63,444 nucleotides of DNA from a virus. Position numbers and translations under genes: made by a program. The stretch lies in IMG/VR virus record IMGVR_UViG_3300044846_000637, positions 1 through 63,444 of that record; one strand, 5' to 3'. Every line of letters begins with the position of its first letter. Within the stretch, counting starts at the first letter, position 1. Positions 1 through 63,444 of the stretch are shown one piece after another. The notes beneath the pieces are model-generated. The model did not search any database. It was not told where the DNA came from and saw only the letters and a program-made list of their open reading frames with translations.

Positions 1-47
1 CATCAGCGATGCGGCGTTCAAGCAAGGCGATATGTTTGATCGTTCAG
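1..47. repeat. Left copy of terminal direct overlap
   Basis: The first 47 bases match 63398-63444 at 46 of 47 positions; position 31 is t here and g at 63428. The overlap joins one reading frame across the ends. This is most simply the assembly overlap of a circular or circularly permuted genome, not a biological terminal repeat. Confidence 0.9.
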
Positions 48-532
48 AGTACCCTGACACGCAAGATGTTCGCTCCAAGTTCCGTATCAAGCTCCATGTG
101 AGCCAAGTACCGGCAGGTGACTTCCGGACCGGCGGCATCGCAAACGCTATCGCTGAAGACTTGAAGAATCATTACGAGCGCCAGACCAAGGACATCATCG
201 ACGCTGTGATGAACGATGCGACCAACCGACTCATCGAGATTGCCGAGCGCCTACAGAATGCCTGTACCGAGGCCAACGCAGACGATGACGGCAAGGTTCG
301 CCGCAAGAAGATTTACGACAGCACATTCACACAAGCCAAGGAGATATGCGAGACCATTCGTAACTTCAATCTGACAAACAACACTCTGCTCGACGCGGCT
401 GTGGACCAACTTGCAAATACATTGCGCGATGTAACCGTGGAGGAGTTACGTGAGAGTTCATACACACGCAGTGAGGTACGCGAGAACCTCGACGAGATGC
501 TGAGCAAGTTCAAACCAATCAAGACTTACTAA
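2..532 (+). CDS. DUF3150-like protein, C-terminal part (gene crosses the contig joint)
   Basis: The frame is open from base 2 and continues the gene that starts at 63021; joined, they encode about 302 aa. The segment has no catalytic motif; it is rich in helix-forming charged residues in its second half (roughly IAEDLKNHYER onward). The identification as DUF3150 rests on overall look and on position directly before a MoxR-type ATPase and a metallopeptidase-VWA gene, a setting I associate with this family; function is unknown. A plausible role is adaptor or substrate of the MoxR machine. ATG at 32 is an internal methionine, not the start. Confidence 0.5.
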   Translation: MSDAAFKQGDMFDRSEYPDTQDVRSKFRIKLHVSQVPAGDFRTGGIANAIAEDLKNHYERQTKDIIDAVMNDATNRLIEIAERLQNACTEANADDDGKVRRKKIYDSTFTQAKEICETIRNFNLTNNTLLDAAVDQLANTLRDVTVEELRESSYTRSEVRENLDEMLSKFKPIKTY

Positions 533-550
533 TTCACCCACCCCTGAAAC
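531..550. promoter_or_regulatory. Degenerate GTTTCA/TGAAAC hairpin before the MoxR gene
   Basis: AATTCA (531-536), loop CCCACCCC (537-544), TGAAAC (545-550). Only the inner four base pairs remain complementary, but the loop is identical to that of the perfect copy at 62314-62335. It ends 14 nt before the ATG at 565, the same spacing as in other copies, so a role at the ribosome binding site is inferred. Confidence 0.5.
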
Positions 551-564
551 ACTAAGGAAACACC

Positions 565-1635
565 ATGTCAAAAGTTAACTTCACACTGTCTGTCTCTATC
601 GAAGAGGCCAAGACCGCTATCAAAACCGTTGGCGAGTTTATCACTCCGATCATTGTCTCCGAGCCGGGCGTAGGCAAGTCAAGCATCATCGAGATGCTCA
701 AGTCCGAGATGGACAACAACGAGTACGACTTCATCTACGTTGACTGCCCTGTCAAAGACATGATGGACGTTGCGGCGTCTATCCCCAACCATGAGAGCAA
801 GTCTCTTGAGTACTATGTCAGCGACTTGTTCAAGCTGGGCAACGGCAAGAAGAAGGTCATCATGCTTGACGAGTTCATGAAGTCCCCCAAGCTGTTGCAG
901 ATCATCTTCACTCGACTGATCCTCGAACGCACTGTGGGTGACGAGCCACTGCCCAAGGGTTCCATCCTGTTCGCAACATCTAACAATGCAAGCGATGGTG
1001 TGGGCGACTCGATGCTGGCACACGTTGGTAACCGTGTGACCATGCTGAAGATGTCCAAGCCAAACGCTGAGCAGTGGAACGTATGGGCGACAGCGAACAA
1101 GATCGCAAGACCTATCCGCGCTTGGGTGTCCATGAATCCCCGCGCACTGTACTCATACACAGATGGTGGTCAGGATGACAACCCGTACATCTTCAAACCA
1201 AGCGGGGTCACAGCGCAGTTCGTCTCGCCACGTTCGTTGGCTAAAGCATCACCTATCGTTTCATCCAAGGCTGAATTGGGAGAGCATCTCATGATGGCAC
1301 TGCTGGCTGGCACTATCGGTGAGGCGGCGGCCAAGTCCATGGCGGCGTTCATTGCACTTGAGAGCAAGCTGATCGGGTTCAAGGATGTAATCAAAGCTCC
1401 GAAGACTATCACTGTGCCAGAGGATGTATCTGCGCAAGTCATGATGATGTTCGAGGCCGTTGACTGTGTTGAAACGCAAGATGATCTAAGCAAGTACATG
1501 GAGTTCGTGAACCGTATCCCGTCGTCCGAAGTCCAATCCATCTTCTTCACGATGATCATGCGCGGCAAGCCTCGCGTTGCGCGATACAACCAAGAGATCA
1601 TGAAGTGGTCTGCTGAGAACCATGTCTTGATGTAA
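565..1635 (+). CDS. MoxR-type AAA+ ATPase
   Basis: A 356-aa AAA+ ATPase. Walker A is SEPGVGKS (residues 32-39; the usual first Gly is Ser), Walker B is VIMLDE (98-103), and the sensor-1 stretch ILFATSNN ends at 141. MoxR proteins are chaperone-like ATPases that act with VWA-domain partners on metal centres or complexes; the VWA partner here is the gene at 2358. It follows the DUF3150-like gene after 32 nt, with a start preceded by AAGGAAA. The ATPase call is firm; the MoxR subfamily is supported by the neighbouring metallopeptidase-VWA protein, as in other MoxR-VWA pairs. Its job for the phage is unknown. Confidence 0.85.
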   Translation: MSKVNFTLSVSIEEAKTAIKTVGEFITPIIVSEPGVGKSSIIEMLKSEMDNNEYDFIYVDCPVKDMMDVAASIPNHESKSLEYYVSDLFKLGNGKKKVIMLDEFMKSPKLLQIIFTRLILERTVGDEPLPKGSILFATSNNASDGVGDSMLAHVGNRVTMLKMSKPNAEQWNVWATANKIARPIRAWVSMNPRALYSYTDGGQDDNPYIFKPSGVTAQFVSPRSLAKASPIVSSKAELGEHLMMALLAGTIGEAAAKSMAAFIALESKLIGFKDVIKAPKTITVPEDVSAQVMMMFEAVDCVETQDDLSKYMEFVNRIPSSEVQSIFFTMIMRGKPRVARYNQEIMKWSAENHVLM

Positions 1636-1663
1636 ACAACCAACTAACCAACGGAGAAACCAA

Positions 1664-1900
1664 ATGAAAGAAAAGCAACTGCCAAAGATCGGTGTCCCTA
1701 TCGCGTACAAGAGCTGCTACATCGTGCGCGTGGGCAATGGGTTTGATTGTGTTGATCGCGCCACAGGTCGGTGGATTCACCTGCCTGATTCACGCCGCGC
1801 GAAATGGAATGCATCGGTGTGGTCACGACTGTCTGATGAGTTCAGCGGCTCATCTATCAAGGCTTTCTCTGCCGAACTGATTCAGGAGGGGATGAAATGA
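1664..1900 (+). CDS. Hypothetical protein, 78 aa
   Basis: A small soluble protein with no recognised motif; Trp- and Arg-rich middle (RWIHLPDSRRAKW). The start has a good GGAG site (acggagaaacc). Its stop overlaps the next start as ATGA, so the pair is translationally coupled inside the MoxR-VWA operon. Function unknown. Confidence 0.75.
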   Translation: MKEKQLPKIGVPIAYKSCYIVRVGNGFDCVDRATGRWIHLPDSRRAKWNASVWSRLSDEFSGSSIKAFSAELIQEGMK

Positions 1901-2172
1901 AAAAGGTAAGCGACTCGGCCAAGGCCGCCGCTGTGATGCACTTTGTGTCTGACAGTGGGGATACCGGACTAACGCCAGATATGGCAGTGGAGTTGTTCAA
2001 TGAGTTGGGTCAGTCTTTTGGCCCTGTAGATGAAGTGCTGGACAAGTACAACATGACGCGCTGGGCGAGGTTCGATGGTTGGGACGATGGTACATGGTGG
2101 GAACAGCTTGAGCTGCTGGCGCATGTCATCGACGCAATGTTTGACTATTTTGAGTTTCCACCGGAGGGATGA
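1897..2172 (+). CDS. Hypothetical acidic protein, 91 aa
   Basis: Starts in an ATGA overlap with the preceding gene, after a GGAGGGG ribosome site. The protein is acidic with Trp/Asp-rich stretches (GWDDGTWWEQ) and no recognised domain. It lies between the MoxR and VWA genes, and may be an accessory of that module; this is inference from position only. Confidence 0.7.
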   Translation: MKKVSDSAKAAAVMHFVSDSGDTGLTPDMAVELFNELGQSFGPVDEVLDKYNMTRWARFDGWDDGTWWEQLELLAHVIDAMFDYFEFPPEG

Positions 2173-2173
2173 A

Positions 2174-2368
2174 ATGATTGAGTACACCTACCTAGAAATC
2201 TTTCTGTTCTGCGCGTTCTTTGTGGCGCTGGGTTATGCGTTCAAGTACCGTGAAGAATCTACTACGGGAAAACAAGTGATCAGAGCGATGCTCCGAGACC
2301 AAACCATATACGACAGGATGAAAGCTGACCATGACACATTCATTGAGGAGTTAAGAAATGCTGACTGA
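2174..2368 (+). CDS. Small single-pass membrane protein, 64 aa
   Basis: I chose ATG 2174, which follows the GGAGGG site at the end of the upstream gene; longer forms from alternative upstream starts are less likely. Residues about 6-22 (YLEIFLFCAFFVALGYAF) form one hydrophobic helix followed by a charged cytoplasmic-type tail. Its end overlaps the start of the metallopeptidase-VWA gene by 11 nt. A membrane anchor for the MoxR-VWA complex is possible but unproven. Confidence 0.6.
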   Translation: MIEYTYLEIFLFCAFFVALGYAFKYREESTTGKQVIRAMLRDQTIYDRMKADHDTFIEELRNAD

Positions 2369-3584
2369 AGAACAACGAATCAAGAAGGGCCACATTGCCC
2401 TGATGAAACATCCCGAGACTGCGCTGTGGTCTGGGGTCATGATGATGGGCGCTACGTCTGTGATCGACGACCCGAGCGTGACAGCGTACACCGATGGTGT
2501 CAACAAGAAGTATGGCCGTAAGTTTCTCAGCACAGTGTGCAAAGACCAAGCCGAGGTCAATGGTCTCATCTTGCACGAGAACTTGCACATTGGTCTGCGC
2601 CACATGATCCACAGCATCGATCTGTTCAAGGCCGATAAGCAGATTGCGAACATGGCGGCTGACTATGTGGTCAACGACATTATCATGAACATCAAGGACA
2701 AGACCCTTGTTAAGTTACCAGAGGGCGGCTGTTACGACCCGAAGTATCACAACATGAACATGCGTGAGGTCTATCGCCTGTTGAAGAAAGACAAGGACGA
2801 GCGCAAAGGTAAAGGTTCAGGGGAGGGTGAAACGCAAGGTGATGACGATGGGTCGGGCGGTGGCGGGGGTGGTTACAAGTTCGACGACCACGACATCGAT
2901 GGAGAAGGTTCTGCACAAGGCGCAACGCAAGAGGAAGCGAAAGCCTTGGATGCGCGTATCGACAGAGCTATCCGTGAAGGCGCGTTACTCGCGGGGCGTC
3001 TTGGTATCGATCTGCCCCGGTCCATCACAGAGTTGCTTGAGCCAAAGATTGACTGGCGTGAGGTACTGCGTGAGTTCGTGTCAGCGGCTACCAAAGGCAA
3101 GGACGAGTACACATGGCGCAGGTTCAACCGCAGGGTGATTGCCAATGATATGTATCTGCCGACTGTGGAGAACGAGACCATCGGAGAGATTATCGTTGCC
3201 ATCGACACATCAGGTTCTATCGGGGAGAAGGAGCTTAACGAGTTCGCTTCAGAACTGGTATCAATCTGTGAGTCTGTGTCGCCCGAAGCTGTGCGCGTTC
3301 TGTGGTGGGACACCATGGTTCACGGTGAACAAGTCTTTACAGACAACTACGCCAATATCGGCGCGATGCTCAAGCCCAAGGGTGGCGGCGGTACTAGGGT
3401 TTCATGTGTCAGTGAATACCTAAACAAGAACAAGGTCAACGCTGAGTGCGTGTTGGTCTTCACCGATGGCTATCTTGAGAGCGATGTCAAGTGGTCAATC
3501 ACTGCCCCGACTCTGTGGATGGTTACAGAGAACAAAAGCTGGACCCCGCCAGTAGGTAAAAAAGTTTTTATGGAGAAAATGTAA
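2358..3584 (+). CDS. Metallopeptidase-VWA fusion (DUF2201 type), MoxR partner
   Basis: A 408-aa two-domain protein. The N-terminal half carries a zincin-like HENLH motif at residues 73-77 within NGLILHENLHIGLRH, as in DUF2201_N putative metallopeptidases. A Gly/Asp-rich linker (about 155-195) leads to a C-terminal VWA-like domain with a MIDAS DTSGS at 283-287. In known MoxR-VWA systems the VWA protein is the adaptor of the AAA+ ATPase; the putative peptidase may process or bind a target. Gene order (ATPase, small proteins, VWA) supports a functional pair with 565-1635. The phage target is unknown. Confidence 0.85.
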   Translation: MLTEEQRIKKGHIALMKHPETALWSGVMMMGATSVIDDPSVTAYTDGVNKKYGRKFLSTVCKDQAEVNGLILHENLHIGLRHMIHSIDLFKADKQIANMAADYVVNDIIMNIKDKTLVKLPEGGCYDPKYHNMNMREVYRLLKKDKDERKGKGSGEGETQGDDDGSGGGGGGYKFDDHDIDGEGSAQGATQEEAKALDARIDRAIREGALLAGRLGIDLPRSITELLEPKIDWREVLREFVSAATKGKDEYTWRRFNRRVIANDMYLPTVENETIGEIIVAIDTSGSIGEKELNEFASELVSICESVSPEAVRVLWWDTMVHGEQVFTDNYANIGAMLKPKGGGGTRVSCVSEYLNKNKVNAECVLVFTDGYLESDVKWSITAPTLWMVTENKSWTPPVGKKVFMEKM

Positions 3585-4552
3585 TGGCCTTCTACGACAT
3601 TCAATATATCAACTACGCAAACTTGGAGAAGATCAGTCGCTCCAAACCATTCAGAGGCAGTGATAACGCTTACCCGTTGGGCGACAGGCGTTACTCAGCG
3701 CGGCACTTCCGCAAGGAGGGCGATGGTTCTTTCTCAATTTGGTATCTCAACAGAGGGGTGTCTGATGAATTGTCCGGAGGAACGATAGCTGATGAGCGCA
3801 AACAGTATATAGATCGATGCGCCTCACAGAAGCTCGGCATCGTGCGGTCAGACAACTCCTTTGAGTTTCTTAACTCAAGTGGGCAGGGCGAGAACATGAT
3901 GCTGTGCGAGGGGTTGAGAGGTGGCCTGACTCACTGCGCCAACAAAGGCGGTCTGGTGTTCCACCGTGGTCAACACATCCATCCTGTGTTCAGTGGTCTG
4001 CGCATCAACTGCGACACGGGTGAGTCCATAACGGATTACAAATTGTTTCAGGCAGTGGTGAATCGTAAAAAAGCAAATCAGTACATGAAGCAGTTCAGTG
4101 AGTTCAAGACTGGAGCGCCTGTGATGCTGAGCAGTATGGATGACGCAGGCATTCTTCAGGTGTACGACGACATGTATGAGATTCACAGAGATTCATTCAA
4201 GGACCTGAATGGGAAGTATGTCATGCAACTGATAGATGAGGGTAAGTACGTAGATGCCCTGTGCTTGTTCTCCATGGTCGCGAACCACCTGTGGGAGATT
4301 AGGCACGGCACTGAACAAAGGTACAAAAGCCGCGAAGAAACTGGAGGGCATGTTCTTAACCATCTAACCAGACTGCCTACCCGCTTCAAGGAGCGCACCA
4401 TGCGCGTACTGGAGACAAAGTTCCGAGACCTCGCAGTATCAACTCAAGAAGACCTGTTCGAGTCTAAGGAACTGCAAGCAGGTAAGGAGTTACCCGAGAG
4501 CAAGTGGGACCTGAGAGTTATGGTCAATGGCATGACCATGAAGCGTCTGTAA
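3584..4552 (+). CDS. Hypothetical protein, 322 aa
   Basis: The start overlaps the stop of the VWA gene by one base (TAATG), so it is coupled to it. No domain is recognised; the protein is mixed alpha/beta in appearance, with RHFRKEGDGSFSIWYLNRG near residue 40 and a helical, charged C-terminal third. Its fixed place after the VWA gene suggests it belongs to the same operon. Function unknown. Confidence 0.8.
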   Translation: MAFYDIQYINYANLEKISRSKPFRGSDNAYPLGDRRYSARHFRKEGDGSFSIWYLNRGVSDELSGGTIADERKQYIDRCASQKLGIVRSDNSFEFLNSSGQGENMMLCEGLRGGLTHCANKGGLVFHRGQHIHPVFSGLRINCDTGESITDYKLFQAVVNRKKANQYMKQFSEFKTGAPVMLSSMDDAGILQVYDDMYEIHRDSFKDLNGKYVMQLIDEGKYVDALCLFSMVANHLWEIRHGTEQRYKSREETGGHVLNHLTRLPTRFKERTMRVLETKFRDLAVSTQEDLFESKELQAGKELPESKWDLRVMVNGMTMKRL

Positions 4553-4575
4553 TTTTTAACCAAACGGAGAAAACG

Positions 4576-5505
4576 ATGAGCATCATTTCAACCTTTGCAC
4601 GTGACAACGTGGCTGAGATACTTAGCGAGGACAACATTCATCGAGTGGAACTCAAGAAGCTGGTTCATGAGTTCTGTCACGCATACAACTTGCGTGTGAT
4701 CAATGTGGCAAACATCAACTCCCGTAGAGAGGTGGCGCGTCTGGTCACAGACGGCGGTATAAATTGTGGTTCGGTCTCGGTCGAGTACGAGGGGGATAAC
4801 AAATATACTTACCGCGCATCTTTTAATACTATCAATAAGGATAAGGCCAGCGCCAAGTCAGAACGTAATGTGAGAGACTCTAACAAGATCAGTAATCTCA
4901 TTCGCGCAATCAAGAAGAACAAGGAAGAACCAACGGAAGAAGCCCTTGTTAAATCAATGCGGCGCGATATAACTTCTCCGTTCAATTCAGTAGAGAGTGA
5001 TTTAAGGTATGGTGGCCCAACCATAGCACTACCGCAGGACATGCAAAAAGCAGTAATGAATTTTGTTTTGGGTATTGACACTGTTGGAATGAATGCGTAC
5101 ATTGACGACCTCAAAGCCATACACAGTAAATATCAGTCGGAGATTAAGTCACATGAAGAAAAAACTTCAGACAGTAAACGCTTCAAGCGAGGCGCAACGG
5201 TGATCGGGCACGTAGCACAACACATTTCGGACCCGCACTATCTTGTCGCGGATGTATCGATGGGCGACGATGGTATGTTTACGTTTCACACCCCCCTGAA
5301 ACGCTACGACACTCTCAAGGAACTATCGATTGCCCCGGTGGTCATGATGGTAAATACCTTCATGCAAAGCAGACCTGACTACAACCGGGACAACGAGTTC
5401 GGCTTATCGGTTCGGGACAAATACTATCCTGAGCTGGATATATCTACGGGGTACACATCGCACAACAATCCTTTCTGGATAGCCATCCCCAAAGAGGCTC
5501 CATGA
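4576..5505 (+). CDS. Hypothetical protein with HEFCH motif, 309 aa
   Basis: ATG 4576 follows acggagaaaacg and is preferred over the upstream alternative start at 4504 inside the previous gene. Residues 31-35 read HEFCH in KKLVHEFCHAYNL, formally HExxH, but no third ligand region is obvious, so a protease call is not made. The middle is Lys-rich and probably helical. A perfect inverted repeat (5282-5303) lies inside the coding sequence. Function unknown. Confidence 0.75.
   Translation: MSIISTFARDNVAEILSEDNIHRVELKKLVHEFCHAYNLRVINVANINSRREVARLVTDGGINCGSVSVEYEGDNKYTYRASFNTINKDKASAKSERNVRDSNKISNLIRAIKKNKEEPTEEALVKSMRRDITSPFNSVESDLRYGGPTIALPQDMQKAVMNFVLGIDTVGMNAYIDDLKAIHSKYQSEIKSHEEKTSDSKRFKRGATVIGHVAQHISDPHYLVADVSMGDDGMFTFHTPLKRYDTLKELSIAPVVMMVNTFMQSRPDYNRDNEFGLSVRDKYYPELDISTGYTSHNNPFWIAIPKEAP
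5282..5303. repeat. GTTTCA/TGAAAC inverted repeat inside a coding region
   Basis: CGTTTCA (5282-5288), loop CACCCCCC (5289-5296), TGAAACG (5297-5303): a perfect 7-bp stem. It has the same arms and C-rich loop as the leader copies near 61.4 and 62.1 kb. Here it encodes FHTPLKR, so it is either under dual constraint or a scattered repeat. Confidence 0.7.
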
Positions 5506-5834
5506 AGAATGACCCGTATGTTCCGGTCATGCACACAAGCTGGTCGGACCACTGGCGCGTACCGTTGTGGGTTGATGGTGACAAGTACAGGCTATGCCTC
5601 AAGCAGAACTATTACAGGCACTACACCGATGACACACTGCCAAACGATCTGAAGTCTGCGTTCTCGATGATCAATGCGTTCCCGCCGAATGACGTTGCCA
5701 TCTGGGAGATAGACCCGATCACGGCATACATCAACAAGCAAGACGACAAGCTCAACACGATTGGGTGGAGAGTTAACAAGCATCTATACATGGTCATCCT
5801 CAGCGGTGAACAGATGGAGGACTTACATGGCTGA
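5502..5834 (+). CDS. Hypothetical protein, 110 aa
   Basis: Starts at an ATGA overlap with the previous gene. The protein is aromatic-rich (HTSWSDHWRVPLWVDGDKYRL) with no recognised domain. It overlaps the following VRR-NUC gene by 8 nt. Function unknown. Confidence 0.75.
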   Translation: MKNDPYVPVMHTSWSDHWRVPLWVDGDKYRLCLKQNYYRHYTDDTLPNDLKSAFSMINAFPPNDVAIWEIDPITAYINKQDDKLNTIGWRVNKHLYMVILSGEQMEDLHG

Positions 5835-6123
5835 TACACCAGAAGGAAAAGTTAAGCGCAAGGTCAAGGAGGAACTGGCTTCAATCGGCGCTTACTACGT
5901 CATGCCCGTAACAGGGGGGTTTGGTAATTCAGGCATCCCTGACATCCTATGTTGTTTCAACGGGTGGTTCATCGGCATCGAGTGCAAAGCTAACGGCGGT
6001 AAGGTCACGCGCCTACAGCAGACACACTTGGATGAGATCGAGATGCGCGGCGGTCTTTCGTTTGTTGTAGACGAACACAACGTGAAGATTCTCAAACAAC
6101 TTATCTTGGAGAAAACAAAATGA
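5827..6123 (+). CDS. VRR-NUC domain nuclease
   Basis: A 98-aa protein made of one VRR-NUC (PD-(D/E)XK-type) domain: GIPDILCCFNGWFIGIECKA gives the Asp and the E-x-K active-site pair, and LQQTHLDEIEMRGG is the conserved Gln region. Such stand-alone phage nucleases cut branched or Holliday-type DNA during replication, recombination or packaging. ATG 5827 follows a gatggagg site. It overlaps both neighbours, so it is co-translated with them. Confidence 0.88.
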   Translation: MADTPEGKVKRKVKEELASIGAYYVMPVTGGFGNSGIPDILCCFNGWFIGIECKANGGKVTRLQQTHLDEIEMRGGLSFVVDEHNVKILKQLILEKTK

Positions 6124-6251
6124 GTGAGTACGACGAACTGCCTGACGAGTACTACGCCGATAAGTTTGAGCGTCAGCGACACAGACGCGAGATGAACAGC
6201 GAGTTGGGTAACCCACAATTTGAACTAGATGAGGAGACAGAAAATGACTAA
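6120..6251 (+). CDS. Acidic mini-protein, 43 aa
   Basis: ATG 6120 lies in an ATGA overlap with the VRR-NUC stop, after CTTGGAGAAAAC. The 43-aa product is very charged (YDELPDEYYADKFERQRHRR) and its stop region overlaps the next start at 6244. The back-to-back couplings are the evidence that it is translated. Function unknown. Confidence 0.6.
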   Translation: MSEYDELPDEYYADKFERQRHRREMNSELGNPQFELDEETEND

Positions 6252-6420
6252 GCCATGGATTCCCGTAGGCCACCCCGAGTACAAATGGTCCAGTGGTGCT
6301 GACGTACAAGCACTGTGGAAGAAGTACGGATGGACACCGCCGAGCGAGAAGATGACACCGCCCCCTGTGGTGAAGCAAGAAGAACCCACATGGGTAAACG
6401 TAGTGCGGCGGGTTAAATGA
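6244..6420 (+). CDS. Hypothetical protein, 58 aa
   Basis: ATG 6244 is preceded by GAGGAGACAG and overlaps the preceding mini-gene. The product is Pro/Trp-rich (MTKPWIPVGHPEYKW) without a known domain, and ends in an ATGA overlap with the next gene. Confidence 0.65.
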   Translation: MTKPWIPVGHPEYKWSSGADVQALWKKYGWTPPSEKMTPPPVVKQEEPTWVNVVRRVK

Positions 6421-6602
6421 AAGCGGTACTTGAGTTCAATTATCCTGAAGACGAGCACAAGCTGGAGCATGCGCTGAAAGGCGCGGCCTACCACGAGGCG
6501 TTGGTTTCTATCGACACTATCCTGACTGCTCCGTTTACGAAAGCAGAAGCACACAGCAGGGTCAGGAAGATCATTGCACAAGTATTAGGGGAAGCACCAT
6601 GA
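6417..6602 (+). CDS. Hypothetical protein, 61 aa
   Basis: A small protein coupled by ATGA on both sides. The sequence MKAVLEFNYPEDEHKLEHALKG resembles short phage proteins commonly found beside replication genes, but I cannot name a family. Predicted to be helical (HALKGAAYHEAL..RVRKIIAQVL). Confidence 0.7.
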   Translation: MKAVLEFNYPEDEHKLEHALKGAAYHEALVSIDTILTAPFTKAEAHSRVRKIIAQVLGEAP

Positions 6603-6700
6603 ACCAAATGAATGACTGCAAACACCGCTGGGAACCCGTCACTGGGCCGGGAATGTACAAGTGCGCCCGATGCGGGATGTTCAGGAGGATTATTAAATGA
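6599..6700 (+). CDS. Zinc-ribbon mini-protein, 33 aa
   Basis: ATG 6599 overlaps the previous stop. The product has C7-x-H9 and a CARC knuckle near residue 22 (YKCARCG), which could hold one zinc ion. Its stop overlaps the next start as ATGA. Too short for a family call. Confidence 0.55.
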   Translation: MNQMNDCKHRWEPVTGPGMYKCARCGMFRRIIK

Positions 6701-6807
6701 AGTACAAACTGATCCTGATTGGCGGGGTGATTGCTTCCGCTATGGTGTCCATCACCATCCTGTGGGGTGTGTGGACGGGTATTGCTTATTTGATGGAGGC
6801 TGTATGA
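6697..6807 (+). CDS. Single-span membrane mini-protein, 36 aa
   Basis: ATG 6697 follows CAGGAGGATTATTAA, a strong ribosome site. Residues 4-30 form one hydrophobic helix (LILIGGVIASAMVSITILWG). It is coupled by ATGA to both neighbours. It could act in the host membrane early in infection; function unknown. Confidence 0.6.
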   Translation: MKYKLILIGGVIASAMVSITILWGVWTGIAYLMEAV

Positions 6808-7154
6808 GAGACACGATAGAAATGGCCCGTGAAGCTGGCTGGACAAGCTACGACTCGCAAGACGAACGCTTTAAAGCCTTTGCCGAGCTTGTCCGTGCTG
6901 ATGAGCGCATGAGTTTTTATGGGCAAGACAAGCCAGCCGAATGCGCCGATGGTTGCCCACCAAACCAGATTTGTGATTACTGCCAAGTGGTTGCACCTGC
7001 TAAGGCAATGATCCTTGCCGAGCGTGAGGCGTGTGCAAAGAAAGCAGAAACGCTTGGCGTACACCCTGCTTTAAATGTTTTTGCTGGCGGCCCTGATTGG
7101 TACAAACATGGGAAAGAAATTGCCGCCGCCATCCGAGCAAGGGGGAACACATGA
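6804..7154 (+). CDS. Hypothetical protein with Cys pairs, 116 aa
   Basis: ATG 6804 follows gatggaggctgt. The middle carries CADGCPPNQICDYC (near residue 50), a possible metal-binding cluster, and the rest is Ala-rich helix (AMILAEREACAKKAE). The upstream extension to 6612 runs through two coupled mini-genes and is rejected. Function unknown. Confidence 0.7.
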   Translation: MRDTIEMAREAGWTSYDSQDERFKAFAELVRADERMSFYGQDKPAECADGCPPNQICDYCQVVAPAKAMILAEREACAKKAETLGVHPALNVFAGGPDWYKHGKEIAAAIRARGNT

Positions 7155-7738
7155 AAGACGAAGCATTGGACTTGGCGCACGGCTATTTAGACCGATTAAT
7201 CAGAGGTTTAAACATGGATGACACATCTGAAGCAGTGCAAGTGCGTGACACCATCAAGCAAGCCCTTGCAGCACCTGTGCAAAGCGCAGAGCGCGGGGAA
7301 CCTGTGGCGTGGCTTTACAAAGGCGATGCTGAGTTTGACGGAAAAGAATGGCGCGACAATATTCGTGTTACTACATCAAAGCAAGTTGCTGATTGGCAGG
7401 GGAAAGACATTCAACCCCTATACACCACCCCACCAGCAACACAGCCAGCACCTGTGCAGGAGCCTGTGGCAACAAAGCTGGAAACGCAACAGTTCAATTG
7501 TTTTCATGTCTCAGCAGAAGACTTTCAAAGACTGAAAGCGCTGCCAGTCGGAGCCAAGCTCTACACCACCCCACCCAACGTGGCTACGCCACTCGCAGCA
7601 CAGCGGCAATGGGTTGGGCTGCCGGATGAGGAAATTAGGGAGGTCAACGCAAAGGTGTCCCAAATTCCACCTATTGATTACACGACAACAACTTATGCCC
7701 GAGCCATTGAAGCCAAACTCAAGGAGAAGAACACATGA
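7151..7738 (+). CDS. Hypothetical protein with LYTTPP motifs, 195 aa
   Basis: ATG 7151 lies in an ATGA overlap. Two copies of the signature xLYTTPP occur (near residues 89 and 137), after a PVAWLYKG segment; this is a widespread phage and prophage protein of unknown role. The linker between copies is Pro/Gln-rich and probably unfolded. The C-terminus (WVGLPDEEIREVNAKV) looks like a short helical domain. Confidence 0.75.
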   Translation: MKDEALDLAHGYLDRLIRGLNMDDTSEAVQVRDTIKQALAAPVQSAERGEPVAWLYKGDAEFDGKEWRDNIRVTTSKQVADWQGKDIQPLYTTPPATQPAPVQEPVATKLETQQFNCFHVSAEDFQRLKALPVGAKLYTTPPNVATPLAAQRQWVGLPDEEIREVNAKVSQIPPIDYTTTTYARAIEAKLKEKNT

Positions 7739-7887
7739 CCAAAGAAGAAGCCCTCGCAGCAATCAAGCTGCTGTCCGCAATGGAGTCGTGGAGCTTTAGC
7801 CTGAAACAGACCATACCCGACTACCTGCACGAAGACCTTGGCAGGTCAATGGAAGTGCTGGAGCGCATCGTATTGGATAAGCCATGA
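7735..7887 (+). CDS. Hypothetical helical mini-protein, 50 aa
   Basis: ATG 7735 overlaps the previous stop (ATGA) after AAGGAGAAGAACAC. The product (MTKEEALAAIKLLSAMESW) is helical and without a known domain; it ends in another ATGA overlap. Confidence 0.6.
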   Translation: MTKEEALAAIKLLSAMESWSFSLKQTIPDYLHEDLGRSMEVLERIVLDKP

Positions 7888-8075
7888 GTCCGTTTGATTG
7901 GAAAAAAGACCCGCGCCCGAGCATCTTTATGAAGGATGCTGCGTTTAAGCCAAGACCCGCGCAGACCTACGCGCATCTGACGCCAGCGGAAAACTTGGTG
8001 GCCTACAAAGCCTTCAGTATCCACAGCCGAGCGCATCCCGGTGTTAAACCCTCACTGAACAAGCACGAGCTATGA
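7884..8075 (+). CDS. Hypothetical protein, 63 aa
   Basis: Coupled by ATGA at both ends. Basic and Pro-rich (MSPFDWKKDPRPSIFMKDAA) with no recognised motif. No clear own ribosome site, so it likely depends on translation of the gene before it. Confidence 0.6.
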   Translation: MSPFDWKKDPRPSIFMKDAAFKPRPAQTYAHLTPAENLVAYKAFSIHSRAHPGVKPSLNKHEL

Positions 8076-8368
8076 GAACCAACACCACGGCGGCACTGCG
8101 CACACTGCTCAGAGACAACCCTGACGGGCTGGATGTGGGCACAATCGCCAACAACCTTGAGCGTGAGCCAAGCGGTATTCGCAAGCTCTTAGCCAAGATG
8201 CCTGACACTTACATCGATAGGTGGATGCGGCATGGCCGTAACCCACCTCTAGCTATCTGGTGTGTCGTAGTACCCCCAGACAATTGCCCCCGACCCGATA
8301 TCAAACGACTAATTAAATTACCCAAAGTTTTTTGCAGCCAGCCACTAAAGGAGAACCCACATGGCTAA
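8072..8368 (+). CDS. Putative winged-helix protein, 98 aa
   Basis: The first 60 residues (AALRTLLRDNPDGLDVGTIA, then REPSGIRKLLAKM) look like a small winged-helix DNA-binding fold. The C-terminal part holds a Pro-rich strand region. It may regulate transcription of the early operon; this rests on fold-level appearance only. Confidence 0.6.
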   Translation: MRTNTTAALRTLLRDNPDGLDVGTIANNLEREPSGIRKLLAKMPDTYIDRWMRHGRNPPLAIWCVVVPPDNCPRPDIKRLIKLPKVFCSQPLKENPHG

Positions 8369-8837
8369 AATTTCCCAGTCCGCAAAAGTACGCGAGTACA
8401 TCAAACAAAACCCAACCAAGAAGGTAGCTGAGGTGGCTAAGGACCTCGGGTTGAAGTACCAATTTGTGTACGTGACCAAACGCAATATGGATGTTAAGTA
8501 CATTCCTAAGCAGTACCTGACCAAGAAGTCGGTAGCCAAGATGCAAGCGGAATTTAAACCCGCGCCACACATGCTGGTTGATCTCACTCAACACAAGGAT
8601 GGGTCCATCACAGAGAAGATTACTATGGTGGAACCTACCCCCGACCTAGTGAATCACCCCGCGCATTACAAGTACGGTGGCATCGAGACCATAGACTTCA
8701 TTGAAGCCAAGGAGCTTGGGTACAACCTTGGCAACGTGGTCAAGTACATCACTCGCTCAGACCACAAGGGTAACCGCAAGGAAGACTTGCTCAAGGCGCA
8801 GTGGTATCTCACCCGCGAAATCAATTCAATCAAGTAA
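8361..8837 (+). CDS. DUF3310 protein with N-terminal HTH-like region
   Basis: The C-terminal 60 residues match the DUF3310 signature: VNHPAHYKYGGIETIDFIEA then NVVKYITRSDHKGNRKEDLLKAQWYL. Members are common phage proteins annotated as putative nucleotide kinase-related, without proven activity. The N-terminal 45 residues (VAEVAKDLGLKYQFVYVTKRN) look like a helix-turn-helix. It sits directly before the DNA polymerase gene. ATG 8361 follows AAAGGAGAACC. Confidence 0.85.
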   Translation: MAKISQSAKVREYIKQNPTKKVAEVAKDLGLKYQFVYVTKRNMDVKYIPKQYLTKKSVAKMQAEFKPAPHMLVDLTQHKDGSITEKITMVEPTPDLVNHPAHYKYGGIETIDFIEAKELGYNLGNVVKYITRSDHKGNRKEDLLKAQWYLTREINSIK

Positions 8838-8843
8838 AACGAC

Positions 8844-10724
8844 ATGAGCCTACTTACCATCGATTTTGAAACTTACTACACAAGTAAGGGCCTTGGCTTT
8901 CGGACTCAGACCACCGAAGAATACGTGCGTGACAAGCGTTTCGAGGTGATCGGGGCGTCAGTCCAAGTGGACTCAGGAGAACCAGTTTGGTTTTCAGGGG
9001 ACCGTGAATCGATGCGTAAGTGGCTTCTGCAATTCGACTGGCGCAACTCCATGATGCTGGCGCACAACACGCTGTTCGATGGCTGTATCTTGTATTGGCA
9101 TTTCGGTATCACACCGAAAATCTATCTCGATACGCTGGGCATGGCTAGGGCACTGCATGGGGTTGACGCTGGTGGTTCACTGGCGGCGCTCGCTGAGCGC
9201 TACAAGATAGGTACTAAGGGGAACGAGGTTGTTGCCGCTATCGACAAACGCCGTAAGGACTTCATCCCCGAAGACCTAGCGCAGTACGGAGAGTACTGCA
9301 AGAACGATGTGACGCTGACCTACAAGCTGTTCAACATCATGGCTGAAGGCTTTCCTATGGACGAGTACCGCCTGATCGATATGACGATACGCATGTTCAC
9401 TCACCCCATGCTGTACGTGGACGAGGAGAAGCTGAACAACCGCCTTGAAGACATGCGCAAAGAAAAGTCTGAGCTATTGTCATCGCTCATGAGCCAGCTC
9501 AAATGCGAGACTGAAGAAGAGGTCCGCAAGAACTTGTCCAGCAATAAGAAGTTCGCTGAGATTCTCGAGAACTACGGCATCAAGGTTCCGATGAAGATGA
9601 GCGAGAAACAAAAGAAGGAAGTCCCTGCACTCGCCAAAAAGGACGAGGGGTTCATCGCCCTGTGCGAGAGCGAGGACGAGGTCATCCAGCACCTGTGCGC
9701 CGTGCGCCTTGGCACGAAGTCAACCCTTGAAGCCGGGCGCATTCAGAGGTTCATAGACATTGGCAAGCGCAACAAGGGACTCATTCCTGTCCCCCTGAAA
9801 TACTACGGGGCGCACACGGGTCGCTGGTCTGGCATGGACAAGATCAACTTCCAGAATCTGCCAAGCCGTGACCCCAAGAAGAAGGCGCTCAAGAAGGCCA
9901 TCGTGCCGCCAGAAGGTTACAAGGTAATCAACGCTGACTCATCGCAGATCGAAGCGCGTATGGTTGCGTGGCTGGCTGGCCAAGACGATGTGGTGCAACA
10001 GTTTGCACGGGGCGAGGATGTGTACTCGCTGTTTGCATCTGCGGTCTATGGACGCACGATCACAAAGAAAGATTCTGAACAACGGTTCGTTGGTAAGACC
10101 TGTATCCTCGGACTGGGTTACGGCACTGGTGCGCTGAAGTTACAGCACACGCTGTCCACATCTCAACCCATCAGCGTAAAGATTGATGAGGAAGAAGCCA
10201 AGCGTATCGTTGGTGTGTACCGCGACAAGAACGACATGATCATCGAGCTGTGGGGCGAAGCAGATGCAATGCTCAACGACATGCTCAACGGTTCGTTTAA
10301 GAACGGTCCCAAACAGTTCGGCAGACACAAGTGTGTCTTCTACGACAAGGACGGCATCATTCTCCCAAACAACATGCGTATTCGGTACAAGAACTTACGC
10401 AAGGAGTGGGACGAAGAGAAGCAGAAGTCCAGCATTGTGTATGACTCTCGTAGAGGAACCATATCTATCTGGGGCGGGGCTGTCGTTGAGAACGTGGTTC
10501 AAGCCCTTGCACGTATCGTCGTGGGCGTTCAGATGCTCGAGATCAACAACCATCATCGAGTAGTGCTGACGGTACATGACGCCGCTGTGTGCGTAGTGCC
10601 TGACTATGAGGTGGACAGCGCAGTGGAGGCCATAACCAAGATCATGCACATCGCCCCTGAGTGGGCGACAGGACTGCCCGTTGCATGTGAGGCTAATGCT
10701 GGCGACACTTACGGTGATTGCTGA
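8844..10724 (+). CDS. Family A DNA polymerase with 3'-5' exonuclease
   Basis: A 626-aa replicative polymerase. The N-terminus is a DEDD exonuclease domain beginning with IDFETYY (D7, E9) and containing the AHNTLFDG block. Motif A is NADSSQIEARMVAWLAGQ with the catalytic Asp at about 365, motif B lies near FVGKTCILGLGYGTG, and motif C is TVHDAAV with Asp at about 579. No 5'-3' exonuclease domain is present, as usual for phage enzymes. It lies among DUF3310 and nuclease genes and should copy the phage genome with the primase-helicase at 15170. Confidence 0.96.
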   Translation: MSLLTIDFETYYTSKGLGFRTQTTEEYVRDKRFEVIGASVQVDSGEPVWFSGDRESMRKWLLQFDWRNSMMLAHNTLFDGCILYWHFGITPKIYLDTLGMARALHGVDAGGSLAALAERYKIGTKGNEVVAAIDKRRKDFIPEDLAQYGEYCKNDVTLTYKLFNIMAEGFPMDEYRLIDMTIRMFTHPMLYVDEEKLNNRLEDMRKEKSELLSSLMSQLKCETEEEVRKNLSSNKKFAEILENYGIKVPMKMSEKQKKEVPALAKKDEGFIALCESEDEVIQHLCAVRLGTKSTLEAGRIQRFIDIGKRNKGLIPVPLKYYGAHTGRWSGMDKINFQNLPSRDPKKKALKKAIVPPEGYKVINADSSQIEARMVAWLAGQDDVVQQFARGEDVYSLFASAVYGRTITKKDSEQRFVGKTCILGLGYGTGALKLQHTLSTSQPISVKIDEEEAKRIVGVYRDKNDMIIELWGEADAMLNDMLNGSFKNGPKQFGRHKCVFYDKDGIILPNNMRIRYKNLRKEWDEEKQKSSIVYDSRRGTISIWGGAVVENVVQALARIVVGVQMLEINNHHRVVLTVHDAAVCVVPDYEVDSAVEAITKIMHIAPEWATGLPVACEANAGDTYGDC

Positions 10725-10765
10725 TACCATTTCAGCTCTAAACAACTCACCAGTAAGGATTCAGT

Positions 10766-11431
10766 ATGTCACCCCAAGAAATCAAGTGGTCTTATTCAGG
10801 TCTGAAAGACTACAGCAACTGCCCAAAGCAATACCAACAAGTAAAGGTATTGAAGAAGTTCTCCAAGCGACCCACTCAGCAGATGCTGTACGGCACTGAG
10901 GTCCACACAGCTCTTGAGAACTACGTTAAAGACGGCACACCCCTCGCCAAGAACTACGAGCGGTACAAAAAACAACTCGACCCGTTGCGTGACATGCAGG
11001 GTGTTAAGTACCCCGAGCATCGTATGGCGATCACGCACAGTAAGGAACCATGCACCTTTGGGGCTAAGGACTATTGGGCGCGAGGCATTGCTGACTTATT
11101 GGTAGTGGACGGCGATCAGGCTTTTATTGTTGATTACAAGACAGGTAGCAACAAGTACCCAGACCCCAAGCAGCTTCAGTTGATGGCGCTCATGGCGTTC
11201 GCGCATTTCCCAGAAGTTAAGCACATCAAAGCTGGTCTGTTGTTTGTCGCGCACGAGCACTTTGTTACCTCGGAGTACACCCGTGAAAAGATCGACGAGT
11301 ACTGGCAAGATTTCTATTGGGAACTTGAAAGAATGCGGCTTTCCTACGAAAATGATAGCTGGCAAGCGAACCCCACCCCACTGTGCGGGTGGTGTCCAGT
11401 ACACACATGCGAACACCATAAGGAGCGATGA
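10766..11431 (+). CDS. Cas4/RecB-like PD-(D/E)XK nuclease with four-Cys cluster
   Basis: A 221-aa nuclease of the PDDEXK_1 (RecB/Cas4-like) type. Active-site residues appear as D110 in RGIADLL and D123-Y-K125 in FIVDYKTGSN, followed by the conserved Gln motif (PKQLQLMALM). One Cys near the N-terminus (C19, YSNCPKQ) and three near the C-terminus (C207, C210, C215) match the iron-sulphur arrangement of Cas4 and AddB-like nucleases. It probably resects DNA ends in phage replication or recombination. No CRISPR array is near, so no spacer role is inferred. Confidence 0.88.
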   Translation: MSPQEIKWSYSGLKDYSNCPKQYQQVKVLKKFSKRPTQQMLYGTEVHTALENYVKDGTPLAKNYERYKKQLDPLRDMQGVKYPEHRMAITHSKEPCTFGAKDYWARGIADLLVVDGDQAFIVDYKTGSNKYPDPKQLQLMALMAFAHFPEVKHIKAGLLFVAHEHFVTSEYTREKIDEYWQDFYWELERMRLSYENDSWQANPTPLCGWCPVHTCEHHKER

Positions 11432-11745
11432 TGCCCTACGTAACTAAACCAAGGCCGTACAAGAAAGAGTACGAGCAACAGAAAGAGCGCGGCGAACACG
11501 GCAACCGTATGGAGCGCCAACGCGCCCGTCGAGGTATCGACAAGACAGGTGCTGACAGCAACGGTAACGGCAAGGCCGACAAGCGCGAAGGCAAGGACGT
11601 TGCGCACGTTAAGGCGATGGACAAGGGCGGCAAGAACAAGGACGGTGTGCGCATCGAATCTGCTTCCCGTAATCGTTCATTCAGCCGTGACTCTAAGGGA
11701 AACCTCGTATCAGAAACCAGCAAAAAAGAGAGAAAAAGAACTTGA
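11428..11745 (+). CDS. Basic protein with HNH-like remnant, 105 aa
   Basis: Starts in ATGA overlap with the nuclease gene (ATG 11428 or 11431). Very Lys/Arg/Gly-rich. The segment DVAHVKAMDKGGKNKDGVRI resembles the core of HNH nucleases (D-x-x-H...GG-x-N), but the final His and the Cys knuckles are missing, so catalytic activity is doubtful. The stop overlaps the -35 box of the helicase promoter. Confidence 0.65.
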   Translation: MMPYVTKPRPYKKEYEQQKERGEHGNRMERQRARRGIDKTGADSNGNGKADKREGKDVAHVKAMDKGGKNKDGVRIESASRNRSFSRDSKGNLVSETSKKERKRT

Positions 11746-11769
11746 CAAATGCTTGAGCACCCATAAAAT
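11742..11769 (+). promoter_or_regulatory. Sigma70-type promoter of the helicase operon
   Basis: TTGACA (11742-11747), 16-bp spacer, TAAAAT (11764-11769). The -35 box overlaps the stop codon of the gene before. The spacer starts AATGCTT, as in the promoter at 58438. An inverted repeat CTGACA/TGTCAG (11773-11778 / 11793-11798) covers the expected transcription start and could be an operator. Confidence 0.75.
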
Positions 11770-11924
11770 AATCTGACAGTCAGGTGTGAGTGTGTCAGAT
11801 GGCCACGCAGTTGCTTTCAAGCCTTTAACCGCATCAGTCACTCGGCTACTTCTCCTTCCGTTTGTTGCGTCAGGAGTGACGGACACCTCGGAAAGACGAG
11901 GACCCCATTCAGTAAAGAGGTAGT
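11770..11924 (+). promoter_or_regulatory. Structured 5' leader of the helicase gene
   Basis: About 150 nt of untranslated leader. It contains the CTGACA/TGTCAG inverted repeat near the start and a hairpin CCTCG-N6-CGAGG (11886-11901) that ends 14 nt before the AGAGG ribosome site (11916-11920). No open frame is evident. No known riboswitch class is recognised. Confidence 0.5.
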
Positions 11925-13490
11925 ATGGAAATAGTTGATAACACAGCGTTGCGCTTTCTCTGTTCGCATGAGATAGCAGACCAGATCGATAAGTACATTG
12001 CTAAAAGCGAGTACCTCGGGCAACGCGAACAGCACCACGAGATGCTTGTTTTCTGGGGCATGAACGAAGTGCAAAAACTTGCACAACTCCTCCCAAACGG
12101 GAACTCTGTGCCTTCACCAATCGAGCGCGATTACGGGTGGCCCGGTATGTTCAAGCCGTTTGATCATCAGAAAGATACTGCGCGTTTTCTCACGCTGCAC
12201 CAACGCGCCTTCTGCTTTAACGAGGCTGGTACAGGTAAGACTTCAGCAGCTATTTGGGCAGCGGATTACCTAATGAATCAGGGTATGGTGAAACGTGTGT
12301 TGGTCATCTGCCCTCTGTCCATCATGCAGAGCGCATGGCAAGCAGACCTGTTCAAAACAGCGATGCACAGAACGTGTGCCGTGGCCCATGGCGCAAGACG
12401 CCGCAGAGTAATCGAGGGCGCGTACGACTTTGTGATCATCAACTATGACGGTGTGAACGCAGAGCGCGAAGCAATCAACGCAAGTAAGTTTGACCTCATC
12501 ATCGTGGACGAAGCCAACGCATACAAGAACCCTACGACTGTACGCTGGAAGACCCTGTCCAAGATCATCAAGAGCGACACGTATCTGTGGATGATGACAG
12601 GCACACCCGCATCGCAGTCACCAGAGGATGCCTTTGGCCTCGCGCGGCTGGTCAACCCCAGTGCAGTACCCAAGTTTAAGACGGCGTGGAAAGACGCTGT
12701 CATGCGTCAGGTAAGCGCTTTCAAGTGGGCACCGAAACCCAACGCGCAAGAGCTTGTGTTCAAAGCGCTTCAGCCAGCTATACGTTACGAGAAAGCGCAG
12801 TGCCTTGATCTGCCTGATGTGATGTATCAGACACGCGAAGTGCCTCTGTCTCCACAGGTCACCTCTTACTACAAAGAGTTGGTCAAGCAGATGCAGGTGA
12901 AAGCAGCGGGGGAGACTATCAGCACAGTCAATGCGGCGGCGGCCCTTACGAAGCTGTTGCAGTTGTCTGGCGGCGCGGTGTACACCGATACGGGTAACGT
13001 GGTTGAGTTCGACATCTCACCACGACTGAACGTACTGCAAGAAGTCATAGACGAAGCCTCCCACAAGGTCATCGTTTTTGTACCGTACAAGCACACCATT
13101 CAGATAGTCCAAGAACACCTGACTAAGAAGGGTGTAACTACTGAGATTATTTCTGGTGACGTAACAGCCAACGCTCGCGCGCAAATCTTCAAAAGCTTTC
13201 AGACAACCGACACGCCCCGTGTGTTGTTGGTGCAACCCCAATCGGCCTCACACGGCGTGACACTTACAGCAGCAGACACAATTGTTTTCTGGTCACCCGT
13301 GATGTCAGTAGAGACGTATTTGCAGTGCGTTGCACGTATTGATCGCGTGGGGCAGAAAAACAAAATGACAGTGATACACCTTCAGGGGTCCGAGGTGGAG
13401 CGGCGCATGTACAAGATGCTTCAGGGCAAAGTTGATATGCACGAAAAATTGGTGGACCTTTACAAAGCGGAAATAGGAGAAAGCATATGA
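11925..13490 (+). CDS. SNF2-family DEAD/DEAH-like helicase
   Basis: A 521-aa superfamily 2 helicase. Motif I is GTGKT (102-106) in NEAGTGKTSAAI, motif Ia-like VLVICPLSIMQSAW follows, motif II is DEAN (195-198), motif III is MMTGTPASQ, and motif VI is CVARIDRVGQKN (about 467-480), typical of SNF2/Swi2 enzymes. These are ATP-driven translocases that remodel protein-DNA complexes or branch-migrate DNA; phage homologues work in replication or recombination. It is the first gene after its own promoter and a structured leader. Confidence 0.92.
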   Translation: MEIVDNTALRFLCSHEIADQIDKYIAKSEYLGQREQHHEMLVFWGMNEVQKLAQLLPNGNSVPSPIERDYGWPGMFKPFDHQKDTARFLTLHQRAFCFNEAGTGKTSAAIWAADYLMNQGMVKRVLVICPLSIMQSAWQADLFKTAMHRTCAVAHGARRRRVIEGAYDFVIINYDGVNAEREAINASKFDLIIVDEANAYKNPTTVRWKTLSKIIKSDTYLWMMTGTPASQSPEDAFGLARLVNPSAVPKFKTAWKDAVMRQVSAFKWAPKPNAQELVFKALQPAIRYEKAQCLDLPDVMYQTREVPLSPQVTSYYKELVKQMQVKAAGETISTVNAAAALTKLLQLSGGAVYTDTGNVVEFDISPRLNVLQEVIDEASHKVIVFVPYKHTIQIVQEHLTKKGVTTEIISGDVTANARAQIFKSFQTTDTPRVLLVQPQSASHGVTLTAADTIVFWSPVMSVETYLQCVARIDRVGQKNKMTVIHLQGSEVERRMYKMLQGKVDMHEKLVDLYKAEIGESI

Positions 13491-13906
13491 TCATCAACAA
13501 CACGGAAGAACTGGTATCAGATTACCTAGAGATTCGCAGACTACGCGAGTCACTCAAGGCCAATTATGATTCTCAAGACGAAGAGCTTAAAAACGCGATG
13601 GACTCAATTAAAGAAGCGCTTTTAGCCATCTGTAACGAGAACAACCAGAGTGGATTCAAGACAACAAGCGGCACTGTCACGCGACAGGTCAAGGAAAGAT
13701 ATTTTTGCACTGACTGGGACAACTTCAGAAAGTTCGTTGAGAGCGAAGGCTCCATTGATCTTCTTGAGCGCCGTATCCATCAGCGCAACTTCAAAGAATT
13801 TATGAACGAGAGATCAGGCGATGGCTTGCCTCCCGGCGTAAATGCCCTGCGTGAATTTGACATAGTCGTGCGCAAGGCTTCTTCAACCAGTGAAACTTCA
13901 GTTTAA
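13487..13906 (+). CDS. Hypothetical coiled-coil protein, 139 aa
   Basis: ATGA overlap with the helicase gene. The first 50 residues (YLEIRRLRESLKANYDSQDE) form a likely coiled coil; the rest ends in GLPPGVNALREFDIVVRK. The shape recalls Gam- or Gp157-like recombination accessory proteins, but I see no diagnostic motif. Probably part of the helicase operon. Confidence 0.75.
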   Translation: MIINNTEELVSDYLEIRRLRESLKANYDSQDEELKNAMDSIKEALLAICNENNQSGFKTTSGTVTRQVKERYFCTDWDNFRKFVESEGSIDLLERRIHQRNFKEFMNERSGDGLPPGVNALREFDIVVRKASSTSETSV

Positions 13907-13919
13907 GGACAGACTCATC

Positions 13920-14786
13920 ATGAGCAACGAACTCGCAACCATTTTTCAGAACTCCGGCGTAGCACTCCCACAAGGTCTTGACGAAGACACCCTTGCAGTT
14001 GCTGGCAATGCGACCCAAGGAACTAAGCGTATCTCCATCGAGGGCCGTGTGTTCCGCAAGATCGTAGGCGGCAAAGAGCAAAGCGTTAACACCGACACAT
14101 CGATGAACGTCATCATTGTGAAGATGGCACACGAAGCCTCCCGCACGTTCTACGGACAGACCTACAAGAAGGGCGTTAAGCTGGCCCCTGCTTGCTGGTC
14201 TAATGACTCCAAGACCCCCGATCCCGAGGTCGCACAGCCCTGCGCTTCTACATGCGCTGATTGCCCGAACTCTGTTAAAGGTTCTGGCCAAGGCGGTCAG
14301 GGAACTGCTTGCCGTTTGTCTTGGCGTTTGGCAGTGGTACTGCCGAATGACCCAGAGGGCGATGTGTATCAGTTGGTTCTTCCCGCAACAAGTGCGTTTG
14401 GTAAAGAAGAGTCCGGTCGCTGGCCTTTCCGTCCGTACGTTCAGATGCTTGCCAACAACAACGTGTCTGCTGGGCGTGTGATTACCAAGATGCAGTTTGA
14501 CATCAACTACCCTGTACCGCGCTTGCTGTTCTCCCCCACAGCCGCAGTACCTGATGAGTTGTATGAAGTAATCAAACGTCAGGGCAAAACTAAGCCAGCC
14601 GAGAGCGCAGTCAAGCTGACTGTGTATAAAGCAGACAAGGCCGAAGAGGAAGCTGAAGCTCCCGCACAACCTGCGGACGCAGACGGAGTGGTCGAAGCGC
14701 CAATCAAGCGCGAGAGCACCCGCAAGGCGGCTCCTGAGTCTGCCGACGATGTGAGCGACATCGTGAAAAAGTGGGCCAAGAAGTAA
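13920..14786 (+). CDS. Cys-rich replication-region protein, possible ssDNA-binding protein
   Basis: 288 aa from ATG 13920, chosen because the upstream start at 13890 lies inside the preceding gene. A central cluster PCASTCADCPNSV (near 108-120) plus a later ACRLSWRLAVVLP stretch suggests a zinc knuckle in a beta-rich fold. The C-terminal 70 residues are Ala/Glu/Pro-rich and flexible. Position between helicase and primase and this architecture suggest a single-strand DNA-binding protein; the family is known to me only as conserved phage hypothetical. Confidence 0.7.
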   Translation: MSNELATIFQNSGVALPQGLDEDTLAVAGNATQGTKRISIEGRVFRKIVGGKEQSVNTDTSMNVIIVKMAHEASRTFYGQTYKKGVKLAPACWSNDSKTPDPEVAQPCASTCADCPNSVKGSGQGGQGTACRLSWRLAVVLPNDPEGDVYQLVLPATSAFGKEESGRWPFRPYVQMLANNNVSAGRVITKMQFDINYPVPRLLFSPTAAVPDELYEVIKRQGKTKPAESAVKLTVYKADKAEEEAEAPAQPADADGVVEAPIKRESTRKAAPESADDVSDIVKKWAKK

Positions 14787-15116
14787 ATGCCACGGAAGTT
14801 CAGCCCTCAACTGCTGGATAGCATAGAGAATGCCGAGGACAGCCTTGGTATTTCTCTTGCCCGTACCTGCCTCAAGGCAGGGCTTCCCGCATCTTACGCC
14901 GCCCCTATGCTGAAAGTTTCACGCATGACGTTGCACACTTGGTTTCGTGGCGGTGTTATCCGGAAATCTAGGACAGGGCAACTTGAACAGTTCATCAGTT
15001 TTTTAAAGGACGAAATTCATTCGGGGGTGCTACCTAAGCCGACCCTGAAGCAAACGCTGGAGTACGCTGAAGACTTTGCTGGTCGGGCTATTCAAGCGAA
15101 TAAAAGCGCGGCCTAA
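14787..15116 (+). CDS. Helix-turn-helix protein, 109 aa
   Basis: Starts at the base after the previous stop. Residues about 25-60 (RTCLKAGLPASYAAPMLKVS, then RMTLHTWFRGG) give a HTH with a WFRGG recognition-helix end, as in phage regulators. It may control early genes or help replication start. A strong hairpin follows its stop. Confidence 0.75.
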   Translation: MPRKFSPQLLDSIENAEDSLGISLARTCLKAGLPASYAAPMLKVSRMTLHTWFRGGVIRKSRTGQLEQFISFLKDEIHSGVLPKPTLKQTLEYAEDFAGRAIQANKSAA

Positions 15117-15133
15117 ACAGCCGTTGTCGTAAC

Positions 15134-15152
15134 AGCGGGGCTGGTCCCCGCT
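15134..15152 (+). terminator. Hairpin between HTH gene and primase gene
   Basis: AGCGGGG (15134-15140), loop CTGGT, CCCCGCT (15146-15152): a perfect 7-bp GC-rich stem. It is followed by TAATTGT rather than a T run, so it may be a weak terminator or an attenuator in front of the primase gene. Confidence 0.5.
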
Positions 15153-15169
15153 TAATTGTCTCTGCGATT

Positions 15170-18046
15170 ATGAACCAACAATTTTTCGAGAAAGTATTAC
15201 CTACGCAGGGCAACATTTGTGTGGTGGGTATCAAAGAAGGGGCTGTACGTCCTAAGTTCTTTGGTTACATCGACGAGGCCATCGAGCAGATGGAAGCGTT
15301 TGATAGAGATGACTACAACACATTTTTTGCGCTTGGGACATTTGAAGGCTATCAACGTAAGGCGAACGCCTGTCTCTACCTGAAGTCATTCTTCATTGAC
15401 CTCGACTGTGGTGAAGGCAAGCCCTATGCCACATGGGAAGACGGTCTAACAGCGCTTCACACCTTCCTGACACGAACTTCTTTGCCTCAGCCGATCATGG
15501 TGAACTCAGGCCGTGGCATCCATGCCTACTGGCCGTTCACTGAAGACGTTGAAGTTGATGCGTGGAAACCGTACGCCGAGAAGTTTAAGCAGTTCTGCCT
15601 AGACAACGAGCTGTATATAGACGAGGTTGTAACAGCAGATGCCGCACGGATTCTGCGGTGCCCCGATACACGTAACCTGAAAGGTGCGCCGCTACCTGTC
15701 GAAGTAATTCAGGACGCTGAACCCAATCCGTTCGGCTTGTACGAAGAACTTCTTGGCACAGTTGAAAAGCCGTTCGACCTTACTCAAGTCGAAAAGGGGC
15801 TAGACGACGAGACCAAAGCGCTGTTCGACAAGATGAACGGCAATTATGAATATGTATTTGACAAGCTGGCTGTCGCCAGCCTAGAAGGGATTGGTTGTGA
15901 ACAGATTAGACAAATCATCGTCAACGCCGCTAGTTGTCCAGAGCCGCTGTGGTACGCTGGAATATCTGTCGCCGCTCGGTGTATTGATGGCGCTTCAGCC
16001 ATACATAAATTATCCGAAGACCACCCCGGTTACACCGAAGAAGCAACAGAACGAAAAGCCGCACAGTCCCTTAAAGAAGCCACATGGTCCCACAGTTGCG
16101 ATGCCTTTGAGCGAGAGAACTCAGCAGGATGCAGTGGATGCCCACACCGAGGACGATTCGGAAAAGCAGGGCCTATTATGCTTGCCCGGAGTCTCAAGCT
16201 TGCTGAACTCGATGCAACAATCCCCGCTGAATCAGAACCTGAATTCGAGACCGAGACCCAAGGCGAAGCGGAACCAGTACGGGCCAACGAGGATACCAAA
16301 GATGTTTTAGTCTTTCCCGACTTCATCGCGCCCTACTTCCGACCGATCAACGGTGGTGTGTACTTTCAACCCCCACCAAGGATCACCAAGGACGGGAAGA
16401 AGATTCCCAATGATCCTGAGATGCTTGTGCCGAACGATCTGTACCCCACACAGCGCTTGTACAGCCCCCATGATGGCGAGTGCTTGATCATGCGCCTTGT
16501 GCTCCCGCATGACGCAACCAGAGAATTTCTTTTGCCTTTGAAAGACGTAACAACTCCAGACAAGCTCAAAGCAATTCTTGCATCAAACAGCGTTACGTTT
16601 GAACCAGCTCACGCCCCAAGACTGGCCAGCTACTTAATGAAGTGGGCCAGCTATCTAATCCAAACAAAGAGAGCAGACATCATGCGTATACAGCAGGGGT
16701 GGACAGAAGACCACAAGTCATTTGTACTCGGGACAAGTGAGATTTTTGCGAATGAGATAAGGCACTGCCCACCATCCCCGATGGCCAAGAACATTGTGCG
16801 CTACATCAAACAGGTAGGTACGTTTGAGCAGTGGCTCAAATCAGCGCGTTTGTTCAATGACCCCGGCTATGAGTTCCATGCGTTCGCTATGCTCTGCGGG
16901 TTTGCCACGCCATTGATGGAGTTCACCAACGTCAACGGTATCGTGCTATCGCTTTACGGCGAGTCTGGCACAGGCAAGACAGGCGCGTTGTACGGCGCTA
17001 TGAGTATCTGGGGAAACCCTGAAAGCCTGACAGTCAACGACGCAACTCCCAACGCGCTGACTCAGCGCATGATCACCTCAAAGAATATTACGTTCGGTCT
17101 TGATGAGCAGACCAACCTTGACGGCAAGGTAGCGTCTGATGTGGTCTACAAAACATCTGCGGGTCGCCCCAAGATTCGGTTGATGTCTTCAGCCAACCAA
17201 GAGCGGGAGTCTGAGTTCATCACGCGCCTGATCACCATCATCACATCAAACAACAGCCTTATCGACATCATCTCTACGTACAAGTCAAACACCACGGCAG
17301 AGGAAATGCGTATCCTTGAGCCGACCATAACCAAGCCAAATGTGCCGGGGTATGAGCTGACGCTTGAGCGCGGTATCGAGATGTTTGAGCAGCTCAAGAA
17401 CAACTACGGCCATGCAGGTACGCCCTACATCCAAGAGGTGCTTAGGATCGGGCCAGAGGAACTATTGCGCCGCATCAAGATCGCGCACATGCACGTATCT
17501 GACAAGTACACCAACAGCGGTGAGTATCGCTTCCTGTCCAACCTGATCGTTGGCGTCATGCTTGCTGAGCGCATTTTGCGCGACATGGACATGCTTCACT
17601 TCAACATGGACCGAATCATGGAAGTGGTAGGCAAGGAATTTAACCGCATCATCGCTGGTAAGAAACGGGCCGATGCTGATGACAGGGGTGACGTGTTGGG
17701 TGACTTTATCAACAAGAACATTCAGAATATGTTGGTGGTCCACGACCATAAGGTTAAGGTCACACCGCGCGGCCCCCTGTACATCAGGGCTGAGGTGGAC
17801 AGCAGTCACATCTACATCTCTACGTCTGCGCTCAAGCAGTATCTGCATGAGATCAAGTTGGGTATCAAGGACTTCGAGAAGCGCCTATCTGACTCAGGTG
17901 TACTGCTCGGCAAGATTCGCAAGCAGATGGCCTCGGGGTGGAACGATGCAGTGGGTAGCACCAATGTACAGGCGTACATGATTCAATCAGACATCTCTCA
18001 CTTGTTCCCTAAAGAGATCATTGCAGATGAGCAAAAAGCCAATTGA
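15170..18046 (+). CDS. Primase-helicase (AEP-like primase plus SF3/DUF927-like ATPase)
   Basis: A 958-aa replication initiator. The N-terminal part has archaeo-eukaryotic primase features: FIDLDCG (D77, D79), SGRGIHAYWPF (H118), and ARILRCPDTRNLKG. A Cys-bearing segment (about 305-325, CDAFERENSAGCSGCPHRG) may bind zinc. The C-terminal half is a DUF927-like ATPase with Walker A GESGTGKT at 597-604 and acidic motif FGLDEQTN. It should unwind and prime DNA for the family A polymerase. The start is weakly marked; ATG 15170 is the first in frame. Confidence 0.9.
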   Translation: MNQQFFEKVLPTQGNICVVGIKEGAVRPKFFGYIDEAIEQMEAFDRDDYNTFFALGTFEGYQRKANACLYLKSFFIDLDCGEGKPYATWEDGLTALHTFLTRTSLPQPIMVNSGRGIHAYWPFTEDVEVDAWKPYAEKFKQFCLDNELYIDEVVTADAARILRCPDTRNLKGAPLPVEVIQDAEPNPFGLYEELLGTVEKPFDLTQVEKGLDDETKALFDKMNGNYEYVFDKLAVASLEGIGCEQIRQIIVNAASCPEPLWYAGISVAARCIDGASAIHKLSEDHPGYTEEATERKAAQSLKEATWSHSCDAFERENSAGCSGCPHRGRFGKAGPIMLARSLKLAELDATIPAESEPEFETETQGEAEPVRANEDTKDVLVFPDFIAPYFRPINGGVYFQPPPRITKDGKKIPNDPEMLVPNDLYPTQRLYSPHDGECLIMRLVLPHDATREFLLPLKDVTTPDKLKAILASNSVTFEPAHAPRLASYLMKWASYLIQTKRADIMRIQQGWTEDHKSFVLGTSEIFANEIRHCPPSPMAKNIVRYIKQVGTFEQWLKSARLFNDPGYEFHAFAMLCGFATPLMEFTNVNGIVLSLYGESGTGKTGALYGAMSIWGNPESLTVNDATPNALTQRMITSKNITFGLDEQTNLDGKVASDVVYKTSAGRPKIRLMSSANQERESEFITRLITIITSNNSLIDIISTYKSNTTAEEMRILEPTITKPNVPGYELTLERGIEMFEQLKNNYGHAGTPYIQEVLRIGPEELLRRIKIAHMHVSDKYTNSGEYRFLSNLIVGVMLAERILRDMDMLHFNMDRIMEVVGKEFNRIIAGKKRADADDRGDVLGDFINKNIQNMLVVHDHKVKVTPRGPLYIRAEVDSSHIYISTSALKQYLHEIKLGIKDFEKRLSDSGVLLGKIRKQMASGWNDAVGSTNVQAYMIQSDISHLFPKEIIADEQKAN

Positions 18047-18248
18047 ACCCGCGCCAGTAGACGAGCCTGAGTGGGTGTTCCCCTACGAATTTATGAACGT
18101 AGGGGACAGTTTCTTTATACCCACAATGCGCCCGTCCCATATGGTCTACATCATCGACGTAACCTCAAAGAAAGTTAAAGTCAAGATGAAGGCGTACCCT
18201 AGCCACAAAGACAATGTTCTTGGGGTTAGGGCGTGGCGTATCAGTTAG
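18027..18248 (+). CDS. Hypothetical protein, 73 aa
   Basis: ATG 18027 lies inside the end of the primase gene; TTG 18021 is an alternative. Small and beta-rich in appearance (FMNVGDSFFIP..HMVYIID), no known domain. Its stop overlaps the stop of the late operon's last gene on the other strand, so both transcription blocks meet here without a spacer. Confidence 0.65.
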   Translation: MSKKPIEPAPVDEPEWVFPYEFMNVGDSFFIPTMRPSHMVYIIDVTSKKVKVKMKAYPSHKDNVLGVRAWRIS

Positions 18249-21200
18249 GGCTTAACTTCGTACGCCTCAAACATGTTCAAGAGGTTGCGTTTTACAAGGT
18301 TCTGCGCCTGAACAGTGTTTTTCACAAGCTCACTACGCTCTTTAGGTGTCAGCCCTTGCATGCGGCGGTAGACGTTTGCTTGTTCCCGCAGGTCGCGTAG
18401 TGTCCCGTTGACTTGTTTGTCGTACGAATTAACCAACGCTATATGCAGGGGGTTGTCTTCTACGTAATCAACGTACCGGTCGGGGCTTTTGGCCTTAAGC
18501 GAGTTAAGTCTTTTCTTTATGTCCAAAATTTTATTCTCAACATTTGAGAACTCACGAGCGTCTATGTTGGACGGAGCGCCAAAGAAGCTATCAAACATAA
18601 CAGTGTCGGTCTTTGGATTGAACTCTTTGTCCCCCGCAGCTACCATACCAATGTTCATTGCGCCAGCGCCCAGACGGGATACGCCATCCAGATAGTTGTT
18701 AGCAAAGAAATAAAGCGTATTTGGGCTTATGTCGATACCACCAGTCGTGGCTTCATACAACGCGCGTGCCGCAGACTTATACATTTCAGGGATGTTGTCA
18801 CCCCCTGTGTACGCATCACCAAATCGTGACTGACGGTTGTTGTAAATCTCACGGCCCAGACCATCCAAGTTCATAGTCCACTCAAGGAAGGGGCGCAAAA
18901 CGCTCGGCAATGCTGAGTCCATCAACCACGCGGCTGGCTGATCCATAGGATTGATACGCGAGACAGGCAAAGGCAGGAACGAGTCCATGCCAATAAGTGC
19001 CGTGTTAGTCAGCGCATCTTTTATAGATGTATTACCCATGCCGACAGAAGCCATTTGCGCCCCCGCCGCTGCAAACGCACCAAGACCAAAGCCCCAAGGC
19101 ATCTGGAATATGACATCCTTACCCAGTATTTCAAAATGGAATCGTGCGTAGCGCGACCAACGCGATGCGTCATCAGTAGCCACTTTGTTGCGCCCTTGAT
19201 CGTCATCGTCAGCCAACATGTAGGCCATACCATAGATCGCTGCCCCCATACCCAACAACCCCAGAGTCATAGCTTTAGCAGCATCGTGCTGTTTCTTGTA
19301 CTCGGCTTTGAATTTCTTTACAGCTTCTTTGTCATTACGCACACTCAAAGGCAGATCGGCCATTGCTGATTCTTCGCCACGGAACATAGGTTCCAACGCC
19401 TCAACCGCGCGAACAGCGCCAGTAGCAGCGGGCCGGAAGAACATGAACATTGCACCAGCAGCGCGGCCCCACTCGCCCACTTGTTCAAAGTTAGCCAGAT
19501 TCTTTGCGTAGCCAGCGGCTTTCTTAGACGCCTCACTCGCGCTCATACCTTGCGCCGTGAACTGCGACTTAGTGATCTCATACGCAGCAGTACGGCTAGC
19601 CAATTCAAACATGTCGTTCCAGATGTCTAGAACCTTATTGACAGCAGCCCCGGCCTTTTGCAGCTTGTTGCTAGAAAGATCGCGCTGAAGTTCTTGCTGT
19701 TGCGACTTGGAAGAGATTCCCTGCAAGTACGACACCTTACCGCCGATTTGGATGTACTCGTACATCGCGGCGATATATGGGTCCTTCTTGGCCAGACGTG
19801 CGATCTCGTCAAACTTACCAGTCTCATACAGACGGGCAACCTTTAGAGCCTTGAACATGCCACCGTTTACCACTTTGGCAGCAACAGCACCAATGTATTG
19901 CGCAGCAACTTTGGGCCCCATTTCAGCGCCCAACATAAAGGCGTTGGTCAGCGCATCGCGCACAAAGTTCATTGGAGCAAATGCCACGTTGTAGCGCGTG
20001 TGCATCTGACCCATCTTGCTAGTCAACCAGTTCAGCCCGTCAATCAACGGTTGAGAATCTTGATAAGTGCGCTTGATAGCTTCGCGCTGGTCTCTGTCGC
20101 TCAACTGAATGACATCAATCGTGCCGTCCGGGTTGTAATGGAACACAAAGTTTGGGCCGGTTATCGGTACTTCGTTGTTGTCGATCTTGACCGTCATGTT
20201 TGGAATACGCTGGCGGTCTGCAAACGGGATGTTTTTAGCCACCACGGAGCCATACAACAGCTTGTCTTCAACCGCATTCATGATGGACAGAGTTACGTCC
20301 TTGCGTCCAGCACGCATGGCGGCTCGCGTGGCATCCACCATAGACTGAATCAAAGAGTTATCGGCCTCAGTCTCACGACCTTCAAACGGATTCTGGGATT
20401 CCTGATAGTCCTTACCGGTGCGGGGGCCGCTGAAATCCAACAGCTCGTCATTTTTTCCAATGTAGTGTTGTCTACCTTTAAGGGGGATGTAGTTTTCCCA
20501 GCCATAAAAGTCCACAACGCTTTGCACAGGCTTAGACCAGTAGTTGGATTCTTTATCCAACTCACGCGTGGCTTTATGTAGCCCTTGCATCGCCTTCATT
20601 GCAGCGTCTACTACGCCTTTGACTTCTGGGGTGTAAAGGTCTTTTTTAAGTTGCTCAATCACTGCGGGGGAGTGTTCACCTACTACGTTGTAATCTTTGG
20701 AGTCGCGGTCAACAGATGTATAGCCGCTTGGTTCAGCGCCGTTGATACCCGAAAAACCCGTGGGGTCAGCGTACTTGGCCACAACATCGTTCAGCGTAGT
20801 ACGTAATTCTTTGATCTGACTTACGTTCAGCTTACCAGAGAAGACGGCGTCCATTGCGCGAATACGGAACTCAGAAGGAGCAATGTTAAGAGTAGTGCCC
20901 CCCGGCAGTGTGATGGCTTGCTTGTCTTTGTTCAGCGGTACATTGAGCATGTACTTCACATCACGGCGCTCACCCTCGTGCATCGCCATTCCAATGACGT
21001 GCAAGTCACGCGCGGCTTCCTCAATCGTTTTGCCTGTTTTCTTTGCGTAGTCATTGATTGCTTCGCGCAGTTTGGCAGCGGACGGCTCAACACGAGTAAG
21101 GAATAAATCTCGCGCAATACCAGAAGACCGCACGATTGAGTTGTAGACCGCGTTTATTTTTGGGCCGTCAAAAATAACCTTACCGGCACGCACGGCAGCG

Positions 21201-24200
21201 TCTTCAAGACGTTTGATAGCGTCACGGCTGTTCTGAAACTTCTTCTTAAGAAGGTTGTACGCTTTGCGAGTCGTGTATTGTTCCCGAATCTTAGAGACCG
21301 TGGACAGCGTAGGTAGCGCGTTACTCTTAAGAACGTCTTCAGTAGTCGAAGATAAATCTTCCGCTTTTTTCCGTTGCTGTTTTGCAGGTAGTGGGGCGCG
21401 TTCAATCCGTTCTGTGGACGGAGTGGCGATTGACTCAAACGCTTGAAAGATTTCAAGCAACGCACTGCGCGCTTCGTAGTTGGTTTTCTGTCCCTGAAAC
21501 ATCTTATTGGTCAGGCCAAGGACGCCAAGCACGCTGTTCATAAATTCAGACCATGCTGATTTTATTTCAGGCAGGATCGTCGGCAAGGTAACTATCTTGT
21601 TCCCTTGTTTAGCGTCTAATTTGACGTTATCCAAAGCTTCTTGGAAAAATTTATCTGTCAACGCATAAGACACAAACTCAAGCAAGTTTTCAAACGCATC
21701 GGGGTAGCTGTCCCCCAACGTGTCACTTGCGCGGTCCATCAAATCCTCAAGCATCTCAGCAGCTTCGATCTGTGCCTCAGTCAACCCTTTGAGGTTGCCC
21801 TTCTCATACTGGTCGAGCACTTTGACGGTAGCGGCGTGCACAAACTCGTGCAGCAGAATCGCATCGGTTAGACCTTCTGCCGTTACATAGATAGTGTCGG
21901 TCTTAGGGTCGTACTCAGCAAGACGACCTTTAGGCAGATTTTCTACGTACTCAATTTTGGTCTTCAGCTTAAGGTTAAAAATTACTTGCGCAATTGCACG
22001 CTGCAACTTGTTCTTAGCTTGCGTACGCAGGTAGTTCAGCACGTTCTCAGTGTTACCAGCTTTGACTTGTTTAGCCGCCTCGCTAGGTATAAATGCGTCA
22101 CGCTTGATGCGTTCAACGGGAGAGGTAGGGCCATCTCCTTCTTCCGCCTTACGTTGATTTTGTTTACGCTGCTCTTGCGCCGCTGCAATTTCGTTTTGAG
22201 CTTTCTCGTAGGACTTGAGCTCAGTCTCTTGCAGCGCGGATTTTTCGTCTGTTCTTTGCGCACCCCTACGTTCACTGATTGAACGCGCTAGATTGCCAAA
22301 CGCCGCGTCAATGTTCTCTACAGTAGGGTCGATGGTCTTGCCGTTCTTCTTACGGTACTTCAGGTCTTGTTTAAACTTAGCTTTTTCATCGGCAGTAAGT
22401 TCAGAGTATGGTGGCAGTGACAAGCCTGTCTTTTTGTTGTACGCAGTGCGCTGTGTCTCGTAGAGACCTTCTTCACGGTTGCCTTTTACTTCGCCAGTTG
22501 ATGTACGCTCTTTTCTAGCGGTGTAGCGATTCAACGCTTCCAGCGCTTTTTGACGCCCCAACGGAGTAATTTGACCAAGCTCGTTGGTGGTCAGATTATC
22601 AAGGTACACACGCTTCTGATCAGCAGTCAGCCGGTCCCACTCACGCAACTGCTCACGCTTTGCATTCAGTGCGTCAAGCGTTGCCTTCAACTGCGCCGCG
22701 CGTTCGGCTTCTGGCACTACATCTGTATCTTGCTCGCGCTTGAGCACGCTGTCTGAGTCAACGCCGTTGCGCTCCAGCATCTCTTCAAGTGCGCCAAGCT
22801 TCTCGCCTTCCCAGCCGAACTGTGGCGACAAGTTACCCTTCTCGGCTTCTTCAATGAAGTTTTGCGCGTCGTCATCGTAGACAACGGTTTTGCGTTCTTC
22901 ATTAAACTTCTCACCAATCCGTTTTTCAGTTTCAGCAAGTTGAGCATCTATTTCGTCTTGCTGGATGTCACGCAGATCAATCCCCAACGCTTCAGCTTGT
23001 ACCTTGCGTTTGTTAAGAAGTTCTTGGCGCGGCTCAGTTATTGTTGTTCCGGTTGCTGCTTGCGGTTTTTTCGGTTTTGTTTCGACGGTTTCAGCGGTTT
23101 TAGTGCCACTTGTGGTCTCCGTTGGTTGGATTATTGCAGGGGTTGTTGATCCTTCTCCCGTAGCAGACACTGTAGCATCCGTTCCAGTAGAAACCACTCC
23201 ATCTCGTTTAAGTGTTTCAGTTCCTGCGGTGGTGGAAAGTTCGTCGGCTGTAGGTGCAGATATTGCAGCGCCGACTCCATCTGCGTCTGTGTCAGGTCCT
23301 GTAACATCTTCTTCTCCGGTAGGAGGTGCTTGGGTGAGCGCATCGATCTGTGCTTTTACTTTCTTTTGCTTTTGCCTTTTATTGTTCAGCAAGCCCCGCT
23401 CTTTGTTAGTCAAGCTAACACCACGAGCCTCCATCTCTTTGATTTCAGCTTCGCGTTTGTCGTAGTCAGCCTGCAACGCTTCCGCGTCTGGGCTAGTTTG
23501 TGGTGCGGGCTTGTCAGCAAAAAGATCGGCAAGAGAAGTAATGGCAGTTTCTTGTTCTTGGGTAGGGGTAGTCGTCTGATCTTGTTGCTGAGTAGTGTCA
23601 GTCGTCTGATCAACGCTAGTTTGGATATCTCTTGTAGGAGCGCGACCAGCCAGCAAACCAGCGCCACCACCCATACCAGCAGCGCCCAACGTGGCCATGG
23701 CAGCAGTTTGGCCCGTACCTGCCAGTAATTCGCGGTCGAGGCCAGCTTGCTGAGCAGCAACGTTTTGCGCAACGCGCCCGCCAACCTCTTCAATGTTCTC
23801 GCCGGGAATTTCTTTGAGACCAGTTACAACGCCTGTACCGATGCGGCCACCAGTAATCTTCTTACCAGCCAGAATTTCTTCCAATGCTTTACCACCGGGT
23901 AGGAATCTGTTGGCCAAGACAGACAGACCATATCCCGCTACACCCGCAGCCCGCGCCTTGTTAATAGTCTCTGCCGCTGCGCGTTCAGGAGACATCCCCG
24001 AGTCTGTAAGTTCTTTGAAAATTTCGTCGTATGCACCAGCACCTACATCAGCACCCTGCATTACAGCGCCAGTCTGAATAGCAGCGGTAGTACCAGCCTT
24101 GACAGCCTTCTGGGTAGCCAAACGCTTAGCAGCTTCTTCCGCTGCACCGCGCGCAGCGGCTGCGCTCATCACGCCCCGCTTGGCGATATAGCCAGCACCG

Positions 24201-24673
24201 CCGCCAGCCAAAATCATTGGTATGAGTTGAGGTACTTGTTCTGCGAGGAAGCTAGTGAGCAAAGCTGGGTCTGTAATTGTTTCTCCGAGGGCGGCCTTGA
24301 ACGCAGCAAACTGACCTTCTTTTTCGGCTTCTTCCACCTTTGTGGTACGAGCAGCTTCACGGGCCTTCAGACCCTTAGACTTCATTTCTTCACCGTATTT
24401 GGTGATGTCTTCCCCGAGACCCAATGAGCCAGTCTTAGAGAAATCGCCCGTGGCTAGACCGTAGAGCTGCCCCGGCAGTTGAACAAGGCTACCAACACCA
24501 GAAACGATGCCAGCACCAACGTCTTTAAAGGCTTCGCCAGTTGTACGTTCTGTAGACGGGGCCTGCGCTACGCTTTGCCTATGCGTGTAGTTTGCCCACT
24601 GCCAAGCTGTGTTGGGGTCCGGAGCGTCTACTTCGTATGTTTTACCACCAACATCTACTTCGTATGTGGGCAT
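18245..24673 (-). CDS. Giant polyvalent virion protein (zincin metallopeptidase and LPD38-like region)
   Basis: 2142 aa, last gene of the late operon. Residues 60-250 are Gly/Ala-rich with amphipathic or membrane-like helices (LIPMILAGGGAGYIAKRG). A long charged, Gln/Thr/Lys-rich region follows to about 900. A zincin motif HEFVH is at 942-946 (ILLHEFVHAAT), with NLLEFVSYALT downstream as likely third-ligand region. The stretch around 1680-1770 (FELASRTAAYEITKSQF, AKNLANFEQVG, FMFFRPAATG) matches large polyvalent protein-associated domain 38. Such proteins are packed in the capsid and injected with DNA to act on host targets. The N-terminal 30 residues (YEVDVGGKTYEVDAPDPNTA) are a common start module. 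Confidence 0.82.
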   Translation of the reverse strand: MPTYEVDVGGKTYEVDAPDPNTAWQWANYTHRQSVAQAPSTERTTGEAFKDVGAGIVSGVGSLVQLPGQLYGLATGDFSKTGSLGLGEDITKYGEEMKSKGLKAREAARTTKVEEAEKEGQFAAFKAALGETITDPALLTSFLAEQVPQLIPMILAGGGAGYIAKRGVMSAAAARGAAEEAAKRLATQKAVKAGTTAAIQTGAVMQGADVGAGAYDEIFKELTDSGMSPERAAAETINKARAAGVAGYGLSVLANRFLPGGKALEEILAGKKITGGRIGTGVVTGLKEIPGENIEEVGGRVAQNVAAQQAGLDRELLAGTGQTAAMATLGAAGMGGGAGLLAGRAPTRDIQTSVDQTTDTTQQQDQTTTPTQEQETAITSLADLFADKPAPQTSPDAEALQADYDKREAEIKEMEARGVSLTNKERGLLNNKRQKQKKVKAQIDALTQAPPTGEEDVTGPDTDADGVGAAISAPTADELSTTAGTETLKRDGVVSTGTDATVSATGEGSTTPAIIQPTETTSGTKTAETVETKPKKPQAATGTTITEPRQELLNKRKVQAEALGIDLRDIQQDEIDAQLAETEKRIGEKFNEERKTVVYDDDAQNFIEEAEKGNLSPQFGWEGEKLGALEEMLERNGVDSDSVLKREQDTDVVPEAERAAQLKATLDALNAKREQLREWDRLTADQKRVYLDNLTTNELGQITPLGRQKALEALNRYTARKERTSTGEVKGNREEGLYETQRTAYNKKTGLSLPPYSELTADEKAKFKQDLKYRKKNGKTIDPTVENIDAAFGNLARSISERRGAQRTDEKSALQETELKSYEKAQNEIAAAQEQRKQNQRKAEEGDGPTSPVERIKRDAFIPSEAAKQVKAGNTENVLNYLRTQAKNKLQRAIAQVIFNLKLKTKIEYVENLPKGRLAEYDPKTDTIYVTAEGLTDAILLHEFVHAATVKVLDQYEKGNLKGLTEAQIEAAEMLEDLMDRASDTLGDSYPDAFENLLEFVSYALTDKFFQEALDNVKLDAKQGNKIVTLPTILPEIKSAWSEFMNSVLGVLGLTNKMFQGQKTNYEARSALLEIFQAFESIATPSTERIERAPLPAKQQRKKAEDLSSTTEDVLKSNALPTLSTVSKIREQYTTRKAYNLLKKKFQNSRDAIKRLEDAAVRAGKVIFDGPKINAVYNSIVRSSGIARDLFLTRVEPSAAKLREAINDYAKKTGKTIEEAARDLHVIGMAMHEGERRDVKYMLNVPLNKDKQAITLPGGTTLNIAPSEFRIRAMDAVFSGKLNVSQIKELRTTLNDVVAKYADPTGFSGINGAEPSGYTSVDRDSKDYNVVGEHSPAVIEQLKKDLYTPEVKGVVDAAMKAMQGLHKATRELDKESNYWSKPVQSVVDFYGWENYIPLKGRQHYIGKNDELLDFSGPRTGKDYQESQNPFEGRETEADNSLIQSMVDATRAAMRAGRKDVTLSIMNAVEDKLLYGSVVAKNIPFADRQRIPNMTVKIDNNEVPITGPNFVFHYNPDGTIDVIQLSDRDQREAIKRTYQDSQPLIDGLNWLTSKMGQMHTRYNVAFAPMNFVRDALTNAFMLGAEMGPKVAAQYIGAVAAKVVNGGMFKALKVARLYETGKFDEIARLAKKDPYIAAMYEYIQIGGKVSYLQGISSKSQQQELQRDLSSNKLQKAGAAVNKVLDIWNDMFELASRTAAYEITKSQFTAQGMSASEASKKAAGYAKNLANFEQVGEWGRAAGAMFMFFRPAATGAVRAVEALEPMFRGEESAMADLPLSVRNDKEAVKKFKAEYKKQHDAAKAMTLGLLGMGAAIYGMAYMLADDDDQGRNKVATDDASRWSRYARFHFEILGKDVIFQMPWGFGLGAFAAAGAQMASVGMGNTSIKDALTNTALIGMDSFLPLPVSRINPMDQPAAWLMDSALPSVLRPFLEWTMNLDGLGREIYNNRQSRFGDAYTGGDNIPEMYKSAARALYEATTGGIDISPNTLYFFANNYLDGVSRLGAGAMNIGMVAAGDKEFNPKTDTVMFDSFFGAPSNIDAREFSNVENKILDIKKRLNSLKAKSPDRYVDYVEDNPLHIALVNSYDKQVNGTLRDLREQANVYRRMQGLTPKERSELVKNTVQAQNLVKRNLLNMFEAYEVKP

Positions 24674-24681
24674 TCTTCACC

Positions 24682-26202
24682 TCATTGTTTGAGCCGCACA
24701 GCGTTAGGAGGCGGAGCACCGACAGATTCTACTGGCGCAGCGCTATTTATACCAATCCTTGCGGGATCGATGCTGTTATTCCTTGCTTTGGCCGCAAGTT
24801 TGTCTTCAAGCTCTTTGATTTTTGTAAGAGTCTTGGGTTTTGGATCGGATTGTGTACGGAGCACAGAGAGCATATCCAAGTCAGCTTTGACCCCCGGCAA
24901 GTTTTCAAACTTCTTAAGGAGTTCCATGTCAAGACCGGGCTTTCTACCTTCAGCGTTTTCTTGCACAAGCCTTTGTAGCAGGGCGGCATCTTTAACCTTG
25001 TCCCCCGTTTTTTGGAGGATGAACTGCTGTTCAATTGCGTTAAATGGGCGGTCTGCAATACGGGCTCTGTTAATTCTTTCTTGTGACTCGCGGTTTAGTC
25101 TTTCTGTTTCAATTCTTTGATTACGATCAGCTATAGACTGAGTAGTACTATCTTTAGACACAAGCTGTTGAGAAGCGGAGCGAACCTGATCACCTAACAA
25201 AGAATTCATGGATATGCCATGTTTATTGGCTGTATCTCTAGCTTCCTTCATGTAGGCTTCGTACTTACCCATGTTACCTTCAGCGTAGGCGCGTTTTGCT
25301 TCGTCAACCTTGTTGAGCGCATCAGCCTTAGCTTGCTGGAATTCAAGTTCTTTCATCCGCAAAGCTTGTTCTTGCTGCAACTGTTTAGTATCAGCGCCGG
25401 AGGACAGCTCAGAATAACCGCCGAGGATGGATGCCAGCGCGCTTCTACCCTGCTGGCCGCGAGAGTTCATTGCCGCTTGGCCAAGCAACTGCAAGATACC
25501 GGGCTTAGACTTTGCCAGCTCTTCTTTTTGAAGCGCCAGTTCAGCGCGTCGAGCAGCTTGCAGTTCCTCCAGCCGAGCCATTGCGCTCTGCCCAATTGGC
25601 TCTTTTAAAGCCCCAAGCATCTCTGGATTCTCTTTAATCAGACGCTGTTGACGTTTGAAATAATCTTCTTGCGTAGGGAGTGGTGTTTTTCTTTTGAGTT
25701 CTGCTTCTCGCATCAGTCGTGCGTAAACTTCTCTCTCGTCAGTTGGGAACTCGCCTTCCTTCTCAACCGCTTTATTAACCGAGCCAGCCTCTTGGAACGC
25801 AATGATGCCGCCCGAACGGTAACCGGGACGCAGAGAAGCCAGACCACCAGCGGCCATAGCCTGTGTTTGAGGTTGCGGCTGAGGAACGCCTTGAGGCACT
25901 GGAGCCGCCCCTTGCATGCCTTGCTGAGCCATTCGCTGCATGGCTTGCTGCTGCTGACCTTGCTTGAGAGCCATCACGCCAGCCTGCTGCTCAATCTGAT
26001 CTTTGACGGTGCCGCCGGGTGGTTGGCCAGCCTGCTCCATCTGCGCTCGTTCCATCTCACCCTTGCGGCGGTTCAGCTCACCAAGGGCAAGGTACGGAGG
26101 GACTTGCGGGTTCTGGCCGTTGGCGTACGCCGTCAACATTTGCATTACACGAGGATCGTTGGGCAGGCTCTTGAGCTTGTCTTGAATTTGAATCAGGTTC
26201 AT
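24682..26202 (-). CDS. Virion-associated coiled-coil protein, 506 aa
   Basis: No enzyme motif. The N-terminal 130 residues are Gln/Met-rich and helical; then GGLASLRPGYRSGGIIAFQE (about 118-137), a Gly-rich motif frequent in phage structural proteins and partly shared with the 376-aa protein at 27087. The rest is long charged helix (MKELEFQQAKADALNKVDEA). With the neighbouring large proteins it probably belongs to the internal ejection complex or tail. It is 9 nt upstream of the giant protein. Confidence 0.65.
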   Translation of the reverse strand: MNLIQIQDKLKSLPNDPRVMQMLTAYANGQNPQVPPYLALGELNRRKGEMERAQMEQAGQPPGGTVKDQIEQQAGVMALKQGQQQQAMQRMAQQGMQGAAPVPQGVPQPQPQTQAMAAGGLASLRPGYRSGGIIAFQEAGSVNKAVEKEGEFPTDEREVYARLMREAELKRKTPLPTQEDYFKRQQRLIKENPEMLGALKEPIGQSAMARLEELQAARRAELALQKEELAKSKPGILQLLGQAAMNSRGQQGRSALASILGGYSELSSGADTKQLQQEQALRMKELEFQQAKADALNKVDEAKRAYAEGNMGKYEAYMKEARDTANKHGISMNSLLGDQVRSASQQLVSKDSTTQSIADRNQRIETERLNRESQERINRARIADRPFNAIEQQFILQKTGDKVKDAALLQRLVQENAEGRKPGLDMELLKKFENLPGVKADLDMLSVLRTQSDPKPKTLTKIKELEDKLAAKARNNSIDPARIGINSAAPVESVGAPPPNAVRLKQ

Positions 26203-26207
26203 AACAA

Positions 26208-27077
26208 TTAGCCTTCAATGTTTAAACCGAGCGCCTTCAGCGCAGATTTCAGATCGCCAATGCCGGTGTCTTTCAGGAACTTATCCACCCCGCCGGTAGA
26301 GGCAAACAGCTGAGCGATGCCGGACAGCTGAGATGGCGTGTTGGTCACCGAGCCGGTGGGCAGGCCAGAGATCATGTCGCGTTGGAACTGCAACTGCTTG
26401 TAAGGGTAGTCGCGCTGCTGATTGAACTCAGCCAAATCCGCAGCAACGCCTTCGGAGGTGATGCCGCGCTGGATACCGCCGATGTCGGTCATCATCTTGG
26501 CCAAATCACGCCCCTGACCCTGCTCTGTGTTGAACTGGCCCATAGCTTTGTCGTACGCACTTGCGTAGCCTTGGCCAACAGTCTTGTTCATCTCTTGCAT
26601 CAGGTTGCGGTTGTTTTCCGCATTCATGATGGCTTGACGCCCACCACCAAAAGCACCTTGCTGCGTTAGCTTAGAGTTGCCCATCATGTTTGTGATGTCG
26701 TTCTGGCGGCGCAGCTCGGCCATCTGCGGATCAAGCACAGCCTGCAAGTACGGGTTCATGTACTGCTGTGCAATGCCGCCGCCACCAGAGGGTTGACCGT
26801 CCGCGCCAATGGTCGGCGCACCGGCACTTGAAAAGCTCTGACCTAGATTGCCGGGGAACGTCAGGTTGCCGATGCCCTGAAACACTTGGTTCTGGATGTC
26901 AGAAGAACCAGCGGTCAGTGGCCCCTTGTAGGCTTCATAATCTTTTCCGGCAAGTGCCTCGGCCTTGCCAAGGTAGCCCGTGATGTACGGAGAGGCCCAG
27001 TCAGCCAAACCCGCCGTGGAAGTTCCGCCACCCGCCGGGAGGGAGGAACCCAAAGTGCCTGTTGGAGTAGTTGCCAT
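26208..27077 (-). CDS. Putative internal virion protein, 289 aa
   Basis: N-terminus Gly/Thr/Ser-rich, middle Gln/Asn/Gly-rich helix (RRQNDITNMMGNSKLTQQGA). No known domain. Gene order between two other large late proteins, after the lysis genes, suggests a virion internal or ejection protein. Separated from its neighbours by 5 and 9 nt. Confidence 0.65.
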   Translation of the reverse strand: MATTPTGTLGSSLPAGGGTSTAGLADWASPYITGYLGKAEALAGKDYEAYKGPLTAGSSDIQNQVFQGIGNLTFPGNLGQSFSSAGAPTIGADGQPSGGGGIAQQYMNPYLQAVLDPQMAELRRQNDITNMMGNSKLTQQGAFGGGRQAIMNAENNRNLMQEMNKTVGQGYASAYDKAMGQFNTEQGQGRDLAKMMTDIGGIQRGITSEGVAADLAEFNQQRDYPYKQLQFQRDMISGLPTGSVTNTPSQLSGIAQLFASTGGVDKFLKDTGIGDLKSALKALGLNIEG

Positions 27078-27086
27078 TTTGTTTCC

Positions 27087-28217
27087 TTATGCCATTAAGT
27101 GGCGGTAGGCTTTAGAGTCTTTACCAACCCCAGCTTTTCTGTCGTCACGCAGGATGTCTTCACGCATTTTATCGAGTCTTTCGGCTCCTGCGTCAGTCGA
27201 TCCGTTACCTAAAGCTGCAACGCTGCGGGCGTCAAAGATGTACTCGCCACGCGCAACCTTTGCTGGCTGCCCACCATTAGACATTCCATTGGTAATAACC
27301 GCAGGGATACTGTCGGATACGCCATCGCCGGGACCTTGCAGTAAGCGAGAGATGCCACCACCAGCGGCCATCTTTGGGGTGTACCGGGTTGGCTCAAAGT
27401 AATTGATACCGCCTTGGCCGGAACGGTAGCCCGGAGCGCGTTGCTGCTGGGTGTAGGGCGTTTGTTTCTGCGTGGCTGTAAGTCCGGGGATCACTGTACT
27501 CTGACCGCCGCCACCACCGCCGCCGCTTTTGTTCATAGCCAGAAGAGCAAGCAACAGGGGGAGCAGAGAGCCAAGACCTTTTTCATCCGTCTTTGCGGGG
27601 GTGGTAGGCTTTGCAGGGGTAGTAGGTTTTGCGGGGGTGGCGGGTTTAACGTCGATACCAGCGTCTTTTTTAACCTGTTCACCTGTTTTTGCAGTGTGGC
27701 TTGGTGCCTTATCGGGCGTATAAGTTTTTCCATCTGGCGTGGTCCATGTACCCGTCTTTTTATCGTACGTATACCCGTTCATTGACCCCGTGTTTGTGCC
27801 CGACGTTTTATCTAGAGGCCCAGAAAGCGGGCCATTTGGGTCGCGAATGAACTCGTTGGTTTCTTCGTCGTAATACCCGCGATTACCACTGTCTACCGCA
27901 GCTATGTCCTCAAACGAGCCAAGGTCAGCAAGACTACCAAAGTCAGTATCCATGCCCCCACGGTCCATATTGCCGAAGTCTAGATTCTCAAGGCCAGCAA
28001 GGTCCAAGTTTTCAAGACCCCCGAGGTCCATACCACCAAAGTCCATATTGCCAAAATCTAGATTTTCGAGGCCACTGAGGTCTAGGTTTTCAAGACCACC
28101 AAGGTCCATGCCCCCAAGGTCCATGTTGCCAAAATCCATGTTCTCGATGCCACCAAAGTCCATGCCTCCGGGGTCCATATTGGCGAAGCTGTCAAGGTCG
28201 TAATCAGAATAGTCCAT
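27087..28217 (-). CDS. Repeat-rich virion protein (MDxGG/ENLD repeats)
   Basis: 376 aa in four parts. Residues 1-100 consist of short repeats of type MD[FL]GG and LENLD[FL]; a 26-residue super-unit occurs about two and a half times, also visible in the DNA (about 27955-28160). A linker follows with three PAKPTTPAK-like units, then a GGGGGG stretch. The C-terminus (GPGDGVSDSIPAVI, ARGEYIFDARSVAALGNGST) is a conserved phage structural motif. The repeat could fold as a pentapeptide-like beta helix or stay flexible. Probably part of the ejection or tail machinery. Confidence 0.7.
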   Translation of the reverse strand: MDYSDYDLDSFANMDPGGMDFGGIENMDFGNMDLGGMDLGGLENLDLSGLENLDFGNMDFGGMDLGGLENLDLAGLENLDFGNMDRGGMDTDFGSLADLGSFEDIAAVDSGNRGYYDEETNEFIRDPNGPLSGPLDKTSGTNTGSMNGYTYDKKTGTWTTPDGKTYTPDKAPSHTAKTGEQVKKDAGIDVKPATPAKPTTPAKPTTPAKTDEKGLGSLLPLLLALLAMNKSGGGGGGGQSTVIPGLTATQKQTPYTQQQRAPGYRSGQGGINYFEPTRYTPKMAAGGGISRLLQGPGDGVSDSIPAVITNGMSNGGQPAKVARGEYIFDARSVAALGNGSTDAGAERLDKMREDILRDDRKAGVGKDSKAYRHLMA

Positions 28218-28235
28218 GGCGTTTCCTTTTGTTCG

Positions 28236-30767
28236 TTACCGGGCGGCACCAGCTAATGTGGTTGCCAACTTGATTGGGTTTACTTTTTGGCCCTGCGCCA
28301 GTGGCAGTGCGATACCTGTGGCGAAGTTTAACTGTTGGGGCGTCAAATTCAAACCCTTTGTTACCTCCCCAAGACCGTAGTTGGTCAGGCCGCTGAGCAC
28401 GCCTTGGCCGAGCAGGTCTCCAAAGTCTCCGCCTTGCAGCAAGCCTTTGACCATTCCGGTCCCCGCGCCGGTTAATGCCCTGCCAGCGCCGGAAGCTGCA
28501 TCCAACCCTATATTTGGCATCAAGGAACCAATCCCCGAACTAATAACGGGGGAGATAGCGCCGCCAAGGAAGCCCTTCTCAAACTGCCCACCGCCGAGTG
28601 TAGTAAGACCCCCGCTTATGATGCCCTGAGTCAAGGCTTGGTTCAGCAATGTTGGGGCAATGGCCGCTGTGGCACCAGAAGCTGCAACCGCCGCACCGGG
28701 CAGCATTCCGCTCAGAGCAGCCCCTACACCGGGCAGAATAAATGGAAGCACCATGGCGATCATTGGCAAGGCATCTTGCAAGGCAGCACCAAGTCCAGCC
28801 TTTTGTTTAGAGGCTATCAGCACAGGGGTTCCGTCTTTGGCAAACTGCACGGTCAGGAAGTTTTTCTTTTTATTCATCCCACCGCTGCTAGATTGATAGG
28901 CAAGCTCATGCGTGGTGTCGGTCAGCTCCTCGCCTGTTTTCTTGTTGACAACAACGGTGCCAAGCTTCTCTTGATACTTTCCGTCTTTAAGCGTCGCTGC
29001 CTCTTGTTCAGAAAGGGGTTTAAACGCACTGTAGGAATTCTCCCCGTCACCTTCCGTCACGTACTTGCCGTAAGTGGTCTTTACTTGATCATCTGGAACC
29101 CGCACCCAGCCACGATTGGTTCCCTCTTCACCATCATAATAATTATAACCATTAGCACCTAAATCTTTAAGCTCAGTTCCATCAACCGTCATGTATTTAG
29201 CAACCGCAGTAGTAGTTCCAAACTTATCTTTCTCGCCCAAGTCCGCAAGACTTTTAACACCCTTGTCCGTAAGAATTTTGGTCATGACTTGTGGGTCGGC
29301 AAAAACGCCTTTGTAGTACTGACCACCAAGAACATTGCGCTGCTGCTCAATCTGACTGAGGATTCTTTCTTGTGGCGGTCTGTTCAGCTCATCCAGCGCT
29401 GGCTGCAACTTGTCCCCAAGCTTTTCTTTCAAAAACGGGTTCTGCAAAGAGGCTGTGAGAAACGCTTTGGTCTGCTCATCACTGCGGTTGGGGTCTGCCA
29501 ACAGCTTTTTGTAGTCAGCCTCGTAGTTTCTGGCGGGGTCTAGGTCTGCTTTCAGTTTTTTTGCATCGTAGTCTGCGGCCTTGGCCAAGTCCTCATCAGT
29601 GAAGCCGTACTGCTTCTGAAGAGCCAGAGACCGTTCAATCCTATCGGCGTCGGTCTTAACATTCTCGGCTCCAAGAACGCTGTCAACAATCTTGTTTGTT
29701 GTGTCGTCGTAGCTCTTGTCGATGGCGTCAAACACCTTCTGGTTTGTGCCCGTCAGTTCTGCTAACTTTTTGGCGTCGTAGCCGTAGTCGCGGCCAAACT
29801 TTACCGACTGGCGAGCCTCGTCAAAAGAGAGCTTGCCGTCTGCAAGGATGTTGGCTATTCCAGTTTTGGCATAGTCGGCAAAACCAGTTTTGTACGTGTT
29901 GAACACGTCATCGCCCAAAGTCCTCTTCATGGCCGCTTCGCTTAGGCCGGAGTCGTTGGCGTATTTAAACCCAGAGAGAATTCCAGACGTGTTTAAATCT
30001 GCCCTGCCTTCACCGGAGCCGTGCTTTGCATAATGCGCCTCGGCAAACTGTTGCGGAGATATGCCCATTGAATTTTTGGCGTATTCAGCCGCAACATCTG
30101 GGTTTTGATTGAAGTAGGCGGGCGCATCACTGCCAATGCCAAACGCTTTGTTAGTTTGAGCGACAGCCGCAGGTGAGGTATCTGTCAGAAAGTCCGTAAC
30201 GTAGGTGCTGTACTGGTCTTGCGGGTTTTTTGTTACGTAGTCGGCAACAGCGGTCTGAAAGTTTCTGTTGAATGCTTCTGGTGTTGAGTCACCCCTTTGG
30301 AGTGATTGAACCCAACCGTCATACCCAGCTTGATCTACGTTTGAAGCCTCTGTGCCTATGCCTGTGCGGCCAATACCTGCGTAAGCATCTTTGACCATTT
30401 GCTCAAAATTAGGCGCAGACCCAGTAATCACTCCTGTGGACATCGCTTGATTTACCATCTCCGGCGATATGCCATAGCTTCGAGCAGCGGTGACGGCATC
30501 ATTGTAGGGAATGGTTCCGCCAGCCTGAGCTGCCGCTTCTCGCGCAAGTTGGTTGACTTGATCTTGCGTATACGTGGGTGCAGCTCTTTGCTCCTTAGAG
30601 CCAAAATCTCGGTAGTGCGTAGCAGCAAACTGCTCGGGCGTAAAGTTGACGGTGTTAGCTAGATTGGGGTCACTAGCACGGTTGGCGTAAGCAGTCGCAA
30701 CATCTGGGTTCGCTTGGAAGTAAGCTGGCTGCGATGGGGTGAGTTGCGTTGTTGGTGCTGTAGCCAT
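28236..30767 (-). CDS. Large putative ejection protein with YFQANPDVA repeats, 843 aa
   Basis: Two copies of a repeat occur near the N-terminus and around residue 220: YFxxNPDVAxxYA then FAxxHYxxxGSxExR. The middle is Asp/Lys/Tyr-rich helical. Near residues 680-780 lies a hydrophobic Gly/Ala-rich stretch (MIAMVLPFILPGVGAALSGM and following) that could insert in membranes. Together with the gene neighbours this fits an internal virion protein that helps DNA cross the cell envelope. No enzyme motif seen. Confidence 0.65.
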   Translation of the reverse strand: MATAPTTQLTPSQPAYFQANPDVATAYANRASDPNLANTVNFTPEQFAATHYRDFGSKEQRAAPTYTQDQVNQLAREAAAQAGGTIPYNDAVTAARSYGISPEMVNQAMSTGVITGSAPNFEQMVKDAYAGIGRTGIGTEASNVDQAGYDGWVQSLQRGDSTPEAFNRNFQTAVADYVTKNPQDQYSTYVTDFLTDTSPAAVAQTNKAFGIGSDAPAYFNQNPDVAAEYAKNSMGISPQQFAEAHYAKHGSGEGRADLNTSGILSGFKYANDSGLSEAAMKRTLGDDVFNTYKTGFADYAKTGIANILADGKLSFDEARQSVKFGRDYGYDAKKLAELTGTNQKVFDAIDKSYDDTTNKIVDSVLGAENVKTDADRIERSLALQKQYGFTDEDLAKAADYDAKKLKADLDPARNYEADYKKLLADPNRSDEQTKAFLTASLQNPFLKEKLGDKLQPALDELNRPPQERILSQIEQQRNVLGGQYYKGVFADPQVMTKILTDKGVKSLADLGEKDKFGTTTAVAKYMTVDGTELKDLGANGYNYYDGEEGTNRGWVRVPDDQVKTTYGKYVTEGDGENSYSAFKPLSEQEAATLKDGKYQEKLGTVVVNKKTGEELTDTTHELAYQSSSGGMNKKKNFLTVQFAKDGTPVLIASKQKAGLGAALQDALPMIAMVLPFILPGVGAALSGMLPGAAVAASGATAAIAPTLLNQALTQGIISGGLTTLGGGQFEKGFLGGAISPVISSGIGSLMPNIGLDAASGAGRALTGAGTGMVKGLLQGGDFGDLLGQGVLSGLTNYGLGEVTKGLNLTPQQLNFATGIALPLAQGQKVNPIKLATTLAGAAR

Positions 30768-30776
30768 AATTTTTCC

Positions 30777-31127
30777 TTACCCAACTTTCCAGTTTGTACC
30801 GTCAGAATATACGGGTACGGCAACAGCCCCGCCAGTAACAACGGTTGCCCCAAATGTTGGAAGTAATGCGTCCGTTACAAACGATCTTGCCCCAACTCCC
30901 GCAGTCGCTGCGCTGGGCAGTGTAGATACGGTGTAGTTGGTCAGAGCGGGCAGAATATCCGATACCTGCAACTGATTAAAAGTTGCGTCGATACGGTTGA
31001 AGTACAAGCGCAGCACGTTGTTAAGCTGATCCTGATACTGGCGGTCGTAATCCTGCGTGGCCAGCGGCAAGTTGGGTGCAATTGGCTGCCCCAGAACAAA
31101 CTCAGAAATCACTACTTTCATACTCAT
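30777..31127 (-). CDS. Small tail/virion protein, 116 aa
   Basis: The start lies in an ATGA overlap with the 731-aa gene upstream. The N-terminal half is helical (QDYDRQYQDQLNNVLRLYFN), the end (AVPVYSDGTNWKVG) is typical of fibre or tail proteins, where an SDGTNW end closes a trimer. Likely a minor tail component. Confidence 0.65.
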   Translation of the reverse strand: MSMKVVISEFVLGQPIAPNLPLATQDYDRQYQDQLNNVLRLYFNRIDATFNQLQVSDILPALTNYTVSTLPSAATAGVGARSFVTDALLPTFGATVVTGGAVAVPVYSDGTNWKVG

Positions 31128-33319
31128 CTCCTCCCATCAGATTTGATGTCGATTCGAGGAGCGCCAAGCTGCCACGCTGTGCCAAGGCGGTCGGACTCAA
31201 CCTTAAAAATGATCTGGCGTCCGCGAACCCGGATGTATACCTGCCCCGTGAACTCCTCAATTGGAGCTGTGGCAATGCGTTGGATTGCCGCACTGCTGGT
31301 TCCATTGGTGGACAACGGGCTGTTGAACCCTGAGCCGGAATTTTGCATTGGAAGCAGCGTCATGGTGCATTGAGGAGTAACACTTCCAGTGGAATTGCGG
31401 AAGGTCAAGTCAGGGATAACACGCCAGATAAAGCCAAAGTTGTGGCCATCGTCAATATCAAACTCAGACGAGCTAATAGATGCCGCAATAGCAGTAGGAG
31501 TGCTGGTCTCATTGTTGTCGTTGCCTTGCTCATGGTTGACCAAGTTGTAGCTGTATGTGGCAGCCAACGGGTAGTCGCGCAGGCCAGAGTCCAGCCATGC
31601 CGTGCGGCCCATCGTCCCGTAGTACCAGATGTCCTCGGCGTAGTTGTAAACGACATACCTGTTCACCACCGTGCTTCCAGCAGAGCAGTAGAACCACCAG
31701 ACCTCATTGAAGCCCTCGTTGGTCCCTGCAAACACCTGTTGGTATTGCGATGCGTTGATGTCGCTGAAAATGTACTGGCGCAGATCGCAACGCAGGGTCT
31801 GGACTCGACCGTCATACTTGTAGAACTTGTCCACACCCATCCAGTAAACAATCCCGGAAGCCGTTGCTGCGCCGTTGGGGCTTGCAATAGATAGGTTATC
31901 CCCCAGTAACTCGCTTCGCCAAACAACGGGAGCGCCAACGTATTGCAAAGAATAAATGGCGGAGTCCGACCACACCACAATTTCTTGACGGGTTTGCAAA
32001 CAAGTTACCAGCTCAGAGCCGTGAGAGAACTGAATGCTGCCAGCTTGATTGGTGGCGGCAGGAAGCCAGTTGACCGCGCTCTCCTGATCTGACCAGCGAA
32101 TTAGCATAGGGCTTTGAATTACGGAGCCGTAGTCGTTACAGCCGAACGCAAAAACAAAGCGGTTGATGTCCGACACGAAGGTGAACTTCTGCACCGTAGG
32201 TACGCTGGATGCGCCGTTTAAATATTGCAGGGGCACTCCGCGAGTAGTCACCTCGGTCGTGGCGTCCCAGTAGTAGATGCCGCCATCACGCGGAGCAAAA
32301 ATCAAATCTTCGCCAAAGTTGGATTGACTCCAAAGACGCAAGTTGCCTAAGACAGTAACTCCAGTACCCCAAGCTCCAGACCCCCATGCACCCGCTCCCC
32401 AGCCTACAGATGGAACTTGAATTTCTGGCCCTACGTTAATCTGGTACTGCGCGGTAACTGTGCCGCCACCCGGAGAGCCTGATACGTCCGTGGCATTAGC
32501 TGTCGCTGCAACGGTGATGGTGTAGGTGTCGGGGTTAGGGCTAATATCCGTTACCGTAACTTGGTACTGTCTGTTAAGAACGCCAGCGGTGATGTTGCCA
32601 CCCAAGCCCGTAGCGCCACTAAACGTCACAAAGTCGCCGGTAACGCAGCCGTGATCAACATGGGTCACCTCTATGACGGAGGAGCCAAGAGTTGCTTCAA
32701 AAGGATTGGTAAGTACAAAATTAAACTTTGTGTACGTTGCCGACACAGTGCCCCCGCCGCCAGTTACGGTAGAGGTTGCTGAGGTAAAGACAGTGATTGT
32801 GTAGTCATCAACCCCGACAACCGTTACCTTGTGATTGGTATTGAGCGCCTCTGCTGGGATGCCGCCAACCGCAACAGCGCCAGAAAATGTAGCAACATCC
32901 CCGGTAGTTAGCCCGTGGGCGGTGTCGTTTACATTAATGACCGCCGAGCCAGACGTGGTATCAAATGGGTTGGTCAGCGTTACAGGCAACTCGGTGTAGG
33001 AGCGCAGTGGCGTGATGTCGTTATATAAACCGCCACGCTCAATGTAAAACTTCAGGCTCGTACCAACGCCGACGAGGTTTTCGCGGCCAAGAGTGACCCA
33101 ATTCCACAAAGACCTGCAAACACCAAGAAACGTGTTGGAGGAAATGCGCTGCCAGCCGCCAATCTTCTCTGGCGTTCCAGAGCGAAACCGCACCTTCTCG
33201 GACTCGTACCATCCGCCAACAGCCTGCGTAGATGAGCCTACCGGGCCAAGGGCTTCCGATGCGTAGCGGGTTTGCTCTCGGCTTACGCCGGGTCTGAACA
33301 GGAGTTTTTTAAGCGGCAT
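31124..33319 (-). CDS. Tail stabilisation-type protein with internal duplication, 731 aa
   Basis: ATG 33319 preferred to TTG 33325. The N-terminus (LLFRPGVSREQTRYASEALG, GWYESEKVRFRSGTPEKIGG) and the WSDSAIYSLQYVG region resemble P22 gp10-like packaged-DNA stabilisation or hub proteins. Residues about 113-295 hold two tandem copies of a roughly 90-residue beta domain (LTNPF-(D/E)-x-T, HGLTTGDVATFSGA / HGCVTGDFVTFSGA, DxYTITV). The rest looks beta-propeller-like. It probably caps the portal/tail and the inserted domains may bind fibres. Confidence 0.75.
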   Translation of the reverse strand: MPLKKLLFRPGVSREQTRYASEALGPVGSSTQAVGGWYESEKVRFRSGTPEKIGGWQRISSNTFLGVCRSLWNWVTLGRENLVGVGTSLKFYIERGGLYNDITPLRSYTELPVTLTNPFDTTSGSAVINVNDTAHGLTTGDVATFSGAVAVGGIPAEALNTNHKVTVVGVDDYTITVFTSATSTVTGGGGTVSATYTKFNFVLTNPFEATLGSSVIEVTHVDHGCVTGDFVTFSGATGLGGNITAGVLNRQYQVTVTDISPNPDTYTITVAATANATDVSGSPGGGTVTAQYQINVGPEIQVPSVGWGAGAWGSGAWGTGVTVLGNLRLWSQSNFGEDLIFAPRDGGIYYWDATTEVTTRGVPLQYLNGASSVPTVQKFTFVSDINRFVFAFGCNDYGSVIQSPMLIRWSDQESAVNWLPAATNQAGSIQFSHGSELVTCLQTRQEIVVWSDSAIYSLQYVGAPVVWRSELLGDNLSIASPNGAATASGIVYWMGVDKFYKYDGRVQTLRCDLRQYIFSDINASQYQQVFAGTNEGFNEVWWFYCSAGSTVVNRYVVYNYAEDIWYYGTMGRTAWLDSGLRDYPLAATYSYNLVNHEQGNDNNETSTPTAIAASISSSEFDIDDGHNFGFIWRVIPDLTFRNSTGSVTPQCTMTLLPMQNSGSGFNSPLSTNGTSSAAIQRIATAPIEEFTGQVYIRVRGRQIIFKVESDRLGTAWQLGAPRIDIKSDGRR

Positions 33320-33328
33320 GGGCAACCT

Positions 33329-33766
33329 TTACTTGCTGGCAACGCCTTTGGTTTTCTCAAAAGACCTCATCCCAGCGATGCCCAATATGCCTGATAGTAT
33401 CACCCAAAGCTGGTCGGCGTCCAGTACGGGAGGAGGCTCCAACCCCGCAGGAATCCACCCTGTAGCCTGTGCCCACTTCCAACCCCACTGGAACAGTGGA
33501 TAGGCCAAGAACTGGTAACCCATAGCCGCAACGCCGATCCAGCCGATGGCGGGACGCCAGCCAGAAACAAACACGCTGGAGCTTGCAGCCTCGATCTTGT
33601 TGACCTCAATCTGGGCAAGGTCGGTGGCTTGGTCGATGCGCTTTTCCTCAAGGTCCAGCTTGCGCTGCTCGACTTCCATTTCCAGACGTTCTTTGTCGGT
33701 GGTGATCAGGTCGTCGGCAACCTTGCCCACAGCTTCAATGATTGATCCAACGCCAAGTAAGTTCAT
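33329..33766 (-). CDS. Holin, GTA_holin_3TM type
   Basis: 145 aa from ATG 33766, which overlaps the muramidase stop by four bases; the upstream extension to 33835 is rejected. A charged coiled region (KERLEMEVEQRKLDLEEKRI) precedes SGWRPAIGWIGVAAMGYQF, a Trp-rich segment, and DQLWVILSGILGIAGMRS, the three-span pattern of the 3TM holin family. It forms lesions in the inner membrane at the end of infection so that the muramidase can act. Confidence 0.88.
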   Translation of the reverse strand: MNLLGVGSIIEAVGKVADDLITTDKERLEMEVEQRKLDLEEKRIDQATDLAQIEVNKIEAASSSVFVSGWRPAIGWIGVAAMGYQFLAYPLFQWGWKWAQATGWIPAGLEPPPVLDADQLWVILSGILGIAGMRSFEKTKGVASK

Positions 33767-34275
33767 TTCAGCCCTTTCAGTGTGCGGTTCAGCCAACCCT
33801 TGAGGAACTTGACCTGCACGGGGTTCTTGTTGCAAATCTCAACGTACCGGGCGATCTTTGCCAAGGCGTACTGCTCCTTGAACCGTTGGCCGTCAGGTAT
33901 CTGGTTTAAACGCTCCACGGTCTTGGCTCCAATACCACCATCAGGGGTAGCACCAACCACAAGCTGCGCCAGCTTGACGGCCATGCTCATGCCAGCGTTT
34001 ACACCAAAGTTGAAGATGGTGTTGGCCACGTCTTGGTTGTTGATCTCGTTGCCGCGCATCTTGTCCCAGAACTCGGCACGGTAGAAATCACGCACCATAG
34101 GGGTAGCGGCTCCAAGTTCATTCTTGTCCACCAGCACCCATCCGGGCCACTGCGGGTTCTTGTTCCGGGCAATGCCAGCGTAGGTCATGCCGCCCGTATC
34201 ACCGGGGACATCGTGGAGGACGTAGCCGCCCTCGTCAACCATCATCAGCTCAAAGGCGGGTTCAAACTGTGCCAT
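33763..34275 (-). CDS. Endolysin, GH108 N-acetylmuramidase
   Basis: 170 aa from ATG 34275 (TGATG overlap with the upstream stop; a GTG at 34278 is possible). Catalytic Glu is E15 in VDEGGYVLHDVPGDTGGMTY, the hallmark of GH108; the C-terminal half (VANTIFNFGVNAG, LKGWLNRT) matches the PG_binding_3 domain. No signal peptide is seen, so export depends on the holin next to it. It cleaves the glycan backbone of murein at lysis. Confidence 0.92.
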   Translation of the reverse strand: MAQFEPAFELMMVDEGGYVLHDVPGDTGGMTYAGIARNKNPQWPGWVLVDKNELGAATPMVRDFYRAEFWDKMRGNEINNQDVANTIFNFGVNAGMSMAVKLAQLVVGATPDGGIGAKTVERLNQIPDGQRFKEQYALAKIARYVEICNKNPVQVKFLKGWLNRTLKGLK

Positions 34276-34703
34276 CACGCGCCTTTCGATGTGGTGATCG
34301 AGTCCTCGCCCTTGGAGACCGTGACCTTTTCGCCTTCCACAGTAACCCGCATTGGAGGCTCCTTGCGGTCCAAACGATCCAGCTTGTCGATCAGGTTCTT
34401 GATGACCTCGAACTCAGGCTTCTCTTGCTTGGGGTTGGCCCCGGCAATGCCGTTGAGCATAGAAATCAAAGCAGTCAGCGCAGAGCCTAGCAAGCCCATC
34501 ACCGCAGCGATCTTGGACTCATCTAAGAACAAGGAGGCACCCACACCAATGATGATGATCAGCGTGATGTAAAACAGTCCGCCCTCACCAATCGCTTTGC
34601 CAGCAATCTCCTTGGCCGGGGATGCCGCGTTCAGTTTGTCCAGCTCAACTTGCGCTTGGGCCTTGATGACCGCCAGCTCGTGTTTCAAATTTTGCTCATC
34701 CAT
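34275..34703 (-). CDS. Lysis-region membrane protein, 142 aa
   Basis: Two hydrophobic spans: FYITLIIIIGVGASLFL (about 44-60) and IAAVMGLLGSALTALISMLN (about 66-85), with a charged N-terminal helix and a Lys/Glu-rich C-terminal helix (FEVIKNLIDKLDRLDRKEPP). Coupled to the muramidase. It could be a second holin, an antiholin or a spanin-like regulator; no lipobox or Rz signature is seen. Confidence 0.7.
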   Translation of the reverse strand: MDEQNLKHELAVIKAQAQVELDKLNAASPAKEIAGKAIGEGGLFYITLIIIIGVGASLFLDESKIAAVMGLLGSALTALISMLNGIAGANPKQEKPEFEVIKNLIDKLDRLDRKEPPMRVTVEGEKVTVSKGEDSITTSKGA

Positions 34704-34791
34704 ATATCACCCCAATAAAAATGTAGACGCACCAAAGCACAAGCCCGACCAGACTGGCCGCTGCAATAAAGGCAACGAACCAGTCTTTCAT
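34696..34791 (-). CDS. Single-span membrane mini-protein, 31 aa
   Basis: Almost wholly hydrophobic (FVAFIAAASLVGLVLWCVYI). The stop overlaps the start of the next gene by 8 nt and the start lies 3 nt after the fibre gene, so it fits the operon without gaps. Might be a small holin-like or antiholin peptide. Coding status inferred from spacing and overlap. Confidence 0.55.
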   Translation of the reverse strand: MKDWFVAFIAAASLVGLVLWCVYIFIGVIYG

Positions 34792-34793
34792 GA

Positions 34794-36404
34794 TTAAGGC
34801 TCCGCGTAGTATGTTGCGCGGAAAGACAGCACGCCACTTTGAAATTGCGAGCGCGTAATAGGGGCGTATGTTCCAGAAAAAATCCTGATAATGCTGCCGG
34901 TCACGTGCCCAAAAATCAAGTTGCTTACCGTAACAGCGTCGGCCCAAAAAAAGATCACATCGCCGTCGCCATAAATGTCGCCCTCACCGGCAAAAGGCAG
35001 GCCAGCAACAGTCACCTGATCTGACGGGCTAAATGTCGGCAGGTTGTCAATAAACATGTACCCCCTAAGCGTGACCATGTCCCCAATTTTGGTGTAGATG
35101 CCCGACTGCCCGACATACGTAATCCCCGTTGCGGAGCCGTCAACCCTAATTGAGGGGGTCCATGTGCCCTGAGAATACGCGCCGCCGCCGCCAACTGTGG
35201 CCCACGATGTGTCGCTGCCGTTGGTCGTCAGGAACTTGCCGGAGTTGCTTGTCTGTGATGGCACCAAAGCGTTGAACGCTGTGTTGGCTGTGGTTTGCCC
35301 CGTGCCGCCGTTGGCGATTGGCAGTGTGCCAGTAACGCCCGTAGTCAGAGGAAGCCCCGTAGCGTTGGTCAAAACACCGGATGCCGGTGTGCCAAGCGCA
35401 GGTGTAACCAATGCGGGGGATGTGGCAAACACCAGCGCACCAGAGCCAGTCTCCCCGGTAACGGCTGCGGCAAGGTTGGCAGATGATGGGGTTGCCAAGA
35501 AGGTAGCCACGCCAGAACCAAGACCGGATACGCCAGTGCTGATTGGCAGTCCTGTTGCGTTCGTCAGTGTCGCGCTTGTCGGCGTCCCCAAAATAGGGGT
35601 AACCAAAGTTGGGCTTGTCGCAAAGACTGCCGAGCCGCTGCCTGTCTCGTCTGTTAGGGCAGCAGCTAAATTGGCAGAAGTGAACGACCCCAAAGAAGTG
35701 GCGTTGCCGGTCGAAGTAACTGCGCCTGTTAGGTTGGCGTTGGTTGTCACAGTGCCTGCGGTCAATCCAGACGCGGTGCCCGTGATGTTTGTACCCACCA
35801 GTGCGGAAGGCGTGCCCAGAGCTGGGGTCACCAGCGTTGGTGAATTTGACAACACGACATTGCCCGTTCCCGTGGAGGTCGTAACACCTGTGCCGCCGTT
35901 GGCAACCGCCAAAGTACCAGCAACCGTGACCGCGCCAGAAGTGGCGGTGGCAGGAGTCAGACCCGTTGAACCAAAACTGATGGTAGCGACGCCGTCAACC
36001 ACGCTGGTGGCAACCTTGGTGAAGTCGCTTCCGTTCCAAGCCGCTACGCAACGCTCGCCTGCCACGATGGTGATGCCGGTGGTTGGGCCTGTGCCCCGCA
36101 GAACGATGGAGCCCGTGCCGGAGTTGACGACCACATACGTTTTGCTACGTGCTGGCGCTGTGATGTTGCGTGTGGTAGCTCCGTTGCTAGCCGTCCACAA
36201 GATGATGGCTTGCCGCGACTCATTGGCAGCAAAGTCCGTATCCGTCAGAGTTACGTCTGCGTCCGTGCTGAGCGTGGTGGTTCCTGCAACTGCGGAGTCG
36301 ATCAGCGTAGTGATCTGGTCGTTGGTGTTTGTGCCCCATGTGCCGTCCCACTCCCCCTGATCGGGAAGAGCGAGGCCGAGGTTGGTTGTGCTGTTGATTG
36401 CCAT
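34794..36404 (-). CDS. Tail fibre protein 1, repeat type, 536 aa
   Basis: N-terminus ([21 protein letters not shown]) is a common fibre attachment region. Residues about 175-390 are Thr/Ser/Ala/Gly-rich repeats built from TLVTPxLGTP, [15 protein letters not shown] and SGxxVFATSP, expected to form a trimeric beta shaft. The C-terminal 140 residues ([20 protein letters not shown]) are a receptor-binding-type beta head. Repeats invite recombination and length change. Confidence 0.8.
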
Positions 36405-36407
36405 GAT

Positions 36408-36857
36408 TTACTCCGGTTGTGTGGGCCAGTTAATGTCCCAAGGGAAATCTGATTGTGCAGTAATGTCGCGCAGTTCTTGACGATAAGCTGCCCACGCGGT
36501 TTGGTCAACAGGGGCGTCAGCAACCTGCGTCCAATCGCTGTCCTTGAGCTTCTCGCCACGGGCTTGGCGCACAGCCGCAGCCTGCTCGGAGTCCTTGATG
36601 GAAATACCCTCGGCGTCCATGTCGGCTACGCTGTACTTGGTGTACCACTTGCCTTCAATCTGCTCCACGCCATCAGCAAAAGCTACTTGGTAGCGTGTAG
36701 GTTGCGCTTGTGGGCCCTCAAAGACCACATCAGCGCCCAAAGCCTCTAGGACTTCGATTGTTGTTTGACCCCATGTAGGGCCACCATTGGCTTGCTGGTA
36801 ACGACGAAACTCGCTCTCATACATCACTGCGCCTGTTTCGCGAACTCTGATTTGCAT
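36408..36857 (-). CDS. Tail fibre assembly chaperone
   Basis: 149 aa. The C-terminus (LKDSDWTQVADAPVDQTAWA, AYRQELRDITAQSDFPWDIN) is the Phage_tail_APC signature; the N-terminal half (GAVMYESEFRRYQQANGG) matches the variable part of such proteins. It helps trimer assembly of the flanking fibre proteins, which fits its place between two fibre genes. Confidence 0.85.
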   Translation of the reverse strand: MQIRVRETGAVMYESEFRRYQQANGGPTWGQTTIEVLEALGADVVFEGPQAQPTRYQVAFADGVEQIEGKWYTKYSVADMDAEGISIKDSEQAAAVRQARGEKLKDSDWTQVADAPVDQTAWAAYRQELRDITAQSDFPWDINWPTQPE

Positions 36858-36866
36858 GGTTGTTCC

Positions 36867-38867
36867 TTATGCGATTGCCAAAAAGATGTATGAACCACCC
36901 GAGGCATTGATGGCTGCGTCAGCACTAACAAGCTCAAATCCTCCGGTTGCTGTGTAGACGTTATTGGCATTGACTTCGCCCGTTGTTAAAGTTGTCGTCA
37001 AAGATGGGTCTGTACCGCTTACCATGCCACGGGCTGTATCCCAAACCAACCAAGTTGCAACAGCATCAGTGCGCTTAATAAGGACAAAACGTGCGCCACC
37101 AGTAAAGCCGCAAGCAATGGTCTGAGTTGCGCCATTTCCTGTGTAGCTGCCAACTTTGGAAACGCCGGGACAGCTTGCAAAAAGGTAGGTAACAATAATT
37201 GCGCCTTCAGAATAGAAGTTCGTGCTTTTTACGGTTGTTGAAGTTGCGTTTGCATAATCAACCCCAAGACCACTACCACCAGCCGCCCCAGACCACGCAT
37301 CGCTTTTGTTAAAAAGGCCATAGCCATCGGTGGCGGCGCAAACATACCAAAAACCGAGCGTTGATCGAGATTTGAAAATTACAAGTTCAGGAGCTACGCC
37401 TAAATTGTGCGTAATAGCCGAACTTGAAGGAGAACACACCTCATCAAAAAAACCGGGGGCACGCTTAAATGCGTAAGCAATTTGGCTCAAAGATCCGTAG
37501 TTAATAAGGCGAGTAAAATCATTACCCGCACCAAAGCCGTTCATGGCAGAAAAAGAATTTCCGTATCCGACGGTGGGCGTCATAAATGTGTCGGCGTCAG
37601 TATTTTCACCCCCGGTAGTAGCGGTGCTTAATGAAGCATTTCCCCGCAGCCTATCAGCCACATAAAAACTACCGCTGTTTGCTGTTCCCCTAGTGCGGGC
37701 AATTGTCATATCCGTCACAAGCCCTGTGTTAACCAAGCGGTTGTCTACGTTTGTTGCTGTGTATGCAATTGGAGCAAAAACACTTGTCCCGGTTTCTGGG
37801 ACTTTCATGGGTCCACGGCGTATGGCGATGTAAATGTATTCGGCGTTTAATGTGTTGGAGAACGTAGATGTATTTGTAAGCTGGAATCCAGTCGAAGTCG
37901 GATTAAAATTGGTAGATAAATATTCTGCATTGGCATCATCCAGCTCAACAAAAGAATCATCCCGCATATTTAGGCCGCGAATGTTATCGGCCAATATCCA
38001 ACCGCCATTGACAACACCGCTGGCAGCTTTAATCAGAACCAACTGGGGTTCGTAGCCAAGGTTTATTTCTGGCCCTGTAGCGCTTCCGTTGCCAGTGTAG
38101 CCACCGCATGAAATTACATTGTCCGTTCCAGTAAGGCCAAACCCACCGCTGTCATGCGCGAACAAGTAAGCCACATAAGTACCGCCAGCCTCACACACAT
38201 CGGCAGCGCCCCCGTATCCACCAAGAACGTCAAATGTTGTTGCTGTGGGGGCGGTTGTGTTCCACACAAAATCATCTGACACCTCCATGTCTTCGGAGTT
38301 CAGCTTGATGTAGTAGTTTGGAAATTCTGGGCCATACGGAGTGCTCAAACTCCTGTGGTAAACAACCCAATCTGCGGATGCGTTTGTCCTCTTGATCATG
38401 ATGCAACCCGGCACACTGCCAAGTTGATGCGAGACCGTTAATGCGTCACCATTGCCAGAGTATGTGACTACATCAAAAAACTTTGACTGCTTGCGGAATG
38501 TCCATGAAACATAGGTTGCAGCATTGGTATTCAGCTTTGCCAATGCACCCAAAGCAAAACCGGTAGATGAAAACGAGGTCAGCCCTGTTGCTTGGGTTGT
38601 TTGTGCTGTGCTTAAGTTTGAAGCAATATCAAACGTAGCTCCACGGGCGGTGTCATACCAAGCGTGATCTGTCGCCCCTGATCGTCTCTTTATCCATGTA
38701 AGACCGCCCTTACCCGCCAGATCAATCCCGTTGGTGATGGTCTGTGTAGCGCCGTTGCCTGTGTACAGCCAAGTGCTGAACACGTCCTCAATGTAGTTCG
38801 GGACAGCAGCCGAGCCGCCGCCAAAAGCATCGTAACTAGCTGCACCACTGGTTGCTTGTAATGGCAT
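36867..38867 (-). CDS. Receptor-binding fibre protein with DUF7483-like repeats, 666 aa
   Basis: Several copies of a beta module are visible: YTGNGATQTI, YSGNGDALTVSHQLG, YTGNGSATGPEINLG, and again YTGNGATQTIACGF near the end, each followed by a V/IKR or IKxxS strand (GLTWIKRRSG, CIMIKRTNAS, LVLIKAASG, FVLIKRTDA). This is the DUF7483 pattern of phage receptor-binding proteins, likely carbohydrate binding. It lies next to the assembly chaperone. Confidence 0.8.
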   Translation of the reverse strand: MPLQATSGAASYDAFGGGSAAVPNYIEDVFSTWLYTGNGATQTITNGIDLAGKGGLTWIKRRSGATDHAWYDTARGATFDIASNLSTAQTTQATGLTSFSSTGFALGALAKLNTNAATYVSWTFRKQSKFFDVVTYSGNGDALTVSHQLGSVPGCIMIKRTNASADWVVYHRSLSTPYGPEFPNYYIKLNSEDMEVSDDFVWNTTAPTATTFDVLGGYGGAADVCEAGGTYVAYLFAHDSGGFGLTGTDNVISCGGYTGNGSATGPEINLGYEPQLVLIKAASGVVNGGWILADNIRGLNMRDDSFVELDDANAEYLSTNFNPTSTGFQLTNTSTFSNTLNAEYIYIAIRRGPMKVPETGTSVFAPIAYTATNVDNRLVNTGLVTDMTIARTRGTANSGSFYVADRLRGNASLSTATTGGENTDADTFMTPTVGYGNSFSAMNGFGAGNDFTRLINYGSLSQIAYAFKRAPGFFDEVCSPSSSAITHNLGVAPELVIFKSRSTLGFWYVCAATDGYGLFNKSDAWSGAAGGSGLGVDYANATSTTVKSTNFYSEGAIIVTYLFASCPGVSKVGSYTGNGATQTIACGFTGGARFVLIKRTDAVATWLVWDTARGMVSGTDPSLTTTLTTGEVNANNVYTATGGFELVSADAAINASGGSYIFLAIA

Positions 38868-38870
38868 GGT

Positions 38871-41105
38871 TTAAGCCTTGAATTGTGTGTTGCTTGCCAA
38901 GACGGTGAAGGCTGCACTGCCTGTCTTGATGATGAGGTAGCGGTAGCTGTCGATGCCGCTTGCATTACCAGCAGTAGGAGCGCCGCCAAGCCAGCGAGTT
39001 GTCACCCCAGAGGTTGTGCCGTCCACTTGAACCGCGCTGTTGTAGTAAGCCGTAGCGCCTTGAGTGACCAAGAAAGCCACAGTCATAGACTGCCCTGTGC
39101 TCATCAATGTGTTCAGGCTTGTGCCGCTAGAAGCGCGGAAGTTGACCGTCCAGTTTGCCGATGCGTTGGAGGTGTAGTACAGCACCGACTGCGTGGTGAT
39201 GTCGTAGTTGATTGTGCCTGTAGCCGCCGTAGCCGAGACAGTAGCAACTTCTGCCGCGTCGTTTAGAACAATGGCTTGGGTTGAAGATGTGCCACTGAAT
39301 GTCTTTGTGCCTGTAAAGGTCTGAGCCGTGTTGATGCTGGCAACATCGGTTAAGGTGTTGCTACCAAAAGCAATCGTCTTGTTGGTCAGGGTCTGCGTGT
39401 CAGATGTACCCACAACATCGCCGGTCGGGGTGGTTTTGGATGTCCCCCAAGCTGTTCCAGTAGAAACAGCAATGCCTGCACCGGGATAAGCCTGCGCCGC
39501 AGGGGTCGATGATTGCCACGTTGTACCGTTTGATGTCAGTACGTTCCCGTTTGTGCCGGGGGCCACCACCTGAACAGCAGAAGTGCCATTGCCAAGCAAT
39601 ACGTTGTTGGCCGTCAGGGATGTTGCGCCTGTGCCTCCGTTTGCAATTGCAACAGTGCCTGTGACGTTGGTAGCCGAGGCAATCGAGGTTGTGTAGGCAA
39701 ACGCGGAGCCGTTCCAGCCGAGCACTTCGCCGGAAGCTGTTGGCGCCGAAACAAACGACGTTGCACCGGAGCCAGTGTTGTACACGATCTGGTTTGCCGC
39801 TCCGTTTGCCACATTGGTGGCCGAGGTTGCATTGCCCGAGAGGGCGGCTGTGATGGTGCCCGCAGAGAAGTTGCCGGAGGCATCCCGCGCCACAACCTTG
39901 GAAGCCGTGTTGGCATCTGTTGCATCCACAGCAAACGTACGCGCAGCGGAGCCATCAAACGTACCGCCGCTGGTCAGGAAGGTGCCCGCAGTCAGTGCGT
40001 TGGCTACAGAACCGGCAGAACCCGTAATGTTGCCCGTGACCGCCGAACCGTTGATGGCGATGGCCGTGGGGGTAACGCCCGTGACTTGGCCTTGCGCGTT
40101 TGTTGTGATTACCGGAACGGAGGACGCTGAACCGTATGTGCCCGCAGTACCGATGTTGGCAATGTTGAACGTGTAGGTTGGCGACTCGTTCAGGCCCGTA
40201 CCCGCCGTATAGGTGATCGGTGCAGAGAACTGCTGGAAGACAATGGCTGTCGTGCCAATGGTTATGGGTGGAGGGGTCTGCTGCACCCAAGCGGTATTGA
40301 CGTTGGCTGTACCGCTGGTCACCAAGAAGAAGTCGCCCTCGTCGATCTCGTTAACTCCGGTGCCGACGGAATCAAAGTCTGTGGCGCGGGTCAAGATGTA
40401 AGGTGTTCCAGCAGAACCGACCTGCGTAACAGTGTACACACCGTTATTCGCACCAGCCGCTTCGTTCTTGACCAGTACCCGCTCTGAAGCGGTAGTAAGG
40501 ATTGAGTCCACAGACAGAGCGCCGTTGGCAGTTGCTGTCAGCGTAGCCCCAACCCCGGATGTGCCGTTGTTGTACGTGTTCGCAGGCAGTGCTGCTGTGG
40601 TCGCCAAGTTGACCGCTTCATGGAAGTGGATGCCAGATGCAATCGCGTCAGCGTACTGCTTGTTGACGATGTCCGTGTTGTTGACCGGCGCGTTGGCAAC
40701 TGTCCCCGCCGTAATGTTGGCCGTTGAGATGTTGGCTGTGCTGGTCCCCAGAGTGCCGATGTCCAACGTTGTGACGGCGGAGCCTGCCGCGTCCAGATAC
40801 ACCGCCCGAGACGATGGGTAGGTAACAAACACATCCTTGGTGCCCGCGCCAAAGTTTACCAACGAGCCAGCGTTACTGGACGACACCACGGTAGTCCGGG
40901 ACAGGGTTGTGCCGGAGGCTGTGTAAGTGCCGACACCGACCTCCCAAGCGCCAGATGTTGCGTCCACGATGGCGTAGAAGGTCTGGTTGCCATCACCCAC
41001 GGCGGAGAAAGGCTGAAACCCCGCAGCCGCACCGGCGAGTGTTACCGTGCCCGTCCCTGCTGTGGTGGTGGTTTCCTTAACCCGGTCTTTGAGAACTAAA
41101 GCCAT
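38871..41105 (-). CDS. Tail fibre protein 2, repeat type, 744 aa
   Basis: N-terminus (MALVLKDRVKETTTTAGTGT) is a common fibre start; Ala/Thr/Gly-rich body with VAIANGGTGATSLTANNVLL and DVVGTSDTQTLTNKTIAFGS, both standard fibre shaft signatures. The end (NFRASSGTSLNTLMSTGQSM and following) is a beta head seen in other fibres. The VAIANGGTGATS and NANLTG-type units are shared in style with fibre 1, so exchange between the two genes is possible. Confidence 0.8.
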   Translation of the reverse strand: MALVLKDRVKETTTTAGTGTVTLAGAAAGFQPFSAVGDGNQTFYAIVDATSGAWEVGVGTYTASGTTLSRTTVVSSSNAGSLVNFGAGTKDVFVTYPSSRAVYLDAAGSAVTTLDIGTLGTSTANISTANITAGTVANAPVNNTDIVNKQYADAIASGIHFHEAVNLATTAALPANTYNNGTSGVGATLTATANGALSVDSILTTASERVLVKNEAAGANNGVYTVTQVGSAGTPYILTRATDFDSVGTGVNEIDEGDFFLVTSGTANVNTAWVQQTPPPITIGTTAIVFQQFSAPITYTAGTGLNESPTYTFNIANIGTAGTYGSASSVPVITTNAQGQVTGVTPTAIAINGSAVTGNITGSAGSVANALTAGTFLTSGGTFDGSAARTFAVDATDANTASKVVARDASGNFSAGTITAALSGNATSATNVANGAANQIVYNTGSGATSFVSAPTASGEVLGWNGSAFAYTTSIASATNVTGTVAIANGGTGATSLTANNVLLGNGTSAVQVVAPGTNGNVLTSNGTTWQSSTPAAQAYPGAGIAVSTGTAWGTSKTTPTGDVVGTSDTQTLTNKTIAFGSNTLTDVASINTAQTFTGTKTFSGTSSTQAIVLNDAAEVATVSATAATGTINYDITTQSVLYYTSNASANWTVNFRASSGTSLNTLMSTGQSMTVAFLVTQGATAYYNSAVQVDGTTSGVTTRWLGGAPTAGNASGIDSYRYLIIKTGSAAFTVLASNTQFKA

Positions 41106-41114
41106 TTTTGATCC

Positions 41115-41828
41115 TTACGACGGCAGGTTGGTCCAGCCGGGATTTTGTGTGTCATTGACATTTTGCCAGTTCGGGCTTTGCGTGTCGTTGATATTTTGCC
41201 AATCTGGGTTTTGTGTGTCATTCACCGCAGCCCAGACCAAAGCCCCGCCGATGCTGATGTAAAGCTGCACCCCTGCCGGGTAGACGTTTGCTGTTCTGAG
41301 GACGCCGAGTGAACTCAGTGCGCTGACCGCTTCTGCAATGGTTGCGTTGACGCTGATCTGCGAGATTACGGAGTCCGAGCCTGCCGCGCCTTCGGCAACA
41401 GCAACAGAAATTGACAACGCACGGGACACCGAATCACTGCCGGTTGCCGTCTCCGCCTGCGAGGCCAAGAACGCACCAACCGCAGCCTGAATTGCTAAGG
41501 CTGTAGCCGTTTCTGCTTGAGAGGCTACAAAAACGCCTGTTGCTGTTTGGGCTGCTGAGCCTGATGCGGTCTCCAGTACCGAAGCCACCAAGGCGGCTAT
41601 GGCTGACTGTGCATCTGACGCTATAGCTGACTCTGCCGCGAAAGCGGTCAACACACCTTGGGCTGAAGCAAAGTCTTGTCCAGTAGACGACTCCGCTTGA
41701 AACCCGCCACGGGTTGTTAATTGCGATTGACTGGCTACAGCGGTTGCGGAGTCAGCAACGGAAACAGAAAACGTGTTCCCGCCTAAAGAGGCGAAGGGTG
41801 CTTGGGCAAAAGTGACATCACCAAACAC
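41115..41828 (-). CDS. Ala/Ser-rich virion protein with triple NDTQNPDW repeat, 237 aa
   Basis: GTG start at 41828 after AGGACGTGCG. Residues 40-170 are repeats ending in AE[ST]A (AFAAESAIASDAQSAI, FVASQAETATALAI, FLASQAETATGSDS). The C-terminus holds three tandem copies of NDTQxPxWxN[IVL]. Such repeats suggest a shaft plus a short tryptophan-bearing tail that may bind a partner. Probably a fibre or head-decoration part. Confidence 0.7.
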   Translation of the reverse strand: MFGDVTFAQAPFASLGGNTFSVSVADSATAVASQSQLTTRGGFQAESSTGQDFASAQGVLTAFAAESAIASDAQSAIAALVASVLETASGSAAQTATGVFVASQAETATALAIQAAVGAFLASQAETATGSDSVSRALSISVAVAEGAAGSDSVISQISVNATIAEAVSALSSLGVLRTANVYPAGVQLYISIGGALVWAAVNDTQNPDWQNINDTQSPNWQNVNDTQNPGWTNLPS

Positions 41829-41839
41829 CGCACGTCCTG

Positions 41840-42418
41840 TTAAGCGGCGTCGAGAGAGAAGGTGTAGGTCACGTTCAAGGTATCGCCGTTGTCCACGGTT
41901 TTATCACCACCTGTGAAGTCTCCAGCAGAGAACAGAATGCCTGAGGTTCCCGAGGCCACGGTACACAAGAGTGCGCCAGCTACCACTGTGCCGTTCACCA
42001 ACATGGCAAACGAAGACGGCGCTGCGGAGTTGGAGATCACCGAAGGGTCAGCGGTTGTGGCCGTGCCAAAAGTCACCGCCTTGCGGTTGCCTGTGTAGTC
42101 GGTGCCGGGGGCCAGCTCTGTCCAGCCAGCGTGCGAGGCAAGTGTGTCACCAGCGGCAAATGTTGTACCAGAACCGGGGCCTTGAACCAAACCAAGGAAC
42201 CAACCCGCCGTGTAACCGGAGGCGGAGAAATACTTGGAGTTCATGTCCTGCAATCCTTGGTTGACCACCAAGTTGTGGAAGGTGTCAGACCACTTCTCTA
42301 CGCCGTCTGCGCCAACGCAAGTCACAGTAAAAACACCACCAGCGCAAGCGCCTTCAGTGCCCGTTGGGCGCATAACTGTTGCCGCTGTCACGACGTCTTT
42401 AGCTGAACTGTGTTCCAT
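41840..42418 (-). CDS. Virion structural protein, 192 aa
   Basis: Beta-rich protein with FHNLVVNQGLQDMNSKYFSA and GWFLGLVQGPG, features of a conserved phage structural family. The end (GGDKTVDNGDTLNVTYTFSL) resembles the end of the next gene upstream (GADKTVNNDTFQVIFP), so the two may be distant paralogues. Located in the tail/fibre part of the late operon. Confidence 0.75.
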   Translation of the reverse strand: MEHSSAKDVVTAATVMRPTGTEGACAGGVFTVTCVGADGVEKWSDTFHNLVVNQGLQDMNSKYFSASGYTAGWFLGLVQGPGSGTTFAAGDTLASHAGWTELAPGTDYTGNRKAVTFGTATTADPSVISNSAAPSSFAMLVNGTVVAGALLCTVASGTSGILFSAGDFTGGDKTVDNGDTLNVTYTFSLDAA

Positions 42419-42427
42419 GATTGGTCC

Positions 42428-42874
42428 TTACGAAATACGCACAATGGCGCTGTTGGCATCGGGTGCTGGGAAGATGACTTGGAATGTGTCGTTGTTGACA
42501 GTTTTGTCCGCGCCAAAATCCAGCACCGCAACGGATTTGTTGCCTTGCGTCACGTTGTAGATTAAGCCTGCGCGAGCCGTAAACGTGGCGTTTGCCCAAG
42601 ATGTGTTGGCAAAAGAAATGTACGCCGTAGGTATGGACAGCGCGTTGTTGCCAGACGTGGGAGAGACGGAGATGGTCAAAGTATTGCCTCCAGCCGTGTA
42701 CCCCGTGCCCACCACCTCATCCGCTGTTGAGTAGATGGTTGTGCTTGCGTTTACGTCGGCAGCCGCCGTGTACAGCGCAATCTTGAATGTGTCTGGCGAT
42801 GTTGGGCCAAAGTTGTGAACCGCTTGAAGCAGTTGAACTTTGAAGCTTGTTGTAGCTGTTTGAAGAATACTCAT
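42428..42874 (-). CDS. Virion structural protein, 148 aa
   Basis: Beta-rich (FKIALYTAAADVNASTTIYS, VVGTGYTAGGNTLTIS). This pattern belongs to a conserved phage structural family found beside the 192-aa type. ATGA overlap with the adaptor gene. Role in the virion unknown. Confidence 0.75.
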   Translation of the reverse strand: MSILQTATTSFKVQLLQAVHNFGPTSPDTFKIALYTAAADVNASTTIYSTADEVVGTGYTAGGNTLTISVSPTSGNNALSIPTAYISFANTSWANATFTARAGLIYNVTQGNKSVAVLDFGADKTVNNDTFQVIFPAPDANSAIVRIS

Positions 42875-43527
42875 GACACTTGAATCCTCACTTGACCATC
42901 GCGATAAGCATCCATACGTTGCTTGCCATCAGCCAGATTTTTGTACAGAGCAATAGCTTGAGTGTACCGATCTTGGTACAGTTTTAGCATATCAGGCTCA
43001 CCTTTCATGTATGTGAGCGCTTCGCACATGGTTCCGTATAGCAACACAGAGTCAAAGTTATCACCCAGCCATGACGTACCGGCGGTCACGATGGACTCTG
43101 GGTAGTAATAGTAGTGAAGCTCAGCGTTGTATGCGGCGTTTGGGGTGGGGCCCACAATAAACGAAAGCTCATTCACGTCGTTGGACTGCGGCCCAAAGAT
43201 GGCGTAGTGCTTGGGCTTGCCTGTTGTTGCTGGGTTTGGATACGCTTCACGCATGAAGTTCACATCCTTGTTCAGCAAGTACAAGAAGTCGCCAGTGCCG
43301 GAGGCTGGGTAGATGGCAAGGCTGTACGCAGACAAAAAGTCAGCGGGAGCTGCCAAGTACTTATTGCCAGACGTCAAAGAACCCGTCACGTTCTTCCTCA
43401 GATTGGCGGGTTGCGCAGTGTTATAGATGCGCTGCTCCGCCTGCTGAATGAAGGTGTTCATGTCCGCTGTTGCGAAGACGTTCTCGCAATAGTCTTGGAC
43501 GGCAGTGACCAGTTCGTTGTACGTCAT
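42871..43527 (-). CDS. Head-tail adaptor, SU10 type
   Basis: 218 aa. MTYNELVTAVQDYCEN and the helical DMNTFIQQAEQRIYN start, then PADFLSAYSLAIYP and LHYYYYPESI, followed by DSVLLYGTMCEALTYMKGEP, match the SU10-type adaptor family. It forms the ring under the portal to which tail parts attach. This supports a short-tailed virion. Confidence 0.82.
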   Translation of the reverse strand: MTYNELVTAVQDYCENVFATADMNTFIQQAEQRIYNTAQPANLRKNVTGSLTSGNKYLAAPADFLSAYSLAIYPASGTGDFLYLLNKDVNFMREAYPNPATTGKPKHYAIFGPQSNDVNELSFIVGPTPNAAYNAELHYYYYPESIVTAGTSWLGDNFDSVLLYGTMCEALTYMKGEPDMLKLYQDRYTQAIALYKNLADGKQRMDAYRDGQVRIQVS

Positions 43528-43534
43528 ATCAACC

Positions 43535-43801
43535 TCAAGCCATTGGGCCTCGTGCCATCAAGCCCTTGGTGGCAGCGCCAGTACCGCGCACCTTAATACC
43601 GCTGGTCTTTGTAGGCATGCCGTCAGGCTTGTTGCTCATTGCACCAACGCTCATGTTGACCGTGTCAACGCGGCTGTGGTTTGGCTCTTTACCGGGGTTG
43701 GTTTGGGCTTTCACAGTCTTGCCGTCCATTGTGTGCGGCTTGGCGTAGACTTTGGCATCGCCAACTTCTTTGCCCATCATTTTCTTGCTGAAGGTTGCCA
43801 T
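43535..43801 (-). CDS. Small basic protein, 88 aa
   Basis: ATG 43801 (MATFSKKMMGKEVGDAKVYA) preferred over an upstream start. Basic, Gly/Lys-rich, probably unfolded; no domain. Belongs to the run of small basic genes between adaptor and capsid genes. Confidence 0.7.
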   Translation of the reverse strand: MATFSKKMMGKEVGDAKVYAKPHTMDGKTVKAQTNPGKEPNHSRVDTVNMSVGAMSNKPDGMPTKTSGIKVRGTGAATKGLMARGPMA

Positions 43802-43802
43802 A

Positions 43803-43997
43803 TTAGCCTCGTTTCTGTGCTGCAATTTTAGCCAGACCGCGACCCATGGACTTCATGTCCGCGTTGGTTTTGCCACCGCCACTTTTGCCGGGTTTGCCGC
43901 CCATCATCTCTTTGGATGTGGGACCGCTGTCACCAAGGTTTTTGCCCTTGGTTTTGCCTTGTTTGGCGATGCCATCTGCTGATCGTGTGAATGCCAT
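43803..43997 (-). CDS. Small basic protein with RSADGIAKQGKTKG motif, 64 aa
   Basis: Near its N-terminus it has FTRSADGIAKQGKTKGKN, a version of the peptide that ends three other late proteins (45566, 46172, 46403). The rest is Gly/Lys-rich. Possibly a virion peptide that binds nucleic acid or a common docking site; inferred from the shared motif only. Confidence 0.7.
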   Translation of the reverse strand: MAFTRSADGIAKQGKTKGKNLGDSGPTSKEMMGGKPGKSGGGKTNADMKSMGRGLAKIAAQKRG

Positions 43998-43998
43998 T

Positions 43999-44391
43999 TT
44001 AAGCTCCTATCTGAATGGTGACTGTACCAACTTGCACACCCAATGCCAAGTAATTTGGCGTCAGTAAATTGTCAAAACTTCTGGAACCACCAACCGGGTT
44101 CCACCCCCACTGGATGTCTCGCGACCCGCCAGACAGGTTTCCTGCTGAGTTTACGCCAGATGTGACGTACGTTGTATCTCTGCGGGGGTTGCGCAAGGCC
44201 TGTGGATCATCTACAGGAAACGTGCCAAGCATCAACTGCGGCTGATCTGGGTCCCAGCATTCCGGGCACACCAGCAGCTCGTACTTGCGCTGCTTGATGA
44301 TCTCGGTGCGCAACTTCTTGAGTTGATATTGCTGGCCGCAGCGATCACACTCCGCAATCGCTTTCTTGCCGGATGCGAACCGATTACCCAT
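43999..44391 (-). CDS. Zinc-finger virion-region protein, 130 aa
   Basis: N-terminus has two Cys pairs, CDRC (15-18) and CPEC (about 42-45), in the conserved context CDRCGQQYQLKKL and VCPECWDPDQPQL. The C-terminal half is beta-rich and Gly-rich. This is a known conserved phage family of unknown function in head-tail gene clusters. Confidence 0.78.
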   Translation of the reverse strand: MGNRFASGKKAIAECDRCGQQYQLKKLRTEIIKQRKYELLVCPECWDPDQPQLMLGTFPVDDPQALRNPRRDTTYVTSGVNSAGNLSGGSRDIQWGWNPVGGSRSFDNLLTPNYLALGVQVGTVTIQIGA

Positions 44392-45326
44392 CAGTAACCC
44401 CCGCCGCTTCCGATAAACATCTGACGAGGCACGAACCGCACGGCAGCTTTCTCGCGATCCTCTCCAGCGGCAATCTCAAAAGTTTCGTCGTACATCTGCT
44501 TGAGCATCTGAATGCGCGGCATCAGCTCAGGGACTTTGACTGCAATGTGGTACGCCAACCCAGACACCAAGGCCGGGAGAAAGCGGAAGTTCATGTCGGC
44601 AGTCTCGGCACCAGCGCCAGCATCTTGCACTCGGCGCAGTCTCCAATACACAAACTGGTATGGGGTGGAGTTGTCGGGCGTAGGCCAGACGGTTACCGCA
44701 GGTAACTGAGGGACATAAACCGCAGTGCCTGTGATGTGCGAGGCGGCTGTTGTGTTGTTCTGTCCACGGAACACCCCGCCCAGAACATTTCCGGTGATGT
44801 ATGTGTAGTAGATGTCTTCCGAATCAAGGCGGAGGAAGCCCGATCCCGCCAGTCCAACCACCGTGCTGAGCGTGAGCGTAGTGTCTGTGGAGTTGATGGC
44901 TCCATCAAGGGTTGCCGATGTTGGATTCACTTCACCAGACAGCCGCTGAATCCAGACTTGGATTGGTCGAGCTTGCTGAAGTTTGTTCGGGATGGTCGCG
45001 TAAGTAGAAACACTGATCCGGCTGATGGTTAGGTCAGCTTGAGTTGATGCGGTGTTTTGGCCCGTGCGAATAACTTGCTCAAGCAAGTCAATCGTATCTG
45101 TTGGCAAGGCGTATGTAGACAAGCCCGGGGTCAGGTTAATGAACCCCTGCTCCATTGTCCACATGTTGATGCCCTTGCTCTGCCACTCAATGGTCATCAG
45201 GTTCATCGAGCGACGCGCTGTACGCAAGTCATAACCCGAACGCATTTCCCGGCCCGCACGCTCCCATGCTTCCTCGGCAATTTCCGTGAAGTCCATATTG
45301 AAGAGTGTGGAGCCGGTAGTGGTCAT
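44391..45326 (-). CDS. Tail/adaptor structural protein, 311 aa
   Basis: The N-terminus (IAEEAWERAGREMRSGYDLR, SMNLMTIEWQSKG) is like tail tubular A/adaptor proteins of podoviruses; the middle has an inserted beta domain (TSATLDGAINSTDTTLTLST); the C-terminus is helical (RIQMLKQMYDETFEIAAGED). It should form part of the short tail next to the SU10-type adaptor. Confidence 0.75.
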   Translation of the reverse strand: MTTTGSTLFNMDFTEIAEEAWERAGREMRSGYDLRTARRSMNLMTIEWQSKGINMWTMEQGFINLTPGLSTYALPTDTIDLLEQVIRTGQNTASTQADLTISRISVSTYATIPNKLQQARPIQVWIQRLSGEVNPTSATLDGAINSTDTTLTLSTVVGLAGSGFLRLDSEDIYYTYITGNVLGGVFRGQNNTTAASHITGTAVYVPQLPAVTVWPTPDNSTPYQFVYWRLRRVQDAGAGAETADMNFRFLPALVSGLAYHIAVKVPELMPRIQMLKQMYDETFEIAAGEDREKAAVRFVPRQMFIGSGGGY

Positions 45327-45329
45327 GGT

Positions 45330-45563
45330 TTACTTCTTTGCTGTCTTGGCGGATTCAATGAAATCCTGCGCTGTTGGTGCGCCCTTTTGGCCCGGCTTGC
45401 GCATCTTTTCACCACGCGCACGCTTGGCGTTGATGTTAGCGTACAACCCCACCTTTCCGCCAGCGGCGTACTGGGTGAAGTCGGTGTCATCCCGGCGTGC
45501 TTTTTTCACGCCTTTGGGCATCTTAGAGGGGAGGATGTCTCCCATACCGCGACTAGCTCTCAT
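45330..45563 (-). CDS. Conserved small basic phage protein, 77 aa
   Basis: MRASRGMGDILPSKMPKG, YAAGGKVGLYANINAKRARG and EKMRKPGQKGAPTAQDF are signatures of a short protein common in phage late operons. Basic and likely unfolded; role unknown. Confidence 0.75.
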   Translation of the reverse strand: MRASRGMGDILPSKMPKGVKKARRDDTDFTQYAAGGKVGLYANINAKRARGEKMRKPGQKGAPTAQDFIESAKTAKK

Positions 45564-45565
45564 GG

Positions 45566-46162
45566 TTACACCATCTTTCCGCGAGTTTTACCCTTGGAAG
45601 CAATACCATCTGCACGCTTAGAAGCGGAGCCACCAGAAGCCATCTTCTTGACCTTACCGCCGCGCTTCATGCCAATGCCAGAACTATCAGGTTCAATAGT
45701 CTCTTCGCCGCGATCTTTACCGCCCAAAGCAGAGCGGATACGTTCACCAACAGAGCGTGTATCAGTTGTGCTACCAGACCTAGCGCGGTCACGACTCATC
45801 CGTGCGCGTTCGGCCAAAGACATTTTGGTTACGTCAGTGGAAGGCGTAGTAGGGGCTGCGGCGGGGCTTTCTAATCCAAGCTGCGCTTTTGCACTAGACA
45901 CTGCTTCTTTTGACGGCTTTTCCCCCATACCCAACTGCTTTTCAGCAGCGGCTTTGCTCATGGATTTATCTTCACGCCTAGTCAAACCGCGTTCTTTGTT
46001 CAAGAAGTCACGCAAGCTCATGCCAGAGTCTTCCAACTCTTTTTTGCTGACCACGCGTTGCTTTGAATTTGCTGTTACCGCAGGTTTACGCATGTCCGCG
46101 TCTTCCACAAATTTCATGGCGCGAGCGCGTGTGTCGTCATCGATGTTTGGATTGCGTGCCAT
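45566..46162 (-). CDS. Basic late protein with C-terminal KGKTRG tag, 198 aa
   Basis: Charged, mostly helical or unfolded; ends in SKRADGIASKGKTRGKMV. The same peptide ends the two following-upstream genes and is near the start of the 64-aa protein. A preceding GMKRGGKVKKMASGG segment is also Gly/Lys-rich. Likely a virion component; the tag may be a docking or packaging signal. Confidence 0.7.
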   Translation of the reverse strand: MARNPNIDDDTRARAMKFVEDADMRKPAVTANSKQRVVSKKELEDSGMSLRDFLNKERGLTRREDKSMSKAAAEKQLGMGEKPSKEAVSSAKAQLGLESPAAAPTTPSTDVTKMSLAERARMSRDRARSGSTTDTRSVGERIRSALGGKDRGEETIEPDSSGIGMKRGGKVKKMASGGSASKRADGIASKGKTRGKMV

Positions 46163-46171
46163 CTCAACTCC

Positions 46172-46393
46172 TTAGCAGGTTTTGCCGCCCATAGCCATTT
46201 TGACCATTGTGCCCTTAGTACGACCTTTAGTCACACAGCCGTCAGCGCGAGTAACGCTACCACCTTTGGCTTTCTTAACCGTAGGCGCTGGCGCTGGGGG
46301 CGTCTTGCTGGCTGCGTTGTATGCTTTTTCAGCAGCCTCGGCAGCTTTTTTATCCGCAATCATCTGACGCGCTTCTTTTTCGGCTTGGCTCAT
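46172..46393 (-). CDS. Basic late protein with C-terminal tag, 73 aa
   Basis: The N-terminal helix is Ala/Lys/Glu-rich (SQAEKEARQMIADKKAAEAA); the end is VTRADGCVTKGRTKGTMV followed by KMAMGGKTC, nearly the same as the end of the 154-aa protein (KMARGGKTC). Clearly related tails on otherwise different proteins. Confidence 0.72.
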   Translation of the reverse strand: MSQAEKEARQMIADKKAAEAAEKAYNAASKTPPAPAPTVKKAKGGSVTRADGCVTKGRTKGTMVKMAMGGKTC

Positions 46394-46402
46394 GTCAGCT
46401 CC

Positions 46403-46867
46403 TTAGCAGGTTTTACCACCACGGGCCATCTTGACCATCATGCCTTTGGTTTTGCCTTGGGTGGCAACACCGTCACGGCTTGGAGCGGCAGTACGAACTG
46501 CGCCCATCTTGGTTGTGCCAACCGAGCCGCCCTTCTTCATGCCGTGCGCTTTAGAAGCGGGAGCAGCGGCGTGGGCCTTCAAAGAGGAAGAGATGCCACC
46601 ACCTTTGGCAAAAGGTTTACCCTTTGCTTCGGCCATTTCATGCTTAATCATAGACTTGGGAGCGCCCTTCTTCTTCATGAAGTTCATCTCTTTTGCCGCC
46701 ATCGCTTTAGATTCTTTCATATCGCCACCTTTTGAAAATTTGCGGCCCTTGTCCGCGTTGGAGAACTCTTTGCCCACTGATTGTGGGACACCTGCCTTCT
46801 TCGCAAAGGCTGGGTTATTCGCCACAGCCGCCATGAAGTTGTGTTGCTTTTTACTCGTGCTGGGCAT
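46403..46867 (-). CDS. Basic late protein with C-terminal tag, 154 aa
   Basis: N-terminus (STSKKQHNFMAAVANNPAFA, GKEFSNADKGRKFSKGG) is a conserved phage motif resembling DUF3008-like or prohead-core proteins. The end is SRDGVATQGKTKGMMV then KMARGGKTC. Its start overlaps the 81-aa gene by 17 nt. Possibly a capsid core component. Confidence 0.75.
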   Translation of the reverse strand: MPSTSKKQHNFMAAVANNPAFAKKAGVPQSVGKEFSNADKGRKFSKGGDMKESKAMAAKEMNFMKKKGAPKSMIKHEMAEAKGKPFAKGGGISSSLKAHAAAPASKAHGMKKGGSVGTTKMGAVRTAAPSRDGVATQGKTKGMMVKMARGGKTC

Positions 46868-47096
46868 TGCTGCCTCTCAGGTTGTCAATCTTGCGTTCAA
46901 GTCGGTCAAACCGGTCCATCAACTGCTGCATGTCTGCGCGAAACTCAGAACGGGTAATGTGGTCACGAGCCACTTCCTCGCGGGTCTTGTTCAGCAAAAT
47001 GCTGAGCCGATCCAGCTCATCAAACTTGCCTTTAAGCAAGAAACCCATGACCCCCACGATAGCACTCAGGGCCGCGTTCCAAAGCATCATTTCCAT
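46851..47096 (-). CDS. Membrane-anchored coiled-coil protein, 81 aa
   Basis: One N-terminal hydrophobic helix (LWNAALSAIVGVMGFLLKG) followed by a coiled coil with heptads (FRADMQQLMDRFDRLERKID). Such small proteins are common in phage late operons and may help lysis or assembly at the membrane. No firm function. Confidence 0.72.
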   Translation of the reverse strand: MEMMLWNAALSAIVGVMGFLLKGKFDELDRLSILLNKTREEVARDHITRSEFRADMQQLMDRFDRLERKIDNLRGSNAQHE

Positions 47097-47097
47097 G

Positions 47098-47355
47098 TCA
47101 GCACTTCCACCGCGCCAGTGACGCGGCTTTACGAGTGGGCTTGCCCTTCTCGTCTTTCATTGGACCGGGCATACCTGACATGCGTGCGCAGAAAGAATCC
47201 TTGCGCTTGCCACCCTGCGGTTGCGGGGCTTTTAGGTTGCTTCCGGTTTTTGCATTGTAGGCTTTTCGACCCGCAGCAGTCATTCCAGCACCTTCTTTTG
47301 TGCTGAGATAGTTGCGACCTTTGCCTTTGGTGGTTTTTGCAATTTGGTTTGCCAT
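47098..47355 (-). CDS. DUF6321 family protein, 85 aa
   Basis: EGAGMTAAGRKAYNAKTGSN, LKAPQPQGGKRKDSFCARMS and GMPGPMKDEKGKPTRKA are the family signatures. Basic, likely capsid-associated, function unknown. Its N-terminal motif is repeated at the start of the HNH gene next door, see that entry. Confidence 0.82.
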   Translation of the reverse strand: MANQIAKTTKGKGRNYLSTKEGAGMTAAGRKAYNAKTGSNLKAPQPQGGKRKDSFCARMSGMPGPMKDEKGKPTRKAASLARWKC

Positions 47356-47924
47356 TAAATCACCTCAAACCGGTTGTGTTTTGAAATATTCTCTTTGCCT
47401 CGCAACACCCGCATATTGCTAGGTACGTGCAAACCAGACACCAAATCGCCTTGAAGCGGTATTACGTGGTCAACGTGCCAAGGCTCTTGATTTTCACGGG
47501 TTAGCATTGCAGCAACGGAGTGCAGGCACCTGATTTTTAGCTTGTCAAAATCAGTAAGCCACGCAGGGGTTCGTTGCAACTTTATGGCTCTGCGGTTGGC
47601 GGAATTTGCGGAAGAAACTTCAGGTCGCAACTTTTGGCGATTCAACTGCCGTTTTTTAGCCTGCTCGTGGTTTGCGTAGTAGTACTCAAGTGCTTGGGCG
47701 CGTCTTTTTTCTGCGTTGCGCTGGTACTCCGCTGAATGGTCCCGCTGCATATCCGAAGTTTTACGCTTGTGGTCCCGGCTGCAAAACCTTGCGTTTGACT
47801 TTTTATGGTCAATGTCCACACCACACAATTCGCAAGCTCTGCCTTTGGCTGTCAACCCGGCTCCCTTGGAGGCAGGCAACTTCTCGCCACGACCGATTGC
47901 AAGGGATGGGGTCTTCTTAGCCAT
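47355..47924 (-). CDS. HNH endonuclease fused to a DUF6321-like N-terminus
   Basis: 189 aa. Residues 11-29 (GRGEKLPASKGAGLTAKGR) match the N-terminal motif of DUF6321 proteins; directly after this the frame switches to CELC, FCSRDHKRK zinc-knuckle residues and an HNH core WHVDHVIPLQGD then GLHVPSNMRVLRGKENISKH. This looks like a mobile HNH gene inserted into, or fused with, a copy of the adjacent DUF6321 gene. HNH enzymes nick or cut DNA and promote their own spread, or aid packaging. Overlaps its neighbours on both sides. Confidence 0.82.
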   Translation of the reverse strand: MAKKTPSLAIGRGEKLPASKGAGLTAKGRACELCGVDIDHKKSNARFCSRDHKRKTSDMQRDHSAEYQRNAEKRRAQALEYYYANHEQAKKRQLNRQKLRPEVSSANSANRRAIKLQRTPAWLTDFDKLKIRCLHSVAAMLTRENQEPWHVDHVIPLQGDLVSGLHVPSNMRVLRGKENISKHNRFEVI

Positions 47925-48666
47925 TGACGACTTTCAGTTTTGGAGTGCAGTGCTGCTCGATCAGCGGCATCAGCACGGCCTCTTTGAAGCTGCGGTGGTA
48001 TTCCTGCGAGCCAACGTGCGGCAGGGTGATCTCTGGGTCAACAAAGACCGTGAACCCATCTCTGCGTGCGCGCTTGCAGAACGTGTAGTCCTCGCCAACA
48101 TACTGCCCATTGGTCAACTCAAAGTCAAACAGGGCGCTTTCGTTGCGGTTGTACACGTCGTTGAAGTACGTCCACTCGGGATGACTTGCAACCATCTTTT
48201 CCAACACATGGCGCTGGATCATCATGAAGCCTGTAGCCACGTTCTCAACCCGCAGCATGCCGTACTGGTCGAACTCAAGCGTGTTGGCTTCGTCGATGTA
48301 AATGTCCAAGAAGAACTTGCGATCCTCTGCACGGCGAGTGTACATCCCGGCTGTGATGTCCTTGCCAGTGCTCAGCGCCAACAGGCGAAGCACGGACTCT
48401 GCGTCCACCACGATGTCGGCATCGATGAACAACATGTCCGTGCAGTCCGACTCCAAGAAGTTGGCGACCAGAATGTTTCTGGCCTTGGTGATCAGAGAGC
48501 AGCCCGACAGATGCGACAGTTGTACTTGAACGCCAAACTGCGAAGCCTTGACCACCAAATCGGCCAAGGCAAACGAAGTCTTGATGTTCAACTTGCCGTC
48601 GTAAGCAGGGATCGCAATCATCAGTTTGCGACCTGCAACATCCATGGGGCGTGTCTCTTCAGCCAT
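47917..48666 (-). CDS. Glycosyltransferase, GT-A fold
   Basis: 249 aa. IAIPAYDGKLNIKTSFALAD starts the nucleotide-sugar domain, LITKARNILVANFLES is the conserved ARN block, and LFIDADIVVD carries the DxD metal site (D82, D84). VATGFMMIQRHVLEKM and YVGEDYTFCKRARRDGF (acidic catalytic region) complete the fold. It transfers a sugar from a nucleotide donor; the target may be a virion protein, since the gene sits between capsid and decoration genes, or phage DNA or host surface. Overlaps both neighbouring genes by 8 nt. Confidence 0.85.
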   Translation of the reverse strand: MAEETRPMDVAGRKLMIAIPAYDGKLNIKTSFALADLVVKASQFGVQVQLSHLSGCSLITKARNILVANFLESDCTDMLFIDADIVVDAESVLRLLALSTGKDITAGMYTRRAEDRKFFLDIYIDEANTLEFDQYGMLRVENVATGFMMIQRHVLEKMVASHPEWTYFNDVYNRNESALFDFELTNGQYVGEDYTFCKRARRDGFTVFVDPEITLPHVGSQEYHRSFKEAVLMPLIEQHCTPKLKVVNG

Positions 48667-49132
48667 AAAAAATTGTGCAGTGAATGTTTGCGCCCAAGAA
48701 CACGCGAATTCCTTCTTGAGCCAAAATGCCCTGACCGGGAATTACCATAGTGTAGGCTGTAGCGTTTGAGGCGTCAGCTTGAAGCAACATCTTGTTGTAC
48801 ACAGTCACGCTACCGCTTGCTGCACCGCTATCTGCCACAGTTACCGTAAAGACGTTGGCGTTTGTCACAGTCACTTGGTAGGGGTTGTCAGTCAAATCCC
48901 AGTCTAAGTACGCCCACTGGCCGGTAGACAAGCCGTGGTTTGCTGCGGTTACTGTTGCAATGGTTGTAGTACGTGCGTACGTACCGGCAATCGAGGTGTT
49001 TTCAACAAAAGCCGAATAACCTGTTGCGCCAGAAAACGGAAAAATAGTCGCGCCCTTTAAGCGAGTACGAGCTGAAATCATCAACCCCGAAACTGACGCG
49101 TGTTGCGATTTAACGTCCGATTGCATCGACAT
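48659..49132 (-). CDS. Virion structural protein, 157 aa
   Basis: ATG 49132 is preceded by AAGGAG at good distance; TTG 49138 is less likely. Beta-rich, with TTTIATVTAANHGLSTGQWA, the HGLSTG pattern also seen in the duplicated domain of the 731-aa protein. Likely a head decoration or tail component. Confidence 0.72.
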   Translation of the reverse strand: MSMQSDVKSQHASVSGLMISARTRLKGATIFPFSGATGYSAFVENTSIAGTYARTTTIATVTAANHGLSTGQWAYLDWDLTDNPYQVTVTNANVFTVTVADSGAASGSVTVYNKMLLQADASNATAYTMVIPGQGILAQEGIRVFLGANIHCTIFYG

Positions 49133-49148
49133 AATCAATCTCCTTTAA

Positions 49149-49170
49149 AGAAGGGGCCGAAGCCCCTTGA
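49149..49170 (-). terminator. UUCG hairpin terminator inside the late operon
   Basis: On the minus strand AAGGGGC-TTCG-GCCCCTT is followed by CTTTAAAGG. The stem is perfect (49151-49157 with 49162-49168). It lies between the 133-aa gene and the 157-aa gene and probably reduces read-through, lowering later genes against capsid genes. Confidence 0.7.
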
Positions 49171-49175
49171 GTTGA

Positions 49176-49577
49176 TTAAGCTGCAACAGCGCCGTTCAGT
49201 GCAACGATGGCCCAGCCAGCAGCGGTGTAAATCAAAGTGGCGGACTCGCCCACCCCAGTGAATGTGATGGTGGTGAAGCCAATCTTAGTTGTGGGTGTCA
49301 AAACAGCAGAGCCGCCATCCACAACGTGAGTGATGATTTTCAACTCGCCAGCCGAGCCGTTAGCCAAGGTCAGGGCTTGTGCAGCGCCTGTGGTGGTCAG
49401 GGCGGTGAATGCGCTGGTGACGTTGACTGCGCCAGCGCCAGACAGGGACTGAGTAGCCAGCACCACGTCAGAGCCGAACGAAGCGTTGACGGTGACTGCG
49501 CCAGTGGTGGCGCTAACGGAAACAGATTGGAAGCCGTTCTCGGAGCGAACTGGGCCGTTGAAGGTGGTATTAGCCAT
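49176..49577 (-). CDS. Capsid decoration-like protein, 133 aa
   Basis: A small Ala/Thr/Val-rich beta protein (FQSVSVSATTGAVTVNASFG, LIYTAAGWAIVALNG). It lies alone between two terminator hairpins, right after the major capsid gene, which fits a highly made decoration or spike protein. No named family. Confidence 0.7.
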   Translation of the reverse strand: MANTTFNGPVRSENGFQSVSVSATTGAVTVNASFGSDVVLATQSLSGAGAVNVTSAFTALTTTGAAQALTLANGSAGELKIITHVVDGGSAVLTPTTKIGFTTITFTGVGESATLIYTAAGWAIVALNGAVAA

Positions 49578-49675
49578 GATGATTCCTTACATGCAAGTGG
49601 GGCGTATCTGTCTGCATGTCGTCGGCCCGGAGCCGTCAGATACACCGGAAAGTCCGGGTTTAAACAAATATACAC

Positions 49676-49705
49676 CAAAAGAAAAGGGCCCACAAGGGGC
49701 CCTTT
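49676..49705 (-). terminator. Rho-independent terminator after the major capsid gene
   Basis: AAAGGGCCC (49683-49691) and GGGCCCTTT (49697-49705) form a 9-bp stem with a 5-nt loop. Read on the minus strand it is followed by TTCTTTT. It lies 17 nt after the capsid gene stop. Confidence 0.85.
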
Positions 49706-49721
49706 CATAAATCCCGAAGGA

Positions 49722-50630
49722 TTAAGCGCCGGGAGAACCGTACACGCCCAGAGGGTCAGACACGCCGAACGAATAACGCTCGCGGGCCTTGTAACGGACG
49801 TTACCGGTGTCGAAATCACCATCCATGGAATTCGCCAAAGGCGAACGGATGAAGTGCTTCAGACCGTTAGGCACATCAGTCAACAAGAACCAAGCGTTGG
49901 TGTCGGTCAAGAAGTTGTTGATCGTGTAACCACCGGGGATGGAACCGTTGTTCTTGATGGCGTTGATATCGTTGTCAGCAGTGCCAACGCGGAGTTCAGT
50001 TTCCAGCAAGCGAGTTGCAACGAATTGCAGTGCAGGTGGAACCACCAGCTTCTTGGGCTTAGCTGCGATCAGCAGGCCGCGTTCGTCTGTCCAAGCAGCG
50101 ATCTGAATGACGGCGTTTTCCAACGAAGTCTCGTTCAGGTCGGCAGGAGTAGCCGGACGGTTGCTGTTGACGCCACCAGAGATCAAGGGGTGTGCAGTCG
50201 AGAACAAGGTAACGCCGTCGCCGTAAGTTACGCCAGCGGTAAAACCAGTATTCAAGATAGCAGCAGCCTTAACCTGCTTGGTGTAAGCCATACCACGGGC
50301 CAGAGCCTTGGTGTAGCGGCTGGACAACGAGTCATACAAGTTGTCTTCCACAGCTTCTTCAGTGATGGAGAAGCCCAAAGCGATGGTTTCGTGGGTGTAA
50401 CGAGCAGTGAAGGCTTCCTGAGCGTTGTCATAAGCGATGGCGGAGCCTTCGTTCTTGACGGGAGCTGCGGAGAAGCCAGACAACTTAACTTCCTCTTCAA
50501 AGCTACGCTCTGAAGTCTCGGTCTCGTAGATTTCCTTGTGCTGTTCGCCGTACTTAGCGTACTCCAAACCGAACAAAGCGTTCAAGCCGGGGAGCAATTC
50601 TTTCAGCAGTTGTGCGCGTGAAATAGCCAT
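49722..50630 (-). CDS. Major capsid protein
   Basis: 302 aa, HK97-fold, similar in pattern to Mu gpT-like major head proteins: AISRAQLLKELLPGLNALFG, HETIALGFSITEEAVEDNLY, LFSTAHPLISGGVNSNRPAT and PKKLVVPPALQFVATRLLET. No N-terminal delta domain is seen, in line with a separate scaffold gene at 51714. A strong terminator follows. Confidence 0.9.
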   Translation of the reverse strand: MAISRAQLLKELLPGLNALFGLEYAKYGEQHKEIYETETSERSFEEEVKLSGFSAAPVKNEGSAIAYDNAQEAFTARYTHETIALGFSITEEAVEDNLYDSLSSRYTKALARGMAYTKQVKAAAILNTGFTAGVTYGDGVTLFSTAHPLISGGVNSNRPATPADLNETSLENAVIQIAAWTDERGLLIAAKPKKLVVPPALQFVATRLLETELRVGTADNDINAIKNNGSIPGGYTINNFLTDTNAWFLLTDVPNGLKHFIRSPLANSMDGDFDTGNVRYKARERYSFGVSDPLGVYGSPGA

Positions 50631-50640
50631 GATTTACTCC

Positions 50641-51237
50641 TTAGACACCAGTGGTGTTGTTGTACTGGTGCGTGTTGATTTTTACCAACAGCTCGGCGTA
50701 TGTGTCAGCTCCAGTAGCTGTCTCAGGCACAACGTCGATCACACGGATTGGAATGGTGGCAGTAGTGCCAGCGCCGGTCAAAGTGACGGCGAAAGCAGAA
50801 TTACCGGTGGTGGTGTTACCAGCGTTCAGGACGAGCGCGAGGTTAGAACCAACAACAGTACGGCCAGCGGTGCCCATGGTAGTGCCAGAGGTCACAACAG
50901 CGACCTTAAACAAAGCCATCGGGTCATCAACAACGTAGGCCAGCGCCAGATTGGTAGACGTAGATGCCAGAGCGGGGATGAACTGACCTTGAACGGTTTG
51001 GCCGCTCGAGTTCACGTACTGACCGCCCAAGCACACGCCAACAATGTTGCCAGAGTCAGTTGTGGTTGATTTAACGAGATAACCATCGCTGTTGATTACA
51101 ACGGTATCGCCATCGAAAATGGCGGTGCCGAAGCCAGCAGCTACGGGAATCTGACGGATTGCACCTGCGTACGGCATGCCATCAATACGATTGATTGGTT
51201 GCAGACCGTAGGGTGCCGAAACGGTGGGGTAAGCCAT
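50641..51237 (-). CDS. Head decoration or stabilising protein, 198 aa
   Basis: APYGLQPINRIDGMPYAGAI and DTVVINSDGYLVKSTTT are signatures of a conserved beta-rich protein encoded just before the major capsid gene in many phages. Probably binds the capsid surface. 10 nt upstream of the capsid gene. Confidence 0.75.
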   Translation of the reverse strand: MAYPTVSAPYGLQPINRIDGMPYAGAIRQIPVAAGFGTAIFDGDTVVINSDGYLVKSTTTDSGNIVGVCLGGQYVNSSGQTVQGQFIPALASTSTNLALAYVVDDPMALFKVAVVTSGTTMGTAGRTVVGSNLALVLNAGNTTTGNSAFAVTLTGAGTTATIPIRVIDVVPETATGADTYAELLVKINTHQYNNTTGV

Positions 51238-51255
51238 GTTTGGACTCCAAAAAAG

Positions 51256-51717
51256 TTAAGTGCCTTTACCGAAAGTAACCTTCGTGCTCCGCTCTTTGAA
51301 AAGCGGCATAAGAGGGTTATTCTCACGCATAAAAGTGTTGTCCACTGATTCCATCTGCGACTCAGCCTGTTGGTTGTAGTACGCATTACGTTGCTCAGTA
51401 AACTCCACAGGTGTTTTGCAAAGCAGCAGGCCACCGACTTCGATGCTGTCTGGAAAGCGGTTTTGTGTGCTACCAAACAAACGTACTTCGGGGTGATCCG
51501 ATGCCTTTACGGGCTCCCAGCCCTCTGTCATTTTTGAGGCGTAATTCGTGGCGTCGTCTTTTCCTTGGACTGCAATACGAATCCAGCGAAACGCATAACC
51601 GGGTTCAGGCTTCGGATTGGGCAGAAGCTGTGGTGGCATCCATTTTGCTGGACGCTTGGTTAATTCGCGGGTATCAAGATCGCGGTCAACGCGGGTTTTA
51701 ACTTCACTCATTTTCAT
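51256..51717 (-). CDS. Conserved head-region protein, 153 aa
   Basis: KRPAKWMPPQLLPNPKPEPG then YAFRWIRIAVQGKDDATNYA: a conserved phage protein of unknown role found between scaffold and capsid genes. Overlaps the scaffold stop by 4 nt. Possibly a minor head protein. Confidence 0.75.
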   Translation of the reverse strand: MKMSEVKTRVDRDLDTRELTKRPAKWMPPQLLPNPKPEPGYAFRWIRIAVQGKDDATNYASKMTEGWEPVKASDHPEVRLFGSTQNRFPDSIEVGGLLLCKTPVEFTEQRNAYYNQQAESQMESVDNTFMRENNPLMPLFKERSTKVTFGKGT

Positions 51718-52670
51718 TTCCTCATTTCTTCAGCAACCTTACGAGCATAGAGTTCCAATGGAACACCAAGCCGCTTGGCGAGATTTACCTGTGTCTGCGT
51801 CAGCACGATTTTTTTGGTCGCTGTGCTGCGGGTAGCAGGTGCTACGTTTGATTTTGCAGGGCGTGAAGTTGGCGCATCCACGGTCTTCTCAGATTCAAAC
51901 GACTCCGGGAAAACTTGACGAATACGGCTGTTAAGCCGCTCGTAGTACTCATCTGATTTTGGATTGATGCCTGAGTTAATCAGCTTTGTATGCAGCCCGA
52001 GGGCGAAGCTGGTCATCTCTTCATCTTTCCCAAACCACTGATTCTTTTGCTGCCAATCTTGGGCCTTGTAATCGGGCTCAGGAGTAGAAACAAATTCGTT
52101 CTTTGGTTCTGATTGCGTTTGTACATCAGTTTTTTCCCGTTGTAAAGCGGGTGCTTTGATATTATTAACGCGTTCAGCACGCATTGTGGCCGTAGTAAGG
52201 CCAGCTTGGGCCTCTGCCATAGCCTCAGAATCGCCAGATTCGTACGCTTCTTTGTACTTAGACTTGGCTTTTTCAAGGTCGTTTGCCGCAAGCTTTTTGT
52301 AGCTATCAAGAACAGCGGCTTGGTTTTGCCCCAAGGAGCCTTTGAGCTGTTTGTTCTCTTCCACAATTGTCTGAGCAATTCGTAGAGCTTCCTCGCGCTC
52401 ACGGAACGCCGCCTCTTTGGCTCGGCGCTCTTCGTGATAGCCCTTGGTAAAGTGCTTGATGCGCTGCTGAACGCTGGCGTCGTACTTCGATAATTCCTCG
52501 TCGGTAAGCTCCTTTGGAGGTTCCACCATGGGCTTGCGGCCCCGGTCCTCTACAGGAGTGTCATCGACAATCTCTATCTCGTCGTTGCCCCCGACCTCTG
52601 CGCTTGCTTTGTCTTCGGCTTCCGTCTTCTCATCAGGAAACTCAAACTCTGTTTTTTCAATTTCAGCCAT
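51714..52670 (-). CDS. Scaffolding protein
   Basis: 318 aa, acidic N-terminus (EKTEFEFPDEKTEAEDKASA), long helical middle (HEERRAKEAAFREREEALRI) and a basic C-terminus (STATKKIVLTQTQVNLAKRL) expected to bind the capsid protein. Position shortly before the major capsid gene supports scaffold. No protease gene is seen, so it may be released intact as in P22. Confidence 0.82.
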   Translation of the reverse strand: MAEIEKTEFEFPDEKTEAEDKASAEVGGNDEIEIVDDTPVEDRGRKPMVEPPKELTDEELSKYDASVQQRIKHFTKGYHEERRAKEAAFREREEALRIAQTIVEENKQLKGSLGQNQAAVLDSYKKLAANDLEKAKSKYKEAYESGDSEAMAEAQAGLTTATMRAERVNNIKAPALQREKTDVQTQSEPKNEFVSTPEPDYKAQDWQQKNQWFGKDEEMTSFALGLHTKLINSGINPKSDEYYERLNSRIRQVFPESFESEKTVDAPTSRPAKSNVAPATRSTATKKIVLTQTQVNLAKRLGVPLELYARKVAEEMRK

Positions 52671-52673
52671 AAC

Positions 52674-52922
52674 TTACTCCTTTGCCGCAGATTTCAGCGC
52701 CGCAATTTCACGCTTTAACACGCCTTGCGTTGCCAATAGATCGTCAATTATTTTCAAATGGTCCTTGTGTCGCGCTTCCATAATGCTGACAAGTTTTTGA
52801 AAATCGGTGGCCCAAAAGCTCATCTTTCCGGTCAAAAGATTGGCGTTGTACCAAACGTGGTCAGCAGTAATGCCTTCCACGGTAATGCTTTCTTTTATTT
52901 CAAATTGTTCTGCCGGGTTCAT
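52674..52922 (-). CDS. Small coiled-coil protein, 82 aa
   Basis: C-terminal half is a coiled coil (KIIDDLLATQGVLKREIAAL); N-terminal half beta-like (ITVEGITADHVWYNANLLTG). Coupled by ATGA to the GroES-like gene. Likely a minor assembly factor; no family. Confidence 0.7.
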   Translation of the reverse strand: MNPAEQFEIKESITVEGITADHVWYNANLLTGKMSFWATDFQKLVSIMEARHKDHLKIIDDLLATQGVLKREIAALKSAAKE

Positions 52923-53326
52923 ACTCTCTGAATCCCTCTTGGGTCTTCAACCACAGCCTCGACAGAATCGTCGTTGATGATTCGCCACTCAGTGCCGTGA
53001 ATCTTCATACGTGTCCCACTATTGGGTCGCACGATCACAAAGTCACCAACTTCGCAGCTTGGTCCGCTTGGAAAGCGTTTCTCATCCTTAAATGCATCAG
53101 GTCCAATCTTTGCCACGAACAATACGGGCGACAGCAGCTCTTCAAACTGCATTGTCTGGTTGGCTTTTAACAAGCCGCCCTCGTATTCCTCTTTGGCTTC
53201 TGGAAGCATGCACAGAAGGTGGTAGGTTTTTGGGTTGGGAATCTGTTTGGCCTTGTCTTCAACTGGTTTGTTGAGTAGGCCAGACAGGTCAACCGCCTGA
53301 ACATTAAAGTCATTCATCGTCATCAT
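52919..53326 (-). CDS. GroES-like (Cpn10) protein
   Basis: 135 aa with the order of Cpn10 strands: PKTYHLLCMLPEAKEEYEGG (mobile-loop region), SPVLFVAKIGPDAFKDEKRF, CEVGDFVIVRPNSGTRMKIH and WRIINDDSVEAVVEDP. Phage co-chaperonins cap host GroEL and can fold large capsid proteins. It sits between portal and scaffold, which fits head assembly. The first of three near ATG starts (53326) is used. Confidence 0.75.
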   Translation of the reverse strand: MMTMNDFNVQAVDLSGLLNKPVEDKAKQIPNPKTYHLLCMLPEAKEEYEGGLLKANQTMQFEELLSPVLFVAKIGPDAFKDEKRFPSGPSCEVGDFVIVRPNSGTRMKIHGTEWRIINDDSVEAVVEDPRGIQRV

Positions 53327-53507
53327 CTTTCATTTTGCGCAGAAGGTCGTTTATTTCGCGCTGTGCGGTCAACAGACCTCGGATAACGCCGCACAGGTTT
53401 TGGTATTCGGCGTAGTCTTTAGCCACGCCGTCCGCCAAATTCTCAATGATGAGTTTCTTTTCGCTCTCAATTTTTTTGAAAGCCAGTTCAAGTGTTGAGT
53501 CGCTCAT
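53310..53507 (-). CDS. Small helical protein, 65 aa
   Basis: Helical throughout (LAFKKIESEKKLIIENLADG), ending in DDDDE; a short protein often found next to portal genes. Overlaps both neighbours. Function unknown. Confidence 0.72.
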   Translation of the reverse strand: MSDSTLELAFKKIESEKKLIIENLADGVAKDYAEYQNLCGVIRGLLTAQREINDLLRKMKDDDDE

Positions 53508-56038
53508 TCAGACCCCTTGTTGGTTGGTTTTTGACCTTGCATCATTCTTTGCGCATGCACTTGACCGCCTTGGGCCATCTTTTGCGTAAACTGCTGTTGC
53601 TGCTGCATCATGGCCTGCTGCTGCTGAGCCTGAGCTTGTTGTAGCTCTGCCTGCTTTGCTGCGATCTCCAAACCGTGCAGCTCTTGGGCTTGCGCAATCT
53701 CCATCTGCAAGCGCTGCGAGGCCATTTCTGGGTCTTCGCCAACTCTGGCTGCTGACTCGCGGGCCTTGAGAGAGAGCTCTTCTGCCTTGATCTGCAAATC
53801 ACCCTTGACCTTGAGTTGCTTGGTGTCTGAGTCCTGCTTCTTGATCTGGAGCTCGGCCTGCTGCATCTGCATGATCGGGTCTTGCATCTGTTGCTGAGCC
53901 TGAGCTTGCTGGGCCTGCTGCGTATTCTTCTGCATGAGCTGAGCGGACGCTTGCGCCACCAACTGCGAGAGCTGGATTTCAACTTCTTCTGGCAGCGGCT
54001 CGTCTGGAGCTGGCAGTGGAACACCCATTTGCTCTTCAATTTTCCTACGGTACAAGAAGGCCAAGTGCTCTGCGATGTGAGCTTGAGCTGCTGCCATCAT
54101 CTGCTGGGCCATAGGGTTCTGGCCCACTTGCTGAGCAATCATCGGGTCTTGCAAGAATGAGGTGTGAGCGGCAATGTGCGCCTCTTGGTCTTGGTAGATG
54201 AACGCCTTGACCGGTGTCCCCTTAAGCAAGGACATGTTCTCGCTGATGGGGTCGCGGGGTTTCTGGTCTTCAGTCACCGGCACGAGCTTGTCGGCGTTAC
54301 GAATACCCAGCACTTCGATCATCTGGCGGTGCAACTGAGGCAAGTCGTAAATCTGCGGAGCGCTTTGAGCCAACTGAATCACAGCTTGATACTGCATGAT
54401 TCGCTGCGCCATGGTCGAGCTGTTTGGGTCGCTGACTGGAATCACCTCCACCAGATCGTAATCAGCCTGCTTGGCCCGCTTGTCGCCGTACTGTGGGTCG
54501 TACTCGTACTCAGCCGGAGCGTAGTCGCGGATGATCGACTTCAAGAGTTTGAACTCTTGTTTCATTGAGTAGTGAACGCGAGCCTGAACCGCGCTCATGG
54601 TTTTGAGCTGACGCTCGAGCAAGGCCAGTGTTGTACCTACGGGGGCGTTGGCCCCCATGTCGCTGATCTTCATATCAGCAATAGAGCCGAGGCGACGGCC
54701 TTCTTCCGTGATGCGTTCGAGCAACGCAGCCAGAACTTGTGACGGCTCCTTGTACGGCAGCGCCATGATGTTGTCACGCACTGAACCGCTTGGCACGTCC
54801 ACGTCACGGAACTCGCCGGGGGCAATTGGAGTGTCATCTCCCTTGATCCGCAAGCCACGAGTCTTCAAACCACCGGGCAAGTTAGACAGCGTTCCAGCGT
54901 CAATCAACTGGCGAATCAGCGACGTTCCAGCACGCGCGTAGCCACCGATCAGGTGGATGTAGCCAAAGCCATAAGCACCAAAGCCGGGCACGTAGTCGTA
55001 TTGAACAAAGTGATCGCGCTTGAGTTTCAGCTCGTCGTCTTCTTTGTAGTTGCGGTAGATCGACAGAACTTTGTTTGTGCCCTTGTCAATCGTGATGATG
55101 TACGGCAGCGCGATGCCGTCTTTGTCCTCGAAGCCCGGCAGGTCGTAGTCAATCTGAATCTCGCAGAACTGGTAGCGGTCATCGTCATTAAGGGAATACC
55201 CTTGCTCTTCGGCCTTTTTCTTCTCCACATCGGTGTGGGTCTGGACCGGCTCACCCAGCTCAATGTCGCGATAAAAACCTGCGACCTGAAGCTTCTTCAC
55301 ATCGTTCTCTGTCTTGCGCATCACATGCGTAACTCGTTCTGCGGTACGAGCGCCAGACGAACCATAGGGGATGATCACATCTTCAGCCGGAATAAACACC
55401 GACGTCTGGCGTCCCAAACTGGGGTCGTAGTAGACCTTCTTGAACGCTGAGCCAATCAGGCCCAAGTTGAACAGCATCCTCTCATGCTCTGGGCGGTACT
55501 CCGGCATTTCTTCTGTAAGCCGGTAGTTCATGTCTGCCTTGACGCGCTCGGCGGCCTCTTCTTTGAGTCGGTCAACTGCGCCAATGATCTGCGTCTTGAC
55601 CGGACCCTGTGCAGGGAACGTCTCGATGATGGTCTCGGACTGGAACCGCACAGCAGCTTCTGTCAGGATCGTAGAGAAAACGCCACAAGCCCCATTCCAC
55701 GGCTCAGTGCGCTCTTCATACTTCATGCCGAGAACTTCAAGGCCCCTTACGTACATCTCAGTCCAGTCTTTACGGCCCGAAATATCAGTTTCAATCATGC
55801 CCATAATGTCTGAGCCAATCTTCTCCAGCTCCCCGTCGTCCATGTGCTCGGCCAAGTTGTCGTCAAACTCAACGTCACCCATGTCGTCTTCTGGCATAAG
55901 GTCAATCTCAAGGCCATCGATGCCGATCTTCACGCCTTCGGGGTCCTCGATCTCAATCTCAATTACGCCCGGCTCCTCTGTTTCATTTAGCCCCGTGGGG
56001 GCTGCGTACAGGGATTTTTCCATCATGCTCGTTGCCAT
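53504..56038 (-). CDS. Portal protein
   Basis: 844 aa, P22/SU10-like. Conserved blocks include GMKYEERTEPWNGACGVFST, RMLFNLGLIGSAFKKVYYDP, VFIPAEDVIIPYG and AGTSLIRQLIDAGTLSNLPG. The last 200 residues are Gln/Ala/Met-rich coiled helix (QQAQAQQQMQDPIMQMQQAE), as in long barrel-bearing portals. It forms the dodecameric ring through which DNA is packed and ejected. Confidence 0.93.
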   Translation of the reverse strand: MATSMMEKSLYAAPTGLNETEEPGVIEIEIEDPEGVKIGIDGLEIDLMPEDDMGDVEFDDNLAEHMDDGELEKIGSDIMGMIETDISGRKDWTEMYVRGLEVLGMKYEERTEPWNGACGVFSTILTEAAVRFQSETIIETFPAQGPVKTQIIGAVDRLKEEAAERVKADMNYRLTEEMPEYRPEHERMLFNLGLIGSAFKKVYYDPSLGRQTSVFIPAEDVIIPYGSSGARTAERVTHVMRKTENDVKKLQVAGFYRDIELGEPVQTHTDVEKKKAEEQGYSLNDDDRYQFCEIQIDYDLPGFEDKDGIALPYIITIDKGTNKVLSIYRNYKEDDELKLKRDHFVQYDYVPGFGAYGFGYIHLIGGYARAGTSLIRQLIDAGTLSNLPGGLKTRGLRIKGDDTPIAPGEFRDVDVPSGSVRDNIMALPYKEPSQVLAALLERITEEGRRLGSIADMKISDMGANAPVGTTLALLERQLKTMSAVQARVHYSMKQEFKLLKSIIRDYAPAEYEYDPQYGDKRAKQADYDLVEVIPVSDPNSSTMAQRIMQYQAVIQLAQSAPQIYDLPQLHRQMIEVLGIRNADKLVPVTEDQKPRDPISENMSLLKGTPVKAFIYQDQEAHIAAHTSFLQDPMIAQQVGQNPMAQQMMAAAQAHIAEHLAFLYRRKIEEQMGVPLPAPDEPLPEEVEIQLSQLVAQASAQLMQKNTQQAQQAQAQQQMQDPIMQMQQAELQIKKQDSDTKQLKVKGDLQIKAEELSLKARESAARVGEDPEMASQRLQMEIAQAQELHGLEIAAKQAELQQAQAQQQQAMMQQQQQFTQKMAQGGQVHAQRMMQGQKPTNKGSE

Positions 56039-56047
56039 ATTTAATCC

Positions 56048-57556
56048 TTAGTAGAAAGCGGCTCTTCTATGTGATTTGAAGAGCGGAATTGGTTCCGGCT
56101 CATCGCTCGGCAACCTCAAAAACCCGCCTTGCCTAAAACGCAAAAGCGCTTGTGTCGTAGAGTCAACGAGGTCGTCGTTAGTGCCGCTGGGGAAGTCATT
56201 GCATTCCTCAATAACTTCTCTAGCCCACCTGCGATCCGGTGCCCACACTATGCCAGATGCCAAAAGGTCAGACACTGCGTTCACACGCGATATTTTGTCC
56301 TGTCCTTTGCCCGGAGTAAACTCCCCTACCGGGACGCCCATCCGCCGAAGCTCCTGATACAGCGCAGAACCGTTGGATTTCTTTTCTACGATGAACGCAT
56401 CTGGCTCCCACTCCTTGTACTCTTCCAGTACAAGCTTCTTCAGGTCAGGAAACTCTAGCCGTCTCTTGATTGCGTTCAACAATATGATGTTGAAGTTGCT
56501 TGTTTCTTCGTTAAAGAACACGCCCCAAGTCGTCAGGGCGTTGTAGTCAGCACGGTTGTTGGATTCTTGTGCGGCGTCCAACGACATGATCGTAAACTCG
56601 CAGTCCGGCGGGTCATCTTTATCCCACACCTGCCACCACTCCCTTTTAAGCAGCGCACCCTCTTCCGATACGGGATTCTGCATGTACTGGGCCTGCCAGT
56701 ACCGTGGGTCCATACCTGCTTTTTTAGACAGTAGTTCTTCCAACGACCAAAAGTCCGACCAAAGCGGTTTATCGTTCAAAATGGCGGGGAATTCCACTAC
56801 TTCCCACGGCTCAACGCCCTCTTCCTTCTGCATCTGGTTGATTACCATGCCCGTCAGGTCTAATTTGGACCAACGAGTCATAACCATAATAATCGCGCCA
56901 CCCGGCATAAGACGCTGCAAAGGACCAGACTGGAACCACTCCCAAGCAGGAAGAAATACATCGGGCCTTCCGGTTTTGGCATCCTGCTCAGAGTGAGGAT
57001 CGTCAATAATAAATAGGTCAGCACCCCGGCCTGCAAGAGCGCCTCCGACACCAATTGCAAAGTATTCGCCATCGAAGTTTGTACCCCATCTTGATGCAGA
57101 TTTAGAGTCAGACTGAAGCTCAATCTGGGGAAAAATGTCTCTGTAGGACTCACTACCGACCAGATTTCGCACTCTACGACCGAAGTTCACTGCCAAATCA
57201 GCAGTGTGGGAGGCCATGATGACCTTTTTATGAGGGTATTTACCTAGAAACCACGCAGGAGCGAGGTAACTGATCATCTCCGACTTGCCATGTCGGGGTG
57301 CAATGTTCACTACGACCCGTTTTTTCTTGCCAGCAGCGATCTCTTCAAAGATTTTGGCAAGCCTGCGGTGGTGCGGACCCACTTTATAGCCCGGATATAC
57401 GTGGTCAATGAACGTCAGGAAGTTGTCTTTGCCCAATTCTTGGGCTTTTTGGGCATACCAAGTCTTGATAAGCTCCAAAGTACGGCGTTTTTGATTCTCC
57501 CCCATCTGGGGAAGCGCCTGTTCAAGCTCCTGAATGTGTTCAATCGTCAATTTCAT
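56048..57556 (-). CDS. terL: Terminase large subunit
   Basis: 502 aa from ATG 57556 (an alternative ATG is at 57589, inside terS). Walker A is APRHGKS (86-92), Walker B FIIDD (Asp at 185-186), coupling motif VMTRWS. The nuclease domain shows SLDAAQES, DAFIVEKKSNGSAL and GTNDDLVDSTTQALL with the expected acidic residues. It powers DNA packaging and cuts the concatemer. Overlaps terS by 17 nt. Confidence 0.95.
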   Translation of the reverse strand: MKLTIEHIQELEQALPQMGENQKRRTLELIKTWYAQKAQELGKDNFLTFIDHVYPGYKVGPHHRRLAKIFEEIAAGKKKRVVVNIAPRHGKSEMISYLAPAWFLGKYPHKKVIMASHTADLAVNFGRRVRNLVGSESYRDIFPQIELQSDSKSASRWGTNFDGEYFAIGVGGALAGRGADLFIIDDPHSEQDAKTGRPDVFLPAWEWFQSGPLQRLMPGGAIIMVMTRWSKLDLTGMVINQMQKEEGVEPWEVVEFPAILNDKPLWSDFWSLEELLSKKAGMDPRYWQAQYMQNPVSEEGALLKREWWQVWDKDDPPDCEFTIMSLDAAQESNNRADYNALTTWGVFFNEETSNFNIILLNAIKRRLEFPDLKKLVLEEYKEWEPDAFIVEKKSNGSALYQELRRMGVPVGEFTPGKGQDKISRVNAVSDLLASGIVWAPDRRWAREVIEECNDFPSGTNDDLVDSTTQALLRFRQGGFLRLPSDEPEPIPLFKSHRRAAFY

Positions 57557-58130
57557 CGGGTAGCTTCTCGATTTCTTTGACTTGCACATCCATCACGGGC
57601 TGATGGGACAGATTTGTGATGCGTTTTAACTTGCTTAGCGTATCTGCCAGCTCGTTTTCCACCTCTTCAATGGACTGCATCTTTACAGTCACTTCGGTGC
57701 GCTTCTTAAAAGCATCAACGCCGTCAACATCACCTAGAGCCTTGATCGCCTGCATCCTAACTTTGCCGTCAGGGTGCTCTGATTCTTGCAGTAGCTTATT
57801 TACAACATACAGCTTCAGGTCAGCAAGGTCACGCACAACCATACCGCTGTACATAGCCACCATACCACCAAGATAGGCAAGAGTCTCATTTGGGTATTGA
57901 GTTAGATCGGGTGGGGTTTTGTTTGCCACGACCTGCTCCATGAGTTCATGCGCTTGGGCACGATTCTCTTCGGTGGGGTCTAAGGGTTTACCCGTAAGGT
58001 CTGAGATCAACTTGACGGTACGAGCCCGCATTTCGATCTCTTCTTTGGGGGAAAGTTCAGGCATAGCCTCGGCCAGATTGGCAGGCAGCGGAACATCCCA
58101 GTCAATGTCAGGCATCAGTGGTTCAGTCAT
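57540..58130 (-). CDS. terS: Putative terminase small subunit
   Basis: 196 aa, first gene of the late operon, directly before terL. Helical core (ENRAQAHELMEQVVANKTPP, VRDLADLKLYVVNKLLQESE) and an acidic C-terminus; no classical HTH was seen, so the call rests on position. It should recognise the packaging site, which may be the neighbouring 58131-58511 region. Confidence 0.75.
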   Translation of the reverse strand: MTEPLMPDIDWDVPLPANLAEAMPELSPKEEIEMRARTVKLISDLTGKPLDPTEENRAQAHELMEQVVANKTPPDLTQYPNETLAYLGGMVAMYSGMVVRDLADLKLYVVNKLLQESEHPDGKVRMQAIKALGDVDGVDAFKKRTEVTVKMQSIEEVENELADTLSKLKRITNLSHQPVMDVQVKEIEKLPDEIDD

Positions 58131-58235
58131 GGAGGGAATAGCACTCCTGTTTGTTTAGTGTTGGCGACCGGGTTCTCCCAATCCTACGCTGCACCACAAA
58201 TATGATTGTCGCAATCACGCTTGACCAACGGGTGG

Positions 58236-58263
58236 AATATAACACACGGTGTGGATTTGTAAA
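58236..58263 (-). promoter_or_regulatory. Late promoter on the minus strand
   Basis: Read on the minus strand: TTTACA (58258-58263), 16-bp spacer, TATATT (58236-58241). The start would be near 58230, about 100 nt before terS. The spacer begins AAT as in the plus-strand promoters at 11742 and 58438. It is the only good promoter seen in front of the late operon. Confidence 0.6.
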
Positions 58264-58282
58264 GGAGGTAAGGAATCCTACC

Positions 58283-58420
58283 GGGGGGTGTTCCTATATT
58301 AGGGGGGTGGGGGTCGGTTGTCTGGGAAATTTGAAAAAACGTGGGCTATTTGTGCAAGTCTTAGTGTATAGGGAGCGGGGGAGTCCCAACGCGGATTTGG
58401 GGGGTCGGGGTGCGGTGGGG
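58283..58420 (+). other. G-rich tracts next to terS (possible G-quadruplex or packaging site)
   Basis: Runs of 4-6 G occur at 58283-58288, 58302-58307, 58309-58313, 58399-58404, 58407-58410 and 58417-58420. No gene fits here. A pair of G tracts close together may form quadruplexes when transcribed or single-stranded. The place beside terS also fits a pac site; both ideas are inference. A 13-bp palindrome GGGGTC-T-GACCCC (58417-58429) ends the tract. Confidence 0.5.
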
Positions 58421-58437
58421 TCTGACCCCGCCAAAAC

Positions 58438-58467
58438 TTTACAAATGCTTAGGGGTTGTGGCATAAC
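58438..58467 (+). promoter_or_regulatory. Promoter of cassette 1
   Basis: TTTACA (58438-58443), 18-bp spacer, CATAAC (58462-58467). The octamer ACTTTACA (58436-58443) is shared with the other cassette promoters. It directly follows the palindrome at 58417-58429. Confidence 0.55.
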
Positions 58468-58511
58468 AGAACCATGCAGAGCAATAGTGCAATGCATAAC
58501 TGGAGAAACAA

Positions 58512-58700
58512 ATGAAAGCAATCAAGACAGCTTGGCTGTGGCTTACACAGTACATGGTTTGCGTCAAGTGGGACGGCATCGAGACAATCCACTGGGCCAA
58601 GACCGAAACGGAAGCGCGAGAGTGGATGGCCTGCTACGGCGTAGCAGACACATGTGTCTACGGCAAGCGCGGCAAGTTGCTGGGCGGTCGCTCAGCTTAA
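58512..58700 (+). CDS. Hypothetical protein, 62 aa
   Basis: First gene of the plus-strand block, start after ACTGGAGAAACAA. Trp/Ala-rich (KTAWLWLTQYMVCVKWDG) with possible fold YVxVKWDG-xxExxxWA. No family named. A GGGGGC-TTCG-GCCCCC hairpin follows. Confidence 0.7.
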   Translation: MKAIKTAWLWLTQYMVCVKWDGIETIHWAKTETEAREWMACYGVADTCVYGKRGKLLGGRSA

Positions 58701-58705
58701 CCAAC

Positions 58706-58721
58706 GGGGGCTTCGGCCCCC
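58706..58721 (+). terminator. UUCG hairpin after the 62-aa gene
   Basis: GGGGGC, loop TTCG, GCCCCC: a very stable stem but without a T run (followed by ACTTCAATGG). It lies between two genes, so it may stabilise the first message or weakly stop transcription. Confidence 0.55.
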
Positions 58722-58739
58722 ACTTCAATGGAGAATGAA

Positions 58740-59030
58740 ATGCAACAGTTAGAGTTGTTTCCCCTCAACCTGCTTGAACAAGCAGCCCGTCAATCAAGAG
58801 CCGCGTCTCTGCAAGAGATGTTGTGCAAAGTGAACGACGCCCATGCTGAGTATGTCAGCCGATTCGACGGTATGTATGCTGACCATGTAATCTTCACAGA
58901 CGGCGACACACCAACCTTCACGATCATCCCTGAGTTCTGGCCTGACTTGGCTAGTGACTACATGAATGACGCGCATCCTACGGTTTATTACCAAGTCTGT
59001 GAAGGCATCGACGATAGCTTTGCTAACTAA
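58740..59030 (+). CDS. Hypothetical acidic protein, 96 aa
   Basis: ATG 58740 chosen because GGAGA stands 6-9 nt before it; ATG 58728 has no such site. Acidic (GMYADHVIFTDGDTPTFTII), ending DDSFAN. No known family. A strong terminator follows at once. Confidence 0.72.
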   Translation: MQQLELFPLNLLEQAARQSRAASLQEMLCKVNDAHAEYVSRFDGMYADHVIFTDGDTPTFTIIPEFWPDLASDYMNDAHPTVYYQVCEGIDDSFAN

Positions 59031-59031
59031 G

Positions 59032-59057
59032 AAAGGGGCCAATCGGCCCCTTTCTTT
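59032..59057 (+). terminator. Rho-independent terminator of cassette 1
   Basis: AAAGGGGCC (59032-59040), loop AATC, GGCCCCTTT (59045-59053), then CTTTT. Perfect 9-bp stem right after the stop codon. Confidence 0.85.
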
Positions 59058-59064
59058 TACGCCT

Positions 59065-59097
59065 TTGATACCAGTTATTTGTCGCCGCGTGCGTGGA
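59065..59097 (+). repeat. Inter-cassette repeat, copy 1
   Basis: Begins TTGATACCAGTTAT (59065-59078), a 14-mer found identically at 59890 and 60674, then TGTCGCCGCGTGCGTGG. Lies between terminator and promoter of the next cassette. Confidence 0.8.
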
Positions 59098-59143
59098 AGC
59101 GCGAGTGGCTGGCGCGTAACTTAGCTTTGCAGTCCCCGCTGAA

Positions 59144-59175
59144 ACTTTACATTATGGTCTAGGGTCAGCTATAAC
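59144..59175 (+). promoter_or_regulatory. Promoter of cassette 2
   Basis: ACTTTACA (59144-59151) gives -35 TTTACA; 18-bp spacer; TATAAC (59170-59175). The upstream TGAAAC half-arm of the hairpin family overlaps it (CCCCGCTGAAAC). About 60 nt of leader precede the ATG at 59237. Confidence 0.6.
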
Positions 59176-59236
59176 TTAATCACTGGGCGGCAATTCTGTT
59201 GTTCAGTTTTTTGTAACTTAACTTGGAGTCTTTCAA

Positions 59237-59842
59237 ATGAAAGCAACAAAGTCTCAGGGTCCATCGACCCTTTCGGTGTCTAGTCTCAAAGACGCTGGCT
59301 ATCAGTCAGCTATCAGCGGTGAACGTATGGACACTGTTGCACGCTTCGTGTTCGCTGAATGCCCCGGCTTCACTTCTGATGTGCCAAAAGAAGTGCTGGC
59401 TAGTCTGTCTGAAGGTTGGGCACTTCGCTGGCAAGAAATCAACCCTGCAAAGAAGTACACGACAGATTATGTGCCTTCTGACACTGGCAACATCGAAGTC
59501 AGTCTGGCTTTCTGTCTGTCCTATAGTCAGCAAGCCTTCGGTCAAATGAAGAATGAAGACCCGGTGAAACACTCGCTGATCAAAGGTGTTCGAGATGCCT
59601 TCAGCAAGTATCGTTCAAACCGTTTGTCTGATCTGAAGACAGCCGTTCGTAGGATTGAACGTGAGGGCGAATCGAAAACAAAGAATCCTACAAAGGGTTT
59701 CTCTGACTTCATCACCGACACTTTCACTAACATGAAAGCCAGATGTAAGACAGCCAGCGCACGCGGGGATGCTGAAGCCAGCGAAGTAAATCTGGCTGTT
59801 GCAATCGACGCCTTCAAGCGTGCTTATCACCGCGCTGATTAA
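59237..59842 (+). CDS. Unknown-family protein, paralogue A, 201 aa
   Basis: Closely related to the 192-aa protein at 60046: both share SFKDAGYQ/SLKDAGYQ, VARFV, ALRWQE(I/L)NPA, VSLA(F/Y)C(L/M)SYSQQAFGQ, KGVRD(A/K)F and (S/T)RCKTA-ARGD. The conserved Cys-Ser-Tyr-Ser-Gln block and basic helices suggest a compact helical protein, maybe nucleic-acid binding; no known family is recognised. It has its own promoter and terminator and so works as an autonomous unit. ATG follows cttggagtctttcaa. Confidence 0.82.
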   Translation: MKATKSQGPSTLSVSSLKDAGYQSAISGERMDTVARFVFAECPGFTSDVPKEVLASLSEGWALRWQEINPAKKYTTDYVPSDTGNIEVSLAFCLSYSQQAFGQMKNEDPVKHSLIKGVRDAFSKYRSNRLSDLKTAVRRIEREGESKTKNPTKGFSDFITDTFTNMKARCKTASARGDAEASEVNLAVAIDAFKRAYHRAD

Positions 59843-59857
59843 TCAGCCGTACCAACT

Positions 59858-59884
59858 GAAGGGGCCTTGTGCCCCTTCTTTTTT
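59858..59884 (+). terminator. Rho-independent terminator of cassette 2
   Basis: GAAGGGGC (59858-59865), loop CTTGT, GCCCCTTC (59871-59878), then TTTTTT. Textbook form. Confidence 0.92.
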
Positions 59885-59889
59885 GGCCT

Positions 59890-59931
59890 TTGATACCAGT
59901 TATATGTCTCCGCGCGTGTATGCGTGCGTGG
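59890..59931 (+). repeat. Inter-cassette repeat, copy 2
   Basis: TTGATACCAGTTAT (59890-59903) followed by ATGTCTCCGCGCGTGTATGC, nearly the same as copy 3. Confidence 0.85.
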
Positions 59932-59968
59932 TCAAGCGCATCGATCACCGATTCAGCATCCCGTGAAA

Positions 59969-59999
59969 ACTTTACTTATGGGCTTGGGTGTGGCAAAAG
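59969..59999 (+). promoter_or_regulatory. Probable promoter of cassette 3
   Basis: ACTTTACT (59969-59976) stands at the same place in the inter-cassette module as ACTTTACA in cassette 2, preceded by CCCGTGAAA. A -10 box is poor (CAAAAG at 59994-59999), so activity is less sure and may need an activator. Confidence 0.4.
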
Positions 60000-60045
60000 A
60001 ACATTACCGGATGACGTTTTGATTGTCCGGATTTTGGAGTTTCTT

Positions 60046-60624
60046 ATGAAAAAGCACAGCACAGTTGCATCCTTCAAGGATGCGGGTTACCAAGCCGCCA
60101 AGCATGGCGAAGGTATGGCGCAAGTCGCACGTTTTGTTCTTGATGAGTGCCCATCATTCCTTGATGGTGTACCCGATGAGGTCAAGGCTCAACTGCGTGA
60201 GGGTCAAGCATTACGTTGGCAAGAACTTAATCCCGCCATTCGGTACACAGCCGATTGGATTCCATCTAAGGACGGCGGGACTGAGGTTTCGTTGGCGTAT
60301 TGCATGAGCTACTCTCAACAAGCATTTGGGCAGCTCAAGAATGAGCACCCAATACAGCACAGCATCATCAAGGGTGTGAGGGATAAGTTCAACAAGTATT
60401 CATCCAACGTCATGGGTGATCTCACCAGAGCGGTTCGCAGGCTCATGTCTGAGGGCCAAGACAAAACCAAGTCCGCTACCAAGAACTACACAGAGTTCCT
60501 CAGTGATATGTTTGATTCATGCAAATCACGATGCAAAACAGCCCATGCCCGTGGTGACACATCCGCACCTAATGAGGTTGCACTGCGCCAAGCAATTGAT
60601 GCATTCTATGCACAGTTGAAGTAA
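60046..60624 (+). CDS. Unknown-family protein, paralogue B, 192 aa
   Basis: ATG 60046 follows TTTTGGAGTTTCTT; the long upstream frame is not used. Paralogue of 59237-59842 by the blocks listed there, but diverged by eye to around half identity. Own terminator with 10-bp stem follows. Two diverged copies kept side by side suggest different targets or variants; function unknown. Confidence 0.82.
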   Translation: MKKHSTVASFKDAGYQAAKHGEGMAQVARFVLDECPSFLDGVPDEVKAQLREGQALRWQELNPAIRYTADWIPSKDGGTEVSLAYCMSYSQQAFGQLKNEHPIQHSIIKGVRDKFNKYSSNVMGDLTRAVRRLMSEGQDKTKSATKNYTEFLSDMFDSCKSRCKTAHARGDTSAPNEVALRQAIDAFYAQLK

Positions 60625-60630
60625 CCACAC

Positions 60631-60665
60631 AGCCCCACCAGTCGCAAGATTGGTGGGGCTTTTTT
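60631..60665 (+). terminator. Rho-independent terminator of cassette 3
   Basis: AGCCCCACCA (60631-60640), 10-nt loop, TGGTGGGGCT (60651-60660), then TTTTT. Separates the cassettes from the origin region. Confidence 0.92.
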
Positions 60666-60673
60666 GTGGCCCG

Positions 60674-60711
60674 TTGATACCAGTTATATGTCTCCGCGCG
60701 TGTGTGCGTGG
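60674..60711 (+). repeat. Inter-cassette repeat, copy 3
   Basis: TTGATACCAGTTAT (60674-60687) then ATGTCTCCGCGCGTGTGTGC. Here no promoter or gene follows; instead the module leads into the iteron region via a GTTTCAC/GTGAAAT hairpin. Confidence 0.85.
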
Positions 60712-60729
60712 GCTAGGCGATGACTTAGC

Positions 60730-60749
60730 GTTTCACGGGTAGGTGAAAT
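60730..60749. repeat. GTTTCAC/GTGAAAT inverted repeat at the origin edge
   Basis: GTTTCAC (60730-60736), GGGTAG, GTGAAAT (60743-60749). Same arms as the early leader hairpins but with a G-rich loop. Confidence 0.65.
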
Positions 60750-60847
60750 TATTCCAAGATTCCAACCCTGTTTGGAACTGGAACGAGCTAATTGGAATTT
60801 TGGAATCAGGGCAAAACTTACAGAAAACTGGAATTTTTGCGTTTTAA

Positions 60848-60872
60848 TGTAAAGTGGGCCTATATGTAAAGT
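60848..60872. repeat. Two TGTAAAGT octamers
   Basis: TGTAAAGT at 60848-60855 and 60865-60872, 17 bp apart, the reverse complement of the ACTTTACA octamer in the cassette promoters. Another ACTTTACA lies at 61280-61287. Possible protein binding sites inside the origin. Confidence 0.5.
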
Positions 60873-61152
60873 AAAATTGGAATCGACTTTCTTCAATGAA
60901 ATCAAGTACTTACGAGGCAAAATTCCAAAATTCCAAAATTCCAATGGAATTTTAGTGGGGAGGAAACTTACAAAGTGATTTTGCAAAACCGGGATCGTTG
61001 AAGAGGCTCAGCAAGTGCGATGTCCAACAACGTCTGATTGAGTTGGGCAAAGTTTGGCTAAGTTCGCGCATATCCCCCCAAAGGCAGGCCCCTATTCAAA
61101 ACGCTTGGAATCTTGGAATTTTGGAATAACTCAAAAATATATATCTATATAT

Positions 61153-61173
61153 ACTACTACTACTACTACTACT
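61153..61173. repeat. (ACT)7 microsatellite
   Basis: Seven perfect ACT units directly after TATATATA-like sequence in the AT-rich part of the origin region. May mark easily melted DNA. Confidence 0.9.
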
Positions 61174-61330
61174 TAGTCTTTTCTTACCGTAAAAAGTATT
61201 CATTTCCACTTTCACCCCTACACACCAAAAAATTCCAACAAAACACCCGTTTTGGAACCAATTCCACCTTTTTTACCTAACTTTACATTACCCCCTTTCG
61301 CCACACCCCCAAAACCACGCCGCAACCAAG

Positions 61331-61339
61331 TTATCCACA
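61331..61339 (+). promoter_or_regulatory. DnaA box
   Basis: TTATCCACA, the perfect bacterial DnaA consensus, 140-220 bp from the iteron runs at 61105-61127 and about 50 bp before the next promoter. Confidence 0.7.
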
Positions 61340-61377
61340 CCCCAAGCTTCTGCCTCAACTACTTTTGCCCAAGAGTA

Positions 61378-61406
61378 TTGTATAATATGTAAAGTTATGG
61401 TATAAT
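61378..61406 (+). promoter_or_regulatory. Strong early promoter 1
   Basis: TTGTAT (61378-61383), 17-bp spacer, TATAAT (61401-61406). The spacer holds TGTAAAGT (61388-61395). Twin of the promoter at 62070: same spacer length and nearly the same spacer sequence. Confidence 0.85.
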
Positions 61407-61450
61407 TGAATTCTGGTTGGGGGAGAAGCCAGACAACACCGTTACTTACC

Positions 61451-61470
61451 GTTTCACCTCCCCGTGAAAC
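61451..61470 (+). promoter_or_regulatory. Leader hairpin before the 114-aa gene
   Basis: GTTTCAC (61451-61457), loop CTCCCC, GTGAAAC (61464-61470). It ends 14 nt before ATG 61485. The sequence TCACCTCC inside it equals the anti-Shine-Dalgarno end of 16S rRNA and could pair with the GGAG at 61475-61478 or with GGGGGAG in the leader (61420 region). A translational switch is inferred. Confidence 0.65.
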
Positions 61471-61484
61471 ATCTGGAGAAAATC

Positions 61485-61829
61485 ATGAAAGCAAAGTTCG
61501 TTATCGATTCATCTGCGGTTATCCGCAATCCTGCATTGCGTCCATACTTGCCCAGAACAACTCGCAAAGCATTGCGCGTTACGCCCCCGAAGGCACAGGT
61601 CAATCACGACTGCATCAACACACCATGCGTTGACCAGATCGTCACCGATTGGCTTGCCGTTCACGACCCCCTGAATGACAAGGCGTATCTCGCCACTAAC
61701 ACCATCGACCCATGCTTTGACTTTGACGAGTTCGGCGACATCGATAACGAGCTTGACGGACTGACAGTTCACGAGCCGATGAATGTTGTCGAGCTGTGGG
61801 AGTTCTGCACAGGCTACAACGTGTTGTAA
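61485..61829 (+). CDS. Hypothetical early protein, 114 aa
   Basis: ATG 61485 after CTGGAGAAAATC; the GTG at 61464 lies within the hairpin and is rejected. Pro/Arg-rich first half (RNPALRPYLPRTTRKALRVT), acidic second half (PCFDFDEFGDIDNELDGLTV). No known family. First gene after the strong promoter, so made early and abundantly. Confidence 0.75.
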   Translation: MKAKFVIDSSAVIRNPALRPYLPRTTRKALRVTPPKAQVNHDCINTPCVDQIVTDWLAVHDPLNDKAYLATNTIDPCFDFDEFGDIDNELDGLTVHEPMNVVELWEFCTGYNVL

Positions 61830-61840
61830 TCAAACAACAC
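61821..61840 (+). other. Hairpin at the end of the 114-aa gene
   Basis: GTGTTGT (61821-61827), loop AATCAA, ACAACAC (61834-61840), a perfect 7-bp stem over the stop codon, without T run. A second palindrome GTTAG-CAG-CTAAC (61860-61872) stands just before the next ribosome site. Confidence 0.5.
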
Positions 61841-61886
61841 GACACATACACCCCAATACGTTAGCAGCTAACAGGAGAGCTTAACA

Positions 61887-62045
61887 ATGGCAAAGAAAAT
61901 TACATTCAAAGAGGTGCCTGTCGGCACATCGTTCATCAGCAACGGGAACATCTGCACCAAGCTGTCATTGCGCACAGCGGTGCTTGTCCAGTACATGAGG
62001 ACGTTCTATTTCAGCAAGGACGAGTTGGTTGAGGTCGTGTCCTGA
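61887..62045 (+). CDS. Hypothetical early mini-protein, 52 aa
   Basis: ATG 61887 with AGGAGAGC ahead. Product ITFKEVPVGTSFISNGNICT looks like a small beta fold. Its stop is 24 nt before promoter 2. Too short for a family call, but start signal and position support it. Confidence 0.65.
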   Translation: MAKKITFKEVPVGTSFISNGNICTKLSLRTAVLVQYMRTFYFSKDELVEVVS

Positions 62046-62069
62046 CCCAACTATTTCACCCCAAAGCTA

Positions 62070-62098
62070 TTGTACAATATGTAAAGTTGTGCTATAAT
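62070..62098 (+). promoter_or_regulatory. Strong early promoter 2
   Basis: TTGTAC (62070-62075), 17-bp spacer, TATAAT (62093-62098), with TGTAAAGT at 62080-62087. From the -10 box to the hairpin is exactly 44 nt, as in promoter 1. Drives the operon that runs through the contig joint into the MoxR genes. Confidence 0.88.
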
Positions 62099-62142
62099 AG
62101 AGTCTGTGGTCGGGGAGCGAGTACGTAAGCCGATCACTCAGC

Positions 62143-62162
62143 GTTTCACCACCCCGTGAAAC
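62143..62162 (+). promoter_or_regulatory. Leader hairpin before the 112-aa gene
   Basis: GTTTCAC (62143-62149), loop CACCCC, GTGAAAC (62156-62162), perfect 7-bp stem. It ends 35 nt before ATG 62198, with a short direct repeat (GTTCATTCA twice) in between. Confidence 0.7.
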
Positions 62163-62197
62163 TTAGTTCATTCAGTTCATTCAGTAAGGAGTCCATC

Positions 62198-62536
62198 ATG
62201 GGCGCAGTCAAGACCGTATATACAGCATTGCTCGAGGCCGAGGCCAACGGGCACATCCACCCAACCATCGCACAAGCAATACGCGCGATGCAACCCCCAC
62301 CCGCACCGACTGACGTTTCACCCACCCCTGAAACGATGCCGACCTATGTCTATGCGCTGTACACAGATGGCGTGTTGCTTGATCTGTACATGTATCGCGA
62401 GACGGCGGACTACGAGTGCTACCTCTGCCGTATGGGTGAGGAGCAGTTCCGTGTCTACGACGAGGACGGAGACTTCCGCCGATACGAAGTGCGCGAGCTT
62501 ACTGTTCACACGCACAAGCCACACAACGCACGCTGA
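62198..62536 (+). CDS. Hypothetical early protein, 112 aa
   Basis: ATG 62198 after AAGGAGTCCATC; the GTG at 62156 belongs to the hairpin. N-terminal helix (KTVYTALLEAEANGHIHPTI), Pro-rich linker, then YVYALYTDGVLLDLYMYRET and a charged end. No family recognised. A perfect inverted repeat of the leader type lies in the linker coding region (62314-62335). Confidence 0.75.
   Translation: MGAVKTVYTALLEAEANGHIHPTIAQAIRAMQPPPAPTDVSPTPETMPTYVYALYTDGVLLDLYMYRETADYECYLCRMGEEQFRVYDEDGDFRRYEVRELTVHTHKPHNAR
62314..62335. repeat. GTTTCA/TGAAAC inverted repeat in the coding region
   Basis: CGTTTCA (62314-62320), loop CCCACCCC, TGAAACG (62329-62335), perfect 7-bp stem; loop identical to the copy at 531-550. 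It encodes part of the unstructured linker (VSPTPET). Confidence 0.75.
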
Positions 62537-62546
62537 TGGAGACACC

Positions 62547-62759
62547 ATGTCACGTATGAAACCAATCTGCGACAAGTGCGGAGATAACTATTCAGCCAAA
62601 CGTGCAAAGGTAGGTTACCGCCTATGCATGCCATGCGGCGAGGACAACGCGCAACTGCGCCGCTTCACCATTGCACCGATGCACAAGTCCAACTACATGC
62701 TGATCACAGACTACGACGACCTCAAGGGTATCAACAACAAGGGAGGGTTGCACCAATGA
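62547..62759 (+). CDS. Small zinc-finger protein, 70 aa
   Basis: Two Cys pairs, CDKC (8-11) and CMPC (27-30), form a likely zinc ribbon. Start after TGATGGAGACACC. The C-terminal half (HKSNYMLITDYDDLKGINNK) has no known domain. ATGA overlap with the next gene. May bind nucleic acid. Confidence 0.75.
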   Translation: MSRMKPICDKCGDNYSAKRAKVGYRLCMPCGEDNAQLRRFTIAPMHKSNYMLITDYDDLKGINNKGGLHQ

Positions 62760-63004
62760 TGCAAGACCGATGCAACGAAGATTACGAAGCGGGATTGAAA
62801 GCTGGCAAGCAGATAGTCATCCTCGCCAAAGAAGTGTATGGCAGACAGATGTTCTATCCCGTATGTGATACGTCACGCCTGTTCGCCGCTATTGCTGACC
62901 GAGCCACCCTGTCTGAGGTAAACGTCAGACGGATACGACAACTTGGGTACGAGGTGACAGTCACCCACCCCAAGCCAATCAACATCGATTTCACCAACCC
63001 CTGA
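62756..63004 (+). CDS. Hypothetical protein, 82 aa
   Basis: Starts at ATGATG (62756 or 62759) in overlap with the zinc-finger gene. NEDYEAGLKAGKQIVILAKE and LSEVNVRRIRQLGYEVTVTH suggest a small alpha/beta protein. No named family. The hairpin at 62988-63007 covers its stop codon. Confidence 0.7.
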   Translation: MMQDRCNEDYEAGLKAGKQIVILAKEVYGRQMFYPVCDTSRLFAAIADRATLSEVNVRRIRQLGYEVTVTHPKPINIDFTNP

Positions 63005-63007
63005 ACT
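62988..63007 (+). promoter_or_regulatory. Leader hairpin before the DUF3150-like gene
   Basis: ATTTCA (62988-62993), loop CCAACCCC, TGAACT (63002-63007); five of six arm pairs fit. It ends 13 nt before ATG 63021, the same place as the copies before 565 and 61485. Confidence 0.55.
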
Positions 63008-63020
63008 ACTGGAGAGAGCC

Positions 63021-63444
63021 ATGAACTTTGAACTCAACCAACCCAACCACTTGATCTCGCTTGCAACGTCAGCGCTGATTGTCTCTGTGGATGTGAATGT
63101 GTGGACTGCGACCAAGCAAGACCGCACCATATCCAACGAGGTGACCGCATCCAAGAACGCATCCGCTGATGCGGGTAAGTTCACTAAGAACTTGCTCAGC
63201 TCATCGCCCGACCACAAGGCGCTGCTCAACTATCGGCAGACGGTCTATAACTGGCTTCAGCGTTCGACGTACGACTGGGCTGGTTCCATGCGGCTGTTGC
63301 CAATCATCAACCTTGAACGGTTCAAGAAAGAGTACGAGCAACACGAGAAAGAGTTTGATGACTTGTTGGAGAAGTTCATCATTGCATACCCACAGATCAT
63401 CAGCGATGCGGCGTTCAAGCAAGGCGAGATGTTTGATCGTTCAG
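63021..63444 (+). CDS. DUF3150-like protein, N-terminal part (continues at base 2)
   Basis: ATG 63021 after CTGGAGAGAGCC. 126 complete codons run in the same frame into the overlap and on into 2-532, giving about 302 aa. N-terminal region (ATSALIVSVDVNVWTATKQD and the following KNASADAGKFTKNLLS) agrees with my recollection of DUF3150 proteins, with moderate certainty. First gene of the MoxR-VWA module. Confidence 0.6.
   Translation, partial: MNFELNQPNHLISLATSALIVSVDVNVWTATKQDRTISNEVTASKNASADAGKFTKNLLSSSPDHKALLNYRQTVYNWLQRSTYDWAGSMRLLPIINLERFKKEYEQHEKEFDDLLEKFIIAYPQIISDAAFKQGEMFDRS
63398..63444. repeat. Right copy of terminal direct overlap
   Basis: Repeats bases 1-47 with one change: g at 63428 against t at 31, turning codon Asp (GAT) to Glu (GAG). 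Closing the circle here restores one uninterrupted gene. Confidence 0.9.

Follow-up and report, generated by a model that had tools for sequence, protein, structure and literature searches.

Locus and genome context

The window, that is, the whole stretch of DNA analysed, is the 63,444-nt virus record IMGVR_UViG_3300044846_000637. The record is complete-looking, with ends overlapping by 47 bases (one mismatch). Genes for terminase, portal, DNA polymerase, helicase, primase, a MoxR-like ATPase and a vWA-type protein are present. A 2142-aa protein (18245-24673) has an LPD38 (large polyvalent protein) domain near the C-terminus. No integrase and no prophage relative were found; the phages form a large uncultured group that is probably lytic. 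GTDB genomes searched with MoxR for a host gave no relative. Related phages were gathered with the MoxR-like protein as 80 loci, in which gene order is conserved.

Short inverted repeats (dyads) stand before early genes of this phage. The promoter-linked dyads fall into two cassettes, A and B, and the window phage has at least five operator-bearing cassettes. Their features are as follows.

61378..61406, + strand: sigma-70 promoter of A1, TTGTAT-17-TATAAT with extended -10 (TGGTATAAT), assigned from sequence
61412..61433, + strand: 5' leader stem-loop H1 of A1, stems changing in relatives
61442..61448, + strand: AT box of A1, TTACTTA, directly 5' of the dyad
61452..61469, + strand: dyad (putative operator) A1, TTTCAC-CTCCCC-GTGAAA, upstream of gene 61485-61829
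62070..62098, + strand: sigma-70 promoter of A2, TTGTAC-17-TATAAT with extended -10
62106..62137, + strand: 5' leader stem-loop H1 of A2
62144..62161, + strand: dyad (putative operator) A2, TTTCAC-CACCCC-GTGAAA, upstream of gene 62198-62536
59067..59078, + strand: GATACCAGTTAT box of B1, kept in relatives, directly 3' of terminator-like hairpins; other copies at 59892-59903 (B2) and 60676-60687 (B3)
59127..59144, + strand: degenerate dyad B1, TTGCA-GTCCCCGC-TGAAA, abutting the -35 hexamer, upstream of gene 59237
59146..59175, + strand: promoter of B1, TTTACA-18-TATAAC, directly 3' of the dyad
59237..59842, + strand: orphan protein of 201 aa, candidate dyad reader, preceded by a B cassette
59951..59968, + strand: degenerate dyad B2, ATTCA-GCATCCCG-TGAAA, upstream of the gene ending at 60624
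60731..60748, + strand: dyad B3, TTTCAC-GGGTAG-GTGAAA, bordering an origin-like non-coding region
62134-62140, 60721-60727, 59117-59123 and 59941-59947: AT box equivalents

Cassette A (dyads 61452 and 62144) consists, in order, of an extended -10 sigma-70 promoter, the 5' leader stem-loop H1, AT box, dyad, ribosome site and gene. Cassette B (dyads 59127, 59951 and 60731) consists of a terminator or GC hairpin, the GATACCAGTTAT box (conserved; also written GATACCAGTTATnTGTC), a CG/TG-rich tract, AT box and dyad, followed in B1 and in most relatives by a -35/-10 promoter and then the gene. Immediately before B2 and B3 lie the window terminators at 59858-59878 and 60631-60660. By prediction the B dyads fall after a terminator and before the next promoter, and so outside mRNA.

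A GATACCAGTTATnTGTCnnCGCG box followed by an alternating CG/TG-rich tract occurs after terminators at 59067-59103, 59892-59928 and 60676-60712, and is kept in most relatives even where the dyad differs. The stretch 60749-61400 is non-coding, with 39% G+C and 14 copies of TTCCAA/TTGGAA against about 0.5 expected from the window average. Iteron-like and adjoining dyad B3, it is probably a replication origin; relatives have TTCCAA-rich stretches at the equivalent place.

Form and frequency of the dyad

The unit is a rigid 18-bp dyad, TTTCA-N8-TGAAA, and not a loose hairpin family, because a spacer of 8 far outnumbers all others: in 11 close genomes it occurs 42 times and no other spacer up to 40 more than 6 times, and over all relatives the counts are 91 and no more than 12. 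The longer-armed form GTTTCA-N(4-14)-TGAAAC has four matches in the window (5283, 61451, 62143 and 62315), 0.07 being expected from shuffles. Exact TTTCA-N8-TGAAA sites start at 5284, 60731, 61452, 62144 and 62316, and one-mismatch dyads at 532, 59127, 59951 and 62989. With at most one mismatch allowed, 18 sites are found in the window; mononucleotide shuffles gave a mean of 1.4 and a largest value of 6. All seven stretches listed in the earlier note are present and the repeat is real; the list had missed the degenerate dyads at 59127 and 59951, and two of its members (5284 and 62316) lie inside genes.

The AT box (consensus TNANTTA) spans positions -11 to -5 ahead of the 16-bp core, and its last base, at -5, is A in 84 of 84 related sites. 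In the window, full dyad and good AT box are joined only at positions 60732, 61453 and 62145, besides one chance match at 1260, within a gene. Arms are symmetric in all 72 distinct sites, and pairs 3-5 are strictly Watson-Crick with zero G-U; the finder prefers arms with Watson-Crick pairing (at least 4 of 5) and needs T/C-C at positions 2-3, a bias that touches the G-U absence and the arm statistics, equally within and between genomes. Perfect 16-bp palindromes spanning the centre occur in several lineages (TTCGGGTCGACCCGAA, ATCGGATCGATCCGAT), as would be expected of a DNA dyad. The N6 centres vary both within and between genomes. The loops had been described as generally C-rich; this does not hold, since dyad 60731 is G-rich on the + strand and the centres of 61452 orthologues flip from CTCCCC to GGGTGG, GGGTAG or GGTACG.

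Position relative to promoter and start codon

In cassette A the distance from the -10 box to the dyad centre is 52-55 nt in 33 of 41 cases, despite very different leader sequences; in the other eight it is 67-108. The distance from dyad to start codon ranges from 14 to 41 nt across relatives. A constant distance to the ATG, proposed earlier, applies to three window copies (14-15 nt) and fails for 62144 (36 nt) and for the relatives; what is fixed is the distance to the upstream promoter, not the position before the ribosome site. In cassette B the dyad-to-(-10) distance varies among lineages, mostly within 14-35, and TTCAC-class dyads lie immediately next to the -35 hexamer.

Dyad A1 contains TCACCTCC, which had been pointed out as an anti-Shine-Dalgarno match. 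It is present in the window and in relative L033, but absent from the 61452 orthologues of L034-L041. An anti-Shine-Dalgarno role was accordingly rejected, and the match is probably incidental.

Lineage comparison

About 33 related IMG/VR phages retain the cassettes, with a half-site that depends on lineage: TTCAC, TTCAG, TTCGG, ATCGG, GTCGG, TCCAC or GTCAG. The orthologous site of A1 is found in L033-L041, and with half-sites TTCGG/ATCGG in L103, L105, L057, L055 and L053. In these last phages, whose MoxR is about 68-70% identical to that of the window, the same four places carry TTCGG-N6-CCGAA (L103, L105 and likewise L057) or ATCGG-N6-CCGAT (L053, L055). The half-site is GTCGG in L062 and TCCAC in L059 and L075. 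Copies A and B share the half-site of their lineage within one genome in the TTCAC, ATCGG, TTCGG, GTCGG and TCCAC lineages.

With the palindrome finder, arms differ at 0.54 of 10 positions within a genome (n=116) and at 2.66 of 10 between genomes. For A against B sites the values are 0.65 within and 2.72 between. None of 2000 permutations was as low as the within-genome arm difference, a count that is not a true probability because the phages are related. Arms alike within genomes and different between them form the pattern of operators tracking one trans-acting protein. The covariation check suggested earlier thus revealed compensatory changes between phages, not arms changing without compensation; the same compensatory changes are seen in copies outside any predicted transcript.

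Candidate readers

The gene-59237 family is the best, though unproven, candidate reader. It is an orphan early family present as tandem paralogues (59237-60624) with 58% identity, each of which has a separate copy of cassette B. Distance between half-sites correlates with distance between gene-59237 proteins with rho 0.72, 0.73 when MoxR is controlled for and 0.70 when the mean of six core proteins is controlled for. Against A sites only, rho is 0.81, compared with 0.09 and 0.50 for the site-adjoining genes g62198 and g61485. When the window's proteins were scanned over 25 genomes, gene 59237 ranked first; on 91 shared pairs, exonuclease gene 10766 reached 0.72, gene 13487 0.68 and gene 59237 0.67. 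The protein is helical (model pLDDT 89.7). No match supporting DNA binding was obtained in Pfam, NCBIfam, PHROG, PDB or viral folds, fold searches with the model returned only noise, and weak profile matches to Rab1 were judged to be chance. The gene is absent from the isolated phages of the collection searched.

A helix-turn-helix (HTH) protein of 109 aa (14787-15116), whose recognition-helix region is nearly constant, is conserved in 17 of 25 related records. As reader it is the poorer candidate and was rejected: rho is near 0, and it is not an obvious reader because that region is nearly the same in TTCAC and TCGG phages, that is, across operator classes. A conserved sequence, for instance the GATACCAGTTAT box, might be its target.

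Leader stem-loop H1

Stem-loop H1 has a median z of -2.7 across 50 distinct leaders. Its stems change and are G-U-rich, and the 5' strand is G-rich. Unlike the dyad, H1 does look like an RNA feature; it may protect the mRNA 5' end and is a candidate mRNA-stabilising or regulatory RNA. No Rfam match was found for it. Kissing of the H1 GGGGA loop with the CCCC loop of the dyad, conceivable in the window A1 leader, was rejected, the pairing being absent from A2 of L033 and from L034.

Copies outside the promoter cassettes

532..549, + strand: ATTCACCCACCCCTGAAA, intra-operon, before the MoxR-type ATPase gene (565)
62989..63006, + strand: TTTCACCAACCCCTGAAC, before gene 63021, overlapping the preceding stop codon; same class as 532
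5284..5301, + strand: coding copy, altered in L032 and kept in L033
62316..62333, + strand: coding copy without AT box, inside gene 62198-62536, kept in near relatives L007, L015 and L033

Copies 532 and 62989 stand 14-15 nt before start codons, with a C/A-rich sense strand. They track the lineage arm changes only partly: before MoxR in L103 and L105 the left arm stays TTCAC, with CCGAA as the right half. Both copies could be operators that have degenerated or a distinct motif linked to translation, and a translation-related role may still be theirs. The coding copies 5284 and 62316 are retained only in the nearest relatives; 5284 is probably not functional.

In two relatives, TTTCA-N8-TGAAA with a central Shine-Dalgarno-like AGGAGG or GGGAG overlaps the next start codon (L036:7874-7891, L043:4597-4614), either by chance or as a second use of the motif. 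The palindrome GTTCAGGGGAGGGTGAAA at 2815-2832, inside the vWA-type gene and partly kept in about 10 relatives, may only reflect Gly/Glu-rich coding.

Interpretation

The dyad is probably a double-stranded DNA operator in early promoters, read by a dimeric, likely phage-encoded protein that would most likely repress. It is taken as a DNA dyad read by protein because the B copies are predicted to be untranscribed, arms change in concert and spacing is fixed to the promoter. Half-sites are two-fold symmetric, at fixed spacing and at several promoters per genome, as in symmetric repressor operators. The operator would comprise the symmetric half-site pair (TTTCA...TGAAA, spacing 8) and the conserved AT box TNANTTA on the gene-distal side. 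In cassette B, whose dyad overlaps the -35 region or lies against it, binding would occlude the promoter; in cassette A, where it lies near +47, binding would block early elongation. Repression is favoured because occlusion and elongation block together would explain both cassettes; the variable dyad-to-(-10) distance in B also fits repression better than class I/II activation. Perhaps it serves an early-to-middle switch.

If the gene-59237 family is the reader, it would regulate its own B promoter; autoregulation would follow from the place of gene 59237 behind a B cassette. A further, tentative possibility is that this family represents a new type of phage DNA-binding repressor, reading an AT-box-plus-dyad operator that recurs in several early promoters, among them that of its own gene, with a specificity that drifts together with the operators and forms immunity-like groups.

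Several other explanations were considered. The earlier note had proposed an RNA- or protein-controlled translation switch, or a small mobile repeat. A stem-loop of the mRNA leader, controlling translation initiation or mRNA processing, would agree with transcription of cassette A and of the two intra-operon copies, with their location 14-41 nt before start codons and with the compensatory arm changes between phages. It is nevertheless improbable for the promoter-linked copies: the B copies have these arms and the AT box as well but stand between terminator and promoter, so that by prediction only some functional copies are within mRNA; the distance is fixed to the -10 box and not to the ATG, the distance to ribosome site or start being unconstrained; the arms of all sites in a genome change together; pairs 3-5 have no G-U; loop sequence is unconserved and its strand character flips; and H1, whose G-U-rich stems change, already gives the leader another stem-loop. 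Rfam 15 gave nothing above the gathering score, and neither of two sub-threshold matches lies at the sites. The protein-controlled element with constant arms and changing loops is the part of the earlier proposal that the data support. Mobility, to which several near-identical copies in one genome could point, is scarcely credible for the promoter-linked copies, which recur at orthologous places in the promoters of tens of phages and show single-base drift there; the copies are for the most part not dispersed, additional repeats were not observed at their flanks, and instead of non-orthologous insertions with target duplication, as in MITE-like elements, positions are orthologous throughout.

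Two explanations retain a DNA site and change its reader or its effect. An activator, or an anti-pausing/antitermination factor needing a set distance to RNA polymerase, would account for the near-constant 52-55 nt in cassette A across unrelated leaders and for the TTCAC-class B dyad abutting the -35 hexamer, but the B distance varies by lineage (mostly 14-35) and is 67-108 in eight A cassettes; such a role is unlikely, while the near-constant A distance leaves room for a factor touching RNA polymerase. A host transcription factor whose specificity differs between phage hosts, in place of a phage protein, is rather doubtful. Half-site classes could mirror host lineages, and the phage HTH protein 14787-15116 is not the obvious reader; half-site distance, however, tracks one phage protein family far better than most, including the products of the site-adjoining genes. 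The operator read by a phage protein is preferred.

With this reading a vague hairpin before ribosome sites becomes a testable regulon whose candidate readers are few. In a single genome DNA dyads and RNA hairpins look the same; comparing lineages and finding copies predicted to be untranscribed can tell them apart.

Comparison with known systems

A literature search, limited in extent, found no description of the dyad motif. Lambda-type repressor operators are dyads of about 17-18 bp with invariant half-sites, overlapping promoters. The window dyads are alike in size, invariant half-sites and promoter overlap, and differ in being single per promoter and in including the +47 position; no cI/Cro-like gene was recognised in the window phage. 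N4-like phages have MoxR-like ATPase and vWA-type genes of a similar kind, and inverted repeats at early promoters are common to both. The promoter hairpins of N4 virion RNA polymerase have a 3-base loop, whereas the window dyads accompany ordinary sigma-70-like promoters. Promoters of an N4-like virion RNA polymerase were rejected, as no phage RNA polymerase was recognised and the 2142-aa protein has the LPD38 domain.

In L5-like (cluster A) mycobacteriophages, many repressor sites per genome (operators and stoperators) lie at and downstream of promoters, with orientation tied to transcription; the stoperator site is 13-bp, asymmetric and monomer-bound (PMC9283540). The window dyad is similar in its many copies of one site per genome, at and downstream of promoters, and in an orientation linked to that of transcription. 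It differs in being symmetric, not a 13-bp asymmetric site, and in being confined to the early region.

The closest known analogue is the extended start-associated sequences (ESAS) of cluster K mycobacteriophages, imperfect inverted repeats just 5' of a subset of non-structural genes (PMC3203893). The ESAS consensus differs by subcluster; its authors considered hairpins in the mRNA unlikely and proposed a DNA-binding protein whose specificity changes (PMC3203893). The repeats are 17-bp with a variable 4-13 bp spacer and go together with a 13-bp SAS located at the start codon (PMC3203893). Both systems have inverted repeats before several early genes and a consensus varying by lineage. The window dyad differs in its half-sites of 5-6 bp, fixed spacing, AT box and promoter-fixed position, and no ESAS-type GGGATAGGAGCCC SAS motif occurs in the site alignments. 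Lineage-specific inverted repeats before early genes (ESAS) and multi-copy repressor sites (stoperators) are thus already known; the dyad has the sequence features that define neither the one nor the other. This group of uncultured phages, in which about eight operator half-sites can be distinguished, is a natural data set of a regulator and all its operators shifting specificity together, the question that ESAS left open.
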